Source: Bacillota bacterium (GTDB lineage: Bacteria; Bacillota; Sulfobacillia; JAJZYS01; JAJYTV01). Taken from it: a DNA stretch of 64,000 bases. Of the stretch, positions 1 to 64,000 are shown one piece after another. Under the pieces are notes generated by a model. That model was not told where the DNA came from. It did no database searches and worked only from the letters and a program-made list of their open reading frames with translations. Position numbers and translations under genes: made by a program. How positions within the stretch are numbered: the stretch's first letter is position 1; the number at the start of each line of letters is the position of its first letter. Location: positions 1 to 64,000 of the forward strand of contig JAJYTE010000004.1 of the NCBI GenBank assembly GCA_021793215.1. Reading direction: 5' to 3'.

Positions 1-456
1 GGCACGTTCGTCCCAAACCCGGACCCCACGCCTCCCCTTCTGCTACTGGCGGGCGGATCCGGACTCGCGCCGATGCGCGCGATCGGTGAGGCGTCGCTTG
101 CACAGCACCCCAGTCGGCCGGTGTCGCTGTTCTTCTCCGCGCGCACCTTGCGAGACGCCATCGACCACGACGTTTTCGAAGCGTTGCAGCGCACGAACGC
201 AGCGTTCCGCTACCTCCTCACGCTGACGCGCGAGGAGGGCACAGCGCTGCACGGCCACATCCCGGACCTCCTTTCGCAAGAGATCGGATCCACCGTCTCC
301 CAGGAGGTGTTCATTGCGGGCGCTGCGGGCTTCGTCACCGCCTGCGCGAACGCGGTACGCGAGCTTGGAGCAGATCCCGTCAGGGTCCACACGGAACCGT
401 TCTTTCTCGAGCCGCAGCCATGGTTTGCACCAACGAGCCTGCAACCTTCCCCCTGA
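1..456 (+). CDS. Ferredoxin/flavodoxin-NAD(P)H reductase-like FAD/NAD-binding oxidoreductase, 3' part (5' end outside window)
   Basis: Frame open from base 1: GTFVPNPDPTPPLLLLAGGSGLAPMRAI...GAAGFVTACANAVRELGADPVRVHTEPF; NAD-binding LLLAGGSGLAPM and C-terminal motif typical of FNR-type reductases. Confidence 0.7.
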   Translation, partial: GTFVPNPDPTPPLLLLAGGSGLAPMRAIGEASLAQHPSRPVSLFFSARTLRDAIDHDVFEALQRTNAAFRYLLTLTREEGTALHGHIPDLLSQEIGSTVSQEVFIAGAAGFVTACANAVRELGADPVRVHTEPFFLEPQPWFAPTSLQPSP

Positions 457-468
457 GGAGGCTACGAC

Positions 469-1041
469 GTGGCCGAGATCTACACCAAACTCGGTGACGA
501 CGGTACGACCGGACTGCTGTTCGGGGGCCGGATCTCCAAGGCCGAGCCCCTGATCGACGCGATCGGCACCCTGGACGAGGCCGTTGCGGCGCTTGGGCTG
601 GCCCGCGCGGCCAGTACCGATCCCGGGCTCGTCGCGCACATCCTGGAAGTGCAACGGGGCATGTTCGTCGCTGGAGCGGACCTTGCGGCGAACCCGCGCG
701 CCCGCGAGCGTTTGGTTGCGGGCATCTCCCTCGTGACCGCCGGGATGGTCAGTCGGGTCGAGGAGCTGATCGATGCGAGGGTTGCGGAACACCCCCTACG
801 TCCCGTGTTCCTGGTGCCGGGCGCCAATCTCGTCTCCGCCGCCCTTGAACTGGGCAGAACGGTGGTCCGCCGCGCGGAGCGCCGGCTCGTCGCCTGCGAG
901 GCGCAGCACACCGTCGCGAACCCGCAGGTCCTCCGCTACCTCAACCGGGTCTCCGACCTCCTCTACGTGCTTGCGCGCTGGGCAGCCGACGAGGAGACGG
1001 AACCGATCAGCCACGGCCCGCCCGCAGCGGCGCAGGACTGA
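469..1041 (+). CDS. Cob(I)alamin adenosyltransferase, PduO type
   Basis: MAEIYTKLGDDGTTGLLFGGRISKAEPLIDAIGTLDEAVAALG... with RVSDLLYVLARWA near the C-terminus; GTG start after a purine-rich SD (gaggag). Confidence 0.9.
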   Translation: MAEIYTKLGDDGTTGLLFGGRISKAEPLIDAIGTLDEAVAALGLARAASTDPGLVAHILEVQRGMFVAGADLAANPRARERLVAGISLVTAGMVSRVEELIDARVAEHPLRPVFLVPGANLVSAALELGRTVVRRAERRLVACEAQHTVANPQVLRYLNRVSDLLYVLARWAADEETEPISHGPPAAAQD

Positions 1042-1158
1042 GCGCACGCCGCCAACACCCTTGTGCCACCGGCGCCGCGGGCTTGGGCGCGGTACCGGAC
1101 GAAGCCGACCAAGGCGGCCGGGAACGCTCATCCGAGTCTCGCGACGACATGCCACGCG

Positions 1159-2262
1159 CTAACCTACCTCCGACACCGTGACGCCCTTCGCTCCCCCGAG
1201 GAGGTCGAGCGGGGTGGCGCCGAGTGCACGCCACTGCTCGAAGAGCGCGTCGCGCACCCGCGGCGAACTCGGCACGAGAGCGATCGCGCAGTCGCCGCCG
1301 CCGGCGCCTGAGGGCTTGCCCGCTCCGCCGACGGCCTCCGCGCCGTCCGCCAGCCTTTTCAGCAGCGGTGGCTCCACGTCGATGCCGGACGTTCGGCCGA
1401 ACTCTACGAGGGTCCTGCGCGCCCCGCGAAGCACGCTGATGGTATGCGCTGCATCGCGCCGCCGAAAGGCGTCGACCAGCTCGGACACTCCGGCCCGACT
1501 GCGCCTGAGAAAGTCGGCGTAGCCGTCCGGACAGGCCGCGCGGTAACGGTCCGCGCTGTTCAGCGCGTCCGCGGTGGAGAACGCGGCGCCCGTCCACGCG
1601 ACCCCCAGCTCGATTCCTGACGGCGGCTCCATCGACAGCGGATCCGGACCGGGCCAGCGCAGCCGCGTCACCCGTTCAATCTGCTCACCGCCCGCCACCA
1701 GCGACTGCGCCCAGCGCAACCCCGCTGCATCGTAGCGTAGCCAGCCGCCGTGGACAGACGCCGCCACGTCGGCCCCTGAACCATTCCCCTGGGCGGCGAA
1801 ATGGGCGAGCGCCGCCAGACGGAACAGGTCGCGCCGGGCTGGATCGGTGTCCGCGAGGGCGTGCACCGCCGCGACCACCGCTACGCTGACGGCAGCGCTT
1901 GAGCCCATCCCGAGCTTGCGCCCCGCCCCATCCGCAAGGTCACTCTTGATCTCCAGGGAGAAAGGGGGCAGGCACAGCCCGTCCATGCGCAGGCTGCAGA
2001 GCGCGGCCTCGAGCGCGGAAGCGACGAAACGCAGGCGAGCGCTCTCGCCCGCCAGTGCGACGCGTCCGCCCGCTTCTCTCCAGGCTATCCCCAGCGCCCC
2101 ACCATCGGTGCGAATGCGCGCGGCACCGTCCTCGACGGCGCGTACGGTCACGGTCCGTTCGACGGCGGTGACCACCGCGCCGCAGCCCGGTTCGAGCACT
2201 GCGTATTCCCCCGCGATCACAAGCTTTCCCGGCGCGACGGCCAGGACGGAGCGACCGCTCAT
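1159..2262 (-). CDS. mvaK2: Phosphomevalonate kinase (GHMP family)
   Basis: MSGRSVLAVAPGKLVIAGEYAVLEPGCGAVVTAVER...LGMGSSAAVSVAVV...GKPSGAGGGDCAIAL; last gene of the mevalonate set; ATGA overlap with mvaD. Confidence 0.88.
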   Translation of the reverse strand: MSGRSVLAVAPGKLVIAGEYAVLEPGCGAVVTAVERTVTVRAVEDGAARIRTDGGALGIAWREAGGRVALAGESARLRFVASALEAALCSLRMDGLCLPPFSLEIKSDLADGAGRKLGMGSSAAVSVAVVAAVHALADTDPARRDLFRLAALAHFAAQGNGSGADVAASVHGGWLRYDAAGLRWAQSLVAGGEQIERVTRLRWPGPDPLSMEPPSGIELGVAWTGAAFSTADALNSADRYRAACPDGYADFLRRSRAGVSELVDAFRRRDAAHTISVLRGARRTLVEFGRTSGIDVEPPLLKRLADGAEAVGGAGKPSGAGGGDCAIALVPSSPRVRDALFEQWRALGATPLDLLGGAKGVTVSEVG

Positions 2263-3242
2263 GCGGGAAGGACCCGCGCCGCCGGACCTGGGCCGCTGGT
2301 CAGGACGTCCTCGACACCCTGCACATCGCGCAGGGCCGCCTCGACCACGCCCACTTCCTGCGGCCGGCATAGCACCTTGACGTTCGGTCCAGCATCGATC
2401 GTCGCGTAGGCCTCGGTGCCGCCTCGGCGCAGAACCCGCACGCGTGAGAGTACCGCGAGCGTTGCCGGCAACCAGTAGCTGAAGGGGGGATCCGCACCCA
2501 GGGTCGTCGCGTGCATGCGCATCGCGCTGCGTTCCGCGGCCTCCCCTAGCCGGGTCAGGTCCCGGTCCGCCAGCGCCTGCCGCACTTCGCGCAGCTCCCG
2601 CTCGACCGAGAGCCGCCAGGCATCGTAGAAGACGGAGGACTCGGCCGTTCGGCGCATGCCAAGACGGCTCGAGACCTCCTTGCGGCCACTGTTGACGATG
2701 GCGATCACCACCCTGAGGTCCCAGTGTTCCGGCCCGAATAGGCGCACCGCGTAGGAATCGCTGCCGTCGGGCGCCCTGCCGCACAGCCATTCTGCGAACC
2801 CGCCGGGCACGGACCGGCAGGCGGAGCCGGAACCCTGCCGCGCGAGGGCGGAAACCTCCGCCTCCGTAAGTCGGAGTCCGAGCGCGGCGCTCGCCGCCGT
2901 CGCAATCGCCGCAAAACCTGCCGCGGACGAGCCCAGTCCGGCGCCGAGCGGTAGATTGCCCCAACAGTGCACCTCAGCCGTACCACTGAAGCCTGCCATA
3001 GAGCGCACGAGATCCAATACCCGCAGCGTGCGCCGTCCGTCGGATGGGCCCGCCGGCGCTCCTCCGACCTCGATTAGGTCCGGCCCGTCCCCCTCCCCGA
3101 AGCGAACGCTGGCCTCGGTCCACAAGGCATCCAGCGTGATCGAAATGCTGCCCGTCTCGGGCAGCACGAGCCGCTCGTCCCGCTTGCCCCAGTACTTCGC
3201 CAGTGCGACGTTGCTGTGCGCGATGGCGCGTGCGCTCCTCAT
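2259..3242 (-). CDS. mvaD: Diphosphomevalonate decarboxylase
   Basis: MRSARAIAHSNVALAKYWGKRDERLVLPETGSISITLDALWTEASV...GLGSSAAGFAAIATAA; ATG start overlaps fni stop (ATGA). Confidence 0.92.
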   Translation of the reverse strand: MRSARAIAHSNVALAKYWGKRDERLVLPETGSISITLDALWTEASVRFGEGDGPDLIEVGGAPAGPSDGRRTLRVLDLVRSMAGFSGTAEVHCWGNLPLGAGLGSSAAGFAAIATAASAALGLRLTEAEVSALARQGSGSACRSVPGGFAEWLCGRAPDGSDSYAVRLFGPEHWDLRVVIAIVNSGRKEVSSRLGMRRTAESSVFYDAWRLSVERELREVRQALADRDLTRLGEAAERSAMRMHATTLGADPPFSYWLPATLAVLSRVRVLRRGGTEAYATIDAGPNVKVLCRPQEVGVVEAALRDVQGVEDVLTSGPGPAARVLPA

Positions 3243-4267
3243 CCTTCGATGCAGCGTAGGCTGTGCCCCGAACGCAGGCCCTGCACATCGCGCGCGCCGA
3301 CGAGGAACATGGCGAGACGCATCTCCTCGCAGATCTGGCTCAGCGCTTGCGCGACCGCGTCCGCTGACCGCGTTGCTGGCTCCAGGAGCGGCAGCGCGAG
3401 CGCCACGAGGTCCGCCCCAAGCGCCAGCGCCTTGGCCGCGTCCAGCCCCGTACGGATGCCCCCCGAGGCGATGAGCGGCAGGCTCGTCGCCGCGCGGCAT
3501 TGCACGAGGCTCTCGGCTGTCGGGATGCCCCAGTCAGCGAAGACCTCTCCCAGCCTCCGGCGCATCGGCTCCTTCGCCCGGAAGCCCTCGACGCGCGCCC
3601 AGGAGGTGCCGCCCACGCCGCTTACGTCGATGGCCGCGACCCCCTTGTCCTCCAGCTGAATCGCCACTGCGGCGGAGATCCCCGCCCCGCTCTCCTTGAC
3701 GAGGATCGGTAGACGCGCTGCCCGAACCACTTCCCCGATCCTGTCGAGCAGCCCGCGGAAATTGGTGTCGCCGCGCAACTGAATGGCCTCCTGCGTGGCG
3801 TTTAGATGTAGAAACACGCCGTCCGCCCGCAGCACATCGGCCGCCTGCAGCACCTCCTCGACCCCAAAGCCGCAGTTCAACTGCACGGCGCCAAGGTTGC
3901 CGTAGACGGGCACGTCCGGGGCGATCTCCCGCACCTCGGTGAAGGACGTCCGTGCCTCGGGGTGGCGGAACATGACGCGCTGGCTGCCCACGGCGATGGG
4001 CAGGCCGAGCATCTGCGCCGCGCGGGCTAGGTTGCGGTTGATGTCCCGTGAGAACTGGGGGCCACCGGTCATCGATGCGATCATCAGGGGGGCACCGACG
4101 TCGCGGCCGAGAAAGCGCCCAGCGAGCGATACCTCGCCGAGCGAGATCTCCGGCAGCGCCCGGTGCGTGAAGCGATACCGCTCGAAGCCCGTGTCCTGCC
4201 TTGCTTCCACCTCCTCTTGCAGGCAGATCGCAACATGGTCGAGCTTGCGTCGCATGGCGTCCTCCAT
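3239..4267 (-). CDS. fni: Isopentenyl-diphosphate delta-isomerase, type 2 (FMN-dependent)
   Basis: RKLDHVAICLQEEVEARQDTGFERYRFTHRALPEISLGEVSLAGRFLGRDVGAPLMIASMTGGP...IDVSGVGGTSWARVE; start may be internal ATG at 4255. Confidence 0.93.
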   Translation of the reverse strand: MEDAMRRKLDHVAICLQEEVEARQDTGFERYRFTHRALPEISLGEVSLAGRFLGRDVGAPLMIASMTGGPQFSRDINRNLARAAQMLGLPIAVGSQRVMFRHPEARTSFTEVREIAPDVPVYGNLGAVQLNCGFGVEEVLQAADVLRADGVFLHLNATQEAIQLRGDTNFRGLLDRIGEVVRAARLPILVKESGAGISAAVAIQLEDKGVAAIDVSGVGGTSWARVEGFRAKEPMRRRLGEVFADWGIPTAESLVQCRAATSLPLIASGGIRTGLDAAKALALGADLVALALPLLEPATRSADAVAQALSQICEEMRLAMFLVGARDVQGLRSGHSLRCIEG

Positions 4268-4271
4268 CCGC

Positions 4272-5198
4272 TCAGGCCCCCTCCCCTACACAGAGTGTCC
4301 AGGTGCGAGTCGCCCCGGCCGCGCGCAGCGCCGCAGCGAGGCTGATGGCGTGCGGGGCATCCCTGGCCACGGCCAGGATGCATCCGCCGCGACCGCCGCC
4401 CGTGAGCTTCGCACCCATTGCGCCACCTCCGCGAGCCTCGGCGATCAGCCTTTCGATCTGCGGGGAACTTACCTCGAGTCTCTCGAGTTCCACTTGCGCG
4501 GCGTCCACGGCCCGCCCCAACGCTTGCGCATCTCCCGACGCGAGTGCACCGCGCGCCGCGTACGCCAGTTCCCCCAGGCGCCCGAGCGTGCGGTCCGTCT
4601 TCTGCGGCTGCCGTGTGCGCAGGCGACGGACCGCCTCGACGGCAGCCCGCGTCGTCGCGAGGACGCCCGTATGCGCTACGACGAAGTGCACAGGGCCCGC
4701 TACATGAAGTCCCCTTCCCTTGCTGGCGCGAAACCAGAGCGGTCGAGTCGAAAGCACCGCCGCCGCATCGAGTCCGCTCGGCTTGCCGTGGGCCTGCCTT
4801 TCGGCCAACATGACGAGCGAAAGCAGTTCCTCTCGCCGGGGCCGACGGCCCACCAAGGCGTACGCGGCCCGGACGACCCCCGCGGCGACGGCGGCGCTCG
4901 ATCCGAGGCCGCAGCCCGGCGGTATGGTGGACGAGATACGAAGGCAGACATCACGCATCGTCCCTCCCACGCACGCCAGCGCCTCCTCTGCGCACGCCGC
5001 GACTCCCGCGAGGGCGGCAGGCGCCCCGCGCAGGGGCCCGCTGTAGAGGGAACTCTCGATGCGCAGCGCGCCAGGCAACGGCTCAAAGACCGCGCACGTT
5101 TCAACCGCTCTGAAGGGCAGGGCGATCGCGGGTTGGCCGTATACCGCGGAATGCTCGCCGATCAGGATCAGCTTGGCGTGGGTGCACTGCGTCGCCAT
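4272..5198 (-). CDS. mvk: Mevalonate kinase
   Basis: MATQCTHAKLILIGEHSAVYGQPAIALPFRAVET...PPGCGLGSSAAVAAGVVRA...GAKLTGGGRGGCILAV. Confidence 0.92.
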   Translation of the reverse strand: MATQCTHAKLILIGEHSAVYGQPAIALPFRAVETCAVFEPLPGALRIESSLYSGPLRGAPAALAGVAACAEEALACVGGTMRDVCLRISSTIPPGCGLGSSAAVAAGVVRAAYALVGRRPRREELLSLVMLAERQAHGKPSGLDAAAVLSTRPLWFRASKGRGLHVAGPVHFVVAHTGVLATTRAAVEAVRRLRTRQPQKTDRTLGRLGELAYAARGALASGDAQALGRAVDAAQVELERLEVSSPQIERLIAEARGGGAMGAKLTGGGRGGCILAVARDAPHAISLAAALRAAGATRTWTLCVGEGA

Positions 5199-5200
5199 CG

Positions 5201-6463
5201 CTAGGTCAGACGCGCGAGGATCTCACGTGCGGCGCTCACGCGGACCTCGCCGAGGCGGACGATCTCCTGCGCCACGCGCTCTACGAGCTCCCCCTGGGCG
5301 CCGGCGGCTAGCGCGACGGAGCGGGCGTGGAGCGCCATGTGGCCGTGCTGGATGCCGTGCGTTGCGAGCGCCTTCAGCGCACCGAGATTCTGCGCAAGGC
5401 CCACCGCCACGATGAGCTGCGCCAGTTCCTGCGCCCCCTCGACGCCGCAGAGGCGGAGCGCCGCGCGCGTGCCGGGCGTGAGCCCCACGGAGCCGCCGAC
5501 GCTGCCGACCGGCATCGGCAGTTCGAGTGATCCGACGAGGTTGCCGTCGAGGTCAACATCCCACGTGGTCAGGGGGCGGTAGCGACCGGTGCGGCACGCG
5601 TGACCGTGAGCCGCCGCCTCGATGGCCCGCCAGTCGTTGCCGGTCGCGATGACGACGGCGTCCACCCCGTTCATCACGCCCTTGTTGTGCGTGACGGCCC
5701 GGTGGAAGTCCGCGCCTGCGAAGAGGGTGGCCTGCACGATCCCGTCACGCACTTCTGGCCCGGAGAAACCGGGTGCGGTGAGGTGCGCCGGGGCGATGAC
5801 GCAGCGCGCTCTGGCGAGGCAGGAGTCCGTGTAGTTCGAAAGGATGCGCAGACCGACCCGGCCCCCGGTAAGGTCGGAGATCAGCGGCGCGATCGCCTCG
5901 ACCATTGTGTTGACAGTGTTGGCCCCCATCGCGTCGCACGTGTCGACAATCAGGTGTACCACAAGGCCATCTGGCAGGGGATGGACCGAGATGGCCCGCG
6001 CACCTCCCCCGCGCGCGCGCATCGTCGGGTGAACGCTGTCGGCGACGGCCAGTATCTCTGCTTCATGCCGCAGCAGGGAAACCTTTGCGGTGGCCGGATT
6101 GACACAGGTCCTAACCTCGACCTGGCCGATCATCTCTCGGTTTGTCGCCTCGGTTTGGAACCCGCCGCTCTGGCGCACGATGCGCGCCGCGTGACTGGCG
6201 GAGGCGACGACGGACGGCTCCTCCACGGCCATCGGTACGAGGTGGTCCCGGCCGTTGATCTGGAAGTTCAGGCCGATCCCGAGCGGCAGCGAGATCACTC
6301 CGACGGCGTTTTCCACCATCTTGTCGGCCGTCTCCAGTCCGAGCGCCCGCCCTGGTTCCAGTGCCTCGAGGTCCTCCGCCTTCGCCTCCCCCTTCAGCAG
6401 CCACTGCCGCCGATGCGCGAGGTCCAGCCGATGGAAGCCGGGCAGGCGCGACGTCAGCCTCAT
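5201..6463 (-). CDS. mvaA: Hydroxymethylglutaryl-CoA reductase, class II (degradative-type/MvaA)
   Basis: MRLTSRLPGFHRLDLAHRRQWL...MVENAVGVISLPLGIGLNFQINGRDHLVPMAVEEPSVVASASHAARI...DAMGANTVNTMVEA. Confidence 0.93.
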   Translation of the reverse strand: MRLTSRLPGFHRLDLAHRRQWLLKGEAKAEDLEALEPGRALGLETADKMVENAVGVISLPLGIGLNFQINGRDHLVPMAVEEPSVVASASHAARIVRQSGGFQTEATNREMIGQVEVRTCVNPATAKVSLLRHEAEILAVADSVHPTMRARGGGARAISVHPLPDGLVVHLIVDTCDAMGANTVNTMVEAIAPLISDLTGGRVGLRILSNYTDSCLARARCVIAPAHLTAPGFSGPEVRDGIVQATLFAGADFHRAVTHNKGVMNGVDAVVIATGNDWRAIEAAAHGHACRTGRYRPLTTWDVDLDGNLVGSLELPMPVGSVGGSVGLTPGTRAALRLCGVEGAQELAQLIVAVGLAQNLGALKALATHGIQHGHMALHARSVALAAGAQGELVERVAQEIVRLGEVRVSAAREILARLT

Positions 6464-6476
6464 CTGCCCCTGCACC

Positions 6477-7499
6477 TCAGCTGGCCTGCTGGGGAGGTGC
6501 AGCCGTGCGCGCACAGATCAGTGCGATCAAGTCTTCGCTGGTGACGCCGCCGAGGTACTCCTCGACGGGCAGTCTGCGGAGGGCTGCATCCACGTCGTCG
6601 CGACGATGCCGACAGCCGCCGAGAGCGGCTTCGAGCTCCCCGATGTCCCGTTGGCCGAAGAAGTCGCCATAGATACGGCAAGTCTGGATGCGCCCGCTGG
6701 CGACGTCGAGCCGCACGTCGACCGTACCGGGGCCGAACCGCCGTCTGCGTTGCAGGGTGAAACGCGGGGAGTCCCCGTAGTTCCATTCCCAGCGGGCGTA
6801 CCGCTGCTCGCGCAGTCGGTGCACCTTTGCGAGCTGACCCTCGTCTAGCTGGATAGTCCGACCCACGCCGCCGTACTCCTGCGCGATCCCGGCGAGCAGC
6901 GCGAGGCGCAGGTCGCCCAGAGTGAAGCCCTGCGGCAGGTACGGACGCAGGTTCGTCACGCGGCTGCGCACGGACTTCACGCCGTGGCTCTCCACCTTCT
7001 CCGGATCGACGTGCAGGGCGCGCTGCACGTTCTCCAGATTGGCGTCGAAGAGGATCGTTCCATGGTGCATCAGCCGGCCGCCCTGAATGAACTGCGCGTT
7101 CCCGGAGAACTTGCGCCCCTCGACGGAGAGGTCGTTGCGGCTCGTCGTCTCCGCCGGAACGCCGAGGCGGCGCAGGGTGGCCGCAATGGGATCGAGGAAG
7201 CGCTGGAAGCTACTCCTTCCCCCTTCAGACTGCACGACCAAGGTGAAGTTGAGATTCCCGAGGTCGTGGTAGACGGCACCGCCGCCGCTACGCCGGCGTA
7301 CGACGCGCACGCCATGGCTGTCCACGTACTCCTGGTTGACCTCCTCGAGGGTGTTCTGGAACCGACCGACGATGACAGCCGGCTCATTCTGCCAGAGGAC
7401 GAGGTAGTCGTGCTCGGTCGGAAAGTACCCGTGGACGTACTCCTCAAGGGCCAGGTTGAATGCCGGTTCGGTGTGCAGGTTCTCGATCGGGATGAGCAC
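6477..7499 (-). CDS. lplA: Lipoate-protein ligase A (LplA/LplJ-like, with C-terminal accessory domain)
   Basis: AFNLALEEYVHGYFPTEHDYLVLWQNEPAVIVGRFQNTLEEVN...VVRRRSGGGAVYHDLGNLNFT...GRKFSGNAQFIQGGRLMHHGTILFD. Confidence 0.9.
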   Translation of the reverse strand: MLIPIENLHTEPAFNLALEEYVHGYFPTEHDYLVLWQNEPAVIVGRFQNTLEEVNQEYVDSHGVRVVRRRSGGGAVYHDLGNLNFTLVVQSEGGRSSFQRFLDPIAATLRRLGVPAETTSRNDLSVEGRKFSGNAQFIQGGRLMHHGTILFDANLENVQRALHVDPEKVESHGVKSVRSRVTNLRPYLPQGFTLGDLRLALLAGIAQEYGGVGRTIQLDEGQLAKVHRLREQRYARWEWNYGDSPRFTLQRRRRFGPGTVDVRLDVASGRIQTCRIYGDFFGQRDIGELEAALGGCRHRRDDVDAALRRLPVEEYLGGVTSEDLIALICARTAAPPQQAS

Positions 7500-7539
7500 T
7501 GATGGACGCCTCCTTGGCCGTTCAAACGGCGGCGGCTGC

Positions 7540-8067
7540 TCAGTCGGAGTGGCGGATGAGCAGGTGCGCCCCCTGATCCTGCTTCTCCACGTGGATCGAG
7601 TGGCCGCGCTCCCTTAGCTCCGGGTAGAGGAACTGCGGTTCGCGGTCGTTGAAGGCCTCGAGCACCTCGCCGGGACCCATCTCCTCGAGCGTCGACAGGA
7701 TGCGGATCATCGGCTCGGGCGGCGTGAGCCCGCGGTTGTCCAGGGTGCGCACAGGAGCCGGCCACCCCTCCGCCGACGTCTTCGCGGCGGCATCGTCGTC
7801 CGGCGCCGCCTTCGACCTGTGGCCGAAGAGCCCGCGCTTCTCGCCCGGGCTGAAGAGAATCTCCCAGTCGCCGTCCTCGATCCGCTTCGCCTCGTGTCCG
7901 TAGCCCTTCATGCCGAGCACCCGGTAGAGCGGGATCGGCTCGAAGGTGGCCCGCAGCAGCAGGGGCTGCCCAGGGGAAAGTCCCTTGACCGCCTGCATGA
8001 TCATCGGCAGCGGTTCGCGCCCAGCCTTGAGATCCGCGCGTACATCGAGAATCTTCGGTTCCATCAT
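7540..8067 (-). CDS. DUF2249-type protein with two tandem TusA-like domains
   Basis: ILDVRADLKAGREPLPMIMQAVKGLSPGQPLLLRATFEPIPLYRVLGMKGYGHEAK... and VRTLDNRGLTPPEPMIRILSTLEEMGPGEVLEAFNDREPQFLYPELRERGHS; two halves with the DUF2249 pattern. Confidence 0.75.
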   Translation of the reverse strand: MMEPKILDVRADLKAGREPLPMIMQAVKGLSPGQPLLLRATFEPIPLYRVLGMKGYGHEAKRIEDGDWEILFSPGEKRGLFGHRSKAAPDDDAAAKTSAEGWPAPVRTLDNRGLTPPEPMIRILSTLEEMGPGEVLEAFNDREPQFLYPELRERGHSIHVEKQDQGAHLLIRHSD

Positions 8068-8080
8068 GCTCCCACTCCCA

Positions 8081-9394
8081 TCAGGCGCTTTGCCGATCCG
8101 AAGGCACCGGTTCGGTCTTCGGGTGGCGCACCAGCCAGATCTCCCGCGCGATGCCCAGCGTCCCCACGAGCGTCAGCAGCGCCCCCAGCCGTAGAAGCCA
8201 TTCGCTCACCACCACCATCCCGAGCGTGCCGACTGCGGCGCCCCCGAAGTAGAGCCAGAACATCGGCCGCGCCCGGCGCTCGACGACGAGGTCCTGGACG
8301 CGCGGCACCCGGGTCTTCCCCAGCGTCTTGCCGTAGCGCTCAAGCCAGGTCAGGAACGGAACGATCTTGTAGAGTTGGCTGAGCGCGAGGCCGGAGAGCC
8401 AGCCGACCAGCAGTGCGTACACGAGGGCCGGAGCAAGGCTGGCGAACTGCGACAAGACGCCGGCGAACGCCGTCATCGCCGCCGCGACCCCGAGGGCCCA
8501 GAGAGAGACCCTGCCGAACACCGCGTTGGCCTCGAGTTCGCGTCGGCGCCGACGTCGGAACAGTTCGCGCATGTCGAAGAGGTAGAGCGCAACGCCGATG
8601 AACAGCGCACCCCAGCCGAGCATTCCGATGTCTTGCACCACAGGGCTCGGCATGAGCGTGAGGATGAGCCCGGCGAGCCACGAAGCGCCAATCCCGACGC
8701 TCACCAGCCAGAACGCCCAGTGGCGGGCGCGACCGCGATCCTCGGGGGCGAGCGCGAACATCGCGAGCAGCCGGTCCGCCACTCCCATGGCGGTTAGCCC
8801 GAACCAGCCGCCGATACCCCCGAGCAGGTGAAGTGCGATCCCCCGCGTCAGGAGCGCACCGATCGTGGCCGGGGCGAACACCTCTGGCAGCGTCAGCGCG
8901 ACGGCGAAGCTCACGCCGAGCAGAACCGTCAGCGTGAGGAAGCAAAGGCTCGCCGTGACGTAGAGCGCTGGCAGCCGAAGCGGGCGGGATGCGGCGAGCG
9001 TCACGCCGAGGTTCCAGACCGCGATGAGCACGCCCGCCAACACGAGCGTGCCGCCGATCGGCAGCAGTAGGCTGGGCATCGAGAGAAACCCGAGCACGAG
9101 CAGCACGAGTCCTCCCGCCACCAGCCAGAACGTCACGCCGCTGGCGGCTTGGCTATGGAGTCTCTTCGCGCCGATCACCGGGATGAACTGATGCAGCACG
9201 CCGAGCATCAGCAAGGTCAGCCAGCCGATGGTGACGAGATGCACCGTCGCCAGGGTGGCAGGCGCCGCCAAGGGGCGAATCGGGTACGAGAGTCCGAGCA
9301 CCATCAGCGCCTGCGCGAGCAGGAAACTCGCCACGGCGACTGCCACATAGCGAAGGGTCCAGGGCGAGACTTCGACTCCGTTCACCTTCGCCAC
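8081..9394 (-). CDS. Polytopic membrane protein, heme-copper oxidase subunit I-like / NnrS-like
   Basis: About 12 hydrophobic segments; VHLVTIGWLTLLMLGVLHQFIPVIG, GIALHLLGGIGGWFGLTAMGVADRLLAMFAL; His-containing TMs resembling NnrS/heme-copper relatives. Confidence 0.6.
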   Translation of the reverse strand: MAKVNGVEVSPWTLRYVAVAVASFLLAQALMVLGLSYPIRPLAAPATLATVHLVTIGWLTLLMLGVLHQFIPVIGAKRLHSQAASGVTFWLVAGGLVLLVLGFLSMPSLLLPIGGTLVLAGVLIAVWNLGVTLAASRPLRLPALYVTASLCFLTLTVLLGVSFAVALTLPEVFAPATIGALLTRGIALHLLGGIGGWFGLTAMGVADRLLAMFALAPEDRGRARHWAFWLVSVGIGASWLAGLILTLMPSPVVQDIGMLGWGALFIGVALYLFDMRELFRRRRRRELEANAVFGRVSLWALGVAAAMTAFAGVLSQFASLAPALVYALLVGWLSGLALSQLYKIVPFLTWLERYGKTLGKTRVPRVQDLVVERRARPMFWLYFGGAAVGTLGMVVVSEWLLRLGALLTLVGTLGIAREIWLVRHPKTEPVPSDRQSA

Positions 9395-9412
9395 CCCCTT
9401 GGTCGCGGCGGT

Positions 9413-10177
9413 TCAGTCGACACGGTACGAGAGCCGGTCCACCCAGGTGAACAACGCGAGGGCCCACAGCAGGAGCGCGCCCCCGTCGCGCAGCCACTCC
9501 CACAGCGGCGCCCCACCGCCGAGCAGCGCCATCAGAAGGTGGACGGCGTAGGTCGAGGGGATCAGCCACGAGATGGCGGTGACCGCGGCAGGGACGCGCG
9601 CGGCCGGAATGATCCCGAGGAAGAGCACCACCATCATCACCATGTTGCCGAGCAGCCCTGCGAGCTGGTCGGTGCGCGACAGGAGGCCGATTACGGCCCC
9701 GATCCCCGAGAGTGCGACGCCGGTCAGGAGTACCGCAGGCACGAGCGCGATTCCGACCTGCATCCCGACGCCGTAGAGAAGACGCCCGACGAACAGCACG
9801 ACGGCCATCCCCGGCAGGGCGAAGCAGAGATACGCCACGAGGATCGAGAGCACCACGGCGGCGCTAGGAACCGGCAGCGTGCGGAAGTAGTCGAACGTGC
9901 GACTCGCCTTCATCCATGCCACCTGCTGCGCGAGCATGGCGATCGAGGTGATCGCCACGGAGAGGACGAGGTTCCCGGTGATCACCTGCAGCGCCACGTC
10001 GCGCGGCACAGGTCCCGACATCGCGCGCAGCAGCAGCACGATGCCGGTCGGCATGGCCGATGAGACGACGACGTACTGGCGCCAGCTGCGGCGCAGCCGC
10101 GAGAGCTGCATGCGAAGCAGGACCCAGAAGCTCGCACCCGCCGCCGGCGCCGAAAGCACTCTAGACTGCGCGGACAT
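9413..10177 (-). CDS. ABC-2 type transporter permease
   Basis: MSAQSRVLSAPAAGASFWVLLRMQLSRLRRSWRQYVVVSSAMPTGIVLLL...; six hydrophobic segments, adjacent to ABC ATPase; ORF can extend to 10201. Confidence 0.82.
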   Translation of the reverse strand: MSAQSRVLSAPAAGASFWVLLRMQLSRLRRSWRQYVVVSSAMPTGIVLLLRAMSGPVPRDVALQVITGNLVLSVAITSIAMLAQQVAWMKASRTFDYFRTLPVPSAAVVLSILVAYLCFALPGMAVVLFVGRLLYGVGMQVGIALVPAVLLTGVALSGIGAVIGLLSRTDQLAGLLGNMVMMVVLFLGIIPAARVPAAVTAISWLIPSTYAVHLLMALLGGGAPLWEWLRDGGALLLWALALFTWVDRLSYRVD

Positions 10178-11126
10178 CGGCGTGCCCTTCCTCCTCCCCA
10201 TGGACGCTCAGGTAGACGTCCTCCAATGACGGATGTAGAACCCTCAGGCTCTCGATCCCGGCGAACAGCGCGGGATCGGTCAGCCTCTGCAGCGCGCGCC
10301 CGAGGTCCTTCCCCACGCGCACGCGCAGTTTGCCCTGCCCGTCCTCCCAGACCTGGCCGAACTCGGCTGCGGCGGCGCGCACGGGCTGCGTCGCGCCCGC
10401 AAGCTCGATGGTCACGTGGAGGTGTAGCTGCCGCTTCAGCTCTTCGGGCGTCCCGAGCAACGCGATGCGGCCGCGCGCCATGATCGCGACGCGATCCACC
10501 ACGCGCTCCGCTTCGAGCACGTTGTGCGTAACGAGTACGATCGTCGTACCCAGGCGGCGGCGGCGCTCGAGCATGTCCCACACATGCGTTCGGATCACAG
10601 GATCGAGTTCGTTGGTCGGCTCGTCGAGGATCAGAACCGGAGGATCGGCGGCCAGGGCCGATGCGAGGCCCGCCAGCCTGTGCTCCCCACCGGACAGGCG
10701 GCCGATCACGCGGCGTCCACGGTCCCCGATCCCCAGTTCTTCGAGCAGTTGCTGCGCCTCTGTCCTCGCCGCCGTCGCGGGCAGTCCGCGCAGCATGCCG
10801 GTGTAGGCGATCGCCTCGGCGACCGTCAGGTCGAGGAGCGCAAGCGGGCTTTGGGCAAGGAAGCTGACGCTGCGGCGCAGCCGCGCGTCGTGGGGGCGCA
10901 CGGCCCCGCCGAACAGCCGGACCGTTCCGGAGCTTGGACGTGTGAGTCCCACCATCTGACGGACAAGGGTCGACTTGCCCGCCCCGTTCGGACCCAGCAC
11001 GCCGAAGATCTCGCCTTTCGCGACCGAGAAGCACAGGTCATCGGAGGCGAGGACTCCCCCAGGATAACTTTTGCGCAAATGTTCCACCGTGTAGGCCATC
11101 GCCACGCGGATCCGCTCCTCACACAC
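10161..11126 (-). CDS. ABC transporter ATP-binding protein
   Basis: Walker A GPNGAGKST, signature LSGGEHRLAGLA, Walker B PPVLILDEPTNELDP. Confidence 0.93.
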   Translation of the reverse strand: MCEERIRVAMAYTVEHLRKSYPGGVLASDDLCFSVAKGEIFGVLGPNGAGKSTLVRQMVGLTRPSSGTVRLFGGAVRPHDARLRRSVSFLAQSPLALLDLTVAEAIAYTGMLRGLPATAARTEAQQLLEELGIGDRGRRVIGRLSGGEHRLAGLASALAADPPVLILDEPTNELDPVIRTHVWDMLERRRRLGTTIVLVTHNVLEAERVVDRVAIMARGRIALLGTPEELKRQLHLHVTIELAGATQPVRAAAAEFGQVWEDGQGKLRVRVGKDLGRALQRLTDPALFAGIESLRVLHPSLEDVYLSVHGEEEGHADVRAV

Positions 11127-11193
11127 CGCAGTCCTCGTAGGAAATCCTGCCCGAACCGTCAGGATTCTGCCGCTTCGTCTGTTACAAAGACAC

Positions 11194-11209
11194 CGTGATG
11201 TGCGTCACA
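11194..11209. promoter_or_regulatory. CRP/FNR-family-like palindromic site upstream of the ABC/DUF2249/mevalonate block
   Basis: cGTGAtgtgcgTCACa: GTGA-N6-TCAC inverted repeat, about 70 bp upstream of the ABC ATPase start codon. Confidence 0.5.
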
Positions 11210-11293
11210 TTGTGCCCGGGCGCCGGCGACCTCCTCGAGATACGCGTGTTGGATGCTGTTCAAACCGTACGAGCCGCGAAAGGGCAGCACATC

Positions 11294-11333
11294 GAGGGGC
11301 GGCCCGAAGCGTCACCGCTTCGGGCCGCCCCTC
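11294..11333 (-). terminator. Strong stem-loop downstream of coxM
   Basis: gaggggcggcccgaagcg-tcac-cgcttcgggccgcccctc: perfect 18-bp stem, 4-nt loop, 8 nt past coxM stop; no clear U tract. Confidence 0.7.
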
Positions 11334-11341
11334 CTCGCAGC

Positions 11342-12193
11342 TCAGACGAGGTCTGTGATGGCGCGCCGCACGTGCACTTCGGTGAGTCGTCTGCGGTACT
11401 CCGCGGAGGCGTAGAGGTCGCCCGCGAACTCGACCCCGTCGCCCGCGTGGCTCGCGGCCTCTGCCACGAGGTCGGGCGTCGGCTTCCTGCCGAGCAGCGT
11501 CGCCTCCGCTGCGCTGGCGCGGAATGGCGCCTGGCCCGCCCCGGTCACGGCGACTCTGGCGTGCCGCACAGTGCCGTCTGGCCCCATGGCCAACAGTGCG
11601 GCGACGCCGACCACGGCGTAGCCGGAGGCGGGGTGCGCCACCTTGCGGTAGACCTGCCGCGCGCCGTCCGGCGGTTCGGGGAAGGAAACCGCCGTCAGGA
11701 CGGCGCCCTGCGGCAGCGCGGTCAGCATGGGTCCGAGGAAGAAGCCGGCGGCCGGCCGCGACGAACTGCCGTCGGCCGTGGTCACTTCGAGCGTCGCGTC
11801 TAGCGCCAGCACGGCCGCCGCGAGGTCCGCGGCACCATCGCCGTGCACGAGGCTGCCGCCGATCGTTCCGCGGTTGCGCACCTGCATGTCGCCGATCTCG
11901 CCCGCCGCCTGAGAGAGAAGTGGCACGACCTCCCGCAGCAGAGGGTTCTGCGCGACGGCGGCGTGGGTCGTCAGCGCACCGACCACGATGCGCTCGCCCT
12001 CCCGACGGACACCGCGCAGCGCGGCGAGGCGTCCGATGTCGACGATTCGCTGCGGCATCGCGAGACGCAGCTTCATGAGCGGCAGCAGGCTCTGCCCGCC
12101 GGCGATCAGTTTGACGTCGCCCTCCTCCCGCAGCAGGCGCAGCGCCTCCTCGACGCTCGAGGCCCGGGTGTACTTGAACGCGCGTGCGATCAT
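11342..12193 (-). CDS. coxM: Molybdenum hydroxylase/CO dehydrogenase-like medium (FAD) subunit
   Basis: MIARAFKYTRASSVEEALRLLREEGDVKLIAGGQSLLPLMKLRLAMPQRIVDIGRL...MQVRNRGTIGGSLVHGDGAADLAA. Confidence 0.88.
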   Translation of the reverse strand: MIARAFKYTRASSVEEALRLLREEGDVKLIAGGQSLLPLMKLRLAMPQRIVDIGRLAALRGVRREGERIVVGALTTHAAVAQNPLLREVVPLLSQAAGEIGDMQVRNRGTIGGSLVHGDGAADLAAAVLALDATLEVTTADGSSSRPAAGFFLGPMLTALPQGAVLTAVSFPEPPDGARQVYRKVAHPASGYAVVGVAALLAMGPDGTVRHARVAVTGAGQAPFRASAAEATLLGRKPTPDLVAEAASHAGDGVEFAGDLYASAEYRRRLTEVHVRRAITDLV

Positions 12194-14535
12194 CGACCAT
12201 CCCTCCCCGCCTCGATCGCCTGGAGCACGCGCTCGGGCCAGAGCGGCATCGCGAGATCCCCCACCCCGAATGGCTGCAGGGCATCCACGACGGCATTGAT
12301 GATCGCCGGCGTCGCGGCGATCGTTCCCGTCTCGCCGATGCCCTTCGCGCCGAGCGGGTTATGCGGTGCCGGCGTCTCCGTGAACGCGGTCTCGAACGTG
12401 GGGAAGAAGCGCGCCTTGGGCATCGGGTAGTCGAGCAGGCTGCCGGTCAGCAGCTGCCCCTCCGCGCTGTAGATCGCGCCCTCCCAGAGCGCTTGGCCAA
12501 TTCCCTGCACGATGCCGCCGTGCACCTGCCCCTCCGCGATCATCGGATTGATCACGGTGCCGCAGTCGTCGACCGCGACGTAACGCAGGAGCTTCACGTC
12601 GCCTGTCTCCGGGTCCACCTCCACGACCGCGACGTGCGTGCCGAACGGGAACGTGAAGTTCGAGGGGTTGTAGTACGCGGCGGCCTCCAGCGACGGCTCG
12701 AGCCCTTCGGGCAGGTTCCACGCGAGGTAGGCCTGCAGCGTGACCGCCTGGAACGTTTCAGAGCGTTCCGGAGCACCCCGCACCTGGTAGGTGCCTTGCG
12801 CGAACTCCACGTCATCCTCGGCGGCTTCCAGCATGTGGGCGGCGATCTTGCGTCCCTTGTCGATCACCCTGTCCGCGGCGACCGCGATGGCGCTGCCGCC
12901 GACGGCCGTGGTCCTTGAACCGTACGTGCCCCAGCCCATGGCGATCCGCGCAGTGTCGCCGTGCACCACCTCGACGTCCGCGATCGGTATACCGAAGCGG
13001 TCGGCGACGATCTGCGCGAAGGTCGTCTCCTCGCCCTGGCCGTGCGGCGAACCTCCGGTGAACACCGTGACCTTGCCGGACGGATGCACGCGGATGTTCG
13101 CGCTCTCCCAAAGGCCCCCCTGGAAGCCGACGGCGCCTGCCACCTCCGACGGGCCGAGGCCGGAGATCTCGACGTAGCTCGAACAGCCGATGCCGATGTA
13201 CCGGCCATGACCGCGCAGTGCCGCCTGCTCGCGGCGCAGCCCCAGGTAGTCCACGGTAGCCAGGGCCTGCTCGAGCGCCCGCTGGTAGTTGCCGCTGTCG
13301 TAGCTGAGGCCCAGAGCCGACGGGTACGGGAACGCCTCCGGCCGCACCAGGTTCTTGCGGCGCACCTCGATCGGGTCCATGCCGATCTCCCGCGCGAACA
13401 GGTCGACCATGCGCTCCACGAGGTAGGTGGCCTCGGGTCGGCCCGCGCCGCGGTAGGCATCCGTCGGCGTCGTGTTCGTGAAGATGCCGTAGACGTCAAC
13501 GGCCGCGTGCTCGAAGGTGTAGGCGCCTGTCACGATCAGCCCGAAGAGGATCGTCGGAACGCCTGGCGCCGCCGTGGAGAGGTATGCGCCCATGTTCGCG
13601 ATGTTGCGCACCCGGATCGCTTCGAGCGTCCCCTCGCGCCGGCCGGCGAGCTCCACGTCGATCACCATATCACGCCCGTGGGTCGTCGCGAGGAAGTGCT
13701 CGGTGCGGGTCTCCGTCCACTTGACCGGTCTCCCGAGGGACATCGCCGCGAACGCGGTGAGCGCCTCATCGGGGTAGCAGGCGATCTTCGCGCCGAAGCC
13801 GCCGCCCACGTCTACGGAGACGACGCGCAGCCTGTGCTCGGGGATGCCCAGGACGCCGGAGAGCAGCACCCGGTGTATGTGCGGGTTCTGCGACGTCGCC
13901 CAGAGCGTCAGATCGCCGGTGGCCCGGTCGTACTGCGCGACGGCCGCCCGCGGCTCCATCGGGTTCGGGATGAGCCTTTGCTGGCGAAACGTGTGGCGGA
14001 CGACGACCTCCGCACCAGAGAACACCGCATCGGATACCTGACCGGCCTTCCAGTGGAAGGCGATGTTCCCGGGCGCATCGGCGTGCACGAGCGGCGCGCC
14101 CTCACGCATCGCGTCCGCCTGCTCCACGACGGCAGGAAGGGGCTCGTAGCTCACCCGGATGAGGTCGAGGGCGTCTCGCGCTGCCGCGGCACTCTCGGCG
14201 ACCACGAGCGCTACGCCGTCGCCCGCGTAGCGTACGGTGTCGGTCGCAAGGGCGGGGTGCGCCGTCGCCTTGATGTCCGAGTCGGGCGGCAGCCATGCTG
14301 TGGGAATCGGGCCCACCTTCCCGGCGATGTCGCGCCCCGTGTACACGGCGACGACGCCTGCGGCGGACCTGGCCGCCGCAACATCGATGGCCTCGATGCG
14401 CGCGTGGGCGCGCGGGCTGCGAAGAATGGCCGCGTGGAGCATGCCCGGTAGTCGCACGTCGTCCGTGTAGCGCCCGCGGCCGGTGATCAACCTGGGATCC
14501 TCGACACGCTTGTGCGGTACGCCGATCAAAGGCAT
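12190..14535 (-). CDS. coxL: Molybdenum hydroxylase/CO dehydrogenase-like large subunit, form II-type motif
   Basis: MPLIGVPHKRVEDPRLITGRGRYTDDVRLPGMLHAAILRSPRAHARI...VDVGGGFGAK...TDAYRGAGRPEATYLVER...ATPAIINAVVDAL. Confidence 0.88.
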   Translation of the reverse strand: MPLIGVPHKRVEDPRLITGRGRYTDDVRLPGMLHAAILRSPRAHARIEAIDVAAARSAAGVVAVYTGRDIAGKVGPIPTAWLPPDSDIKATAHPALATDTVRYAGDGVALVVAESAAAARDALDLIRVSYEPLPAVVEQADAMREGAPLVHADAPGNIAFHWKAGQVSDAVFSGAEVVVRHTFRQQRLIPNPMEPRAAVAQYDRATGDLTLWATSQNPHIHRVLLSGVLGIPEHRLRVVSVDVGGGFGAKIACYPDEALTAFAAMSLGRPVKWTETRTEHFLATTHGRDMVIDVELAGRREGTLEAIRVRNIANMGAYLSTAAPGVPTILFGLIVTGAYTFEHAAVDVYGIFTNTTPTDAYRGAGRPEATYLVERMVDLFAREIGMDPIEVRRKNLVRPEAFPYPSALGLSYDSGNYQRALEQALATVDYLGLRREQAALRGHGRYIGIGCSSYVEISGLGPSEVAGAVGFQGGLWESANIRVHPSGKVTVFTGGSPHGQGEETTFAQIVADRFGIPIADVEVVHGDTARIAMGWGTYGSRTTAVGGSAIAVAADRVIDKGRKIAAHMLEAAEDDVEFAQGTYQVRGAPERSETFQAVTLQAYLAWNLPEGLEPSLEAAAYYNPSNFTFPFGTHVAVVEVDPETGDVKLLRYVAVDDCGTVINPMIAEGQVHGGIVQGIGQALWEGAIYSAEGQLLTGSLLDYPMPKARFFPTFETAFTETPAPHNPLGAKGIGETGTIAATPAIINAVVDALQPFGVGDLAMPLWPERVLQAIEAGRDGR

Positions 14536-14550
14536 CCTGTTCCCTCCCCC

Positions 14551-15054
14551 CTAATCCCCCACCGCCCGGTCCTGCTCCGCAGCCAGGCGCCCGGCGGCGT
14601 CCTGCACCGCGCGTACGATGTTCTGGTAGCCAGTGCAGCGGCAGATCACGCCGTCGAGCCCCGCGCGGATCTCCTCCTCGGTCGGATGCGGCCGTTCCTG
14701 CAGGAGGCCGATCGCGGCCATCATCACGCCCGGCGTACAGAACCCGCACTGCAACCCGTGTCGGTCCCAGAACGCCGCCTGCACCGCGTGCAGGTCGTCT
14801 ACGCTGCCGATGCCCTCGACCGTCGTCACCTCCGAGCCTTCCGCCTGCACCGCCAACACCGTGCACGACTTGACCGCCTTGCCGTCCAGGAGCACGGTGC
14901 ACGCCCCGCACTGGCTCGTGTCGCAGCCGACGTGTGTGCCGGTCAGGCCGAGTTCCTCGCGGAGGTACTCTGAAAGGAGCGCCCTGGGCTCCACCGAGAG
15001 CGCATGCTGCACCCCGTTCACCGTGATCTTCAAAGGCTCCCACCCCTCTCGCAT
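14551..15054 (-). CDS. coxS: Molybdenum hydroxylase/CO dehydrogenase-like small [2Fe-2S] subunit
   Basis: [57 protein letters not shown]...[14 protein letters not shown]...[16 protein letters not shown]; start ambiguous (ATG 15054 or TTG 15033). Confidence 0.88.
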
Positions 15055-15596
15055 CGATGACCTCGGGGGAATGCCATTACCCTCGCCAGCTGGACGCCGA
15101 AAACCGCACCCCCTCACCTCCTCCTTTTACACCATATTCATCCATATTCCACTGTTTTGTCCATAGGCCGTCCGGGTTCCCTACGTCCACCGTCAGCAAT
15201 ACGTACGCGGCGCACCGCTGCGGTACGCCGCGCAAGGCAGCACATGGACGCACTCACGCAGGCCTCGGGCCTCTCTGTGACGCCCGCGGCTTGGGTCGCC
15301 GCCGCAGCGGACGGTCGGCGCATGACCGGCAACCGCCCGGCAGCGGCTGTTGAAGGGCAGTGATGTAGAGTGCGCTCCAGCGTGAGGCTCTTACGCCGGC
15401 TCGCACTCCACTCGAAGGGTACCGCTTGCGCACCGCTTGCGACACGGGTCACATGGTGCACCTCGCGTGCATCGCCCGTACCAGCGGTCCAGTCCGCAAA
15501 GCCCCACGCGACGGGACAAGAGCTCACGTCCCTGCGGCATGCACCTTTGCTTTTCGCACGTCCGGAACCGTGCTGCCCGAACTCACCGTACGCAGT

Positions 15597-15620
15597 GCGG
15601 GCGCCCGAGTGGGCGCCCGC
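15597..15620 (-). terminator. Stem-loop downstream of the Hdr/DsrE cluster
   Basis: gcgggcgccc-gagt-gggcgcccgc, perfect 10-bp stem 8 nt past the last dsrE-like stop. Confidence 0.6.
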
Positions 15621-15628
15621 CTCCCTGC

Positions 15629-16030
15629 CTAGAGAACCTGGACGACGTCCGCTTCCTGCACCTTCGACACGTACTCCGCGATGCCGACGATGTCGTCGAC
15701 GAGCGGTCGGAAGTCCTCGAGGCGCTCGGCGCCCCAGATCTTGCCCGCCGTCGAGCAGACGTGGATGCGCACGGTGCCTTCCGCGCGCAGGCGCGCGAGC
15801 AGGCTGAATGGATCCGGGACGTTGCTTCTCGACATGCCGGCGAGCAGTTCGTCCTTGAGCTCCGGGTGGTCAAAGGGCACCTCTCCATCCCTGCGGAAGG
15901 CCAGCGCACCCCCCAGCAGGAGGTAGACGTCGACCTCGAGATCGAGGGCGACAGCACCTCCGATCACGGTGGATGCCACGACCAGCTTCTCCATGCTGCC
16001 GCCTGCGACGCCGACGACCATCCTTGCCAT
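15629..16030 (-). CDS. DsrE family sulfur-relay protein
   Basis: MARMVVGVAGGSMEKLVVASTVIGGAVALDLEVDVYLLLGGALAFRR...VRIHVCSTAGKIWGAERL; DsrE-like fold pattern with conserved Cys. Confidence 0.7.
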   Translation of the reverse strand: MARMVVGVAGGSMEKLVVASTVIGGAVALDLEVDVYLLLGGALAFRRDGEVPFDHPELKDELLAGMSRSNVPDPFSLLARLRAEGTVRIHVCSTAGKIWGAERLEDFRPLVDDIVGIAEYVSKVQEADVVQVL

Positions 16031-16098
16031 ACCGCCCCGTCCTTTCTACCCCTCCGCGGCTCTGCCGAGGAGGAATCGAACAGCCTCTCAAGCCCCTG

Positions 16099-16575
16099 TC
16101 AGATGAACAGATTGACGTTCGCCTCGTCCGCCTCGCCGAGGTAGGTGGCCACTCCGGCGAACTCGAGCCCGTCGATGAGTTCCTCCGGTCGGAATCCGAG
16201 CACGTCCATGGACATGGTGCAGGCGATCATCTTGATCCCCTGCTCCTTCGCCGTGTCGATCAGTTCCTCCAGGGACGACACGTTCTGCTGGCGCATGACG
16301 CGCCGCATCAGCGGTGCGCCCATGCCGCCGAAGTTCATCTTCGAGATGCCCAGCTTCGCCGAGCCCTTCGGCATCATCGCGCCGAACATGCCCTGCAGAA
16401 AGCCCTTCCTCCCCGCCTTGCCGTCGGGCCTGCGCAGGATGTTGAGGCCCCAGAACGTGAAGAACATCGTCACCTCGTCGCCCATGGCCGCTGCGCCGTT
16501 CGCGATGATGAAGGCCGCCATCGCCTTGTCGAGGTCGCCGCTGAACACGATGATCGTCTTCTTGGTGGTGTCCAA
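16099..16575 (-). CDS. DsrE/DsrF/DrsH-like family protein (DsrE2-like)
   Basis: KKTIIVFSGDLDKAMAAFIIANGAAAMGDEVTMFFTFWGLNILRRP...GMFGAMMPKGSAKLGISKMNFGGMG...MIACTMSMDVLGFRPEELID. Confidence 0.88.
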   Translation of the reverse strand: MDTTKKTIIVFSGDLDKAMAAFIIANGAAAMGDEVTMFFTFWGLNILRRPDGKAGRKGFLQGMFGAMMPKGSAKLGISKMNFGGMGAPLMRRVMRQQNVSSLEELIDTAKEQGIKMIACTMSMDVLGFRPEELIDGLEFAGVATYLGEADEANVNLFI

Positions 16576-16598
16576 CTCTTCGCGCCTCCCCTGTCAGG

Positions 16599-17558
16599 TC
16601 AGGCTTCGTACGCCTGCCGCAGGAAGTCGGAGATATCCTCGAAGCGCATCCGGTCCTTCGCCGCCTTCTGCAGGTTGACGTAGCAGAGCGGGCACATCGT
16701 CACGCCGCGCCCGGAGACCGCCCGCAGTTCCTCGACGCGCCTTGCGGCCTGGGCCGCCGCCTTCTTCGGGAAGAGGGACTCGAGGGGTCCGCCGCAGCAC
16801 CAGGTCTGGGTCCCACTGTGCTCCGGCTCGCGCAGCGTGAGGCCTGCACCCTCCAAGAGGTCGCGCGGCGCCTGCACCACGCCCTCGTACCGCGCAAACA
16901 CGCAGGAGTCGTGGATGGCCGCCTCTCCTTCGAGGCGGTGCGTGGGAATGGGCGCCACCTCCGTGAGCACCTCGAGGTAGCTTTGCACCCGAAGGTCGTA
17001 CCCGTCGATCAGTGTGGGGTAGACCGAGCGCAGCATGTTGGTGGTGTGCGGGTCGATCGTGATGACCTCCTGCACCCCGTTGCGACGCAGGGCCGCGTAG
17101 ACGATCTGCGCATGCTCCCTCAGCTCCTCGTCGGCGCCAAGGTCATAGGCGAGCGCTCCCGAGTAGAGGTCCTCCTCGTAGAGGGCGCCGAACTCGACGC
17201 CCGCCCGCTGCAGCACGAGGGCGACGTTGCGCGGGATGCGGTCCCACGCCTCGCGCTGCTCGCGGGAGGGATGGGCCATGAAGCGCGAGATGTTCAGCAG
17301 TTTGTTCACCTGTCGTCCGACCCCCGTGAACCCTGCGAGCCAGGAGTCTCCGAGCTGCTCCTGCGCCGTCACGAGCCCCTCGATGTAGGGGATCAACTGG
17401 TACATCAGCCCCGTGTAGAGCACGCGCCGCCCGCCCCGGGGCAGGCCCAGACCTCGGGTCCAGCGGACCGCGTCCTCCGTGGGGATGGGCAGCACCGAAC
17501 GCCGGAGGCGGAGATTGTCCGCCAGGATGCCGATGGTGGCGCCTGTGGGCAAAGCCAT
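16599..17558 (-). CDS. hdrB: HdrB-like heterodisulfide reductase subunit (CCG domain)
   Basis: C-terminal CCG module: HDSCVFARYE...TWCCGGPLESLFP...TMCPLCYVNL; N-terminal CCG cysteines replaced (LYTGLMYQ). Confidence 0.82.
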   Translation of the reverse strand: MALPTGATIGILADNLRLRRSVLPIPTEDAVRWTRGLGLPRGGRRVLYTGLMYQLIPYIEGLVTAQEQLGDSWLAGFTGVGRQVNKLLNISRFMAHPSREQREAWDRIPRNVALVLQRAGVEFGALYEEDLYSGALAYDLGADEELREHAQIVYAALRRNGVQEVITIDPHTTNMLRSVYPTLIDGYDLRVQSYLEVLTEVAPIPTHRLEGEAAIHDSCVFARYEGVVQAPRDLLEGAGLTLREPEHSGTQTWCCGGPLESLFPKKAAAQAARRVEELRAVSGRGVTMCPLCYVNLQKAAKDRMRFEDISDFLRQAYEA

Positions 17559-17571
17559 TGCACTCGCCTCC

Positions 17572-17874
17572 TCAGATGCGGAACACGCTGCGGTTGAAGT
17601 AGTGGCGCAGGGAACGCACGTTGTCGGCGATGTGGACGCCGGCGGGGCAGTTCACGTCGCACAGCTTGCACAGGAGGCAGGAGAAGACGGTCTCTTGGTG
17701 TGCGAGTACTTCGTCCCTCATGCCGAGCTCGACGTAGCGGAACAGTTCTCGCGGCAAGTGGGGGATATCCATGGGACAGATCGCGCTGCAGATGCCGCAG
17801 TTCATGCAGGCTTCCGCGTTGAACGACTCGTCTACGCCCACCTCGGCGGCGAGGTGCGGCTGCAGGACGGTCAT
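17572..17874 (-). CDS. hdrC: HdrC-like 4Fe-4S subunit
   Basis: CMNCGICSAICPMDIPHLPRELFRYVELG and CLLCKLCDVNCPAGVHIADNVRSLRH: two 4Fe-4S motifs. Confidence 0.88.
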   Translation of the reverse strand: MTVLQPHLAAEVGVDESFNAEACMNCGICSAICPMDIPHLPRELFRYVELGMRDEVLAHQETVFSCLLCKLCDVNCPAGVHIADNVRSLRHYFNRSVFRI

Positions 17875-18122
17875 CAGGCTCCCTTCCTTTCGATCGCCCG
17901 GTAGAGGAAGTGCCCCTCTTCGTCCGCGTCCCCCGACTCGGCGACCCAGCCGTACTTGCGCAGTCCCATCACCCAGTACATCGCCTCGTGCGCGGGGACG
18001 CCCAGGGCGACCGCGATCGCGGGTACGGTTTGCGGGCCCTTGGCGAGGACCTCAAGGATCTCGCGCCGGCGCAGCATCTCCTCTCGGACGATCTCGCGCA
18101 CGTCGCGCGTCTGCTCCGTCAT
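17874..18122 (-). CDS. Small winged-helix-like protein embedded in the hdr operon
   Basis: EIVREEMLRRREILEVLAKGPQTVPAIAVALGVPAHEAMYWVMGLRKYGWVAESG; stop overlaps hdrC start (TGATG). Confidence 0.7.
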   Translation of the reverse strand: MTEQTRDVREIVREEMLRRREILEVLAKGPQTVPAIAVALGVPAHEAMYWVMGLRKYGWVAESGDADEEGHFLYRAIERKGA

Positions 18123-19853
18123 CTAGACGACCTCCCTCGCGAGGCCATCGATCATGGCCACGACCTGCGCACCGGTGTAGCCCTGCAGGTCGATCGCACC
18201 CGCGGGGCAAAGCGGCGCGCAGCCGCCGCATCCCTTGCAGGTGGCCGGGTTGATCATTGCGACCTTGCGGCCGGCCGCCATCTCCTGCGGGGCGATGGCG
18301 TCGTACGGGCAGACGTCGTAGCAGTCGCCGCAGTCGGTGCAAAGGTCGGCGTCCACGGTTGCGACCTGCGGGTCGAGTTCGGCGCGGCCCTGCCTGAGGA
18401 TCGCCGCGCTCTGCGTCACGGCTGCGAGCGCCGACATGACGCTTTCGGAACTGCTCTTCGGCGCCTGGCACGCGCCGCAGATCGCCACGCCGTCGACGAC
18501 CGTCTCGACCGGCCGCAGCTTCGGGTGGATCTCGTTGAAGAATCCGTCGCGGCCGATCGGCAGCTTGAGCGCCTTGACGAGCTCACGGTTCTCGCGCGGC
18601 ACCATGCCCGTTACGAGCACCACGAGGTCGACGGCGATGCCCACTTCCTTCTGGCCGGTGAGCTGGTCGCGCACGGTGACGAGCAGCCTGCCGTCCGCGC
18701 CCTTGGCGACGGCCGGCGGCTCGCCTTCCGGGAACTTGAGGTAGAGCGAACCCTGCTCGCGGGACTCCTGGTACATCAGCTCGTACTTGCCGTACGTGCG
18801 CATGTCGCGGTAGAGGTGGTACTGGCGCGCGGCGGGGTCCTTCTCGTGCAGCTGCAGCGACGCGTGCACGGCGGCGGAGCAGCAGAAGCGCGAGCAGTAC
18901 TGGTTCGGACCCTGATCTCCCTGTCGGCTGCCGACGCAGTAGACGTAGGCGACATCTCGCACCGGGCGGCCGTCTCGAACGAGCGGACCCTTCGCCGCAT
19001 CGAGCATCGCCTTGTACTCGGGCAGCGTCACGACGCCATCGATGCCGTAGCCGTACTCGCCCTCGGCGGGCTGGTAGTCGGCGAAGCCGGTCGCCACGAT
19101 GATCGAGCCCACCGAGAGCTGCATCGTCATCGACGAGCTGGAGTGCGTGCGGATGTCGACGACGTAGTTGCCGAAGCTGCCTGCCTTCTTGACCACCTCG
19201 GCCTGCGTGAAGACCGCGATGCTCTCGCGCCTGCGCACCTGCTCGACGAGCTGACCGATCAGCTCGCTGCCTTCCTTGTCGTTGGGGTACATCGGGCCGA
19301 ACGCCTGGACCCGGCCCCCGAGTTCGGCCTCACGCTCCACGACGACCACGGAGAGGCCGATGTCCGCGAGGCCGATCGCCGCGCGCAGCCCAGCGATGCC
19401 GGCGCCGATCACGAGCGTCTTCGGCACGGTCTCCACGACCGTGGGATCCAGGGGGGCGAGCAGCGCTGTGCGGGCGATGCCCGCGCGCACAAGGCGGATC
19501 GCCTTCTCGGTGGCGCCCTCGCGGTCGTCCGTGTGGGCCCACGAACACTGCTCGCGCACGTTCACCTGCGTGTAGCGGTAAGGGTTGAGCCCTGCGCGCT
19601 TCGCGACACCGCGGAACGTGAGCGTGTGCAGCTTGGGGGAGCACGAGGCGACGACGAGCCCGTCCAGGCCGAGGGACTGGATGTCGTCGTAGATCTCCTG
19701 CTGCGTCGCATCGGAGCAGGTGAACATCGCCGTGCGCGCGACGGTTACGCCCTCCTCGCCCTTGACCGCGTCGATCACGCGATCCACGTCGACGTAGTCG
19801 GAGATGTTGCCGCCGCAGTGGCAAACGTAGACGCCGATCCTGCGCGCTGTCAT
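18123..19853 (-). CDS. hdrA: HdrA-like FAD/Fe-S oxidoreductase (576 aa)
   Basis: RIGVYVCHCGGNISDYVDVDRV...KTLVIGAGIAGLRAAIGLADIGLSVVVVEREAELGGR...CTDCGDCYDVCPYDAI...CKGCGGCAPLCPAGAI. Confidence 0.92.
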   Translation of the reverse strand: MTARRIGVYVCHCGGNISDYVDVDRVIDAVKGEEGVTVARTAMFTCSDATQQEIYDDIQSLGLDGLVVASCSPKLHTLTFRGVAKRAGLNPYRYTQVNVREQCSWAHTDDREGATEKAIRLVRAGIARTALLAPLDPTVVETVPKTLVIGAGIAGLRAAIGLADIGLSVVVVEREAELGGRVQAFGPMYPNDKEGSELIGQLVEQVRRRESIAVFTQAEVVKKAGSFGNYVVDIRTHSSSSMTMQLSVGSIIVATGFADYQPAEGEYGYGIDGVVTLPEYKAMLDAAKGPLVRDGRPVRDVAYVYCVGSRQGDQGPNQYCSRFCCSAAVHASLQLHEKDPAARQYHLYRDMRTYGKYELMYQESREQGSLYLKFPEGEPPAVAKGADGRLLVTVRDQLTGQKEVGIAVDLVVLVTGMVPRENRELVKALKLPIGRDGFFNEIHPKLRPVETVVDGVAICGACQAPKSSSESVMSALAAVTQSAAILRQGRAELDPQVATVDADLCTDCGDCYDVCPYDAIAPQEMAAGRKVAMINPATCKGCGGCAPLCPAGAIDLQGYTGAQVVAMIDGLAREVV

Positions 19854-22546
19854 ACGCCCACCTTCATCCCTTCGATGTAGGCCGCCGCCTGCGCGACGGC
19901 CGCGCCGGCGTGCAGGATCGACTCCGGAATGTCCTTGGCGCCAGCCGCCGCCCCGGCGACGAACACGCCGGCGATCGACGTCTCGCCCGGACTGAGGTCC
20001 TCGTCGGTCTCGGCGACGTAGTAGTAGGCGTCGTGGGCGAGCTCGTCTCCCGCGAACAGCGCCTGGGTATCGAGGTTCGGCTGAACGCCGACCGCCAGCA
20101 CCACGAGGTCGAACTCCTCCTCGCGCGTGGCGCCCTCGTGCTCGATGTCCTCGTAGCGAACGATCAGGTTGCCGTTCTCGCGTTCCCGGATGCCAGCAAT
20201 GCGTCCCTTGATGAAGTTCGTACCCATCGACGCCGCCTGCACGTAGAACTCGTCGTAGCCCTTGCCCGCGGTGCGCACGTCGATCGTGAAGACCGTGACG
20301 TCCGCGAGCGGCAACGCGCCCATGATCAGCTGGTTCTGCTTGATCGAGTACATGCAGCAGATCTTGGAGCAGAGCGGATTCCCGACCGTCTGGTCACGCG
20401 ATCCCGTGCACATCACGTAGGCGATGCGGTCGGGCACCTTGCCGTCGCCCGGGCGCAGCACGCTGTTGTACGGCCGCGTCGGTGCGAGCAGTCGGTCCAT
20501 CTGCATGCCGGTGATCACGTTCTTGTACCGGCCGTAGCCGTACTGCGGCTTGAGGTCTGCAGGGAAGAGCCGAAAGCCCGTCGACACGATCACTGCGCCG
20601 ACCTGCGCCTCGATCGTCTCCGGCCGCATCTCGAGGTGGATGGCGTCCGCCGGGCACGTGTTGACGCACTCGTGGCACTCCGAGCAGACGCCGCAGTCGA
20701 GGCAGCGTCCGGCGCCGTAGTGCGCCTCCTCCTCCGTGAGCGGTGCCTCGATCTCCCAGAAATCGCTCGGCTGGTTCGTGATGGCTTTCCCGGATGCGCC
20801 GGGAGGCTTCTCGCTGTGGCTCTTCTGCCGGCGCAGCACGTCCTCGGGCTCCACCTTCGGCAGGCGCAGGTCGAAAGCGGCGGCGTCGAACTCCTGCCCT
20901 TGCAGGTAGCGATCGATCATGTACGCGGCGCGGCGGCCGGAGCCGACGGCCGTGGTGATCATCGTGGCTCCCAGCGCGACGTCGCCGCAGGCGAAGACGT
21001 ACGGCACTCCGCCCTGCAGGGTCTCGGGGTGCACATCGGCGGTGCGGTTGCGCCGCGGCGCCAGCGTTCCTTCGAACCCGGCGGTGTCCGGGCCCATGCC
21101 GATCGCCACGATCACCGCGTCGCACGCGAGCTCGCCGCGGTCCGCTTCGTCGTAGCGCGGGCTGAAGCGTCCGCTCGCGTCGAAGACGGCCGTGCAGCGC
21201 TTGAGCTCGATCGCCTGTACGCTGCCCGGGCCCCGCAGGGCTGCGACGCCCCACCCGTCGTGCAGCGCGACGCCCTCCGCGAGCGCCTCCTCGATCTCCC
21301 AGGCGAAGGCAGGCATCTCGTGCCTGCGCTCGAGGCAGACCTGCTCCACCGTGGCGCCGAGGCGGCGGGCGGATCTCGCGGCGTCGATCGCCACGTTGCC
21401 CCCTCCGACGACGACGACGTGCTTGCCCCGCAGGTGCTGCGGGCGGCCGAGTTTCGCGTCCTCTAGGAAGGTCAGTGAGGGTACGACGCCCTTGAGGTCC
21501 TCACCCTCCACACCGAGCCTCGCGGCGCGCGGGGTACCGGTCGCCAGGAGCACCGCGTCGAAGCCGTCACGGTGCAGGGCTTCGAGATCGTCGATGCGGT
21601 GGTTCGTTTCGATCTCCACGCCGATGGCTACGAGGTTGCCGACATCCTGCGCCACGACTTCCCCGGGCAGGCGGTACGCGGGAATCGTCAGGGCCAGTGC
21701 GCCGCCTGCGACCGGAGCGGCCTCGAACACCTTGACGCCGTAGCCCAAGAGGCGAAGCTGCCATGCGGCGGTGAGGCCGGCGGGTCCAGACCCGACGACT
21801 GCGACGCGCCGGCCGTTCTCCGCCGTGGGTTCCACGCCGACGGGGTTGCCCGACGCGTAGTGGGTGTCCGCGATGAACCGCTTGATGCGGCGGATCGGCA
21901 CCGGCCCCTCCAGGCTGCCGCGCGAGCACTCGTCCTCGCACGGCGCGAAGCAGGCGCGACCGAGGCTGCCCACGAGCGGCGTCGTCTCCAAGATGAGGTT
22001 GAAGGCCTTCTCGTACTCGCCGCTGCGGGTCAGGGAGACGTAGCCGTGGGCCTTGATGCCCGCGGGGCATGTGAAGGTGCATGGCGACGTGCCCGGCCGG
22101 TCGATCACGGCCTTCTTCGGCACCGCCTGCGGGAAGGCGATGTAGGCGGCCCGCCGCGCCACGAGGTCCGCGTTGAACTGGTCGGGCACCGCGACGGTGC
22201 AGGCCATCTCGCACTGCTGACACCCCGTGCAGGCGTCCTCGTCGACGAAGCGGGGGTTCTTGCGCACAACGGCGTGGAAGTGCCCGCCCGCGTCGCGCGA
22301 GATCTTCTCGACCTCGGCGTAGGTCAGCACGTCGATGTTCGGGTGGTGGATCGTGGCCGCCATCTTCGGCGTCGAGATGCAGCTCGCGCAGTCGAGCGTG
22401 GGGAAGACCTTGCTGAGCAGAATCATCTTTCCGCCGATCGAGGCCTCCCGCTCGACGACGAGCACCTTGTAGCCCATGTCGCCAAGCTTCAGGGCGGATT
22501 CCATGCCGCCGATGCCGCTGCCGATCACGAGCGCGTCGTAGTCCAT
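19850..22546 (-). CDS. HdrA-like protein with internal GltD-like (NAD(P)H-dependent) oxidoreductase module (898 aa)
   Basis: N-terminal MDYDALVIGSGIGGMESALKLGDMGYKVLVVEREASIGGKM..CTGCQQCEMACTVAVP; central GltD-like PCTFTCPAGI..RRVAVVGSGPAGLTAAWQLRLLGYGVKVFEA..VVVVGGGNVAIDAARSARRLG; then CGVCSECHECVNTCPADAI and an HdrA-type C-terminal half. Confidence 0.88.
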   Translation of the reverse strand: MDYDALVIGSGIGGMESALKLGDMGYKVLVVEREASIGGKMILLSKVFPTLDCASCISTPKMAATIHHPNIDVLTYAEVEKISRDAGGHFHAVVRKNPRFVDEDACTGCQQCEMACTVAVPDQFNADLVARRAAYIAFPQAVPKKAVIDRPGTSPCTFTCPAGIKAHGYVSLTRSGEYEKAFNLILETTPLVGSLGRACFAPCEDECSRGSLEGPVPIRRIKRFIADTHYASGNPVGVEPTAENGRRVAVVGSGPAGLTAAWQLRLLGYGVKVFEAAPVAGGALALTIPAYRLPGEVVAQDVGNLVAIGVEIETNHRIDDLEALHRDGFDAVLLATGTPRAARLGVEGEDLKGVVPSLTFLEDAKLGRPQHLRGKHVVVVGGGNVAIDAARSARRLGATVEQVCLERRHEMPAFAWEIEEALAEGVALHDGWGVAALRGPGSVQAIELKRCTAVFDASGRFSPRYDEADRGELACDAVIVAIGMGPDTAGFEGTLAPRRNRTADVHPETLQGGVPYVFACGDVALGATMITTAVGSGRRAAYMIDRYLQGQEFDAAAFDLRLPKVEPEDVLRRQKSHSEKPPGASGKAITNQPSDFWEIEAPLTEEEAHYGAGRCLDCGVCSECHECVNTCPADAIHLEMRPETIEAQVGAVIVSTGFRLFPADLKPQYGYGRYKNVITGMQMDRLLAPTRPYNSVLRPGDGKVPDRIAYVMCTGSRDQTVGNPLCSKICCMYSIKQNQLIMGALPLADVTVFTIDVRTAGKGYDEFYVQAASMGTNFIKGRIAGIRERENGNLIVRYEDIEHEGATREEEFDLVVLAVGVQPNLDTQALFAGDELAHDAYYYVAETDEDLSPGETSIAGVFVAGAAAGAKDIPESILHAGAAVAQAAAYIEGMKVGV

Positions 22547-22555
22547 GCTCTCCGC

Positions 22556-22996
22556 CTACTCCCTCTCGATCGGACCGAGCTCCTCCAGGACCTGGCGGAA
22601 CTCGCGCATGTACTTGGTGAACGGCTCCGCGCACACCGAGCAGATCGCCGCCATCCTCAGGCGCGCCGGAGCGATGCTGCACTCCTGCATACGCGCCTGC
22701 GCTGTCTCGAAGATCTTGGCGGAGCGCTCGGCGCAGTCGCTGAGGTATGCGCACTCCTCACCGTCCGACGCGATGAACACGCCGTCGAACCCCTGCTGCA
22801 GCGCGCGTACGATCCAGTCCGGCGAGATCCCGCTGGTGCAGGGCAGCGCGATCGTCACCACCGACGGCGAGTAGTGCATGTGGGCGCTGCCCGCGAGGTC
22901 GATGCCGGGGTCCGAGATGTTGTTCGTGGAGAATACGAGGATCCTCGGTGGCTTGCGGCCGGCTTCGGGGAGCCGGCGCTCCAGTTGCACCGCCAT
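22556..22996 (-). CDS. MvhD-like hydrogenase iron-sulfur (delta) subunit / HdrA partner
   Basis: RILVFSTNNISDPGIDLAG...VVTIALPCTSGISPDWIVRALQQGFDGVFIASDGEECAYLSDCAERSAKI. Confidence 0.82.
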   Translation of the reverse strand: MAVQLERRLPEAGRKPPRILVFSTNNISDPGIDLAGSAHMHYSPSVVTIALPCTSGISPDWIVRALQQGFDGVFIASDGEECAYLSDCAERSAKIFETAQARMQECSIAPARLRMAAICSVCAEPFTKYMREFRQVLEELGPIERE

Positions 22997-23002
22997 GGCT
23001 GA

Positions 23003-23257
23003 CTACTTCGCGCGCCGGATGAGCAACTTCAGGTACCCGGATTCCTCGACGAAGCCCAGGAACTCGTGGCCCATCTTCTTCGCCCACGCGGGCAGGTCTC
23101 GCTGCGTGCCGGAATCGGTCGAGAGCACGGCCATGACTCCGCCGACCTTCACGTCGACGATTCCCTTCTTGGCGGCCAGGATCGGACCGGGGCAAGAGGT
23201 TCCGCGCGCGTCTACGACCTTGTCCACCGCTATGCTCGCGAGTTCCATCGTGGTCAT
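23003..23257 (-). CDS. tusA: TusA family sulfurtransferase
   Basis: VDARGTSCPGPILAAKKGIVDVKVGGVMAVLSTDSGTQRDLPAWAKKMGHEFLG; CPGP motif; SD GGGAGG 7 nt before ATG at 23257. Confidence 0.93.
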   Translation of the reverse strand: MTTMELASIAVDKVVDARGTSCPGPILAAKKGIVDVKVGGVMAVLSTDSGTQRDLPAWAKKMGHEFLGFVEESGYLKLLIRRAK

Positions 23258-23780
23258 CTCGATGCCTCCCAAAGGACTCCCGTCGGATCCACCGTCATTC
23301 TAGGAGGTCGGTTCGGCGTCGCCCATCGCCGTAGGTACTCCCCTGGGCATCCGAACGCCGCGACTCTGCAGTCCACCTGGTGCGCCCCCCGCTGGCGGAC
23401 ACCCCGACCGGACCATCTTCCGTCACGCAACACCGCGCAGTGACGCCCGCGCAGGGCATTGAGCGTGCGGCGAAGATGGTACAAAAGGCGGCATGATGGC
23501 TGTCACCTCCCTCCGCCGCCTTTGGCGACGATGCGATCAGCCTTCGGACGAAGGTGCGCACCTTTGCGGCAGATCCCGGTCCCTTGCGGGCCGCACCCTC
23601 GTCCGAGCGCCGAGGTACTCCGACATGCCGCCGCATGTATCGTCCAAAAGGGGGCGTTCCCGTGGCGGCGGGACCGCGATCCTGGCTGCCTGCCCCCCGC
23701 CGAGCTGCGCGCAGGGGGCGACGACGGGCCGCGTGGGCGACTCCTCGCCGTCCGCGCGGCCCTCCCCCTGCTGCCGGTTC

Positions 23781-24806
23781 CTAGCCGGTGAAGCCCTCCT
23801 TCGGTGCGCCGACCGCTGCCGCGCGGCGCTGCCCGGTTCCTGCCAGCGCCGAGATGCCCAGCGCGACACCGATGACCGTCAGCGCCATGCCGATCGTCGC
23901 CACGAGGAAGGAGATGCCGTAGACGGCCGGGGAGACGAACACGTAGAGGATGCCGCCGGCGAAGATGACGATGCTGCCGGCGAGAAGCGTGAGGCTGGCA
24001 ACCCGGCTGCGGCTCTCGTCGCGCGCGAACTGCTTCAGCACAAGGAGCAGCGTCGCGACCGCGGGCAACAGGAACAGGGCGAAGTCCTGGTGGTACCAGC
24101 CGTAGACGGCGTCTACCGGAGCGCGTGAAGCGGTTCCGACGCCGTGGCCGCAGAGGCCCCCGTGGGCATCGATGAAGAAGCCGATCATGACCACCGTGAC
24201 GAACATCATGGCGGTCAGAACCCCCGACCCCCAGCGGATCACCGTCTGCGGCAGCCGCTCGGCCGCGAGCCCGATCAGCGCCACAAGCCCGCCGAACATC
24301 ACGCCGACCCCGACCACAAGGTCGTCGCCGGAGATGCCGCTCACGCCGTGCGCGAACAGCGTTGGCGGCTGCGCCCAGGTGGCGCCTGCGACGACGTAGA
24401 CGATCGTCATGCCCAGGACGCCGACGGCCGTCCACCAAAGTCCGAAGCGCATCAGCCAGTGACCCCGCCGCTCAAGCGTAAATGCACCGCAGAACGTCGC
24501 GACGATCAGAGCGATCACCGCGACGACCATCAAGTGGGCGTGCGCCGAGATGAGGTGCGTGAGAAGGCTTTGCCAGGTCTCCGCGGAGAGCGCCGCCCAT
24601 CCCCCGATGATCGCCTTCGGGACGTTGCCGAACTCCAGAATCCAACCTGCGATGTGCCCCATCACCCCAGACAGGAGGCCGCCGAGCGCGGCGAACGCCG
24701 CGGTCCAGGTCTCCACTTTGTGGATCTCCACCGCGCGCTGGAAGAGGGCCAAGCTGAGCGTGATCAGGCGCGCGGGCGACCTGACGCTCCTCGTCGGCGT
24801 CGTCAT
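23781..24806 (-). CDS. Polytopic membrane protein, heme-copper oxidase subunit I-like; N-terminus uncertain
   Basis: THLISAHAHLMVVAVIALIVATFCGAFTLERRGHWLMRFGLWWTAVGVLGMTIVYVVAGATW... multiple hydrophobic segments with conserved His; 5' end overlaps an antisense paralog fragment. Confidence 0.62.
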   Translation of the reverse strand: MTTPTRSVRSPARLITLSLALFQRAVEIHKVETWTAAFAALGGLLSGVMGHIAGWILEFGNVPKAIIGGWAALSAETWQSLLTHLISAHAHLMVVAVIALIVATFCGAFTLERRGHWLMRFGLWWTAVGVLGMTIVYVVAGATWAQPPTLFAHGVSGISGDDLVVGVGVMFGGLVALIGLAAERLPQTVIRWGSGVLTAMMFVTVVMIGFFIDAHGGLCGHGVGTASRAPVDAVYGWYHQDFALFLLPAVATLLLVLKQFARDESRSRVASLTLLAGSIVIFAGGILYVFVSPAVYGISFLVATIGMALTVIGVALGISALAGTGQRRAAAVGAPKEGFTG

Positions 24807-25035
24807 CTCCTTCGTCGCGGGGCTTCTCTACGTCTTCGTCTCGCCCGCCGTCTACGGTCTCTCGTTCGTGGTCGCGACGATCGGCGTCGCCTGCGTCGTG
24901 ATCGGCGTAGTCCTATCGCTCCTGGCGATCTTCGGACCATGCCATCCGGCCGCGCCCTCGAGCCGCACGGCCCCCGTCGCCGAGAAGGCTAGGAGGCCCA
25001 GCGAGCAGCGCAGCGCAGCAGCCGCCTTGCGCTGA
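24781..25035 (+). pseudogene. Truncated, inverted 3' fragment paralogous to the 23781-24806 gene
   Basis: LTLLVGVVISFVAGLLYVFVSPAVYGLSFVVATIGVACVVIGVVL on + strand versus LTLLAGSIVIFAGGILYVFVSPAVYGISFLVATIGMALTVIGVAL at the C-terminus of the - strand gene; about 32/50 identical by manual alignment. Confidence 0.7.
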
Positions 25036-25049
25036 CTCGACCCCCGACC

Positions 25050-25102
25050 GGGGCAGGAGAGGATCCCCCTGGGCCAATCCCAGGGGGATCCTCTCCTGCC
25101 CC
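25050..25102. terminator. Long perfect inverted repeat, possible bidirectional terminator
   Basis: ggggcaggagaggatccccctggg-ccaat-cccagggggatcctctcctgcccc: perfect 24-bp stem, 5-nt loop; no U tract on either side. Confidence 0.6.
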
Positions 25103-25384
25103 GCACGCCTTCCGCATCTGGCACCTTCGCGCTCCCGTGCCGATCGGCCGCTGCGCGCCCTCTTGGCGCCGCGCTCTGCTGCTTCCCACGGGCGCGCATG
25201 CACCATCTGGCGCGGTGCCCGAAGGCGCCGGTCTGGAAACGCAGCCCGGCGCGAGTAGAGCGGCCGGCCTTCGCGCGCTCGCCGCCCGGACTGGAGTGCG
25301 CAGCGCAAGACCCGGATGCGCACCGGCGCACGAAGAGGCCCTGAGGGCTGCCGTGCGGCCTAGCAGCCCTCCGGGTCCTGCGGA

Positions 25385-25453
25385 TCACTTGGTGGCTTGG
25401 CTGGTGAACACGGCAGCGAGCGCAACCGCGACGATCGACACTGCCCAGAACAT
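25385..25453 (-). CDS. Putative 22-aa single-TM small membrane protein
   Basis: ggaggtgcgtgggcATG followed by MFWAVSIVAVALAAVFTSQATK-stop; good SD spacing, hydrophobic core; too short for the ORF track. Confidence 0.5.
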   Translation of the reverse strand: MFWAVSIVAVALAAVFTSQATK

Positions 25454-25738
25454 GCCCACGCACCTCCCAAGGACATGCTACTCCCTGGGAGCGCTGCTGA
25501 TGGGCCACATTTCCAGATGGTCGGCCCGTCGCAGTTGGCGCGTGCACCGAGGGCCCCTCGTCACACGATGCGAGGTCGAGTCGCCCGGGTTGTAGGCCGA
25601 CCGCGCCTTCCCGGTCGGCGCCGGCCGGGGCACACGGCGCGGCGAAGGAGCCGAGCGGTCCGGAAGCCGCGGCCGCCCGACCCGGCCTGGTTCGGCACGA
25701 AGCGATGCTCCCTTGCGCCGCCGAAGGTGCCGCCTGCT

Positions 25739-26683
25739 TCAGATGCGCCGCAGCTTCAGCGACTCCACGCGATGGTTCTCTCCCTTGCGCAGGATCAGCT
25801 GGGCGCGATCGCGCGTCGGCGCGATGTTCTCCTTCAGGTTGATGCTGTTCACGTCGCGCCAGATCCCCTCCGCCACCGCGACGGCCTGTACGTCGGAGAG
25901 GTCCGCGTAGCGATGGAAGTACGAGGACTCGTCACGGAACGCGGTGTCGCGCAGCGTGAGGAACCGATCCACGTACCAGCGGCGGATGATCGACTCGTCG
26001 GCGTCCACGAACAGACTGAAGTCCAGGAAGTCCGAGACGAGGTGGTGCTGCCGTGCACCGGCGCTCGCGCCAAGGAGGATGTTGAGCCCCTCGACGATCA
26101 CGACGTCCGGCCGGTCGACGACCTGCCACTCCCCAGGCACGATGTCGTAGCGCAGGTGTGAGTACACGGGCACCTTGAGCTCCGGCTTTCCGGACTTCAC
26201 GTCGGCGACGAAGCGCACCAGGCCACGCAGGTCGTAGCTCTCGGGGAAACCCTTGCGACCCAGGCTGCCGCGCCGTTCCAGTAGTGCGTTCGGGTAGAGG
26301 AAGCCGTCTGTGGTCACGAGATCGACGCGCGGCCGTTGCGGCCAACGGGTAAGCAGGGCCTGCAGCACCCTCGCGGTGGTGCTCTTGCCCACCGCGACGC
26401 TGCCGGCGATGCCGATGACGAACGGAACCTTGTTCGCGCCGTCGCCCAGGAACGTGCCACGGGCGCGGTGCAGTTCCTGCACCGCGCCGATGTAGAGGTT
26501 GAGAAGTCGCGTCAGGGGCAGGTAGACGTCCGCCACCTCGTCGAGGGAGAGGCGCTCGTTGAGCCCCTGCAGCTGGGTCCAGTCGTCGTCCGACAGGGTG
26601 AGGGGGGTCGCTGCCCGCAAGGCGCACCATTCGTCGCGCGTGAAGTGGAGAAACGGTGTGATGGGTCGACTGCGCTCGGCCAT
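25739..26683 (-). CDS. coaA: Pantothenate kinase type I
   Basis: [19 protein letters not shown]...[53 protein letters not shown]...RKGFPESYD...VIVEGLNIL. Confidence 0.94.
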
Positions 26684-26769
26684 CCGATACCTCTTTCGAC
26701 GGACGCGTTCTGTCGCCAGCAGTGTACCACGCTGCGCGGTCCGGGTGAGCGTGCAGCCGGACCGGGGTC

Positions 26770-27513
26770 TTAGCGCGCCAGCGCGCCCCACTGCTCCTCT
26801 CCCGCCTGGGCTGCGTCGTGTCCGAAGAAGACGGTGGCGGACGCGGCCTGCGCGATCTCCCGCAGACGCGCGACGCTGCGCATCCCGCGTTCGGCGTCCG
26901 CCATGGCGCCAGGGACGTTCTCAGCCCAGTTGCGCGCGGTGTAGCACGCATCGATCGTCAGCAGGATCGGCCTCGACGAGGGCAGCGTGAGCAAGAGCGA
27001 GAGGTGCCCCGGGGTGTGGCCGGGCGTGTGCAGGAACTGAACGCCCGGCATGGGCTGCTCGCCGTCCACGACGTAGCGCATCTCGCGCTGGAGGTCGACC
27101 CAAGGGGGCGGGTCCTCGGTGGCGAAGCTCTGGGCCTCCTCCCGGTGCACCAGCAGCGGCGCAGCGCGCAGCAGACGGTTGCCGCCGGCGTGGTCGAAGT
27201 GCCAGTGCGTGCTGATCACGCCGTCGAGATCCTCCGCGCGCAGCCCCACGCGGCCCAGCACCCGATCGACCGCATCGTCCGGCCGCATCTGCGGCTGGAT
27301 CTGGTCGCCGTCCTCTTCATCGGCGAAGAACCGCGGGTTGCCGACGCACTCGGGCGGCATCCCCGTATCGACGAGCAGCAGCGCGTCGTCTCCGCGCAGG
27401 AGATACATCCAGATCGGGACCCGCAGCATCTTCCCCACTGCCGTTCCGGTCAGCAGCTGGGACTGGTCGATCAGGCACTCCCCGGCGCGCAGCAGCACGA
27501 ACTCCCGAAGCAT
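26770..27513 (-). CDS. Metallo-beta-lactamase fold hydrolase, AHL-lactonase-like
   Basis: [21 protein letters not shown]...[10 protein letters not shown]...[13 protein letters not shown]...[16 protein letters not shown]...[10 protein letters not shown]. Confidence 0.82.
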
Positions 27514-27551
27514 CACGCCACCCCCAGAGCGCCGGCAGGCGCCGGCTGCGT

Positions 27552-28514
27552 TCAGGACGTGGGAACTTTCTTCGGGACCGAGAGCTTGACCTTCACCTTG
27601 GTCCGCAGCCTCGCGATGTACTTCTGCTGCGCCGTCGTCTGGTTCTGCGACTGCAGGTACGACTGGATCTCCGGGGTGACGGCGCTCAAGGGCTGCGTCG
27701 TTGCAGGGTGGATCCCCAGCAGCTTGATGATGTGGTAGCCGTACTGTGAATGCACGATCCCGCTGATCTGACCGACCTTGGTCAGCTGCTTCGCGGCGTT
27801 CGCGAACGCGGTGACGTAGTTGCTGAGCGGCGCGTAGCCAAGGTCTCCGCCCTTCGAGGCCGATCCCGTGTCGGTGGAGTACTTCTTGGCCAGCGCCGAG
27901 AAGGAGGCTCCCGCCTGCAGCTGCGTCAGGATGCTCTGCGCCTTGGCTTTCGTCGTCACCAGGATGTGCGCGAGGTCGTACTCCTCGGGCTGCTGGAACT
28001 GGGAGATGTTCGCCTTGTAGAACGACTGGATCTGGGCGCTCGTGACGAACGGCGTCGAGACCACCTTCGCCAGGTAGCCGTCGAGCAGCGTCGTCCGCAC
28101 AGCGAACGCGTTCAGCTGGGCGTTGTTCGTGTTGTCCGCCTTGATCGCCTTGTCGAGCGCCGTCGTGCTGCCGTAGCTCTGGGTCAGGTAGGACATCAGC
28201 TGCGACTGCGCCGTGGACTGCTGCGCCTTCGTCAACGTGAACTTCGCCTTGGACGCCAGCTGGCCCACGATGTACTCGTCGACGAGCTCCTGCGTCTCGC
28301 CGACCCAGTCCGTACGCGTCAGCTTGGCCGTAGACTGCGGAGTGAGCAACTTCACGATGTTGACCCGAGTCCTGACATCCTGCTGCGTGATCTTGTGGCC
28401 TTGCACCGTCGCCCAGACCGTCTGGGCGCTGCTCGCCGTCGAGCCGGCCCCGCAACCGGCGGTCAGCACGAGCGCGCCGACCCCGACCAGGGCCAGTATC
28501 GCGGAACGCTTCAA
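27552..28514 (-). CDS. prsA: Foldase PrsA-like peptidylprolyl isomerase lipoprotein
   Basis: Signal/lipobox LKRSAILALVGVGALVLTAGCGAG; parvulin domain PEEYDLAHILVTTKAKAQSILTQLQAGASFSALAKKYSTDTGSASKGGDLGYA; TTG start 8 nt after AAGGAG. Confidence 0.88.
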   Translation of the reverse strand: MKRSAILALVGVGALVLTAGCGAGSTASSAQTVWATVQGHKITQQDVRTRVNIVKLLTPQSTAKLTRTDWVGETQELVDEYIVGQLASKAKFTLTKAQQSTAQSQLMSYLTQSYGSTTALDKAIKADNTNNAQLNAFAVRTTLLDGYLAKVVSTPFVTSAQIQSFYKANISQFQQPEEYDLAHILVTTKAKAQSILTQLQAGASFSALAKKYSTDTGSASKGGDLGYAPLSNYVTAFANAAKQLTKVGQISGIVHSQYGYHIIKLLGIHPATTQPLSAVTPEIQSYLQSQNQTTAQQKYIARLRTKVKVKLSVPKKVPTS

Positions 28515-28654
28515 CCAATCAGCTCCTTCACATCTTGGGGGACACATCACCGGGCTCACCTGGGTCCGTCCATCTTAGCCCAACGGTCTTAGAATTCGCA
28601 TAGGACCGCTGGAGCGCCCGAACGAGCCTCACGCTATGTTAGAGTCTAACCGCT

Positions 28655-29923
28655 ATGGCAGAGCACGCAACCAGAAGCTTGTCGCGCGACCCCGACTTCC
28701 GCATCTACATCGCCGGCCGCACCGTAACCGAACTCGGATCGCGCATCACGCGCGAAGGGTTGCCGATGGTCGCGGTGCTCGCAGCCGGGGCCACGGCGCA
28801 GGACCTCGGCTACATGGCGGCGCTCGGCTACATCGCCGCACTGCTCATCTCGCCGCTGGCCGGCGTGATCGCCGACCGTTCGCGCAGACGTCCTCTGCTG
28901 ATCGCGGCAGACCTCGCGCGCGCCGCCCTCCTTCTGACCATCACCCTGCTCGCGGCGCTTGGCCGCTTGCGCTTCCTCGACATGCTGCTCGTCTTCGGAC
29001 TGGTGACCGGGATCTCCGTGCTGTTCGATGTGGCGGACCAGGCCTTCCTGCCAGACTTCGTCGGCCGCCATCGCCTGGAACCGGCGAACGCCTCGGTCTC
29101 CGCCGCCTCGGCCGTCGGGGAGACGAGCGGACCCGCGCTGATGGGGATCCTGATCCAGACGCTCGGAGGGCCGATCGCCATCGGCGTCGACGCGCTCACC
29201 TACCTTGCGTCGGCCCTCTCGCTCGGCCTGATCCGCAGCCGCGAAGCGCGGCCGGCGCACGAGAGCGGAGCGAGCGGCGCCCTGGAAGCCTGGGCGGGGG
29301 CGCGGGCGCTCTTTCTCCATCCGCTGCTCCGTCCCCTCGCGATCGCCGTCGCCCTGCAGAGCGTGGGCGGCGGCTTCTTCGACGCGCTCTACGAGTTCTA
29401 CGCCCTCAAGGATCTGCGGCTCAGTCCCCTGGCGATCGGCGGACTGATCACGGCCGGAGGCGTCGGTGCGCTTTGCGCTGCGTACGTCTCGCCGCGCATC
29501 GCGCGGCGGCTCGGCAGCGGGCCGGCGCTGACCGCCGGCGCCGCCCTCTACGGCCTCGTCACGCTGCTCGTACCGTTCGCGCCCAGGGCTCCGCTTCTGG
29601 CCTTCCTCTTCCTCCTCGCGGCGCAGCTCTTCGGCGACGCGGGCGGCACCTTGTTCGGCGTTGGCGAGGCGGTCCTGCGCCAGTCGGCGACGCCCAGTGC
29701 CTGGCTGGGACGCGTCACGGGGTCGGTGCGCTTCCTCGGCAATGTCGTCGGCGCCGTGGGCGCGTTCGCGGCGGCCCTGCTCGCCGGCAGTCTCGGCGTG
29801 CGCGGAGCGCTGCTGCTCGCGAGCGGGTTGATCCTGGCCGCAGTCCCGTTCCTGCTCTGGTCTCCCGTCCGCCGGCAGGCGCGTCCACCCCTGCCTGACG
29901 CCGCGCGTTTCGCCGAAGTTTAG
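28655..29923 (+). CDS. MFS transporter (macrolide-efflux-like)
   Basis: About 12 TM; PDFRIYIAGRTVTELGSRITREGLPMVAVLAAGATAQDLGYMAALGYIAALLISPLAGVIADRSRRRPLLIAADLARA; no SD upstream. Confidence 0.82.
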   Translation: MAEHATRSLSRDPDFRIYIAGRTVTELGSRITREGLPMVAVLAAGATAQDLGYMAALGYIAALLISPLAGVIADRSRRRPLLIAADLARAALLLTITLLAALGRLRFLDMLLVFGLVTGISVLFDVADQAFLPDFVGRHRLEPANASVSAASAVGETSGPALMGILIQTLGGPIAIGVDALTYLASALSLGLIRSREARPAHESGASGALEAWAGARALFLHPLLRPLAIAVALQSVGGGFFDALYEFYALKDLRLSPLAIGGLITAGGVGALCAAYVSPRIARRLGSGPALTAGAALYGLVTLLVPFAPRAPLLAFLFLLAAQLFGDAGGTLFGVGEAVLRQSATPSAWLGRVTGSVRFLGNVVGAVGAFAAALLAGSLGVRGALLLASGLILAAVPFLLWSPVRRQARPPLPDAARFAEV

Positions 29924-29933
29924 CCGCTGCGCA

Positions 29934-32225
29934 TCAGCGGCCCAGGAGCAGGAGCCAGACCGCCACAGCTACGATCCCCGCCACGTAGAGCAGATCCCAC
30001 GGGCGCACGCGCAAGGGTCGCAGGTAGGTCCGGCCATCGGCGCGTTCGGCCGGCGCGCCGTGGAACCCCCGCGCCTCCATCGCGATCGCGACGCGTTCGC
30101 CCAGTCGAATCGCCTGGCTGAGCAGCGGCAGCGCGTACGTGACGACGCGCGTCAGGCGAGAGCTGCCGGCGCCCTGGCGCAGCGAGCGCGCGCGGCGCAG
30201 CTTCGCCCACTCGTCCTGGAACAGCGGGAAGAAGCGCAGCCCTGCGAGCGTGCCGTAGGAGAACTTCGGCGGCACCCCGAGGTTCTGCGAGAAGCTCGTC
30301 AAAAGGTCTGTAAGGTCTGTCGTGGAGACAAAGAGGATGGCGAACGTCACGGTCGCGAGCATGCGGAAGGCGAGCGCGAGGCCAACGTCAAGCCCGTAGA
30401 GGCTCAGGTGGAAGAAGAGGAACTGCACGTACGGCGATCCCGGCGGCGCCTGGGCGTACGCGGTCAGGGTCCACGTGTAGAGCGCGAAGAACGCGACGAA
30501 CGGCAGCATGCGCACCGCAACCTGGCGCAGGCCGAGCCGGGCGCCCCAGAAGAGCAGCGCGAGCGGCAGGAGGGTCAGGTAGACGCCCTGGCGCACGTTC
30601 ACGGTGAAGACGAGCACCCCCATCGCGAGGAGGGTCGCGAGCAGCTTCATCCCCGGGTGCAGCCGGCCGACCAAAGAGACCGCCTGCGCAGGTGAGATGC
30701 GCACGAAGGGCACCTCCTGGGCGCCATCGCCACCGACGGCACCCTCCGCCGTCGCGTCCGGCGCGAGACCGCCGCGGCGGAGGAGTTCCCCCCGGTCGAA
30801 GAGGTCCTTCGGCGCGCCGCAGAAGAGCATCTCCCCCTGCTTCAGCACGAGCACCTGCGTCGCGTAACGGCGCACGAGGTCGAGGTCATGCGTCGTGATC
30901 ACGACGGTGCGCCCCTGCGACTTGAGGCCCTGCAGCCGCTGCATGATCGCCTCCTGCGTGCGCGCATCCTGCCCGAAGGTCGGTTCATCGAGCAGGTATG
31001 CCTCGTGCTCCTGCACCAACATGGCCGCGACCGAGAGCCGCCGCTTCTGGCCCTGACTGAGCGAGAAGGGGCTTTGGCGCTCGTGCCCCTCGAGGCCGAA
31101 CTCCGCCAGCAGCCGCAGGGCGTGATCCGGCACGGGCCCCTCGCCGACGTAGCGGCTGACGAGGTCCTCCGCGACCGTCTCGTAGACGAACTGGTGCTCG
31201 GGGTTCTGGAAGGCGAAGGCGATGGCGTGCGCGGACGTGGGGGCCGAGAGCGTCCCGCCGGTCGGGCGCTCGAACCCCGCGAGCAACCGAAGGAGCGTCG
31301 ACTTGCCCGAGCCGTTCGCCCCGACGATGGCGGTGAACGATCCGCTGGGGATCTCGAGTGTCAGCCCCCGAAGTGCCCGACGCGGCTCCTCCCCGCGCCG
31401 CCGCAGGCGACGCTGGGCGGATCTGGACGCGTAGGTGTAGTCGAGTTCTCGCGCCGCGAACGCGGCGGGGGCGTGCGCGTGCGGTACGGCGAAGACGTCT
31501 CGCGTCCGCCCGGAGTCCAGCGGCGACGTCTGCCATGCGGGCACCACGCCGAGCGCCTGCATCGCCGGCCAGCGCCGCTCGACCTCGTCCGGCAGGGGGC
31601 CCGAGAACGCAGCGCGGCCCTGCGGCCCCAGGGCGACCACGCGGTCCATCGCCGCGATCAGGTCGGAGAACTTGTGCTCGATCACGAGCATGGTCTGCCC
31701 CGCCGCCCTGAGGCGCGCGATGGTCCGGAAGACGGCTAGGGTGGCCTGCGGATCGAGGTTCGCGGTCGGCTCGTCGAGCACCAGGAGGTCTGGGCGCTGC
31801 GCGAGCGCACAGGCGATCGCGAGCCTCTGCTTCATGCCGCCGGAAAGCACCGCGTCGAACTCCCCGGGGGAGACCTCGAGTCCCGCCTCGCGCAGCGCCG
31901 CCATGGTGCGCGAGGGCATCTCGCCGGGGGGCATGCGCATGTTCTCGAGGCCGAACGCGACCTCGCTGCCGATCGTCAGTTGACACAGCTGCGCTTCGGG
32001 ATCCTGGAATACGTAGCCCACACCGCCGGGGCGAGAGATGGCTGTCGAGCGCCACACCTCGCCCGCCACCTCCGCCTCGACGGCCGCGGGGATCAACCCC
32101 GCCGCCAGCATGGCAAGCGTCGACTTGCCGCAGCCGCTCGGGCCAATCAGGAGCACGGCCTCTCCGCGACGCAGCTCGAGCGAGGCGCCCGTGAGCGCCT
32201 GCGAGCCTTCGTAGGCGACGGTCAC
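29934..32225 (-). CDS. ECF-type transporter, fused ATPase-ATPase-EcfT (YkoD-YkoC-like fusion)
   Basis: Two ABC ATPase domains (GPSGCGKST/LSGGMKQRLAIA/LLVLDEPTANLDP and GANGSGKST/LSQGQKRRLSVA/AYLLDEPTFGQD) followed by an EcfT-like domain ending TYLRPLRVRPWDLLYVAGIVAVAVWLLLLGR. Confidence 0.9.
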   Translation of the reverse strand: MTVAYEGSQALTGASLELRRGEAVLLIGPSGCGKSTLAMLAAGLIPAAVEAEVAGEVWRSTAISRPGGVGYVFQDPEAQLCQLTIGSEVAFGLENMRMPPGEMPSRTMAALREAGLEVSPGEFDAVLSGGMKQRLAIACALAQRPDLLVLDEPTANLDPQATLAVFRTIARLRAAGQTMLVIEHKFSDLIAAMDRVVALGPQGRAAFSGPLPDEVERRWPAMQALGVVPAWQTSPLDSGRTRDVFAVPHAHAPAAFAARELDYTYASRSAQRRLRRRGEEPRRALRGLTLEIPSGSFTAIVGANGSGKSTLLRLLAGFERPTGGTLSAPTSAHAIAFAFQNPEHQFVYETVAEDLVSRYVGEGPVPDHALRLLAEFGLEGHERQSPFSLSQGQKRRLSVAAMLVQEHEAYLLDEPTFGQDARTQEAIMQRLQGLKSQGRTVVITTHDLDLVRRYATQVLVLKQGEMLFCGAPKDLFDRGELLRRGGLAPDATAEGAVGGDGAQEVPFVRISPAQAVSLVGRLHPGMKLLATLLAMGVLVFTVNVRQGVYLTLLPLALLFWGARLGLRQVAVRMLPFVAFFALYTWTLTAYAQAPPGSPYVQFLFFHLSLYGLDVGLALAFRMLATVTFAILFVSTTDLTDLLTSFSQNLGVPPKFSYGTLAGLRFFPLFQDEWAKLRRARSLRQGAGSSRLTRVVTYALPLLSQAIRLGERVAIAMEARGFHGAPAERADGRTYLRPLRVRPWDLLYVAGIVAVAVWLLLLGR

Positions 32226-32280
32226 CCCCTCGAGGCGCAGGAGGAGTTCCCCCGCCCTCGCGGTTGGGGCGGTCTCACGC

Positions 32281-32850
32281 TCAGGATGCGTGACCGCTCA
32301 CCTGGGCGATGGGGAAGTTCCTGAGTACGCCGGTGCGCCGCAGCGCGTCGCCAACCAGTTTGGAGAGGAGACCCGAGAGCACTGCTCCGGAGACCATCGA
32401 CGCGACGATGTAGCCGACCTGCAGGGCCGCCGAGTAGTCGTTGACGCCGTAGTAGAAGTAGGAGTAGACGTAGTTCCCGATCCCCCCGAGAGCCGTCGCG
32501 AGCAGCATGCTGCCCCAGCCGTAGCGACGCCAGCCGCCGAAGGCGAATCCGAGCTCGACCCCGAGACCCTGCGCGATGCCGATCGTGAACGCCTGGATGC
32601 CGTACGGGCTCCCCAGGAGAAACTCGACGAGACCGCCGACCGACTCGGCGAACAGCGCCGCGCCGGGGCGGCGCACGATGTACGGCACGATGCCGGCCGC
32701 GATCCACCAAAGGCCGTTGAAGAGCGCCAGTACGATCGGGTTGACCGATGAGGGCACGAACTTGAAGAGAATGTCCCAGCCGAGGTACACGGCGCCCGAC
32801 ACCACCGCGAGGATCGCGGCGACAACGATGTCACGGAGCTTCCAATGCAT
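32281..32850 (-). CDS. ykoE: ECF S-component, thiamine/HMP-binding YkoE-like
   Basis: MHWKLRDIVVAAILAVVSGAVYLGWDILFKFVPSSVNPIVLALFNGLWWIAAGIVPYIVRRPGAALFAESVGGLVEFLLGSPYG. Confidence 0.9.
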   Translation of the reverse strand: MHWKLRDIVVAAILAVVSGAVYLGWDILFKFVPSSVNPIVLALFNGLWWIAAGIVPYIVRRPGAALFAESVGGLVEFLLGSPYGIQAFTIGIAQGLGVELGFAFGGWRRYGWGSMLLATALGGIGNYVYSYFYYGVNDYSAALQVGYIVASMVSGAVLSGLLSKLVGDALRRTGVLRNFPIAQVSGHAS

Positions 32851-32884
32851 TCGGATCCCCCTCCCGCCTGGGGCGGTGCGGGAC

Positions 32885-32920
32885 GACAAAACGCGTCCGA
32901 CTCCTAGGAGTCGGACGCGT
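32885..32920 (-). terminator. Rho-independent terminator of TPP riboswitch leader
   Basis: Minus strand ACGCGTCCGACTCCTAGGAGTCGGACGCGTTTTGTC: perfect palindrome followed by TTTT, between aptamer and ykoE. Confidence 0.85.
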
Positions 32921-32943
32921 GGCTTTCCAATGGCCATCGTTCC

Positions 32944-33036
32944 GCTGCTGCCTTCCCTACGCTGGCATTACCCAGTTCAGGTTGGTAGGGTCTGCGCCCT
33001 GCGGCGCACTCTCAGCTGTCGCTCCCCTAGGCAAGC
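32944..33036 (-). ncRNA. TPP riboswitch (THI element)
   Basis: Minus strand TAGGGGAGCGACAGCTGAGAGTGCGCCGCAGGGCGCAGACCCTACCAACCTGAACTGGGTAATGCCAGCGTAGGGAAGGCA: CTGAGA, ACCTGA and GGGTAATGCCAGCGTAGGGA consensus blocks. Confidence 0.95.
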
Positions 33037-33136
33037 ATGAGTCTACGACGGTCCACCGTCAGTGTCAACCAAGATTGTCCCCGCGCGCTGCCCGACGAAG
33101 TCGCAGGACCACGGCATGCCGCGATCCTGCGACGCT

Positions 33137-34018
33137 TCACATGTCGCGAAGCAGACTGAGCACTGTATCCGCGACGATCCGGCCGGCGGTGCGCGGCGCC
33201 GTGATGCCGGGGAGCCCAGGTGCCAGGTGTGCCTGGAGGCCCAGGCGCCTTGCCGCCGCGAAGTCCGTCCCGCCCGGGGCGCTCGCGATGTCCACGATCA
33301 CGGCGCCGCGCCGCATGCGCTGCAGCACGTCCTCGCGAAGCACGACCACAGGGATGGTGTTGAACACGACGTCCGCATCCGCCACGGCGGAGCGCAGGTC
33401 CGAAAGCGACTGCGCGCTGACGTCCATCGCGTAGGACCTGGCGAGGTCGACGCCGTCTCGCGCGAGCACCTCTACCCGTGCGCCCAGGCCATGCAGCGTG
33501 CGCGCCAGCACAGATCCGCTGCGCCCGAAGCCGAGTACCAGGCACCGGGATCCGTGCAGTGTGTGGTCTGTGAGCCGGAGCGCCATCTCGATCGCACCCT
33601 CCGCCGTCGGAACGGCGTTGCGCCAAGCGAACTCATCTGTCTCGCGGAACTCGACGAGACGGATGCCCTGCTCGGCACAGATCTGCCGTAATCCAGTGGT
33701 TGCCTGGCCGATGAACAGCGGAGTGCCCGGCGGCACATGCCGCAGCGTGTCGGACGTCAGGCGTGGCGGCTCCTGGCCCTCGACGATCGTGTAGGAGACC
33801 TGCCCGAACTTGTCGACGCCCCCGACGGGGGCCAGCAGCAGATCCGCCCACGCGAGCACATCCTCGAGGCGATTCGCTGCGAACGTCGCATCATCCGGCC
33901 ATGGGAGGCAGACCGCTCGCACTTCCGCACCCAGGCCATGAAAAACAGTCGCCACCTCGAGTTCTCGCCGATCGCCGCCGATGATTCCCGCCTTGAGCCC
34001 CGCGAGGTCGGACGCCAT
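33137..34018 (-). CDS. dpaA: Dipicolinate synthase subunit A (SpoVFA)
   Basis: LKAGIIGGDRRELEVATVFHGLGAEVRAVCLPW...GVDKFGQVSYTIV...LVLGFGRSGSVLARTLHGLGARVEVLAR...VVFNTIPVVVLREDVLQRM. Confidence 0.88.
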   Translation of the reverse strand: MASDLAGLKAGIIGGDRRELEVATVFHGLGAEVRAVCLPWPDDATFAANRLEDVLAWADLLLAPVGGVDKFGQVSYTIVEGQEPPRLTSDTLRHVPPGTPLFIGQATTGLRQICAEQGIRLVEFRETDEFAWRNAVPTAEGAIEMALRLTDHTLHGSRCLVLGFGRSGSVLARTLHGLGARVEVLARDGVDLARSYAMDVSAQSLSDLRSAVADADVVFNTIPVVVLREDVLQRMRRGAVIVDIASAPGGTDFAAARRLGLQAHLAPGLPGITAPRTAGRIVADTVLSLLRDM

Positions 34019-34076
34019 CCGCTCCACCTCCCTGCTCCGAAGGTATGCTATGCGCCTTTGGAAGGGGGTGCGCAAC

Positions 34077-34110
34077 AGCGAGGGCAGACCATTGCCGGTC
34101 TGCCCTCGCT
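34077..34110 (-). terminator. Stem-loop downstream of the stress-protein-like gene
   Basis: agcgagggcagacc-attgcc-ggtctgccctcgct, perfect 14-bp stem 12 nt past the stop. Confidence 0.7.
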
Positions 34111-34122
34111 GCAGGTGCCGCT

Positions 34123-34593
34123 TCAGTCGACTTCGATGTCGTGGGCGCCCTGCGCCTGCAGCACGTTGCGCGCGGACTGAAGGCGCTCCTCGTCCGACTG
34201 TACGGTGACCAACGAGTGCCCCTGCTTCAACTCATCCTCGTAGCGCTTCGTGCTGGACGACGGGATCCCGAGGTCGACGAACGCACCGGTGAGACCTCCG
34301 GCCGTCGCTCCCGTCAACGCTGCCGCGATCGGGCCGGCTGCGATCAGGGGGCCGATGCCCGGGATCGCGATGGCGCCGGCCGCAGCCATGAGCCCTGCCG
34401 CGCCGCCGATCCCCGCGCCCCAAGCGGCTCCATCCGTCGTGGAGTCCTGGTGCGCCCCTTGCCCGTGAGCGTTCTTGTCCTCAGGACCGATCAGCGAGAC
34501 CTCGCGGTCGTTGAACCCCTTGGCCTCAAGCTGACGAACGGCCTCCTTCGCCCGAGCCGTGTCCTGGAATGCCGCGACGACTGTGTGTGCCAC
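34123..34593 (-). CDS. General-stress-protein-like (YflT/GsiB-type N-terminal module plus Gly-rich hydrophobic segment)
   Basis: MAHTVVAAFQDTARAKEAVRQLEAKGFNDREVSLIGPED...GAGIGGAAGLMAAAGAIAIPGIGPLIAAGPIAAALTGATAGGLTGAFVDLGIP...YEDELKQGHSLVTVQ. Confidence 0.75.
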   Translation of the reverse strand: MAHTVVAAFQDTARAKEAVRQLEAKGFNDREVSLIGPEDKNAHGQGAHQDSTTDGAAWGAGIGGAAGLMAAAGAIAIPGIGPLIAAGPIAAALTGATAGGLTGAFVDLGIPSSSTKRYEDELKQGHSLVTVQSDEERLQSARNVLQAQGAHDIEVD

Positions 34594-34680
34594 TCTCGAA
34601 CACCCCCCGGAGTAGCATCCCCGGGGCGGATAGCGCCTAACCGACGCGAGCGCCGGTATCCAGCCGGAGGCGTGCGCCGA

Positions 34681-34935
34681 CTAGCGGTGCTCCGGCCGGC
34701 CATCGCGCGGCTGCACCTCGACGATCATCACCTCGGGACCGATGCGCCGCACCGACTCCCAGGGGATCGCGAACGAGCGACGCCGCTGCCAGATCCCGCC
34801 GCGCGCAGGCAGGAGCAGTTCCTGGATCTCGCCGGTCTCGGGATCGAAGAGGATCTCGGTCTCGCCGATGATCCCGACCCTCGCCCCGTCGTACAGGTTG
34901 ATGATCTCGCGGCTGTGCAGTTCCGATAGGCGCAT
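34681..34935 (-). CDS. ymxH: YlmC/YmxH family sporulation protein (PRC-barrel)
   Basis: MRLSELHSREIINLYDGARVGIIGETEILFDPETGEIQELLLPARGGIWQRRRSFAIPWESVRRIGPEVMIVEV. Confidence 0.9.
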   Translation of the reverse strand: MRLSELHSREIINLYDGARVGIIGETEILFDPETGEIQELLLPARGGIWQRRRSFAIPWESVRRIGPEVMIVEVQPRDGRPEHR

Positions 34936-34987
34936 GTCGTCCCCCTCCGTGACAAGCCTATGCGGGGATCGGGGACGCAATACGACT

Positions 34988-35410
34988 TCAGTTGCCGGTA
35001 TGGCCGAAACCGCCTCCGCCGCGCTCCGTCTGGCCGATCTCCTCCTCGTGGAACTCGGCATGGACCACGGGAGCGACCACAAGCTGCGCGATGCGGTCGC
35101 CGGCCGTCACCCGGTAGTCCTCCGCCGCGTCGTTGTGCAGGAGCACCTGCAGCTCGCCGCGGTAGTCGCTGTCGATCGTGCCGAAGTGCGCGCGCACGCC
35201 GAACTTGAGCGCGAGGCCCGAACGCGGCCGCACCTGGCCTTCGTAGCCCGCCGGCAGCGCGATCGCGATGCCGGTCCGCGCGAGCGCGCGGCCGCGGGCC
35301 GGGATGACCTGGTCCTCGACCGCGTAGAGGTCGTAGCCCGCCGCCCCGGCCGATTGCCGCTCCGGCAGGCGCGCAGTGGGATGGAGTCGCTGCACCGAGA
35401 CCCTGACCAT
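34988..35410 (-). CDS. dut: dUTP diphosphatase
   Basis: ARLPERQSAGAAGYDLYAVED...PAGYEGQVRPRSGLALKFGVRAHFGTIDSDYRGELQVLLHN...DRIAQLVVAPV...RGGGGFGHTGN. Confidence 0.95.
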   Translation of the reverse strand: MVRVSVQRLHPTARLPERQSAGAAGYDLYAVEDQVIPARGRALARTGIAIALPAGYEGQVRPRSGLALKFGVRAHFGTIDSDYRGELQVLLHNDAAEDYRVTAGDRIAQLVVAPVVHAEFHEEEIGQTERGGGGFGHTGN

Positions 35411-36675
35411 CACTCGCCCACCTCCGCCGTGAGTTCGTCGATGCCGCCGCGAAGGAGCCTGCCATCCGGCAGCAGCGCGACGCCGCGCCACGTTTCGGGC
35501 CGCAGCATGCGCTCGGCCGCCTCGCGCAGCGCACGCCCGTCCACCGCGTGCAGCTCCTGGATCTCCCGATCGAGAGGCTCGGCGCCGCCGCGCAGCAGGA
35601 CCTGCAGCGCGTGGCGCTCGACGCGCGCGAACGGGCTGTCGAGCGAGAGCAGGAGCGCACCTTCGGCCGCGCGGCGCATCGGCCCGAGGCGCCGTTCCCC
35701 GATCCGCGCGCGACGCAGCGCCTGCGCCTCCTCCAGGATCGCGGAGAGCCCCTCCCTGAGCTGCCCTGCCGGCAGGTCGGCGTAGACTCCCCACATGCCG
35801 CCCGCGGCGTACGCGGTCGCGTAGCTGTAGACGCCGTAGGAGAGCGCATCTTCGTCCCGCAGGCGCTGGAAGAGCCGCGAACTCGGACCCCCGCCGAACT
35901 CCTGCACCAGGAGGTCCTGCGCGGCGAGTCCGTGGTCTCCGAAGGGCAGTGCCGCCCCGCCGACCGCCAAGTGGATCTGGGAGATGCGGCCCGCGGACGC
36001 TGCGCCGGCGGCCGGACGCGCGGCAACGCGGCGCGCCGCCGCGCGCGGCGCCGGCGACTCCTCGAGCGCCTGCGCGAGCCGCGCCACCTGCGCGACCGGG
36101 ATGGGGCCGGAGACGGCCAGCACGGAACGTCCCAGGCGCCATGTCGCCTGGTGAAAGGCCCGGAGGTCCTGGGCGCGCAGCGCCGAAAGCGCCTGGGGAT
36201 CGCCCAGCACGCGCCTGCCCAGCGGGCTACCGCCGAAGATCTGTTCCTCCAGGAGGTCGCAGACGAGTTCCTCGGGGCTGTCAAGCCAGAGCGCGTGCTC
36301 CCCCTCGATCACCTGCACCTCGCGCCGGAGGTCCCGCGCGCGCAGGAGCGGGCGGAGGAAGAGTTCGGCGACGACCTCGAGCATGTGTGGCAGGTCGTCA
36401 GGAAGCATCCGGCCCCAGATACAAGTGTACTCCTTCGTCGTGTAGGCGTTCAGCTCGCCACCGCCGTCCTCGATCGCCGCGGCGAGCGCGGGCCCGGTGT
36501 AGTTCTCCGTGCCGCGGAAGACGAGGTGCTCCAGGAGGTGCGCGATTCCCTCCTGGCCCGGCGGTTCGTCCACGACCGCGCCGCGCACGAAGAGGCCGAG
36601 CGAGACGCCCTGCTGCCAGGACGCCTGCTCGGCGACGAGCGTCAATCCGCTCGGGAGCCTTCGCTCTTCAACCAA
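35410..36675 (-). CDS. ymxG: M16 family zinc peptidase (YmxG/MlpA-like)
   Basis: GIAHLLEHLVFRGTENYTG (inverted zincin HLLEH); M16 N- and C-terminal domains; position next to ymxH/dut. Confidence 0.9.
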   Translation of the reverse strand: MVEERRLPSGLTLVAEQASWQQGVSLGLFVRGAVVDEPPGQEGIAHLLEHLVFRGTENYTGPALAAAIEDGGGELNAYTTKEYTCIWGRMLPDDLPHMLEVVAELFLRPLLRARDLRREVQVIEGEHALWLDSPEELVCDLLEEQIFGGSPLGRRVLGDPQALSALRAQDLRAFHQATWRLGRSVLAVSGPIPVAQVARLAQALEESPAPRAAARRVAARPAAGAASAGRISQIHLAVGGAALPFGDHGLAAQDLLVQEFGGGPSSRLFQRLRDEDALSYGVYSYATAYAAGGMWGVYADLPAGQLREGLSAILEEAQALRRARIGERRLGPMRRAAEGALLLSLDSPFARVERHALQVLLRGGAEPLDREIQELHAVDGRALREAAERMLRPETWRGVALLPDGRLLRGGIDELTAEVGE

Positions 36676-37393
36676 CCCTTTGTTCCTGCATACCTCCTTG
36701 TTCGGTGACTGGCGCGCCGCGTCCTGCCGTATCGAGCAGTTCCTGCACGCCCACGACGCGGTAGCCGCGGCGGTGCAGCTCTTTGAGAAGACCAGGCAGG
36801 GCGGTGGCCGTCCGATCGGTCGGGTGCATCAGCACGATCGCCCCAGGCTGCAGTCGACTGAGTACCCGCTGCGCGATCACGTCCGGCGTGTGGCTCTTGC
36901 GCCAGTCGATCGTGTCGATCGACCACATCACGACGCGTACCCCCTGGCGCTGCGCCGCGAGGTGCACCGCCTGGCTCAGTTCGCCGTAGGCGGGGGCGTA
37001 GAGCGTCGGCGCGACTCCGGTCGCCGCCTTGATCCGCTCCGAGGCGCGCGTGATCTCCTGTTCGTTCTCCGCGACGCCCAAGGAGCCGACGTGACGGTGG
37101 CGATCGCCGTGGCTGCCGATCTCCATGCCCGCGTCGTGAATCTGGCGCGCCTGCGCGGGGTTTCGCTCGGCCCAGGTGCCGCCGAGGAAGAAGGTCGCCT
37201 TGTCCCCTTGGCTCGTCAGCGCCTGCACGATCGGGGGCACGAACTCGGTGCCCCAGACCACATTGACGGCGATGGACACGACCTTCTTGGTCGTCGGCAC
37301 CGACCTGAGTTCCGGCGGGTACGCCACTGGAGCGGTCAAGAGGTGCAAAACCAGTGCAAGCATGAGATCCCTCCCGAGCGGTAGGGTGCCCAT
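36668..37393 (-). CDS. ylxY: Polysaccharide deacetylase family sporulation protein (YlxY-like)
   Basis: KKVVSIAVNVVWGTEFVPPIVQAL...KATFFLGGTWAERNPAQARQIHDAGMEIGSHGDRHRHVGSL...SIDTIDWRKSHTPDVIAQRVLSRLQPGAIVLMHPTDRTATALPGLL. Confidence 0.88.
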   Translation of the reverse strand: MGTLPLGRDLMLALVLHLLTAPVAYPPELRSVPTTKKVVSIAVNVVWGTEFVPPIVQALTSQGDKATFFLGGTWAERNPAQARQIHDAGMEIGSHGDRHRHVGSLGVAENEQEITRASERIKAATGVAPTLYAPAYGELSQAVHLAAQRQGVRVVMWSIDTIDWRKSHTPDVIAQRVLSRLQPGAIVLMHPTDRTATALPGLLKELHRRGYRVVGVQELLDTAGRGAPVTEQGGMQEQRVG

Positions 37394-37414
37394 GCGAGGA
37401 TTCCACCGCCGCGG

Positions 37415-38107
37415 CTACCCCTCGTAGATCGCCAGCACATCGTGCAGGTCGCGCACGCGGTCGCCTTGCCAGTCGTCCACGTCGGGCCTGCGCGCGTCGT
37501 ACGTATTCGAAAGGTCGACTTCCACGAGCACCGCGCCCATGCCGCAGGCAGCGGCGCCGCTGAACTCGTTGTCGCTGCCGTCTCCGACGTAGAGGACATC
37601 TTGCGGCCCTAGGCCAATCCCCGCGAGCGCAGCCGCGTAGATGCGAGGATCGGGCTTCACGAGGCCGACTTCGCTGCTGAAGACTGGAGCATCGAAAAAC
37701 GGGGCCAGGGGGCTGCGCGCGAAACGAGCCGGAACATCCCCGGCGCAGTTGCTGCAAAGGCCGATCCCGGCGCCGCGGCGGCGAAGGTCCAAAAGCAGCG
37801 CCACCGCCTGCGGCAACGGCTCGAGCCCCTCCTCCACGAAGCGATCCAGGATCTCCCGCGCGGCGCTGAGGGCATCCGCGCAAGGCTCTGCGCCCAGCGC
37901 GCGCGCCATCGGCCCGAGGCTTTCCCCTGCGCTCCGCACATCCCCGCGCATGCGCCGCTCGAAGTCTCGGTTCCAGGCCTGCTGCAGGTCTTTTGGGTCC
38001 AGGCCGAGGATCCCGGCGCACCCCGCGACGGCCGAGAGGTGCTCGCGCCGACGGAAGGGCCGCACGAGCGTCCCGTAGAGGTCGAAGACGACACCCTTGT
38101 AGCGCAC
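37415..38107 (-). CDS. HAD superfamily hydrolase
   Basis: MRYKGVVFDLYGTLVRPFRRREHL...GIGLCSNCAGDVPARFA...EVGLVKPDPRIYAAALAGIGLGPQDVLYVGDGSDNEFSGAAACGMGAVLVE. Confidence 0.9.
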   Translation of the reverse strand: MRYKGVVFDLYGTLVRPFRRREHLSAVAGCAGILGLDPKDLQQAWNRDFERRMRGDVRSAGESLGPMARALGAEPCADALSAAREILDRFVEEGLEPLPQAVALLLDLRRRGAGIGLCSNCAGDVPARFARSPLAPFFDAPVFSSEVGLVKPDPRIYAAALAGIGLGPQDVLYVGDGSDNEFSGAAACGMGAVLVEVDLSNTYDARRPDVDDWQGDRVRDLHDVLAIYEG

Positions 38108-38166
38108 GCCCGCCCCTCCCTCCCATCTGCCGTATGCGTGCGGTCTGCCGCCCGCCGGATTGCGGA

Positions 38167-38198
38167 ACGGCTCCCCACCCGCATGGGCAGGGAGCCGT
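38167..38198 (-). terminator. Stem-loop downstream of the membrane-protein gene
   Basis: acggctccc...gggagccgt, 9-bp stem, 14 nt past the stop. Confidence 0.45.
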
Positions 38199-38212
38199 CA
38201 TCGCGCGCGGCG

Positions 38213-38893
38213 TCAGGCGCTCTTCGCAGCCTGCTGGCGCGCGGCGACCTCGTTGCTGCCCGCGACGCCGAAGAAGAGGAGCAGCATTCCGATGATCTGG
38301 GCTGGGAAGAACAGCACGCCGTGACCGAACTGGCCCACCGTGTCCGCGATCGAGAAGGCGATGCCTCCAAGGGCGATCAGCAGGTTGTAGCTCTGGTGCG
38401 AGCGCACGTAGGAGTAGAGCGCACCGAGGATCAGCGCCGCGCCGCCGAAGGCGCCGAGCAGCGCGTAGCCGAGCGTGACGAGCGCGGCTGGCGCCACCTT
38501 GGCGACGGTCGCGGACGCGGCGAGCACATCCTTGAGCAGTGGCGCGGTCAACGAGGTGGTGAAGGCGCCCACGAGCGCGATCGCCGTGAACAGCAAGATC
38601 CCTCCGAGGAACCAGTTGCCGAAGCGGCGCCAGATCAGGTAGACGGTTCCGGCACCCATGAATCCGGGTACCGCGGAGGAGAGCAGGAGGTAGGTCCTGT
38701 AGTCCCACCCTGCGAAGCCACCCTGCGCGAATGCGATGAGCTGCGTCAGGGCCGCCAGGGCCGCCAGGGTGAACGAGACTGTCCACCACAGCGCGTACGG
38801 CCGGTGCTTCTGCGCGAACTTCTTGCCGAGCTGCCACGCCATCACGGCGCCGATCAGAAAGGTCGCAAGCGCCGCGATCCAGAGAACGCCCAT
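38213..38893 (-). CDS. Predicted multi-pass membrane protein of unknown function
   Basis: MGVLWIAALATFLIGAVMAWQLGKKFAQKHRPYALWWTVSFTLAALAALTQL...; about 7 hydrophobic segments. Confidence 0.7.
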   Translation of the reverse strand: MGVLWIAALATFLIGAVMAWQLGKKFAQKHRPYALWWTVSFTLAALAALTQLIAFAQGGFAGWDYRTYLLLSSAVPGFMGAGTVYLIWRRFGNWFLGGILLFTAIALVGAFTTSLTAPLLKDVLAASATVAKVAPAALVTLGYALLGAFGGAALILGALYSYVRSHQSYNLLIALGGIAFSIADTVGQFGHGVLFFPAQIIGMLLLFFGVAGSNEVAARQQAAKSA

Positions 38894-38918
38894 TCCACCT
38901 ACTCCTCCCGAAGATCCG

Positions 38919-41015
38919 TCAGCGGGTCAGAAGCGCCTTGTGCGAGAGGTTGACGCGTCCCTTCTCGTCGATCTCCACGACCTTGACGTCGAGCTCGTCT
39001 CCCACCTTGACGACGTCCTCCACCTTCTCGACCCGATCCAGGGCGAGCTGCGAGATGTGGACGAGACCCTCCTTGCCGGGCAGGATCTCGACGAACGCAC
39101 CGAAGTTCATCAGGCGCGTGACGCGGCCATGGTAGACCTCTCCGGGCTCGGGGACCTTGACGATCGCCTTGATCCGGGTGATCGCCCGCTCCGCAGCCTC
39201 CAGGCTGATCGCGCCGACGTAGATCGTGCCATCCTCCTGGATGTCGATGTCGACCTTCTGGTTGCCGATCCTCGTCTCCTCGATGATCTTGTTGATCACC
39301 TTGCCGCCTGGTCCGATCACGTCGCGGATCTTCTCGGGGTTGATGCGGATCACCGTCACGCGCGGCGCGTACGCGGAGAGCTCCGTGCGAGGCGCAGGCA
39401 GCGCGGCCAGCATCTTGCCCAGGATGAACAGGCGTCCGACGCGCGCCTGCTCGAGCGCGCGCTCGAGGATCGCCCAGTCGAGGCCGCCGATCTTGATGTC
39501 CATCTGGATCGCGGTGATGCCGTCCGCCGTGCCGGCGACCTTGAAGTCCATGTCGCCGAGCTCGTCCTCGAGCCCCTGGATGTCGGTGAGCACGGCGACC
39601 CGGTCGCCTTCCTTCACGAGTCCCATGGCGACGCCGGCGACCGGCGCAACGATCGGCACACCGGCATCCATCAGCGCGAGCGTCGAGCCGCAGACCGATG
39701 CCATCGAGGTGGAGCCGTTGGACTCGAGCACTTCGGAGACGAGGCGAATCGTGTACGGGAACTTCTCCTCCGGAGGGATCATGGACAGGAGCGCCCGCTC
39801 GGCGAGTGCGCCGTGGCCGATCGAGCGACGGCTCGGAGCGCGCAGCGGCCTGGCTTCGCCGGTGGAGAACGGCGGGAAGTTGTAGTGGTGGATGTAGCGC
39901 TTGCTGTCGATCGCGCCGATGTCGTCGAGGATCTGCTTGTCGGAGACCGCGCCGAGCGTACAGATCGTCAGTACCTGCGTTTGCCCGCGCGTGAAAAGAC
40001 CTGTGCCGTGCGTTCGCGGCAGGATGCCGGTATCGCAGCTGATCGGCCGGATCTCGTTCGTGCGTCGACCGTCGGCGCGGATGCCCTCCTCGAGGATCAA
40101 CCGCCGCATGACCGCCTTGCGCGCCGCCTTGATGGCGTCCGCGACCTGTTGGCCCGCGTCGGGGAAGCGGTCCGCGAGGGCCGCCGTCACCTCGACCTCG
40201 AGCGCCAGCGTGTCGGCCTCGCGCTGCAGCTTGTCACTGTTGCGCGTCGCGGCCTCGAGGCGGCCCGCGAAGGCCGCGTCGACCGCGGCGCCGATCTCCT
40301 GCGAGGGCTTGGTCGTCGGGTAGTCTCCCTTGTCGTGGCCCGCGCGGCGCCTCAGGTCCTCCTGCATGTCAAGGACCTGCTGGATCTGGTCAAAGCCGAA
40401 GCGGATCCCGTCCAGAACCTGCTTCTCGGTGACGCGCTCCGCACCGGCTTCAATCATGATCACCGCGTCGCGCTTGCACGCGACCGTGAGGTGGAGGGAG
40501 GCGTTCGCCTGCTGCTCCTGGGTCGGGTTCAGCACGTACTCTCCGTCGACGATCCCGACGACGGCTCCGCCGATCGGGCCCTCGAAGGGGATGTCCGAGA
40601 TGTGCAAGGCTGCCGAGGCGCCGATCATGCCGGCGACCTCCATCGGGCAGTCGTGGTCGATCGAGAGCACAGTGACAACGATCTGTACGTCGTTGTGGAA
40701 CCCCTTGGGGAAGAGGGGACGGATCGGACGGTCGGTGAGGCGACAAGCGAGGATGCCCTTCTCGCTCGGGCGCCCTTCGCGCTTGATGAAGCCTCCCGGG
40801 ATGCGCCCGACGGCGTAGAGCCGCTCCTCGTAATCCACCGTCAGCGGGAAGAAGTCGATGCCTGGCCTCGGTTGCCGCGAGGCGACGGCTGTCACCAGGA
40901 CCACCGTCTCGCCGTACGTCACCAGGACGGCCCCGTTGGCCTGCTTCGCGAGGCGACCCGTCTCCAGGACGAGGCGTCGCCCTCCCCAATCACCCTCGAC
41001 ACGCACTACCTCCAA
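38919..41015 (-). CDS. pnp: Polyribonucleotide nucleotidyltransferase (PNPase)
   Basis: [84 protein letters not shown]...KH and S1 domains at C-terminus; probable TTG start at 41015. Confidence 0.96.
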
Positions 41016-41058
41016 GGTAGCGCCTCCCTTCGTCTGACCACAGCCGCCCGCAGGCAAA

Positions 41059-41084
41059 GAGGGAGCGGGTCGCCCCGCTCCCTC
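41059..41084 (-). terminator. Stem-loop between rpsO and pnp
   Basis: gagggagcggg-tcgc-cccgctccctc immediately after rpsO stop, followed by TTT on the minus strand. Confidence 0.75.
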
Positions 41085-41085
41085 C

Positions 41086-41355
41086 TCAGTGCCGCAAGCC
41101 CAGTTGCTCGGCAACCGCCCGGTAGCGCGCCGGGTCGATCGAGCGCAAGTAGTTCAGCAGCCCCCGCCGACGTCCCACCATGGTGAGCAGTCCGCGGCGA
41201 GAGTGGAAGTCCTTCTTGTGCACCTTCAAATGTTCGGTAAGGTAGGTGATCCGCTCGGTGAGGAGCGCGATCTGCACCTCCGGCGACCCTGTGTCGCCCT
41301 CGTGCCGTCCGTACTTCTGCATGATCCCCTGCTTGCGGTCCTGATCGAGCGCCAT
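41086..41355 (-). CDS. rpsO: 30S ribosomal protein S15
   Basis: [89 protein letters not shown]. Confidence 0.98.
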
Positions 41356-41414
41356 TCGGCTCCTCCTGTACTTGCCCTGCGCACAGCCCCTGCCGTACGC
41401 GGGTGAAATCGATC

Positions 41415-41609
41415 CTAGTGCAGCTCCGCTCGCGGCCGCTCCGGCTCCCAGATTGCGTATAGCGCCTCGACGAACGCCTGCTCGCGCGGATCCTCCGCCC
41501 CGGTCTCCCTGTAGAACAGTTCGAGACGCCGGCGCAATTGGCGGAACTCGCGACTCAGCACGATCGACGTGAAGCGCTGCAGCAGTTCCTCTGGCCCGTA
41601 CTCGTCCAG
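41415..41609 (-). CDS. Small conserved-looking protein of unknown function, apparent CTG start
   Basis: aataggaggtggctcggcgCTG; [64 protein letters not shown]; coding-like G/C third positions; no in-frame ATG/GTG/TTG near the SD. Confidence 0.55.
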
Positions 41610-41635
41610 CGCCGAGCCACCTCCTATTATCCTGG

Positions 41636-42577
41636 CTATCCTAGCATATCGCCAAAGTCGGTCGCAACGCCAAGCGCACTGCGGGCATCCTCGCAGTCGC
41701 GCGCGATCTGCAAACGCAGCTCCTCTTCGCTCGCGTAGCGCTCGATCGGGCGAAGGAACGCTGCGAACGCGACCACGAGATCGTGTCCGTAGAGGTCCCC
41801 GGAGAAGTCCAGGAGGTGCACCTCGAGGAGTGGCGCATCCTCGTCGAACGTCGGCCGCGGGCCCAGGCTGGCCGCGCCCGCCACCACGCGCCCGTCGACG
41901 AGGCAGCGCACGGCGTAGACGCCGGGAGCCGGCATCGCCTGGTCCGGCTCGCAATGCACGTTCGCGGTCGGAAACCCGAGGGTGCGACCGCGCCGCGCCC
42001 CGCTGCGGACCTCCCCGCGCACGGCGAAGTCCCGCCCGAGCATGCCCCGCGCGGCGGCGAGGTCGCCTCGCCCAAGCGCGTCGCGCACGCGGCTCGACGA
42101 GACGGTCTGCCCGAGCGCCTTCGCCGGGGGTACCACGTCGAGGGGCACGCCATGGGCCGCGAGCTGTGCGCGAAGCGATCGCGCATCGCCGCGCGCCTTG
42201 CTGCCGTAGGTGAAGTTGAAGCCGACGACGACGCGCACCGGACGGATCAGCCCGAGGACGACATGATCCACGAACTCCTCTGGCGCCATCGACGCAAGCG
42301 CCGCGTCGAACGGCAGGCGCAAGAGCTGTTCGGCCCCGCCGCGCACGAGCAGGCGCCCTCGCTCCGCAAGCGGCGTCAGGATCGCGAGCCGCCCGCCCAG
42401 CACCCTCAGCGGATGCGGATCGGGCACCAGTACGGTCGCCTGGGTCCCTGCCGCGCGGGACGCCACCGCCAGGACGCGCAGAACCTCCTGGTGTCCGATG
42501 TGCACCCCGTCGAAGTTCCCAATCGCCAGGACCCCTCCGGGCGTCGGCGGCTCGGTGAACACATCGCGCCACAACAC
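41636..42577 (-). CDS. ribF: Bifunctional riboflavin kinase/FAD synthetase
   Basis: [45 protein letters not shown]...[15 protein letters not shown]...[15 protein letters not shown] start 7 nt after GGAGG. Confidence 0.94.
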
Positions 42578-42579
42578 GA

Positions 42580-43434
42580 TCAATCCTCCATGCCGAGAAC
42601 GGTCTGGGGATGCCAGATGCCCTCCGTGTCGCCGACCACGACACCGACCAGCCGGCCCGAGAACTCGGCGCGGTGCGGCCCCAAGGCGAAGGCGCCGGGC
42701 AGTCGCTGCCCGTGCGCGATGCGCTCGGCTTCTTCCCGCGTCAGCTCGACGGCCGGCAAGTGCGCGACGAGCGCACGAGGCGCCTCGGGTACCCAGGGCT
42801 CCTCGAGCGCCTGGCAATCGGAGATGCCGTGGACGCCGCTGCGCGTGCGCACCAGCGCGGCGAGCACGCCACCCGTGCCGAGCGCCTCGCCGAGGTCCCG
42901 CGCCAAGCTGCGTACGTAGTAGCCCGCGCCCACCTCGAGGTGCAGTCGCAGGCGTGCCGTGGACCCGCCCTCAAACCGTTCGACCGTGAACGCGCGCAGG
43001 GTCGCCATGCGCGACGGAAGCTCGAGGGGCCTGCCTTCCCGCGCAGCCCTGTAGGCCCGCTGCCCTGCGACCTGTCGGGCGGAGTAGGCCGGCGGGCGCT
43101 GCGGGTGTGTGCCGCGCAGCGGGGAGAGCGCAGCCGATACGTCCGTCAGGCGGACCCGGGATGCGTCGCCGCCTCGGACGAGCGGCTGCGCGAAGTCGTC
43201 GCTCGCGCTTGTGCAGCCGAGCCAGATCTCCGCGAGGTACTCCTTGTCCGCCCCTTCCGCGTAGCGGATCAGGCGGGTCGCGCGGCCGAACGCGACGACG
43301 AGCACGCCGGCCGCGAGCGGGTCCAAAGTGCCCAGGTGGCCAGCGGGCCGTCCGGTGCGTCGCCGCACCAGCGAGGACGCGTCCTGCGACGAGCAGCCGG
43401 GAGGCTTGACGAGCCCCAGCACACCGTCCTGCAT
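42580..43434 (-). CDS. truB: tRNA pseudouridine(55) synthase
   Basis: MQDGVLGLVKPPGCSSQDASSLVRRRTGRPAGHLGTLDPLAAGVLVVAFGRATRLIRY...GAGYYVRSLARDLGEALG. Confidence 0.95.
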   Translation of the reverse strand: MQDGVLGLVKPPGCSSQDASSLVRRRTGRPAGHLGTLDPLAAGVLVVAFGRATRLIRYAEGADKEYLAEIWLGCTSASDDFAQPLVRGGDASRVRLTDVSAALSPLRGTHPQRPPAYSARQVAGQRAYRAAREGRPLELPSRMATLRAFTVERFEGGSTARLRLHLEVGAGYYVRSLARDLGEALGTGGVLAALVRTRSGVHGISDCQALEEPWVPEAPRALVAHLPAVELTREEAERIAHGQRLPGAFALGPHRAEFSGRLVGVVVGDTEGIWHPQTVLGMED

Positions 43435-44387
43435 CACGGCCGGAGCAGCGAGAGAAGCGTTCCCTCCGCCTGCTGCATGCTCCCCTGGATCGTCGCGCCC
43501 GCCGCCCGCGGGTGCCCCCCGCCGCCGATCGCCACCGCGAGGCGCGCTACGTCGACGCCACCCTTCGAGCGCAGGGAGAGCTTCACCTGCCCAGGCTCCT
43601 CCTCGCGCAGAAGCGCCCCGACCTCGATCCCTTCGATGCGCCGCGCGTACTCGACGATGTTGAGCGTCTCCGCATCGGCCGCCGAGGCACCCGCGCGCGC
43701 GAAGTCCTCGAGGCTCAGGAGGACGTACGCGAGCGAGAGGTCCTCGCGCACGCGAAGCGACTGGAGCGCGGCGCCGAGCAGGCGCAGCCCGGAGACGTTC
43801 TGACGCTCGTAGATCTCCTGGGAGATCTCGCCCGGCTCGAGACCCGCGTCCAGCAGGCGCGCGGCCAAGCGATGGCTGTCGGGCGTCGTCGCGGAGTAGC
43901 GGAACCCGCCCGTGTCCGTCTCGAGCCCGATGTAGAGCGCGAGCGCGATCTCGCGGTCGATCGTCACGCCGAGCTGGTCGATCACGCGGGCAGCGATCTC
44001 CGCCGAGGCCGCCGCTTGCGGATCGACGAACACGACGTCGCCGAACCGCGTGTTCGTCGCGTGATGGTCGACGTCCAGGACGCGGGGCGCGTAGGCGTGC
44101 AGTTCCTTCGGCGCACCGGTGCGGCGCTCGTCCGCGCAGTCGAACAGCGCGACGAGGTCGAAGCGGCGGTCGGCCATGGCATCCCACGTCTGAAACTCCC
44201 CGTACAGCGGGATCACGTCGTAGACGCGCGGCACCGCGTCCGGCGTGACCAGCGTCACCTGCTTGCCAAGCCGCCGAAGGGCCATCGCGATCGCAGCGGT
44301 GCTGCCGATCGAGTCGCCGTCCGGTTGGCGGTGGAGGGACATGACGATCGTCTTCGCGGCGCGCAGCTCCTCGGTGACGTCCCTCAC
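43434..44387 (-). CDS. nrnA: DHH/DHHA1 phosphoesterase (NrnA-like nanoRNase/pAp phosphatase)
   Basis: AAKTIVMSLHRQPDGDSIGSTAAIAMALRRLGK...VALFDCADERR...RVLDVDHHATN...GGGGHPRAAGATI; GTGA overlap with rbfA. Confidence 0.92.
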   Translation of the reverse strand: MRDVTEELRAAKTIVMSLHRQPDGDSIGSTAAIAMALRRLGKQVTLVTPDAVPRVYDVIPLYGEFQTWDAMADRRFDLVALFDCADERRTGAPKELHAYAPRVLDVDHHATNTRFGDVVFVDPQAAASAEIAARVIDQLGVTIDREIALALYIGLETDTGGFRYSATTPDSHRLAARLLDAGLEPGEISQEIYERQNVSGLRLLGAALQSLRVREDLSLAYVLLSLEDFARAGASAADAETLNIVEYARRIEGIEVGALLREEEPGQVKLSLRSKGGVDVARLAVAIGGGGHPRAAGATIQGSMQQAEGTLLSLLRP

Positions 44388-44758
44388 GGTCCGGGCTCCG
44401 GTCCCGGCTCCGGTCCGATCTCCGGTCCGGTCTCCCGCAGGATCTCGTCGATGCGCTGGCCCACTGCGAGCGAGTCGTCCAGAAGGAAGCGCAGCTCCGG
44501 GACCTTGCGCACGCCGAGCGCCTCGCCGAGGCGCGTGCGCACGAACCCGACCGCGTGGCGCAGGGCCTTGAGCGTGTCCTGCTGCTCCTTGCCCTCCGCG
44601 AGGGTCGACACGTAGATGCGCGCGAACTCGCCATCCGGTGAAACCTGGGCGCGCACGACACTGACCATGCCGATGCGCGGGTCCTTCAGGTCCCGCAAGA
44701 TCAGTGCCGTCTCCTGCATGATGCGCTCCTGCAGGCGCAGAAGCCGCGTGTTCGCCAT
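44384..44758 (-). CDS. rbfA: Ribosome-binding factor A
   Basis: MANTRLLRLQERIMQETALILRDLKDPRIGMVSVVRAQVSPDGEFARIYVSTL...VPELRFLLDDSLAVGQRIDEILRE. Confidence 0.94.
   Translation of the reverse strand: MANTRLLRLQERIMQETALILRDLKDPRIGMVSVVRAQVSPDGEFARIYVSTLAEGKEQQDTLKALRHAVGFVRTRLGEALGVRKVPELRFLLDDSLAVGQRIDEILRETGPEIGPEPGPEPGP
44388..44435. repeat. Four degenerate 12-bp tandem units in the 3' end of rbfA
   Basis: ggtccgggctcc ggtcccggctcc ggtccgatctcc ggtccggtctcc; encodes the ETGPEIGPEPGPEPGP tail. Confidence 0.75.
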
Positions 44759-44776
44759 CCGATCTCCCCCTCCGGC

Positions 44777-45057
44777 CTAGCGTTCGCCGATTTCGACCGT
44801 GCGCGCGTCCAGTCCCGCGCGACCGATCTCGGCGAGCGCTTCCTGCAGCATCCGCTGCGCGTGCACGTGTGCATTCGCGCCGGCGCAGATGCCCAGTCCC
44901 AGCAGCTGCGGGTCCTCGAGGTGCTCCACCTCGCAGACGGCGACCTGTGGGTGGCGGCCCATCTTCGCGATCAGGCTCTGCGCGATCTGGCGCTTGTCCT
45001 TCAAAGAGCGCGCCCAGGGGATGTGGATGACCACCTGGGCGGCGTATAGCGCGAAGC

Positions 45058-45061
<4 letters not shown>
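44777..45061 (-). CDS. ylxP: DUF503 family protein YlxP; start uncertain (GTG 45034 or CTG 45061)
   Basis: VIHIPWARSLKDKRQIAQSLIAKMGRHPQVAVCEVEHLEDPQLLGLGICAGANAHVHAQRMLQEAL. Confidence 0.85.
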
Positions 45062-47586
<2,525 letters not shown>

Positions 47587-47886
47587 CCCCGGTAAGACTC
47601 TCAATCTTGTCGACGGCCTCCAGCAGCTTGCGCGCGAGGCCTGGGTCACGGATTCCGACGACTCCCGTGGGGCCGCGCCCGATCGCATCGCCGAGCGCTT
47701 CCATCGTGCCAGCGCGGTGTACTGGGCCCGCCATCGTCTCGGCGGAGCGCAGCGCGCGGGGAGCTGCGTCCACCGCCACCAGGATCAGCGCCATCGGGCT
47801 CTTGCGCGCTTCGACGCGCACCGCGTCGAGACCGAACACCAGCGCCTGGGCTCGACGCGCCAGGCCGATCAACTCGTAGAAGCGGC

Positions 47887-48156
47887 TCACGTGAGCGCCG
47901 CCAGTCGGGCGCTGAGCGCGGCGATCGCCTCATCGGGCAGGTTCGCCTCTAGCGCGCGACCGAGCCGCTGGTTCTTCAGCGCCTTCTCGAGGCAGGCGGG
48001 ATCCGGGCAGATGTAGGCGCCACGGCCGTTCGCTTTGCCCGTCGGGTCAAGGGCGACCTCGCCCTCCGGACTGCGGACGACCCGCATCAGCTCGCGTTTC
48101 GGGCGCTGCTGGTTGCAGCCTAGGCATAGGCGCATCGGCTGCTTGCGGCGCTGCAT
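47887..48156 (-). CDS. ylxR: YlxR family RNA-binding protein
   Basis: MQRRKQPMRLCLGCNQQRPKRELMRVVRSPEGEVALDPTGKANGRGAYICPDPACLEKALKNQRLGRAL. Confidence 0.94.
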   Translation of the reverse strand: MQRRKQPMRLCLGCNQQRPKRELMRVVRSPEGEVALDPTGKANGRGAYICPDPACLEKALKNQRLGRALEANLPDEAIAALSARLAALT

Positions 48157-48161
48157 TCCCG

Positions 48162-49190
48162 TCAGGCCCCTTCCGCCTTGATGTCGATCTTGTACCCCGT
48201 AAGCCGGGCGGCGAGGCGTGCGTTCTGCCCCTCCTTGCCGATCGCCAGAGACAACTGGTACTCCGGCACGATGACGCGGGCCGTGCGCGTCTCTTCCTCG
48301 ATGGTGACCCGAGTCACCTTGGCCGGTGCGAGCGCGTTGGCGACGAACTCCTCCGGGTCTTGGGAGAACCGCACGATGTCGACCTTCTCGCCGCGCAGCT
48401 CGTTGCCGATCGCGTGCACCCGCGCGCCCTTCGGCCCGATGCATGCGCCCTGCGCGTCAACGCCGTCCACCCGAGCCCACACGGCGACCTTCGAGCGGGA
48501 ACCCGGCTCCCTGGCGATCGCCTTGAGTTCCACGGAACCGTCGTGCAACTCCGGAACCTCAAGCTCGAACAGGCGTTTCAAGAGCGCCGGATGCGTGCGC
48601 GAGAGCATGACCTGCGGCCCCTTCGGGGTCCTCTTGACCTCCAGCACGTAGCAGCGCAGGCGCTGCCCTGGTACACAGTTCTCGCCGGGGATCTGCTCCG
48701 AGATCGGCAGCATCGCCTCCGCGCGACCCAGGTCGCAGACCGCGAAGCGCGCCTCGTTCCTGCTGACGACAGCGGAGACGACGTCCCCTTCGCGACTTTG
48801 GAACTCCTCATAGATGATGCCGCGCTCGGCTTCGCGGATCCGCTGCATGACGACCTGCTTCGCCGTCTGGGCGGCGATGCGGCCGAAGTCCCGCGGCGTG
48901 ACCTCGCGCTCCTTGGTGTCACCGAGCTCCACGCTCGGGTCGTCCGCCTTCGCGTCCACGAGGGTGATCTGGGACCGCGTGTCGGTCACCTCGTCGACCA
49001 CGGTCAAGAGCGCGAAGACGCGGAACTCGCCGCTCTGGCGGTCCACCTCCACGCGCACGTTCTGCGCCGACCCGAAGTTGCGGCGATACGCGGAGATGAG
49101 CGCCGCTTCGATCGCCTCGAAAAGCACGGTGCGCTCGATGCCCTTTTCCCGGGCCACATCCTCGATCGCCCGGATGAATTCGCTCGTCAT
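48162..49190 (-). CDS. nusA: Transcription termination/antitermination factor NusA
   Basis: MTSEFIRAIEDVAREKGIERTVLFEAIEAALISAYRRNFG...VRVDGVDAQGACIGPKGARVHAIGNELRGEKVDIVRFSQDPEEFVANALAPAKV; S1/KH organization. Confidence 0.95.
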   Translation of the reverse strand: MTSEFIRAIEDVAREKGIERTVLFEAIEAALISAYRRNFGSAQNVRVEVDRQSGEFRVFALLTVVDEVTDTRSQITLVDAKADDPSVELGDTKEREVTPRDFGRIAAQTAKQVVMQRIREAERGIIYEEFQSREGDVVSAVVSRNEARFAVCDLGRAEAMLPISEQIPGENCVPGQRLRCYVLEVKRTPKGPQVMLSRTHPALLKRLFELEVPELHDGSVELKAIAREPGSRSKVAVWARVDGVDAQGACIGPKGARVHAIGNELRGEKVDIVRFSQDPEEFVANALAPAKVTRVTIEEETRTARVIVPEYQLSLAIGKEGQNARLAARLTGYKIDIKAEGA

Positions 49191-49200
49191 CGTTCGCTCC

Positions 49201-49675
49201 CTAGTTCATCTTCGGGTCCAGATGCAGGTCGAGCACATCCGCCCACTGAACCCATCGGTTCTCTCCGTCCTCGGGACGAAGCAGCATCGCATCAGCCGCG
49301 ACGTCCGCGATCTCACCGCGAAAGTTCCGCTGCCCTTCGACCTCGGGTCGTAGGCGCAGTCGCACGGTCGATCCCAAAAAGCGCCGACAGTCGTCCAGGT
49401 TGCGCAGTACCCGATCGAGGCCGGGCGACTCGCACTCCAGCGTGTAGGAACCGGCGATCGGATCGCGCTCGTCGAGGAGGCCGGAGAGCCGACGGGAGAC
49501 GCGCTCCAAGAGGTCGAACGCAACGCCGTCTGGATGCTCCACCGTCACTCGTACAACGCTCCGACCGCGTCCGCCGACGAGCCGCAGATCCCAGAGCTCT
49601 GCACCTTCGAGGCGACACGCCTCGGCGGCGAGCTCCTGCAGCACGGCCTTCACCGAGTCTCCCAACCGGCGACCC
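49201..49675 (-). CDS. rimP: Ribosome maturation factor RimP
   Basis: LQELAAEACRLEGAELWDLRLVGGRGRSVVRVTVEHPDGVAFDLLERVSRRLSGLLDERDPIAGSYTLECESPGLDRVL; start assigned to TTG at 49675 (GTG 49653 alternative). Confidence 0.85.
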
Positions 49676-49711
49676 CCTAGGAAATCCTTGGCCGCACCGT
49701 ACACGGCCAAA

Positions 49712-49764
49712 GGAGTGGGCGTCCCCACTCCAGCGCACGATCCACGATCAGCGTCACCACTATA
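49712..49764 (-). promoter_or_regulatory. Extended -10 promoter (TGcTATAGT) and leader hairpin upstream of rimP-nusA operon
   Basis: Minus strand ...ACCGTGCTATAGTGGTGAC... (TATAGT at 49759-49764) then GGAGTGGG-GACG-CCCACTCC-TTTGG hairpin at 49712-49731. Confidence 0.55.
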
Positions 49765-50019
49765 GCACGGTTTGGGCGCCCATGCCACCAGCAAGGCGCG
49801 GCCTACGCCGATCCGCGCGCTGCGACAGCGAGCAGGTGGGCGACGGCTCGCGGTCGGCATAACGCCGAAGGCCCACCACGGTGAAACCCGGTGGTGGCGG
49901 TGTCCCGACGCCGGAATCCGCCGGCCGAAGGGCGGGACAGCCTCTCTCGCCACGCAGGGCGCAGGAACCGGCGATCGGCCGAAGTTTCCGGCGGGAGCGG
50001 GCGTCAGCTGCCCATTGGC

Positions 50020-51267
50020 CTAGCCCGGGACCGGGCTGGCCCACTTCCCACGGCGGAAGATCGCGACCTCCTTGCCCTCGCGCGTCGTCGCGTCGATGTC
50101 GAGCTCAGCCGAGCCGATCATGAAGTCGACGTGCATGTGGCTCGCGTTGCCGCCCTTCGCGAGAAGGTCCTCGTCGGAGTGGACGTCGCGTCCGTCCGTG
50201 AGGCAGGTCGGGTACGCGGCACCGATCGCGAGGTGGCAGGACGCGTTCTCGTCGAAGAGCGTGTTGTGGAAGAGGATGCCGGACTGCGAGATCGGCGAGT
50301 CCACCGGCACGAGCGCCACCTCGCCAAGGTAGCGTGAACCCTCGTCGGTCTCGATGACCTGGCGCAGCGCGTCCTCGCCCACTTCGGCGTGGAACTCTGC
50401 GATCCGTCCCGCCTCGAAGCGGAGCGCGATGCCGTCGATCTGCTGGCCCATGAACGAGAGGCTCTTCGTGCTGCGCACGGTGCCGTCGACGCCAGTGCGC
50501 AGGGGAAGGGTGAACGCCTCCTCCGTCGGGATGTTGGGCGCCGTGACGTAACCCAGACCGCGCTCTTGGCCTGCGGCGACCCACCGGTGCGTGCGCGGAA
50601 GCTCGATCCGAAGGTCCGTGCCGGGAGAACGGTAGTGCAAGCGCTCGATCGCCAGGTCATTCAGCCAGTTGCGACGCACCTGCAGGTTGCCCATATGGGA
50701 CTGCCACGCCGCGACCGGGTCTGGCCCGTCGGCCCGGCTCGTCCGCACGATCGCCTCCCAAAGCTTCGCCTCCGCCTCCTGCGCCGGAAGGTCCGGGAAC
50801 ACGAGCTTGGCCCACTCGGGCGACGGCGCCGCGACGATCGACCAAGGGACCTTGTGCGACATGGTCATCTCTCGGTACGGCTGCATCGCCTCTTGGGCGG
50901 CGCGCATCGCGAGCCCGATGCGGTCCGGCGCCACCCCCGCGAACGCATGCGGGTCGCCCCCGAAGATCGAGAGGAAGGCGGCTCCGCCCTCGGCCTCCCG
51001 GATGAAGGCGTCGGCGAGCCACCGCGGGAAGGCTCTGAGGCCGTCCTCCGGCGCCGCCTCCAGTGTGATCCGATCGCAGGCCTCGTCCCTGAAGATGACG
51101 TGCACGCGCTTCGCGCCAGCGGCGTAGGCCGCGCGAGACACAGCCCGCACAGGGGCGGCATCCGCCGCCTCAGCATGCACGACGAGGTTCTGCCCTGGCC
51201 GCAGGTTCACGCCGACCTTCACCGCTAGTTCCGCCAGGGGCCGGAACTGGTCCTCGCTGACCGCCAT
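50020..51267 (-). CDS. Aminopeptidase, M29 family (AmpS/thermophilic aminopeptidase)
   Basis: MAVSEDQFRPLAELAVKVGVNLRPGQNLVVHAEAADAAPVRAVSRAAYAAGAKRVHVIFRDE...FNAEVGEDAL-like and HLAIGAAYPTCLTDG...HMHVDFMIGSAELDIDATTREG. Confidence 0.93.
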   Translation of the reverse strand: MAVSEDQFRPLAELAVKVGVNLRPGQNLVVHAEAADAAPVRAVSRAAYAAGAKRVHVIFRDEACDRITLEAAPEDGLRAFPRWLADAFIREAEGGAAFLSIFGGDPHAFAGVAPDRIGLAMRAAQEAMQPYREMTMSHKVPWSIVAAPSPEWAKLVFPDLPAQEAEAKLWEAIVRTSRADGPDPVAAWQSHMGNLQVRRNWLNDLAIERLHYRSPGTDLRIELPRTHRWVAAGQERGLGYVTAPNIPTEEAFTLPLRTGVDGTVRSTKSLSFMGQQIDGIALRFEAGRIAEFHAEVGEDALRQVIETDEGSRYLGEVALVPVDSPISQSGILFHNTLFDENASCHLAIGAAYPTCLTDGRDVHSDEDLLAKGGNASHMHVDFMIGSAELDIDATTREGKEVAIFRRGKWASPVPG

Positions 51268-51392
51268 GCCGATGCTCCCTTCACATACAACAACGCGTCG
51301 CGCGCGAGTCGACTGGAGTTCCGACATCGCCACAGGGGCGTTCGCCGGACGCGTTCTCTCCACCTGTCGCGAACGGCAGCGGGGCCACCCGA

Positions 51393-54300
51393 TCAGAAGA
51401 GCGTCATCTGGTCCGTTTCCGGCAAGCCGCCGAGTGCGCCCAGTTCGCGCAGCGCCTCGATCACCGGCCGCGGCGCGTGTCCGCGCCCGCGCAGGTCCGC
51501 GACCGAGCTGAACGGACGCTCGCTGCGCGCCTGCAGGATCTGCCTCGCTCCGTTCGGTCCGAGTCCGGCGATCGCACCGATCGGCGGAGCGATCGTGCCG
51601 TCCCGCGTCACGAGGTACAGCCGCTCATCTCCCGTCTGCAGGTCGAACGGAGAGAACCGGATGCCGCGCAGCAGCATCTCCCGGACCACCTCCAGGATCG
51701 TCGCAACGCTCTTGTCGCGGGACGAGGCCTGGGCGCGATCCTGCTCCGCCGAGCGGATGCGCCGCTCCATCTCCTCCGCCGAGAGCAGCGTGAGCGCGAG
51801 ATCGAACTCGCTCGCGCGCACGCTCAGGTACGTGGCGTAGAACGCTGCGGGGTGATGGACCTTGAAGTAGGCGATGCGCACGGCCATCATCACGTAGGCC
51901 GCCGCGTGCGCCTTCGGGAACATGTATCCGATCTTCTGGCATGAGCCGATGTACCAATCGGGTACGCCAGCGCGCCGCATCTCCGCCTCCTGCTCCGGCA
52001 GGAGGCCGCCGCCCTTGCGCACGCGCTCCGTGATCTGGAACGCGCGACTCGGCGTCAATCCGTAGCCGATCAGGTTCAGCAGGATGTCCTCCCGGGTCGC
52101 GATCACCTCGCGTAGCGTCGCCGTGCCGGAGCGGATCAGTTCGTCCGCGTTGCGCGTCCAAACATCGGTGCCGTGGGAGAGTCCGGAGATGCGCACGAGG
52201 TCCGCGAAGCTCGATGGGCGGGTCGCCTCGAGCATCTGGCGCACAAAGCGCGTGCCGAACTCGGGCAGGCCGAACGAGCCGACCGAGCTTCCGAGCTCGT
52301 CCTTCGAGAGCCCGAGCGCCTCGCAGCTTGAGAACAGGGAGAGCGCCATGGGGTCATCGCAGGGCACCGACAGGGCCGCGATGCCCGTGTACTGCTCGAG
52401 CAGGCGAAGAACCGTTGGATCGTCGTGTCCCAGGAGGTCGAGCTTCAGAAGGCGCGAGGAGATCGCGTGGTAGTCGAAGTGCGTCGTGACGATGTTCGAG
52501 TCGGTGTCGTCGGCCGGGCGCTGCAGCGGCGTGAAGCGATGCACGTCGTCGTGGACGGGCACGACCATCACACCCCCCGGATGCTGGCCGGTCGTGCGCT
52601 TGACACCGGTGATTCCCCGCGCCAGCCGCTCGAGTTCCGGCGCGCGCACCGAACGACCCGCGTCCTCGACGTAGCCCTTCGCGAGCCCGAACGCGGTGCG
52701 TTCCGCCACGGTCGCGATCGTGCCCGCGCGGTAGACCTGCCCGCCCAAGAGTTCCTCGGTGAAGCGGTGGATCTGCGGCTGGTAGTCCCCGGAGAAGTTG
52801 AGGTCGATGTCGGGTACCTTGTCGCCGTCAAACCCCATGAACGTCTCGAAGGGGATGTCCTGCCCATCGCGCGCCATCTCGACGCCGCAGCCCTCGCAGG
52901 TGCGGCGCGGCAGGTCGAAGCCGGAGCCGGTCCCCTCTCCGAACTCGCAGCGCCGGCACTGCGGACAGCGCCAGTGCGGCGCGAGTGGGTTCACCTCGGT
53001 GATGCCGACCAGGTACGCGACGAGGGAGGAGCCCACAGAACCCCGCGAGCCCACGAGGTAGCCGTCGTCCAGCGAGCGGCGGGTCAGGAGCTGCGCGATG
53101 CGGTAGATGCTGGCGAACCCGTTGCCGATGACCGCCTGCAGCTCACGCTCGAGCCGCGAGGCGATCGCCTCGGGCAGCGGATCGCCGTAGAGTTCCGCCG
53201 CGCGCGAGCGCGCGGCGCGCTCCACCTCCTCGGCCGCCTGCGGCAGCTCTGGCGCGGAGAGTTCATCCGGCACGGGCTGCACCTCGCCGACGCTGGCGAC
53301 GAGCGCGTCGGGGGCGTCGAAGACGATGCGCTCCGCGCGCTCCGCGCCGAGCCAGGAGAACTCGCGCAGCATCTCCGCCGCGCTGCGCAGGTGGACGGGC
53401 CGTTCGGCCTCCCCCGGCGCCTCGCGCCCCGCGCCGCGCAGTACGATGCGGCGCAGTTCCTGCTCCTCGGGCTCGAGGTAGTGCGCATCACCTACGGCGA
53501 CGACCGGGATCCCGTGCTCCTGGGCGATCTCGAGCACCTGCTCCGCGTAGCGGCGCACTTCGTCCTCGCTGAACAGGTATCCCTCCGCACGCGCGTTCGG
53601 GAACGTGACGGAGGGGGGCTGAAGTTCGACGTAGTCGTAGTGCTGAATCATCTCGCGGAGCTCGGCCGGCGTCGCGCCCCGCAGGAAGGCTCGCCAGATC
53701 TCGCCCTGCAGGCAGCCGGCGGCGCCCAGCAGGGCACCGCCGCGCAGCGCCTGCACCTGACCCTCCAGAAGGCGCGGCACGCGGTGGAACTGGCGCAGAT
53801 GGGCGTCTGTGACGGCGCGGTACAGTTCGCGCAGCCCGTCCTGCGTTCGGACGAGCAGCGTCGCGTGGTAGGGTCGGCGCAGGTGCAGGGGCACCTCCGC
53901 GCCGAGGGCGACCAGTCCCGCGATGTCGTGCGCGCCGCGCGAGCGCGCCTCGGCGAAGAGGCGCACGGCGATCCGGCCGGCAATCTCCGCGTCCGCCCCT
54001 GCGCGGTGGTGGGAGAAGTCTCCGAGTTCGAAGCGCTGGGCAAGGTCCTGCAGACGGTGGCTCCGCAGCGTCGGCACGAGCGCGCGTGAGAGCTCAAGCG
54101 TATCGATCACGCAGGGCTGCCAGAGGACCCCGCAGTGCGCGAGCGCCGTGCGCAGGTACCCCTCGTCGAAGCCGGCGTTGTGCGCGACTACCGGAAGTTC
54201 CCCGAGGAAGGCGGTGACCTCTGGAACGACGTCCTCGAAGGGACGCGCGCCGGCGAGGTCCTGCGGGCTCAGGCCCGTGATCTCCACGGTGCGCTGCGAG

Positions 54301-55301
54301 ACCTGCCCCTTGGGACGAACGAGGGTGACGTACTCCTCGGCGGGTGCGCCGCCGCGGAAGCGCACCAGCGCGATCTCGATGATCTCCCCGCTCTGCGGCG
54401 AGAGCGACGTCGTCTCGACGTCGAGCGCGACGAAGTCCTCAGGCAGGTCCCCCGGTCCGGGTCGGATCACGGTGCGCGGGGTGTCCGGCACAACGTAGGC
54501 CTCGAGGCCGTAGAGGAGACGCACCTTCGAGCGACGCGCGAGGTCCTGGGCCTCCGGGTAGGCCTGCAGGACACCGTGGTCGGTGACAGCGATCGCAGGC
54601 ATCGCGAAGCGCTCCGCCGTCTCGACGGCGCGGGAGAGTTCGATCAGCCCGTCCATCTGCGACATCCGCGTGTGCAGGTGCAGTTCGGACCTGCCGCGCG
54701 GCGCCTCCTCGCCGCGCTTTCCCGCGCGCGCGATCTGCATCACGTCACGCGCCCAAACGATCGGCTCTCCGGAGCGTTCGTCGCTGCCCACGTTGCCTCG
54801 CAGCCTCACCCACATCCCGCTCGCGAACTCCACGCCGATCCGCGAGTTGCCGTCGAGCAGGAGCTTGGCGACGAGCCCGTCGTCGTGGTCCGACAGGGCG
54901 AGCGTCAGGATCTGTCCCCCGCCGCGCCGCGGGCGCGCGTCGACCGAGACGATCTCGGCCTCGACGACGACCCGGCTCAGGTCGATCGAGACCTCGCGCA
55001 GCGGCGTGGGCGCACCGGTGAAGGACTTGCCGAACACGAGACGCGCGGATGGGCGAGGTGGCGCCGACTGGGCAGCTGTCGGCGGCGGGGGCGCCGCGAG
55101 TTCCTGCGCTTCGACGGCTCTCGCCTCGATCCGAAGCGGAGCTCCCCACTGCCGCGAGAGTTCCTCCTCGAGGCGCTCTCGCACTGCGGCGTCCTGCAGG
55201 CGGGCGATGCCGAGCGCCTCGCCTGCCGTGGGCACCTCCACGAGGGCCTCCGCGCCGCGTAGTTCGACCTTCGCCCCGAGCAGCCAGCCGCGCAGCGTCA
55301 C
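51393..55301 (-). CDS. polC: DNA polymerase III alpha subunit, PolC type (exonuclease- and PHP-containing)
   Basis: PHP SELHLHTRMSQMDGLIELSRAVETAERFAMPAIAVTDHGVLQAYPEA; ExoIII-like FVALDVETTSLSPQSGEIIEIALVRF; GSRGSVGSSLVAYLVGITEVNPLAPHWRCPQC; start uncertain. Confidence 0.96.
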   Translation of the reverse strand: MTLRGWLLGAKVELRGAEALVEVPTAGEALGIARLQDAAVRERLEEELSRQWGAPLRIEARAVEAQELAAPPPPTAAQSAPPRPSARLVFGKSFTGAPTPLREVSIDLSRVVVEAEIVSVDARPRRGGGQILTLALSDHDDGLVAKLLLDGNSRIGVEFASGMWVRLRGNVGSDERSGEPIVWARDVMQIARAGKRGEEAPRGRSELHLHTRMSQMDGLIELSRAVETAERFAMPAIAVTDHGVLQAYPEAQDLARRSKVRLLYGLEAYVVPDTPRTVIRPGPGDLPEDFVALDVETTSLSPQSGEIIEIALVRFRGGAPAEEYVTLVRPKGQVSQRTVEITGLSPQDLAGARPFEDVVPEVTAFLGELPVVAHNAGFDEGYLRTALAHCGVLWQPCVIDTLELSRALVPTLRSHRLQDLAQRFELGDFSHHRAGADAEIAGRIAVRLFAEARSRGAHDIAGLVALGAEVPLHLRRPYHATLLVRTQDGLRELYRAVTDAHLRQFHRVPRLLEGQVQALRGGALLGAAGCLQGEIWRAFLRGATPAELREMIQHYDYVELQPPSVTFPNARAEGYLFSEDEVRRYAEQVLEIAQEHGIPVVAVGDAHYLEPEEQELRRIVLRGAGREAPGEAERPVHLRSAAEMLREFSWLGAERAERIVFDAPDALVASVGEVQPVPDELSAPELPQAAEEVERAARSRAAELYGDPLPEAIASRLERELQAVIGNGFASIYRIAQLLTRRSLDDGYLVGSRGSVGSSLVAYLVGITEVNPLAPHWRCPQCRRCEFGEGTGSGFDLPRRTCEGCGVEMARDGQDIPFETFMGFDGDKVPDIDLNFSGDYQPQIHRFTEELLGGQVYRAGTIATVAERTAFGLAKGYVEDAGRSVRAPELERLARGITGVKRTTGQHPGGVMVVPVHDDVHRFTPLQRPADDTDSNIVTTHFDYHAISSRLLKLDLLGHDDPTVLRLLEQYTGIAALSVPCDDPMALSLFSSCEALGLSKDELGSSVGSFGLPEFGTRFVRQMLEATRPSSFADLVRISGLSHGTDVWTRNADELIRSGTATLREVIATREDILLNLIGYGLTPSRAFQITERVRKGGGLLPEQEAEMRRAGVPDWYIGSCQKIGYMFPKAHAAAYVMMAVRIAYFKVHHPAAFYATYLSVRASEFDLALTLLSAEEMERRIRSAEQDRAQASSRDKSVATILEVVREMLLRGIRFSPFDLQTGDERLYLVTRDGTIAPPIGAIAGLGPNGARQILQARSERPFSSVADLRGRGHAPRPVIEALRELGALGGLPETDQMTLF

Positions 55302-55388
55302 GGGTGCGGCCAGTTCGACCGCACTGCGCCAGACCGCGGCGAAGTCCGCCTGCGGCGCGTTCTGTCTATCCGTGGCAAGCCCTCCGCT

Positions 55389-56054
55389 TCAGTCGCGAAC
55401 CTTGTCCTTCGGCAGGTACTTGACGATCTCCCAGTACATCTTCATGCGCGCGGCGAAGCCCTTGATCAGGCCGCGCTTCTCTTCCTTCATCCGGTGCGTC
55501 AGGTCGGCGAGCACGACCTCGCAGACGCTGCCGTGGTTGCGCCGCATGTAGCGCGTCAGCGCGACCTCGACGCCGTAGCCCGACTCGGTGATGTCGTCGA
55601 GGCTTGAGAGGACGCTGCGGTGCACGGCCCGCTGTCCGGAGAGAAAGGGGGCGATGGCCTGCGCGAAGTCGGTGGACGTGCGTCCACCCTCGAAGACGCC
55701 GATCGACATCTGCGAGGCGCCGTCGAGCACCGGACGCAGCATCGAATCGACGTGTTCCGGCCGCAGTCCGATCAGGTCCGCATCGAGGAAGAGCACGATC
55801 TCGGCGGACGTGGAACTGATCCCCGCGTGCATCGCGGCACCCTTGCCGACGTTCTCCGGCAGTTCCACGACGCGCGCACCGCAGGAACGCGCCACCTCCG
55901 CGGTGCGGTCGGTGGAGCCGTCGGAGACGACGACCACCTCGTCGACCTGCGGATGCCCTACGAGCACCGTGCAGACCTCGCCGATCGTCTCTTCCTCGTT
56001 GTAGGCCGGAACGACCACCACGACACTGGGCTCTTTCACGTCCAAGTTCTCCAT
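55389..56054 (-). CDS. Family 2 glycosyltransferase
   Basis: PSVVVVVPAYNEEETIGEVCTVLVGHPQVDEVVVVSDGSTDRTAEVARSCGARVVELPENVGKGAAMHAGI...IVLFLDADLIGL. Confidence 0.88.
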   Translation of the reverse strand: MENLDVKEPSVVVVVPAYNEEETIGEVCTVLVGHPQVDEVVVVSDGSTDRTAEVARSCGARVVELPENVGKGAAMHAGISSTSAEIVLFLDADLIGLRPEHVDSMLRPVLDGASQMSIGVFEGGRTSTDFAQAIAPFLSGQRAVHRSVLSSLDDITESGYGVEVALTRYMRRNHGSVCEVVLADLTHRMKEEKRGLIKGFAARMKMYWEIVKYLPKDKVRD

Positions 56055-56065
56055 CCGCCCCGGGA

Positions 56066-57538
56066 TCAGTAGGATCTCGCCCAAAGCGCAGAGTGCTTCG
56101 CGGGCTGGCCGCACACCGCGCAAGTTTCCACCGGGAGCCCCTCGAATGGGATATTGCGGATCGTCGCGCCCGTCTCCTCACGCACCTTCTGTTCGCACGC
56201 GGGATCACCGCAGAAGCCGCCGGCGGCGAAGCCGCGCCGCGCCGCGGCGATCTCTCCGATCTCGGCGATGCTCGTCACCGCCTGGGTGCTGTCGAGCACG
56301 CGCTGGCGGGAGCGGCGCAGTAAGTTGTCCTGTACTTCGCCAAGGAGTGCAAGTACCGTCCCCTCCAGCCCGTCCTGGGAGACGGAAGTCTTCTCGCCCG
56401 TGTCGCGCCGCACGAGCACGCACTGCTGTTCGCGCAGGTCGCGCGGACCGAGCTCGAGACGCACGGGCACGCCGCGCAGCTCCCAATGGTTGAACTTGTA
56501 GCCGGGCGTGAACTCCTCGCGGTCGTCGAGCAGCACGCGGACCGCGTCGCCGAGCCGGTCCTTCAGTTGACGGGCGCGCGTACGCACCGCCTCCCCCTCT
56601 GCGCCCGTACCGATCGGCACGATCACGACCTGGGTCGGGGCCATCTTCGGCGGCAGCACGAGCCCACGCGCGTCGCCGTGCACCATGATCAAGGCGCCGA
56701 TCGCGCGCCACGAGAGTCCCCAGGACGTCGTGTGCGCGAACTGCAGTTGGCCCTCGCGGTCGAGGTAGCGGATCTCGTACGCCTTCGCGAAGTTCTGGCC
56801 GAGGTTGTGCGACGTCGCGCCCTGCAGGGCCCGGCCGTCGCCCATCAGCGCCTCGACGGAGTAGGTGTTCTGGGCACCGGGGAACTTCTCGCTCTCCGTC
56901 TTCTGGCCGGGGACGACCCAGATGGCCATCTCGTTCTCGTAGAAGTCGCGGTACACCTCGAGCATGCGCAGCGTTTCCTCCTGCGCCTCCTCAGCGGTGG
57001 CATGGGCAGTGTGCCCCTCCTGCCAGAGGAACTCGGTCGTGCGCAGAAAGGGGCGCGTCGCCTTCTCCCAGCGCACCACGTTGCACCACTGGTTGATCAG
57101 GATGGGCAGATCGCGGTAGGACTGGACCCATCGGCTGTACATCGGTCCGATGATCGCCTCGGACGTCGGGCGGATCGCGAGGCGCTCCTGCAGGAGCTCG
57201 TCGCCGCCCGTCGAGACCCAGAGCACCTCGGGCGTGAAGCCCTCCACGTGCTCGGACTCGCGCAGCAGGAAGCTCTCCGGAATGAGCAGCGGGAAGTAGG
57301 CGTTCTGGTGCCCCGTCGCCTTGAAGCGATGGTCAAGCGCGGCCTGCGTGCGCTCCCACAGGTTGTAGCCGTACGGCTTGAAGACGACGCAGCCCCGCAC
57401 GGGAGCGTAGTCGACCAGGTCGGCCTTCGTCACGACGTCCACGTACCACTGGGCGAAGTCGACGCTGGGATCGGCGATCTCCTGTACGAAGGAGCCCTTC
57501 TCCTTACCGGCTTTCGGCACTCGCCTTGGCCTCCTCAT
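56066..57538 (-). CDS. proS: Prolyl-tRNA synthetase (ProS type 3, eukaryote/archaeal-like)
   Basis: DFAQWYVDVVTKADLVDYAPVRGCVVFKPYGYNLWERTQAALDHRFKATGHQNAYFPLLIPESFL...RPTSEAIIGPMYSRWVQSYRDLPILINQWCNVVRWE; start may be downstream of 57538. Confidence 0.94.
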   Translation of the reverse strand: MRRPRRVPKAGKEKGSFVQEIADPSVDFAQWYVDVVTKADLVDYAPVRGCVVFKPYGYNLWERTQAALDHRFKATGHQNAYFPLLIPESFLLRESEHVEGFTPEVLWVSTGGDELLQERLAIRPTSEAIIGPMYSRWVQSYRDLPILINQWCNVVRWEKATRPFLRTTEFLWQEGHTAHATAEEAQEETLRMLEVYRDFYENEMAIWVVPGQKTESEKFPGAQNTYSVEALMGDGRALQGATSHNLGQNFAKAYEIRYLDREGQLQFAHTTSWGLSWRAIGALIMVHGDARGLVLPPKMAPTQVVIVPIGTGAEGEAVRTRARQLKDRLGDAVRVLLDDREEFTPGYKFNHWELRGVPVRLELGPRDLREQQCVLVRRDTGEKTSVSQDGLEGTVLALLGEVQDNLLRRSRQRVLDSTQAVTSIAEIGEIAAARRGFAAGGFCGDPACEQKVREETGATIRNIPFEGLPVETCAVCGQPAKHSALWARSY

Positions 57539-58598
57539 CGAGCCGGCGCACCTCGTCCACGAGGCGGTCGACCATCTCTTCCTGGCTCACCTTGCCGGCG
57601 ATCTCCCCGTTCTTGTAGAGGAAGCCGAAGCCGCGCCCGCCGGCGAGCCCGACATCCGACTCCTTCGCCTCGCCGGGGCCGTTCACGACGCAACCCATCA
57701 CCGAGATGCGCAGCGGCACGGTGAACCCGGAGACACGCTGCTCCACTTCGGCTGCGACCTTCTGCAGGTCGATCTCGCAGCGGCCGCAGGTCGGGCACGC
57801 GTATACGGTGGGGCCGAACACGCGGCGATCGGTCGCGCGCAGGATCTCGCGCGCGACCTTCACTTCCTCCTCGGCGGGGCCGGAGAGGGAGACCCGGATC
57901 GTGTCCCCGATCCCCTCGCTGAGAAGGATGCCCAAGCCGACGGAAGAACGGATCGATCCGGACCAGACGGTGCCGGACTCCGTGATGCCCAGGTGCAGCG
58001 GGACATCGCTCTGGCGGGAGAAGAGCCGGTAGGCGTCCACCGTCAGGGCCACTTCCGGTGCCTTCAGCGAGATGATGACTTGGTCGAAGTTCAGGTCGTC
58101 GAGGATCTCGAGGTGGCGCATGCCGCTCTCGACCATGGCCTCGGGCGTCGGGTGTCCGTACTTCTCGATGAGGTCCTTCTCGAGCGAGCCCGCGTTGACG
58201 CCGATGCGGATTGGCACGCCGCGCGACTTCGCCTCGGTCACGACGGCGCGGACCCGCTCCGGCGAGCCGATGTTGCCCGGGTTCAGCCGGAGCTTTTGGA
58301 CGCCGGACTGCAGCGCGATCAGCGCGAGCCGGTAGTCGAAGTGGATGTCGGCGACGATCGGGATGGGACTCGCCGCCTTGATCTTCGCGAGCGCCTCGGC
58401 GGCCTGCCTGTCGAGTACGGCGAGGCGAACCATCTCGCAGCCTGCCTGCACGAGTCGGAAAATTTCCTCAAGGGTCGCCGGCACATCGCGCGTGTCGGTC
58501 TTCGTCATCGTCTGGACGACGATCGGATGATCGCCGCCGATCGTCAGCGCGTCGCCAATGTGCACTTCGCGCGTTACCCGCCTTGTCGGCATTGGCAT
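57504..58598 (-). CDS. ispG: 4-hydroxy-3-methylbut-2-enyl-diphosphate synthase
   Basis: TREVHIGDALTIGGDHPIVVQTMTKTDTRDVPATLEEIFRLVQAGCEMVRLAV...LNPGNIGSPERV...CPTCGRCEIDLQKV...SVMGCVVNGPGEAKESDVGLAGG. Confidence 0.96.
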   Translation of the reverse strand: MPMPTRRVTREVHIGDALTIGGDHPIVVQTMTKTDTRDVPATLEEIFRLVQAGCEMVRLAVLDRQAAEALAKIKAASPIPIVADIHFDYRLALIALQSGVQKLRLNPGNIGSPERVRAVVTEAKSRGVPIRIGVNAGSLEKDLIEKYGHPTPEAMVESGMRHLEILDDLNFDQVIISLKAPEVALTVDAYRLFSRQSDVPLHLGITESGTVWSGSIRSSVGLGILLSEGIGDTIRVSLSGPAEEEVKVAREILRATDRRVFGPTVYACPTCGRCEIDLQKVAAEVEQRVSGFTVPLRISVMGCVVNGPGEAKESDVGLAGGRGFGFLYKNGEIAGKVSQEEMVDRLVDEVRRLDEEAKASAESR

Positions 58599-58646
58599 TG
58601 CACCCGCCCATGGGCAGCGGGGGCTCGGCCCCCCTTCTCCGGCACC

Positions 58647-59681
58647 TTACATGGAGCCGTACATGTGAACGATATCATGGTACGCCAAAACGGCTGCCAG
58701 CCCAAGTAGGATCATCATCCCGATCGAGTTGACCATCGCCTCGCGCTGCGGGTCCAGCCGACGGCCGCGAATCCACTCGATCGCCAGTACCAACAGCCGT
58801 TCGCCGTCCAATGGAGGGAACGGCACGAGGTTGATCAGCCCGAGGTTGACCGAGAGGACCGCCGCCAGCAGGAGGATCTGCGCAAGCCCCGCCGCTTCGG
58901 CCTGCTGCACCGCGCCGTAGATGCCTACGATGCCCGATACCGGCGGTGCCTGGCCGTGCGTCAGCGGCCCGACGATCGCCGAGACGAGGACGCCGGATGC
59001 GCTGGCTGTCTGCTTCGCACCTTGCCCGAGCCCGCTCAGGAGGGGCTGGCGCACGGTCTCCAGCATCGGCAGCACGCCGATGTGGCGCACGTTCGGATAG
59101 CTCGGGTCGAGCGTCGGCGCGACGGCCACTTGGAAGCGGCGGCCGTGGCGCAGCACCGTGAAGACGATCGGCTTGCCCTTCGCGGCGGAGACCGTCTTCA
59201 GGAGAGCGTTCCAGGAATGAAGCGGTGCCCCGTTCGCGGCGACGAGCTCGTCGCCGCGCTGCAGACCCGCGCGCTGCGCGGGCATGTTCGCCTCGAGGCC
59301 GCCGATGCGCGGCGGCCCCGGGACGAAGGACTGCACGCCGACCGCGCTAAATAGCGCCCAGAAGAGAACGACCGCCAGCAAAAGGTTCATCGCGGGACCG
59401 GCCGCGATCGTCAGGATGCGCCCGATCATCGGCCGGCTGTTGAAGCTGTCCGGCGTCTCCTCCTGGCCCGGCTCCATGCCGTAGAGGCGGACGTAGCCGC
59501 CCAAGAGAATCGGGCGGAAGCTGTACTCGGTGTCGCCGCGCCGCCAGCCGAACAGGCGCGGCCCGAACCCGACGGAGAACTCGTCGACGCGAACGCCCCA
59601 CCACTTCGCCACGATGAAGTGGCCGAACTCGTGGATCACGACCAGGCCGACCAACAGCGCGACGAAGAGCAGTGCCGTCAC
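58647..59681 (-). CDS. rseP: Site-2 protease RseP/RasP (M50)
   Basis: LLVGLVVIHEFGHFIVAKWWGVRVDEFSVGFGPRLF (HEFGH), PDZ domain, NLGLINLVPFPPLDGERLL. Confidence 0.95.
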   Translation of the reverse strand: MTALLFVALLVGLVVIHEFGHFIVAKWWGVRVDEFSVGFGPRLFGWRRGDTEYSFRPILLGGYVRLYGMEPGQEETPDSFNSRPMIGRILTIAAGPAMNLLLAVVLFWALFSAVGVQSFVPGPPRIGGLEANMPAQRAGLQRGDELVAANGAPLHSWNALLKTVSAAKGKPIVFTVLRHGRRFQVAVAPTLDPSYPNVRHIGVLPMLETVRQPLLSGLGQGAKQTASASGVLVSAIVGPLTHGQAPPVSGIVGIYGAVQQAEAAGLAQILLLAAVLSVNLGLINLVPFPPLDGERLLVLAIEWIRGRRLDPQREAMVNSIGMMILLGLAAVLAYHDIVHMYGSM

Positions 59682-60802
59682 CGCGCTTCACTCCCCCGTA
59701 GAAGGACCTGCGCCTGCCGTCGCGCCCACGCGTCTGCGGCCTTGAGCGCTGCGAAGTCCGGCGAAACGACCACCTCATGTCGATCGAGCACTGAAGCGAT
59801 CAACGGAACGATGGATCCGAACCCGATCTCGCCCGAGAGGAACGCCTGAACGGCCACCTGGTCGACCGCCGTCAAGACGGCCGGCATCGTGCCGCCTATT
59901 GTACCCGCGTCGCGGCACAGCCGCAAGGAAGGATAGCGGAGCGCATCCGGCCGCGCGAAGCGCAGTTCCGACATGTCCTCGGGCTCGAGCGGCCTGAGCG
60001 CGCCCTCCGGAACGTCAGGGTACGCCAGCGCCTGCTCGATCGGCAACCGCATGTCGGGCCTGGCGAGCGAGGCGTACAGTGCGCCGTCCACCGTCTCGCA
60101 GAGCGCGTGGACGATCTGCGTCGGATGGATCCAGACGTCGAGCCGCTCAAGCGGCAACCCGAACAGCACGTGCGCCTCGATCAGCTCGATCCCCTTGTTC
60201 ATCAATGTGGCAGAATCGATCGTCACGAGCGGGCCCATGCTCCAGTTCGGATGGCGCAGCGCGTCCTCGGGCGTCGCGTCCGAAAGGCGTTCGAGCGGCC
60301 AGTCGCGCAACGCACCGCCGGATGTCGTGATGATCAGCCGCCGCACCGTCTGCGGCGGCCTGCCGCCCAGGAGCTGGAAGGCTGCGGCGTGCTCCGAGTC
60401 GACGGGCACCAGCAGGCCACGCGCGACCGCATCGCGCAGGAGGTCACCGCCCGCGATGATGGCCTCCTTGGTCGCGGCCGCAACGCGACGCCCCGCTCCG
60501 ACGGCCGCGAGCAACGGCGGCAAGCCGTCGAAGCCGGTGACGGCCAGTACGACGGTGTCGACCGTCGGCCAGAGCGCCAGCTCCGTCAAGGCGCTGGGCC
60601 CGGAGAGACGCCGCCCGAAGGCGGCCTCGCCGCTCCCCTCGTCGTAGGAGTACGCCTCGGGCCGAAACTCCTCCACCAGCTGCCAGAACTCTGGGCCCGC
60701 GCGGCGCGCCGCGAGCGCGACCACACGGTCGCCGCGCCGGCGGGCTACGGCGAGCGTCTGGCGCCCGATCGATCCGGTCGCTCCGAGCACTGCGAGGTTC
60801 AT
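59678..60802 (-). CDS. dxr: 1-deoxy-D-xylulose-5-phosphate reductoisomerase
   Basis: MNLAVLGATGSIGRQTLAVARRRGDRVVALAARRAGPEFW...ATKEAIIAGGDLL...VPVDSEHAAAFQLL...TTSGGALRDWPLERL...HPNWSMGPLVTIDSATLMNKGIELIEAHVLF. Confidence 0.97.
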   Translation of the reverse strand: MNLAVLGATGSIGRQTLAVARRRGDRVVALAARRAGPEFWQLVEEFRPEAYSYDEGSGEAAFGRRLSGPSALTELALWPTVDTVVLAVTGFDGLPPLLAAVGAGRRVAAATKEAIIAGGDLLRDAVARGLLVPVDSEHAAAFQLLGGRPPQTVRRLIITTSGGALRDWPLERLSDATPEDALRHPNWSMGPLVTIDSATLMNKGIELIEAHVLFGLPLERLDVWIHPTQIVHALCETVDGALYASLARPDMRLPIEQALAYPDVPEGALRPLEPEDMSELRFARPDALRYPSLRLCRDAGTIGGTMPAVLTAVDQVAVQAFLSGEIGFGSIVPLIASVLDRHEVVVSPDFAALKAADAWARRQAQVLLRGSEAR

Positions 60803-61764
60803 GTCTGGACCTCCCCGAGGTAGGCCGCCCAGGCCGTCGCGGCCAGGACGGGACCGACGGCCAATCCGACGGTACCAAAGAGATGCACTCCGATGTACAT
60901 CGTGACAAGCGCGGCCAGCGGGTGCAACCCCATCTGGCCCCCGACCAGCCGCGGCTCGATGGTCGGGCGTACCGTAGCCGCGGCGATCAGCACCAGCACC
61001 AGCCGCAGCGCGAGCGAGTACTGCCCCAGAAGCGCCGCGCCCGCCGCCCAGGGTCCGAGCACCGTCGCGGGCCCGAGCGCGGGCGCGATGTCCAGAACGC
61101 CGACGGCGAGCGCTGCCAGGATCGCGTACGGCGCCCCGACCAGCAGGAGTCCCAGCCCGGTGACGAGTGTCGTGAGGGAGGCGAGCAGCAGTTGCGCCTT
61201 CAGGTAGCGCACCGTGGCGACGAGCGCCACGCGGCCGATCCGCAGAGATGGCCGCGGGAGTATGGCGGGCAACTCACGCGCGATGCCGCGCCGCAGCTGC
61301 GGCAGATCCCGAGACACAATGTAGGCGCCGACTGCCGCGACCACGATGGCGAGGGCGGTGTCGGGCAGTTGCAGCGCGATGCGACCCGCGCCCGTCGTTA
61401 GCTGCGTGAACACGTGCACCGGCACGGAGGGCGCCGGTCCCAGGAGGTGCTGTGGCCAGATCTCGCTGATGCGCTGCGAGAGGATCTGCGCCTCGGCAGG
61501 AAGCCCATGCGCTATGCGCAGCGCCTCCTGCACTGCGGCGCGCACGACGAGCGCGAGCGCCACGAACATCAGCGTGCCTAGCCCGCCCAGTGCCAGGACG
61601 GCCGCGAGCGGCCTCGGCATGCCGCGCGCGCTCAGTCGCTCGACGATCGGCTCTACGCCGGCGGCGAGCAGCAGCGCGAGGAGAATCGGGTAGAGGTGCG
61701 GCAAGAGGTAGCGCGCCAATGCGTACCCCAGCACCAGGACCAAGAGACCGCGCGCTTGGGGCAC
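60799..61764 (-). CDS. AI-2E family (YtvI/PerM-like) transporter
   Basis: MPQARGLLVLVLGYALARYLLPHLYPILLALLLAAGVEPIVERLSARGMPRPLAAVLALGGL...GPWAAGAALLGQYSLALRLVLVLIAAATVRPTIEPRLVGGQMGLHPLAALVTMYIG. Confidence 0.85.
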   Translation of the reverse strand: MPQARGLLVLVLGYALARYLLPHLYPILLALLLAAGVEPIVERLSARGMPRPLAAVLALGGLGTLMFVALALVVRAAVQEALRIAHGLPAEAQILSQRISEIWPQHLLGPAPSVPVHVFTQLTTGAGRIALQLPDTALAIVVAAVGAYIVSRDLPQLRRGIARELPAILPRPSLRIGRVALVATVRYLKAQLLLASLTTLVTGLGLLLVGAPYAILAALAVGVLDIAPALGPATVLGPWAAGAALLGQYSLALRLVLVLIAAATVRPTIEPRLVGGQMGLHPLAALVTMYIGVHLFGTVGLAVGPVLAATAWAAYLGEVQT

Positions 61765-61785
61765 TCCCAGCCCCCCGCTTCCGAG

Positions 61786-62562
61786 CTATCTCAGGAGATA
61801 GTATAGAAGCGGCAGGGCGAAAAGAATGGAGTCGATGCGGTCCAAGAGACCGCCATGTCCCGGCATGAATGTCCCGGAGTCCTTCGTGTTGGCCCAGCGC
61901 TTGATCGCCGACTCCCCGAGATCGCCGAGCACCGCGAGGAGGCCGGTCACGACGCCGACCCAGAGGCCGAACTGCACGCCTCTCCCGAGCATGGAGAGGG
62001 AGAGCACGACGCCGGCCACAGTCGCTAGCGCGACCCCGCCGACCATGCCCTCCCAGGACTTTCCGGGCGACAGGCGCGGGGAGATCTTATGCCGTCCGAG
62101 GCGCGACCCGACGAGATACGCCCCGATGTCCGCCGCCCAGACCATCAGCAGCGCGGCTGCGGCGGGGGCGAAGCCGTGCGAGCGCAGCAGGAAGAGGTAC
62201 GCGAGCGGAAGCGCGATGTAGACCTGGCCGAAAAGGTCCATGCCGATGGTGCCGCCCGAGAGGCCGATCAGCGGCGGGACGACGAGGTTCACCGCCATCA
62301 GCAGCGCCATCGCGGGCCACAAGAGCCACAGGTGGCCAGAGAAGGCGACGAAGAGGATCGGAAGACCGCCGAAGAAGTTTAGCCAGCTGACCGGCACGGA
62401 GCCGCCCTCCTGGCAGATGCGGCTCCACTCGTGGGCCCCCAGCAGGTAGAAGCCGAGGAGCCCGAAGAGCAGGTAGTAGCCGCCGAGGTAGACAAGCGCG
62501 AGCACCAGGGGGATGGCGACGATGGTGCTCGCGGCTCGCAGGGCAAGGGCGCTCCGCTTCAT
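61786..62562 (-). CDS. cdsA: Phosphatidate cytidylyltransferase
   Basis: MKRSALALRAASTIVAIPLVLALVYLGGYYLLFGLLGFYLLGAHEW...KISPRLSPGKSWEGMVGGVALATV...GDLGESAIKRWANTKDSGTFMPGHGGLLDRIDSILFA. Confidence 0.95.
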   Translation of the reverse strand: MKRSALALRAASTIVAIPLVLALVYLGGYYLLFGLLGFYLLGAHEWSRICQEGGSVPVSWLNFFGGLPILFVAFSGHLWLLWPAMALLMAVNLVVPPLIGLSGGTIGMDLFGQVYIALPLAYLFLLRSHGFAPAAAALLMVWAADIGAYLVGSRLGRHKISPRLSPGKSWEGMVGGVALATVAGVVLSLSMLGRGVQFGLWVGVVTGLLAVLGDLGESAIKRWANTKDSGTFMPGHGGLLDRIDSILFALPLLYYLLR

Positions 62563-63254
62563 GCGTGCCCACCGTAGCGACGCTCCCGCTGCTCGAACTG
62601 CTCGAGGGCGCGACGCAGCTCGGACTCGTCGAAGTCGGGCCAGAGCACAGGCGTGACGTAGATCTCCGCGTACGCGCTCTGCCACAGTAGGAAGTTTGAG
62701 AGGCGCACCTCTCCGCTCGGGCGGATGACCAGGTCGGGATCCGGCATGCCCGCCGTGTCCAGGAGCTCGCCGAACGCCTCCTCGTCCAGCGACTTGAGGT
62801 TCTCTGGGTTCGCGAGGGCGCGGCGCACCGCGCGGACGATCTCGTCTCGCCCGCCGTAGTTCACCGCGATCGCCAGTACAAGTCCCTGGTTCTGGGCCGT
62901 GCGGCGCGCCGCTGTCTCCATCTCGCGGCGGCACCGCTCCGGCATGGCGCGCGCATCTCCCAGGAAGACGATCTTGACCTGCTCTCGATCGAGCTCGTCG
63001 ACTTCACTGCGCAGGTACTCGACCAAGAGGTCCATCAGCACCTCGACCTCTTCCGGCGGGCGCTTCCAGTTCTCGGTGGAGAACGCGAAGACGGAGAGGT
63101 ACTCGACTCCGAGGCCGGGCGCCGCGCGGACGATGCGCCTGAGCGCCTCGACGCCCGCGCGGTGGCCATAGGGGCGCGGCTGACCGCGCGTTGCGGCCCA
63201 TCGGCCGTTGCCGTCCATGATGATCGCCACGTGGCGCGCGCCGTACGTCGTCAT
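62559..63254 (-). CDS. uppS: Isoprenyl (undecaprenyl) diphosphate synthase
   Basis: RHVAIIMDGNGRWAATRGQPRPYGHRAGVEALRRIVRAAPGLGVEYLSVFAFSTENWKRP...GQ-like VNYGGRDEIVRA...PDPDLVIRPSGEVRLSNFLLWQSAYAE. Confidence 0.96.
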   Translation of the reverse strand: MTTYGARHVAIIMDGNGRWAATRGQPRPYGHRAGVEALRRIVRAAPGLGVEYLSVFAFSTENWKRPPEEVEVLMDLLVEYLRSEVDELDREQVKIVFLGDARAMPERCRREMETAARRTAQNQGLVLAIAVNYGGRDEIVRAVRRALANPENLKSLDEEAFGELLDTAGMPDPDLVIRPSGEVRLSNFLLWQSAYAEIYVTPVLWPDFDESELRRALEQFEQRERRYGGHA

Positions 63255-63454
63255 GGTGTCGGATCCTGAGCAGTCCGGAACGACGCCACCAGGACCTCCA
63301 CCGCCTTCTCACCTTGCCGTGCGCGGACGACGCGCAGTTGATCGCCAGTGAACTCGCGAGGCGGCCGCGTCTCGCGCACCACCAGAGCCAGTCCCTCCAC
63401 ACGGCAGATCTCCCGCGCCTCCTCCAGGGTACAGCCCACCAGGACCGCCATCAA
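63251..63454 (-). CDS. Small protein of unknown function between frr and uppS
   Basis: MMAVLVGCTLEEAREICRVEGLALVVRETRPPREFTGDQLRVVRARQGEKAVEVLVASFRTAQDPTP; ATGA overlaps with both neighbours. Confidence 0.7.
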   Translation of the reverse strand: MMAVLVGCTLEEAREICRVEGLALVVRETRPPREFTGDQLRVVRARQGEKAVEVLVASFRTAQDPTP

Positions 63455-64000
63455 ACGGAGAGGATCTCCTTCTCCTTCGCTGCCACGGCCTGGTCGATCT
63501 CGCCGATCGCGTTGTCGGTCAGCTTCTGAAGTTCGTCCTGCAAGCGGCGCAAGTCGTCCTCCGTGATGCTGGCCTGCTTCTGCTCCGCCTTCAGGTGGTC
63601 CACCGCGTCACGCCGCACGTTGCGCACCGCGACCTTCTCGTCCTCCGCCTTCCGGTGCAGCACGCGCACGAGTTCCTTGCGCCGCTCCTCGGTCAGCTGG
63701 GGGATCTGCAGCCGGATGACGTTGCCGTCGGACGCCGGAGAGAGTCCGAGTTCGCTCTTCAGGATCGCCTTCTCGATCACCGGCACGAGCTGCCGGTCCC
63801 ACGGCTGGATCACCAGCAGGCGGGCTTCCGGTGCCGTGATCTGGGCGACCTGCTGCAGCGGCGTCGGCGTGCCGTAGTACTCCACCGACAGCTTCTCGAC
63901 GAGCGCGGGCGTCGCCCGGCCGGCCCGCAGCGTCTGCAACTCCTCGTGCAGCACCGCCACCGACTTCTCCATCTTGTCCTTCGCCTGGTTCAGCAGGGCG
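63451..64000 (-). CDS. frr: Ribosome recycling factor (5' end outside window)
   Basis: ALLNQAKDKMEKSVAVLHEELQTLRAGRATPALVEKLSVEYYGTPTPLQQVAQITAPEARLLVIQPWDRQLVPVIEKAILKSELGLSPASDGNVIRLQIPQLTEERRKELV; frame open through the window edge. Confidence 0.96.
   Translation of the reverse strand, partial: ALLNQAKDKMEKSVAVLHEELQTLRAGRATPALVEKLSVEYYGTPTPLQQVAQITAPEARLLVIQPWDRQLVPVIEKAILKSELGLSPASDGNVIRLQIPQLTEERRKELVRVLHRKAEDEKVAVRNVRRDAVDHLKAEQKQASITEDDLRRLQDELQKLTDNAIGEIDQAVAAKEKEILSV

Follow-up and report, generated by a model that had tools for sequence, protein, structure and literature searches.

Sulfane sulfur handling in the cytoplasm is usually credited to DsrAB, to the sHdr system or to dioxygenases; a literature search returned sHdr, HdrL, Qmo-HdrBC, Flx-Hdr, YTD and DsrL as the systems nearest to the operon considered here. 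The sHdr set reads hdrC1B1A-hyp-hdrC2B2 and is accompanied by lbpA and lplA (PMC6067878). In the available excerpt of a report on Desulfobacterium autotrophicum, HdrL is an HdrA/glutamate-synthase fusion encoded next to mvhD, with a proposed role in NADH oxidation, and one tandem hdrL/hdrA locus includes HdrB and HdrC orthologues (PMC2702500). The QmoAB-HdrCB layout is known from sulfate-reducing Gram-positive bacteria and from certain sulfur oxidisers (PMC10504309, PMC6397845). A YRR motif in DsrL or NfnB signals NADP(H) use and its absence NAD(H) use, the NADH-like type in DsrL going with sulfur oxidisers (PMC7596348).

The window is the whole 64,000-nucleotide stretch analysed here, from the genome of a Bacillota bacterium (assembly of 2.74 Mb, 97.7% complete; contig G000:C25). 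Between 15629 and 23272 it holds nine neighbouring minus-strand open reading frames (ORFs) separated by gaps of -4 to 68 bp (Table 1); the initial annotation's description of nine tightly spaced genes is borne out by these ORFs and gaps and by the Pfam/NCBIfam assignments. Its end for TusA, 23257, is an in-frame ATG, but the ORF itself opens at a TTG at 23272. CoxM/L/S-like genes of the xanthine-dehydrogenase family lie directly downstream of the cluster (11342-15117), and a predicted 341-aa protein without a Pfam match is encoded upstream of TusA (23781-24806).

Table 1. Genes of the cluster, in order of transcription (window coordinates).
Feature	Position	Strand	Evidence
TusA sulfur carrier, 89 aa from TTG	23003..23272	-	PF01206 73.6 bits; active Cys27 in SCPGPIL
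MvhD/FlpD [2Fe-2S] electron-transfer subunit, 146 aa, separate gene	22556..22996	-	PF02662 96.7 bits
HdrL-like flavoprotein, 898 aa	19850..22546	-	HdrA2 and GltD-type NCBIfam matches; PDB matches to HdrA, NfnA/GltD
HdrA, 576 aa, FAD and iron-sulfur ligands	18123..19853	-	NCBIfam HdrA2 477 bits; 5odc_A 386 bits
Winged-helix protein, 82 aa	17874..18122	-	AlphaFold pLDDT 89.8; ArsR-type winged-helix fold matches
HdrC, 100 aa, two [4Fe-4S] motifs	17572..17874	-	HdrC-type two-cluster ferredoxin by NCBIfam/Pfam
HdrB-like predicted active-site subunit, 319 aa	16599..17558	-	PF02754 at 214-297 only; one CCG motif
DsrE2-like sulfur carrier, 158 aa, Cys119	16099..16575	-	PF13686 221.7 bits; matches 3pnx
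Second DsrE-like protein, 133 aa, Cys92	15629..16030	-	2qs7 match E 2.8e-7; weak Pfam DsrE match

The gene set is a cross-phylum operon and not a local oddity. An HdrB alignment used to scan GTDB species genomes yielded 80 related loci, 62 of which hold TusA, MvhD, HdrL, HdrA, HdrC and HdrB in the same order; a core order fixed in 62 loci means that the grouping is more than chance. All 62 full clusters also contain the winged-helix gene, which in two Acidobacteriota loci and one Phycisphaerae locus comes after HdrB and not before HdrC, and 59 of the 62 carry a DsrE-family gene, in some cases a DsrE of shorter length that has a CxPC motif. Regulators apart, no flanking family recurs widely among the related loci. 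Pairwise distances, with shared ancestry left in, correlate at r 0.91 for HdrL-HdrA, 0.84 for HdrA-HdrB and 0.58 for TusA-HdrL; subunit identities, conservation, synteny and this co-inheritance are directly established. The concatenated tree spans 14 labelled phyla, including archaea (Thermoplasmatota); Thermoplasmatota and Pseudomonadota are each confined to one side of a branch, while Bacillota and Actinomycetota require four changes each, a pattern from which transfer can be inferred to a limited extent since the phylum labels come from metagenome-assembled genomes. Within the window's family the distribution is patchy: the cluster is absent from G001-G004 (no close HdrB was found in the three same-genus genomes or in G004) and present in G005-G009, the five genomes of the sister genus, at HdrB identities of 77-78%. 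One further locus, L122 (G056:C34), holds a partial wHTH-HdrC-HdrB-DsrE2 cluster in which HdrB is broken across two frames and no HdrA precedes it, and is either a decaying copy or an assembly error.

Each sulfur carrier retains its cysteine in every aligned copy: TusA Cys27 in 62 of 62, Cys119 of the DsrE2-like protein in 51 of 51 and Cys92 of the second DsrE-like protein in 15 of 15. The structure matched by the former DsrE protein, 3pnx, is annotated 'putative sulfurtransferase dsrE', and 2qs7, matched by the latter, is a DsrE-like structure. The earlier view that sulfur carriers are wired to Hdr subunits is supported. The YTD cluster (YedE-TusA-DsrE) likewise brings TusA and DsrE together, but it contains no Hdr (PMC12998232), and a YedE-type transporter (PF04143) was not found in the window's genome.

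On the Hdr side, the eight cysteines of HdrC are invariant (79 copies) and the cluster ligands of HdrA and HdrL are mostly 98-100% conserved across the family. As in canonical HdrABC, the window's HdrA is a flavoprotein with iron-sulfur ligands; in contrast to the canonical two, its HdrB has one non-cubane CCG site. This site is a single C-x34-CC-x33-CxxC motif (C219, C254, C255, C289 and C292, all invariant), and the N-terminal half lacks the cysteines, 65 of 76 copies having none at all ahead of the motif. The HdrB model (pLDDT 87.8) matches EtfD, LutA and methanogen HdrB, which indicates that the fold is kept while one cluster site has been lost. The winged-helix protein reaches the cut-off of no Pfam family. 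Its conserved residues E46, W50 and G58 fall within the putative recognition helix and beyond it, which would be uncommon in a protein reading specific DNA sequences; it may plausibly act in structure or assembly instead.

Electron input appears to involve the HdrL-like protein, an HdrA core into which a GltD/NfnB-type pyridine-nucleotide module is inserted at about residues 150-550; the module matches NfnA, the glutamate synthase small chain and dihydropyrimidine dehydrogenase. MvhD, in turn, keeps C53, C82, C88, C119 and C122 invariant (64 copies). An NAD(P)H-type module and MvhD standing in place of a lipoate protein, as first annotated, are supported. The D. autotrophicum HdrL is alike in being an HdrA and GltD fusion adjoining mvhD; it differs in its link to formate dehydrogenase or DsrABC, and the available excerpt of its description does not mention TusA or DsrE (PMC2702500). 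DsrL is similar in having a GltD-type NAD(P)H module for sulfur redox chemistry and in the YRR motif rule, but is not fused to HdrA and has DsrAB as its partner (PMC7596348). Methanogen HdrABC-MvhD and bacterial FlxABCD-HdrABC have HdrA, HdrB, HdrC and MvhD parts in common with the operon, with flavin-based bifurcation possible; here, however, the NAD(P)H module is fused into an HdrA, and the carriers are TusA and DsrE instead of CoM-S-S-CoB or DsrC.

Motif reading predicts two cofactor types in the family, NADPH-like with YRR and NADH-like with CLE, the latter found at the YRR position in the window's HdrL and its clade. Among Dsr-bearing genomes whose motif can be read, 16 of 18 have YRR, versus seven of 26 without DsrA (Fisher p 6e-5), but relatedness-corrected independent pairs give three for and one against, so that the association is suggestive at most. 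NAD(H) coupling is also indicated by L089 (by family matches run on that locus) and likewise L107, where diaphorase genes of HoxU- and NuoF-like type come immediately after HdrB. In both loci (L089:8069-12125, L107:10657-15132) the gene directly 3' of HdrB encodes a GcvH-like domain joined to a HoxU/NuoG-like ferredoxin; next come HoxE/NuoF-like genes in L089 and, in L107, one NuoF-like gene.

The initial annotation had labelled the cluster sHdr-like; that it belongs to the sHdr family is not supported. The locus has one HdrC, one HdrB and two different HdrA-type flavoproteins, a subunit set other than that of sHdr; over the same query region its HdrA scores 178 bits with methanogen HdrA and 120 with sHdrA (6tjr); and the DsrE2-like protein, at 103 bits, is far below the cut-off of 210 of the DsrE2 equivalog NF047629. 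The absence of a lipoate-binding protein (LbpA) from the locus, remarked on at the outset, stands, and the genome search for a GcvH-like LbpA proposed with it found two GCV_H proteins, each encoded within a glycine-cleavage operon and neither at the cluster. On these four counts the locus is by its sequence not sHdr; the complex may nevertheless do sHdr-like work. The two systems are alike in encoding TusA/DsrE carriers with Hdr subunits and, in gene order only, in HdrA-small protein-HdrC-HdrB, which parallels hdrA-hyp-hdrC2B2; they differ in the added GltD module and MvhD and in the lack of LbpA or a conserved lipoate ligase.

No lipoate-binding protein belonging to the operon was found in the compared loci, and no lipoate ligase in any of the 80 related ones. 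The ligase gene noted about 8 kb downstream of the cluster (6477-7499) is real but stands outside the conserved unit; in the window it is accompanied (6477-9394) by genes for a 175-aa DUF2249/TusA-like protein and a weakly COX1-like membrane protein, beside HMG-CoA reductase and GHMP kinase. GcvH-like matches near L089, L107 and L110 were rejected as LbpA: they are domains of longer proteins, partly fused to the HoxU/NuoG-like ferredoxin, and by reading of the alignment they appear to miss the lysine at the lipoyl position. A plasmid search for sHdr comparators gave two weak HdrA matches only, and although L042 (G031) is an HdrB relative at 33% and has a lipoate ligase within range, it was set aside as a comparator, being a LutA/LutB-like pair beside efp.

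The function inferred for the operon, to which slightly better than an even chance is given, is that of a soluble NAD(P)(H):sulfane-sulfur (carrier-persulfide) oxidoreductase; the distinct thiol/persulfide-to-NAD(P)H wiring first suggested is supported as a putative reading. In such a complex, sulfane sulfur would be held as persulfide on TusA Cys27 and on DsrE Cys119 and Cys92, while pyridine nucleotide would bind the GltD module of the HdrL-like protein. Electrons would be exchanged among the nucleotide, MvhD, the flavin of HdrA, HdrC and HdrB, whose one non-cubane cluster would be the place at which the carrier S-S bond is cleaved or formed. With one active cluster and NAD(P)H as partner, a two-electron step would fit best (carrier-S-SH + NAD(P)H -> carrier-SH + sulfide); ferredoxin may be a third partner through flavin-based bifurcation, and the reverse reaction could serve as the first step of sulfur oxidation. 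Textbook potentials are about -270 mV for sulfur/sulfide, about -40 mV for sulfite/sulfur and -320 mV for NAD(P). On these values reduction by NAD(P)H would be downhill, but oxidation to sulfite with NAD+ would run uphill, a point in favour of the reductive direction. Within this oxidoreductase reading the reductive direction is given a slight preference over the oxidative one, the NADH-like motif of the window's copy leaning towards the latter. Biochemistry for a family member was not found in the literature searched.

The main rival, judged unlikely, is a lipoate-independent functional analogue of sHdr that would oxidise TusA/DsrE-bound sulfane sulfur to sulfite and pass the electrons to NAD+. 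Its carriers would be those of sHdr, the gene order parallel would be explained (PMC6067878), and the CLE motif of the window's clade is of the type that in DsrL is tied to sulfur oxidisers (PMC7596348); the five carriers that have AprA but no DsrA (L073, L084, L098, L099 and L120) also fit an oxidative, sulfite-forming role better. Such a four-electron oxidation would however have to run on one HdrB with one cluster and without LbpA, the operon is common in sulfate reducers that bear DsrD, a reductive-type companion (nine carriers, eight of them Bacillota), and the window's genome lacks Apr, Dsr and a YeeE/YedE-type transporter.

Genome context bears on two further explanations. Among 51 cluster-bearing genomes, which are related and hence non-independent, DsrA is found in 18 (14 over the cut-off) and AprA over the cut-off in 21, frequencies far above the background, in which a minimal Dsr set is present in about 1% of genomes (2070 of over 195,000; PMC10504309). 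Neither protein occurs in 28 of the 51, the window's genome included, and DsrAB and AprAB were not found in that genome or its family. In QmoAB-HdrBC the MvhD domain is fused to the second HdrA (QmoB), whereas the window's MvhD is a separate gene before HdrL. A soluble complex of this kind (HdrAACB) serving APS reductase would account for two HdrA-type flavoproteins with HdrC and HdrB, the QmoAB-HdrCB layout (PMC10504309, PMC6397845). It would leave the GltD insertion, the separate MvhD and TusA/DsrE as extra parts, and APS reductase is missing from most carriers: no AprA passes the cut-off in the window's genome or the five sister-genus genomes, and neither aprAB nor sat was seen as a recurrent neighbour family of the related loci. 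A Qmo-type role is accordingly very improbable.

Regulators are the recurring neighbours, with ArsR-type genes in the flank of about 15 loci and CsoR-family genes in 10 (L061, L062, L065, L066, L070, L072, L073, L075, L083 and L091), where a divergent repressor lies upstream of TusA; it mostly carries Cys-His-Leu near the usual ligand positions and is possibly a persulfide sensor. Both families would fit sulfane-sulfur control of the sHdrR/SoxR kind, described in the available part of a report on these sulfane-sulfur-responsive regulators (PMC12423496). Sulfur- or metal-sensing families nearby, the 28 carriers without Dsr or Apr and the patchy occurrence within the family would also suit a device for sulfur delivery, persulfide homeostasis or detoxification outside energy metabolism, for example one keeping TusA/DsrE reduced or providing sulfide for biosynthesis; a multi-subunit redox complex would be a costly and complex means to that end, and enrichment in Dsr/Apr-bearing genomes speaks against it, so this explanation is rated improbable. 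The window's genome further encodes NarG, complex I, formate dehydrogenases and a Psr/Phs/Soe-like molybdoenzyme. The last, a 961-aa protein with no obvious Tat signal encoded beside a fused Fe-S/NrfD protein (L136:4326-8777), is nearest to thiosulfate/polysulfide reductase, below the cut-off, and could be Psr- or Soe-like; a link to the cluster was rejected, as 88-89% copies occur in same-genus genomes without it.

A TusA/DsrE-HdrL operon is not described in the literature searched, subscription titles being outside its scope, and a prior report is possible; one paper on methane archaea reportedly mentions HdrA and GltD often, but not TusA. A little less than an even chance is given to the reading that the operon stands for a family of NAD(P)H:TusA/DsrE-persulfide oxidoreductases not described before, one that needs neither Dsr nor lipoate, comes in NADPH- and NADH-type versions and extends over 14 or more phyla, Thermoplasmata among them. 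If so, there would be one more Hdr-like route for sulfane sulfur in the cytoplasm besides rDsr, sHdr and Flx-Hdr/DsrC, many uncultured lineages and cultured Desulfotomaculum relatives would gain a sulfur pathway, and marker-gene surveys would miss it or mislabel the operon as sHdr or Qmo. The family is directly testable since cultured Desulfotruncus, Desulfoscipio and Desulfofundulus carry the operon, among the strains being Desulfotruncus alcoholivorax DSM 16058 and Desulfofundulus australicus DSM 11792. Another carrier, Desulfofundulus thermobenzoicus, is listed as a thiosulfate disproportionator (PMC12998232).
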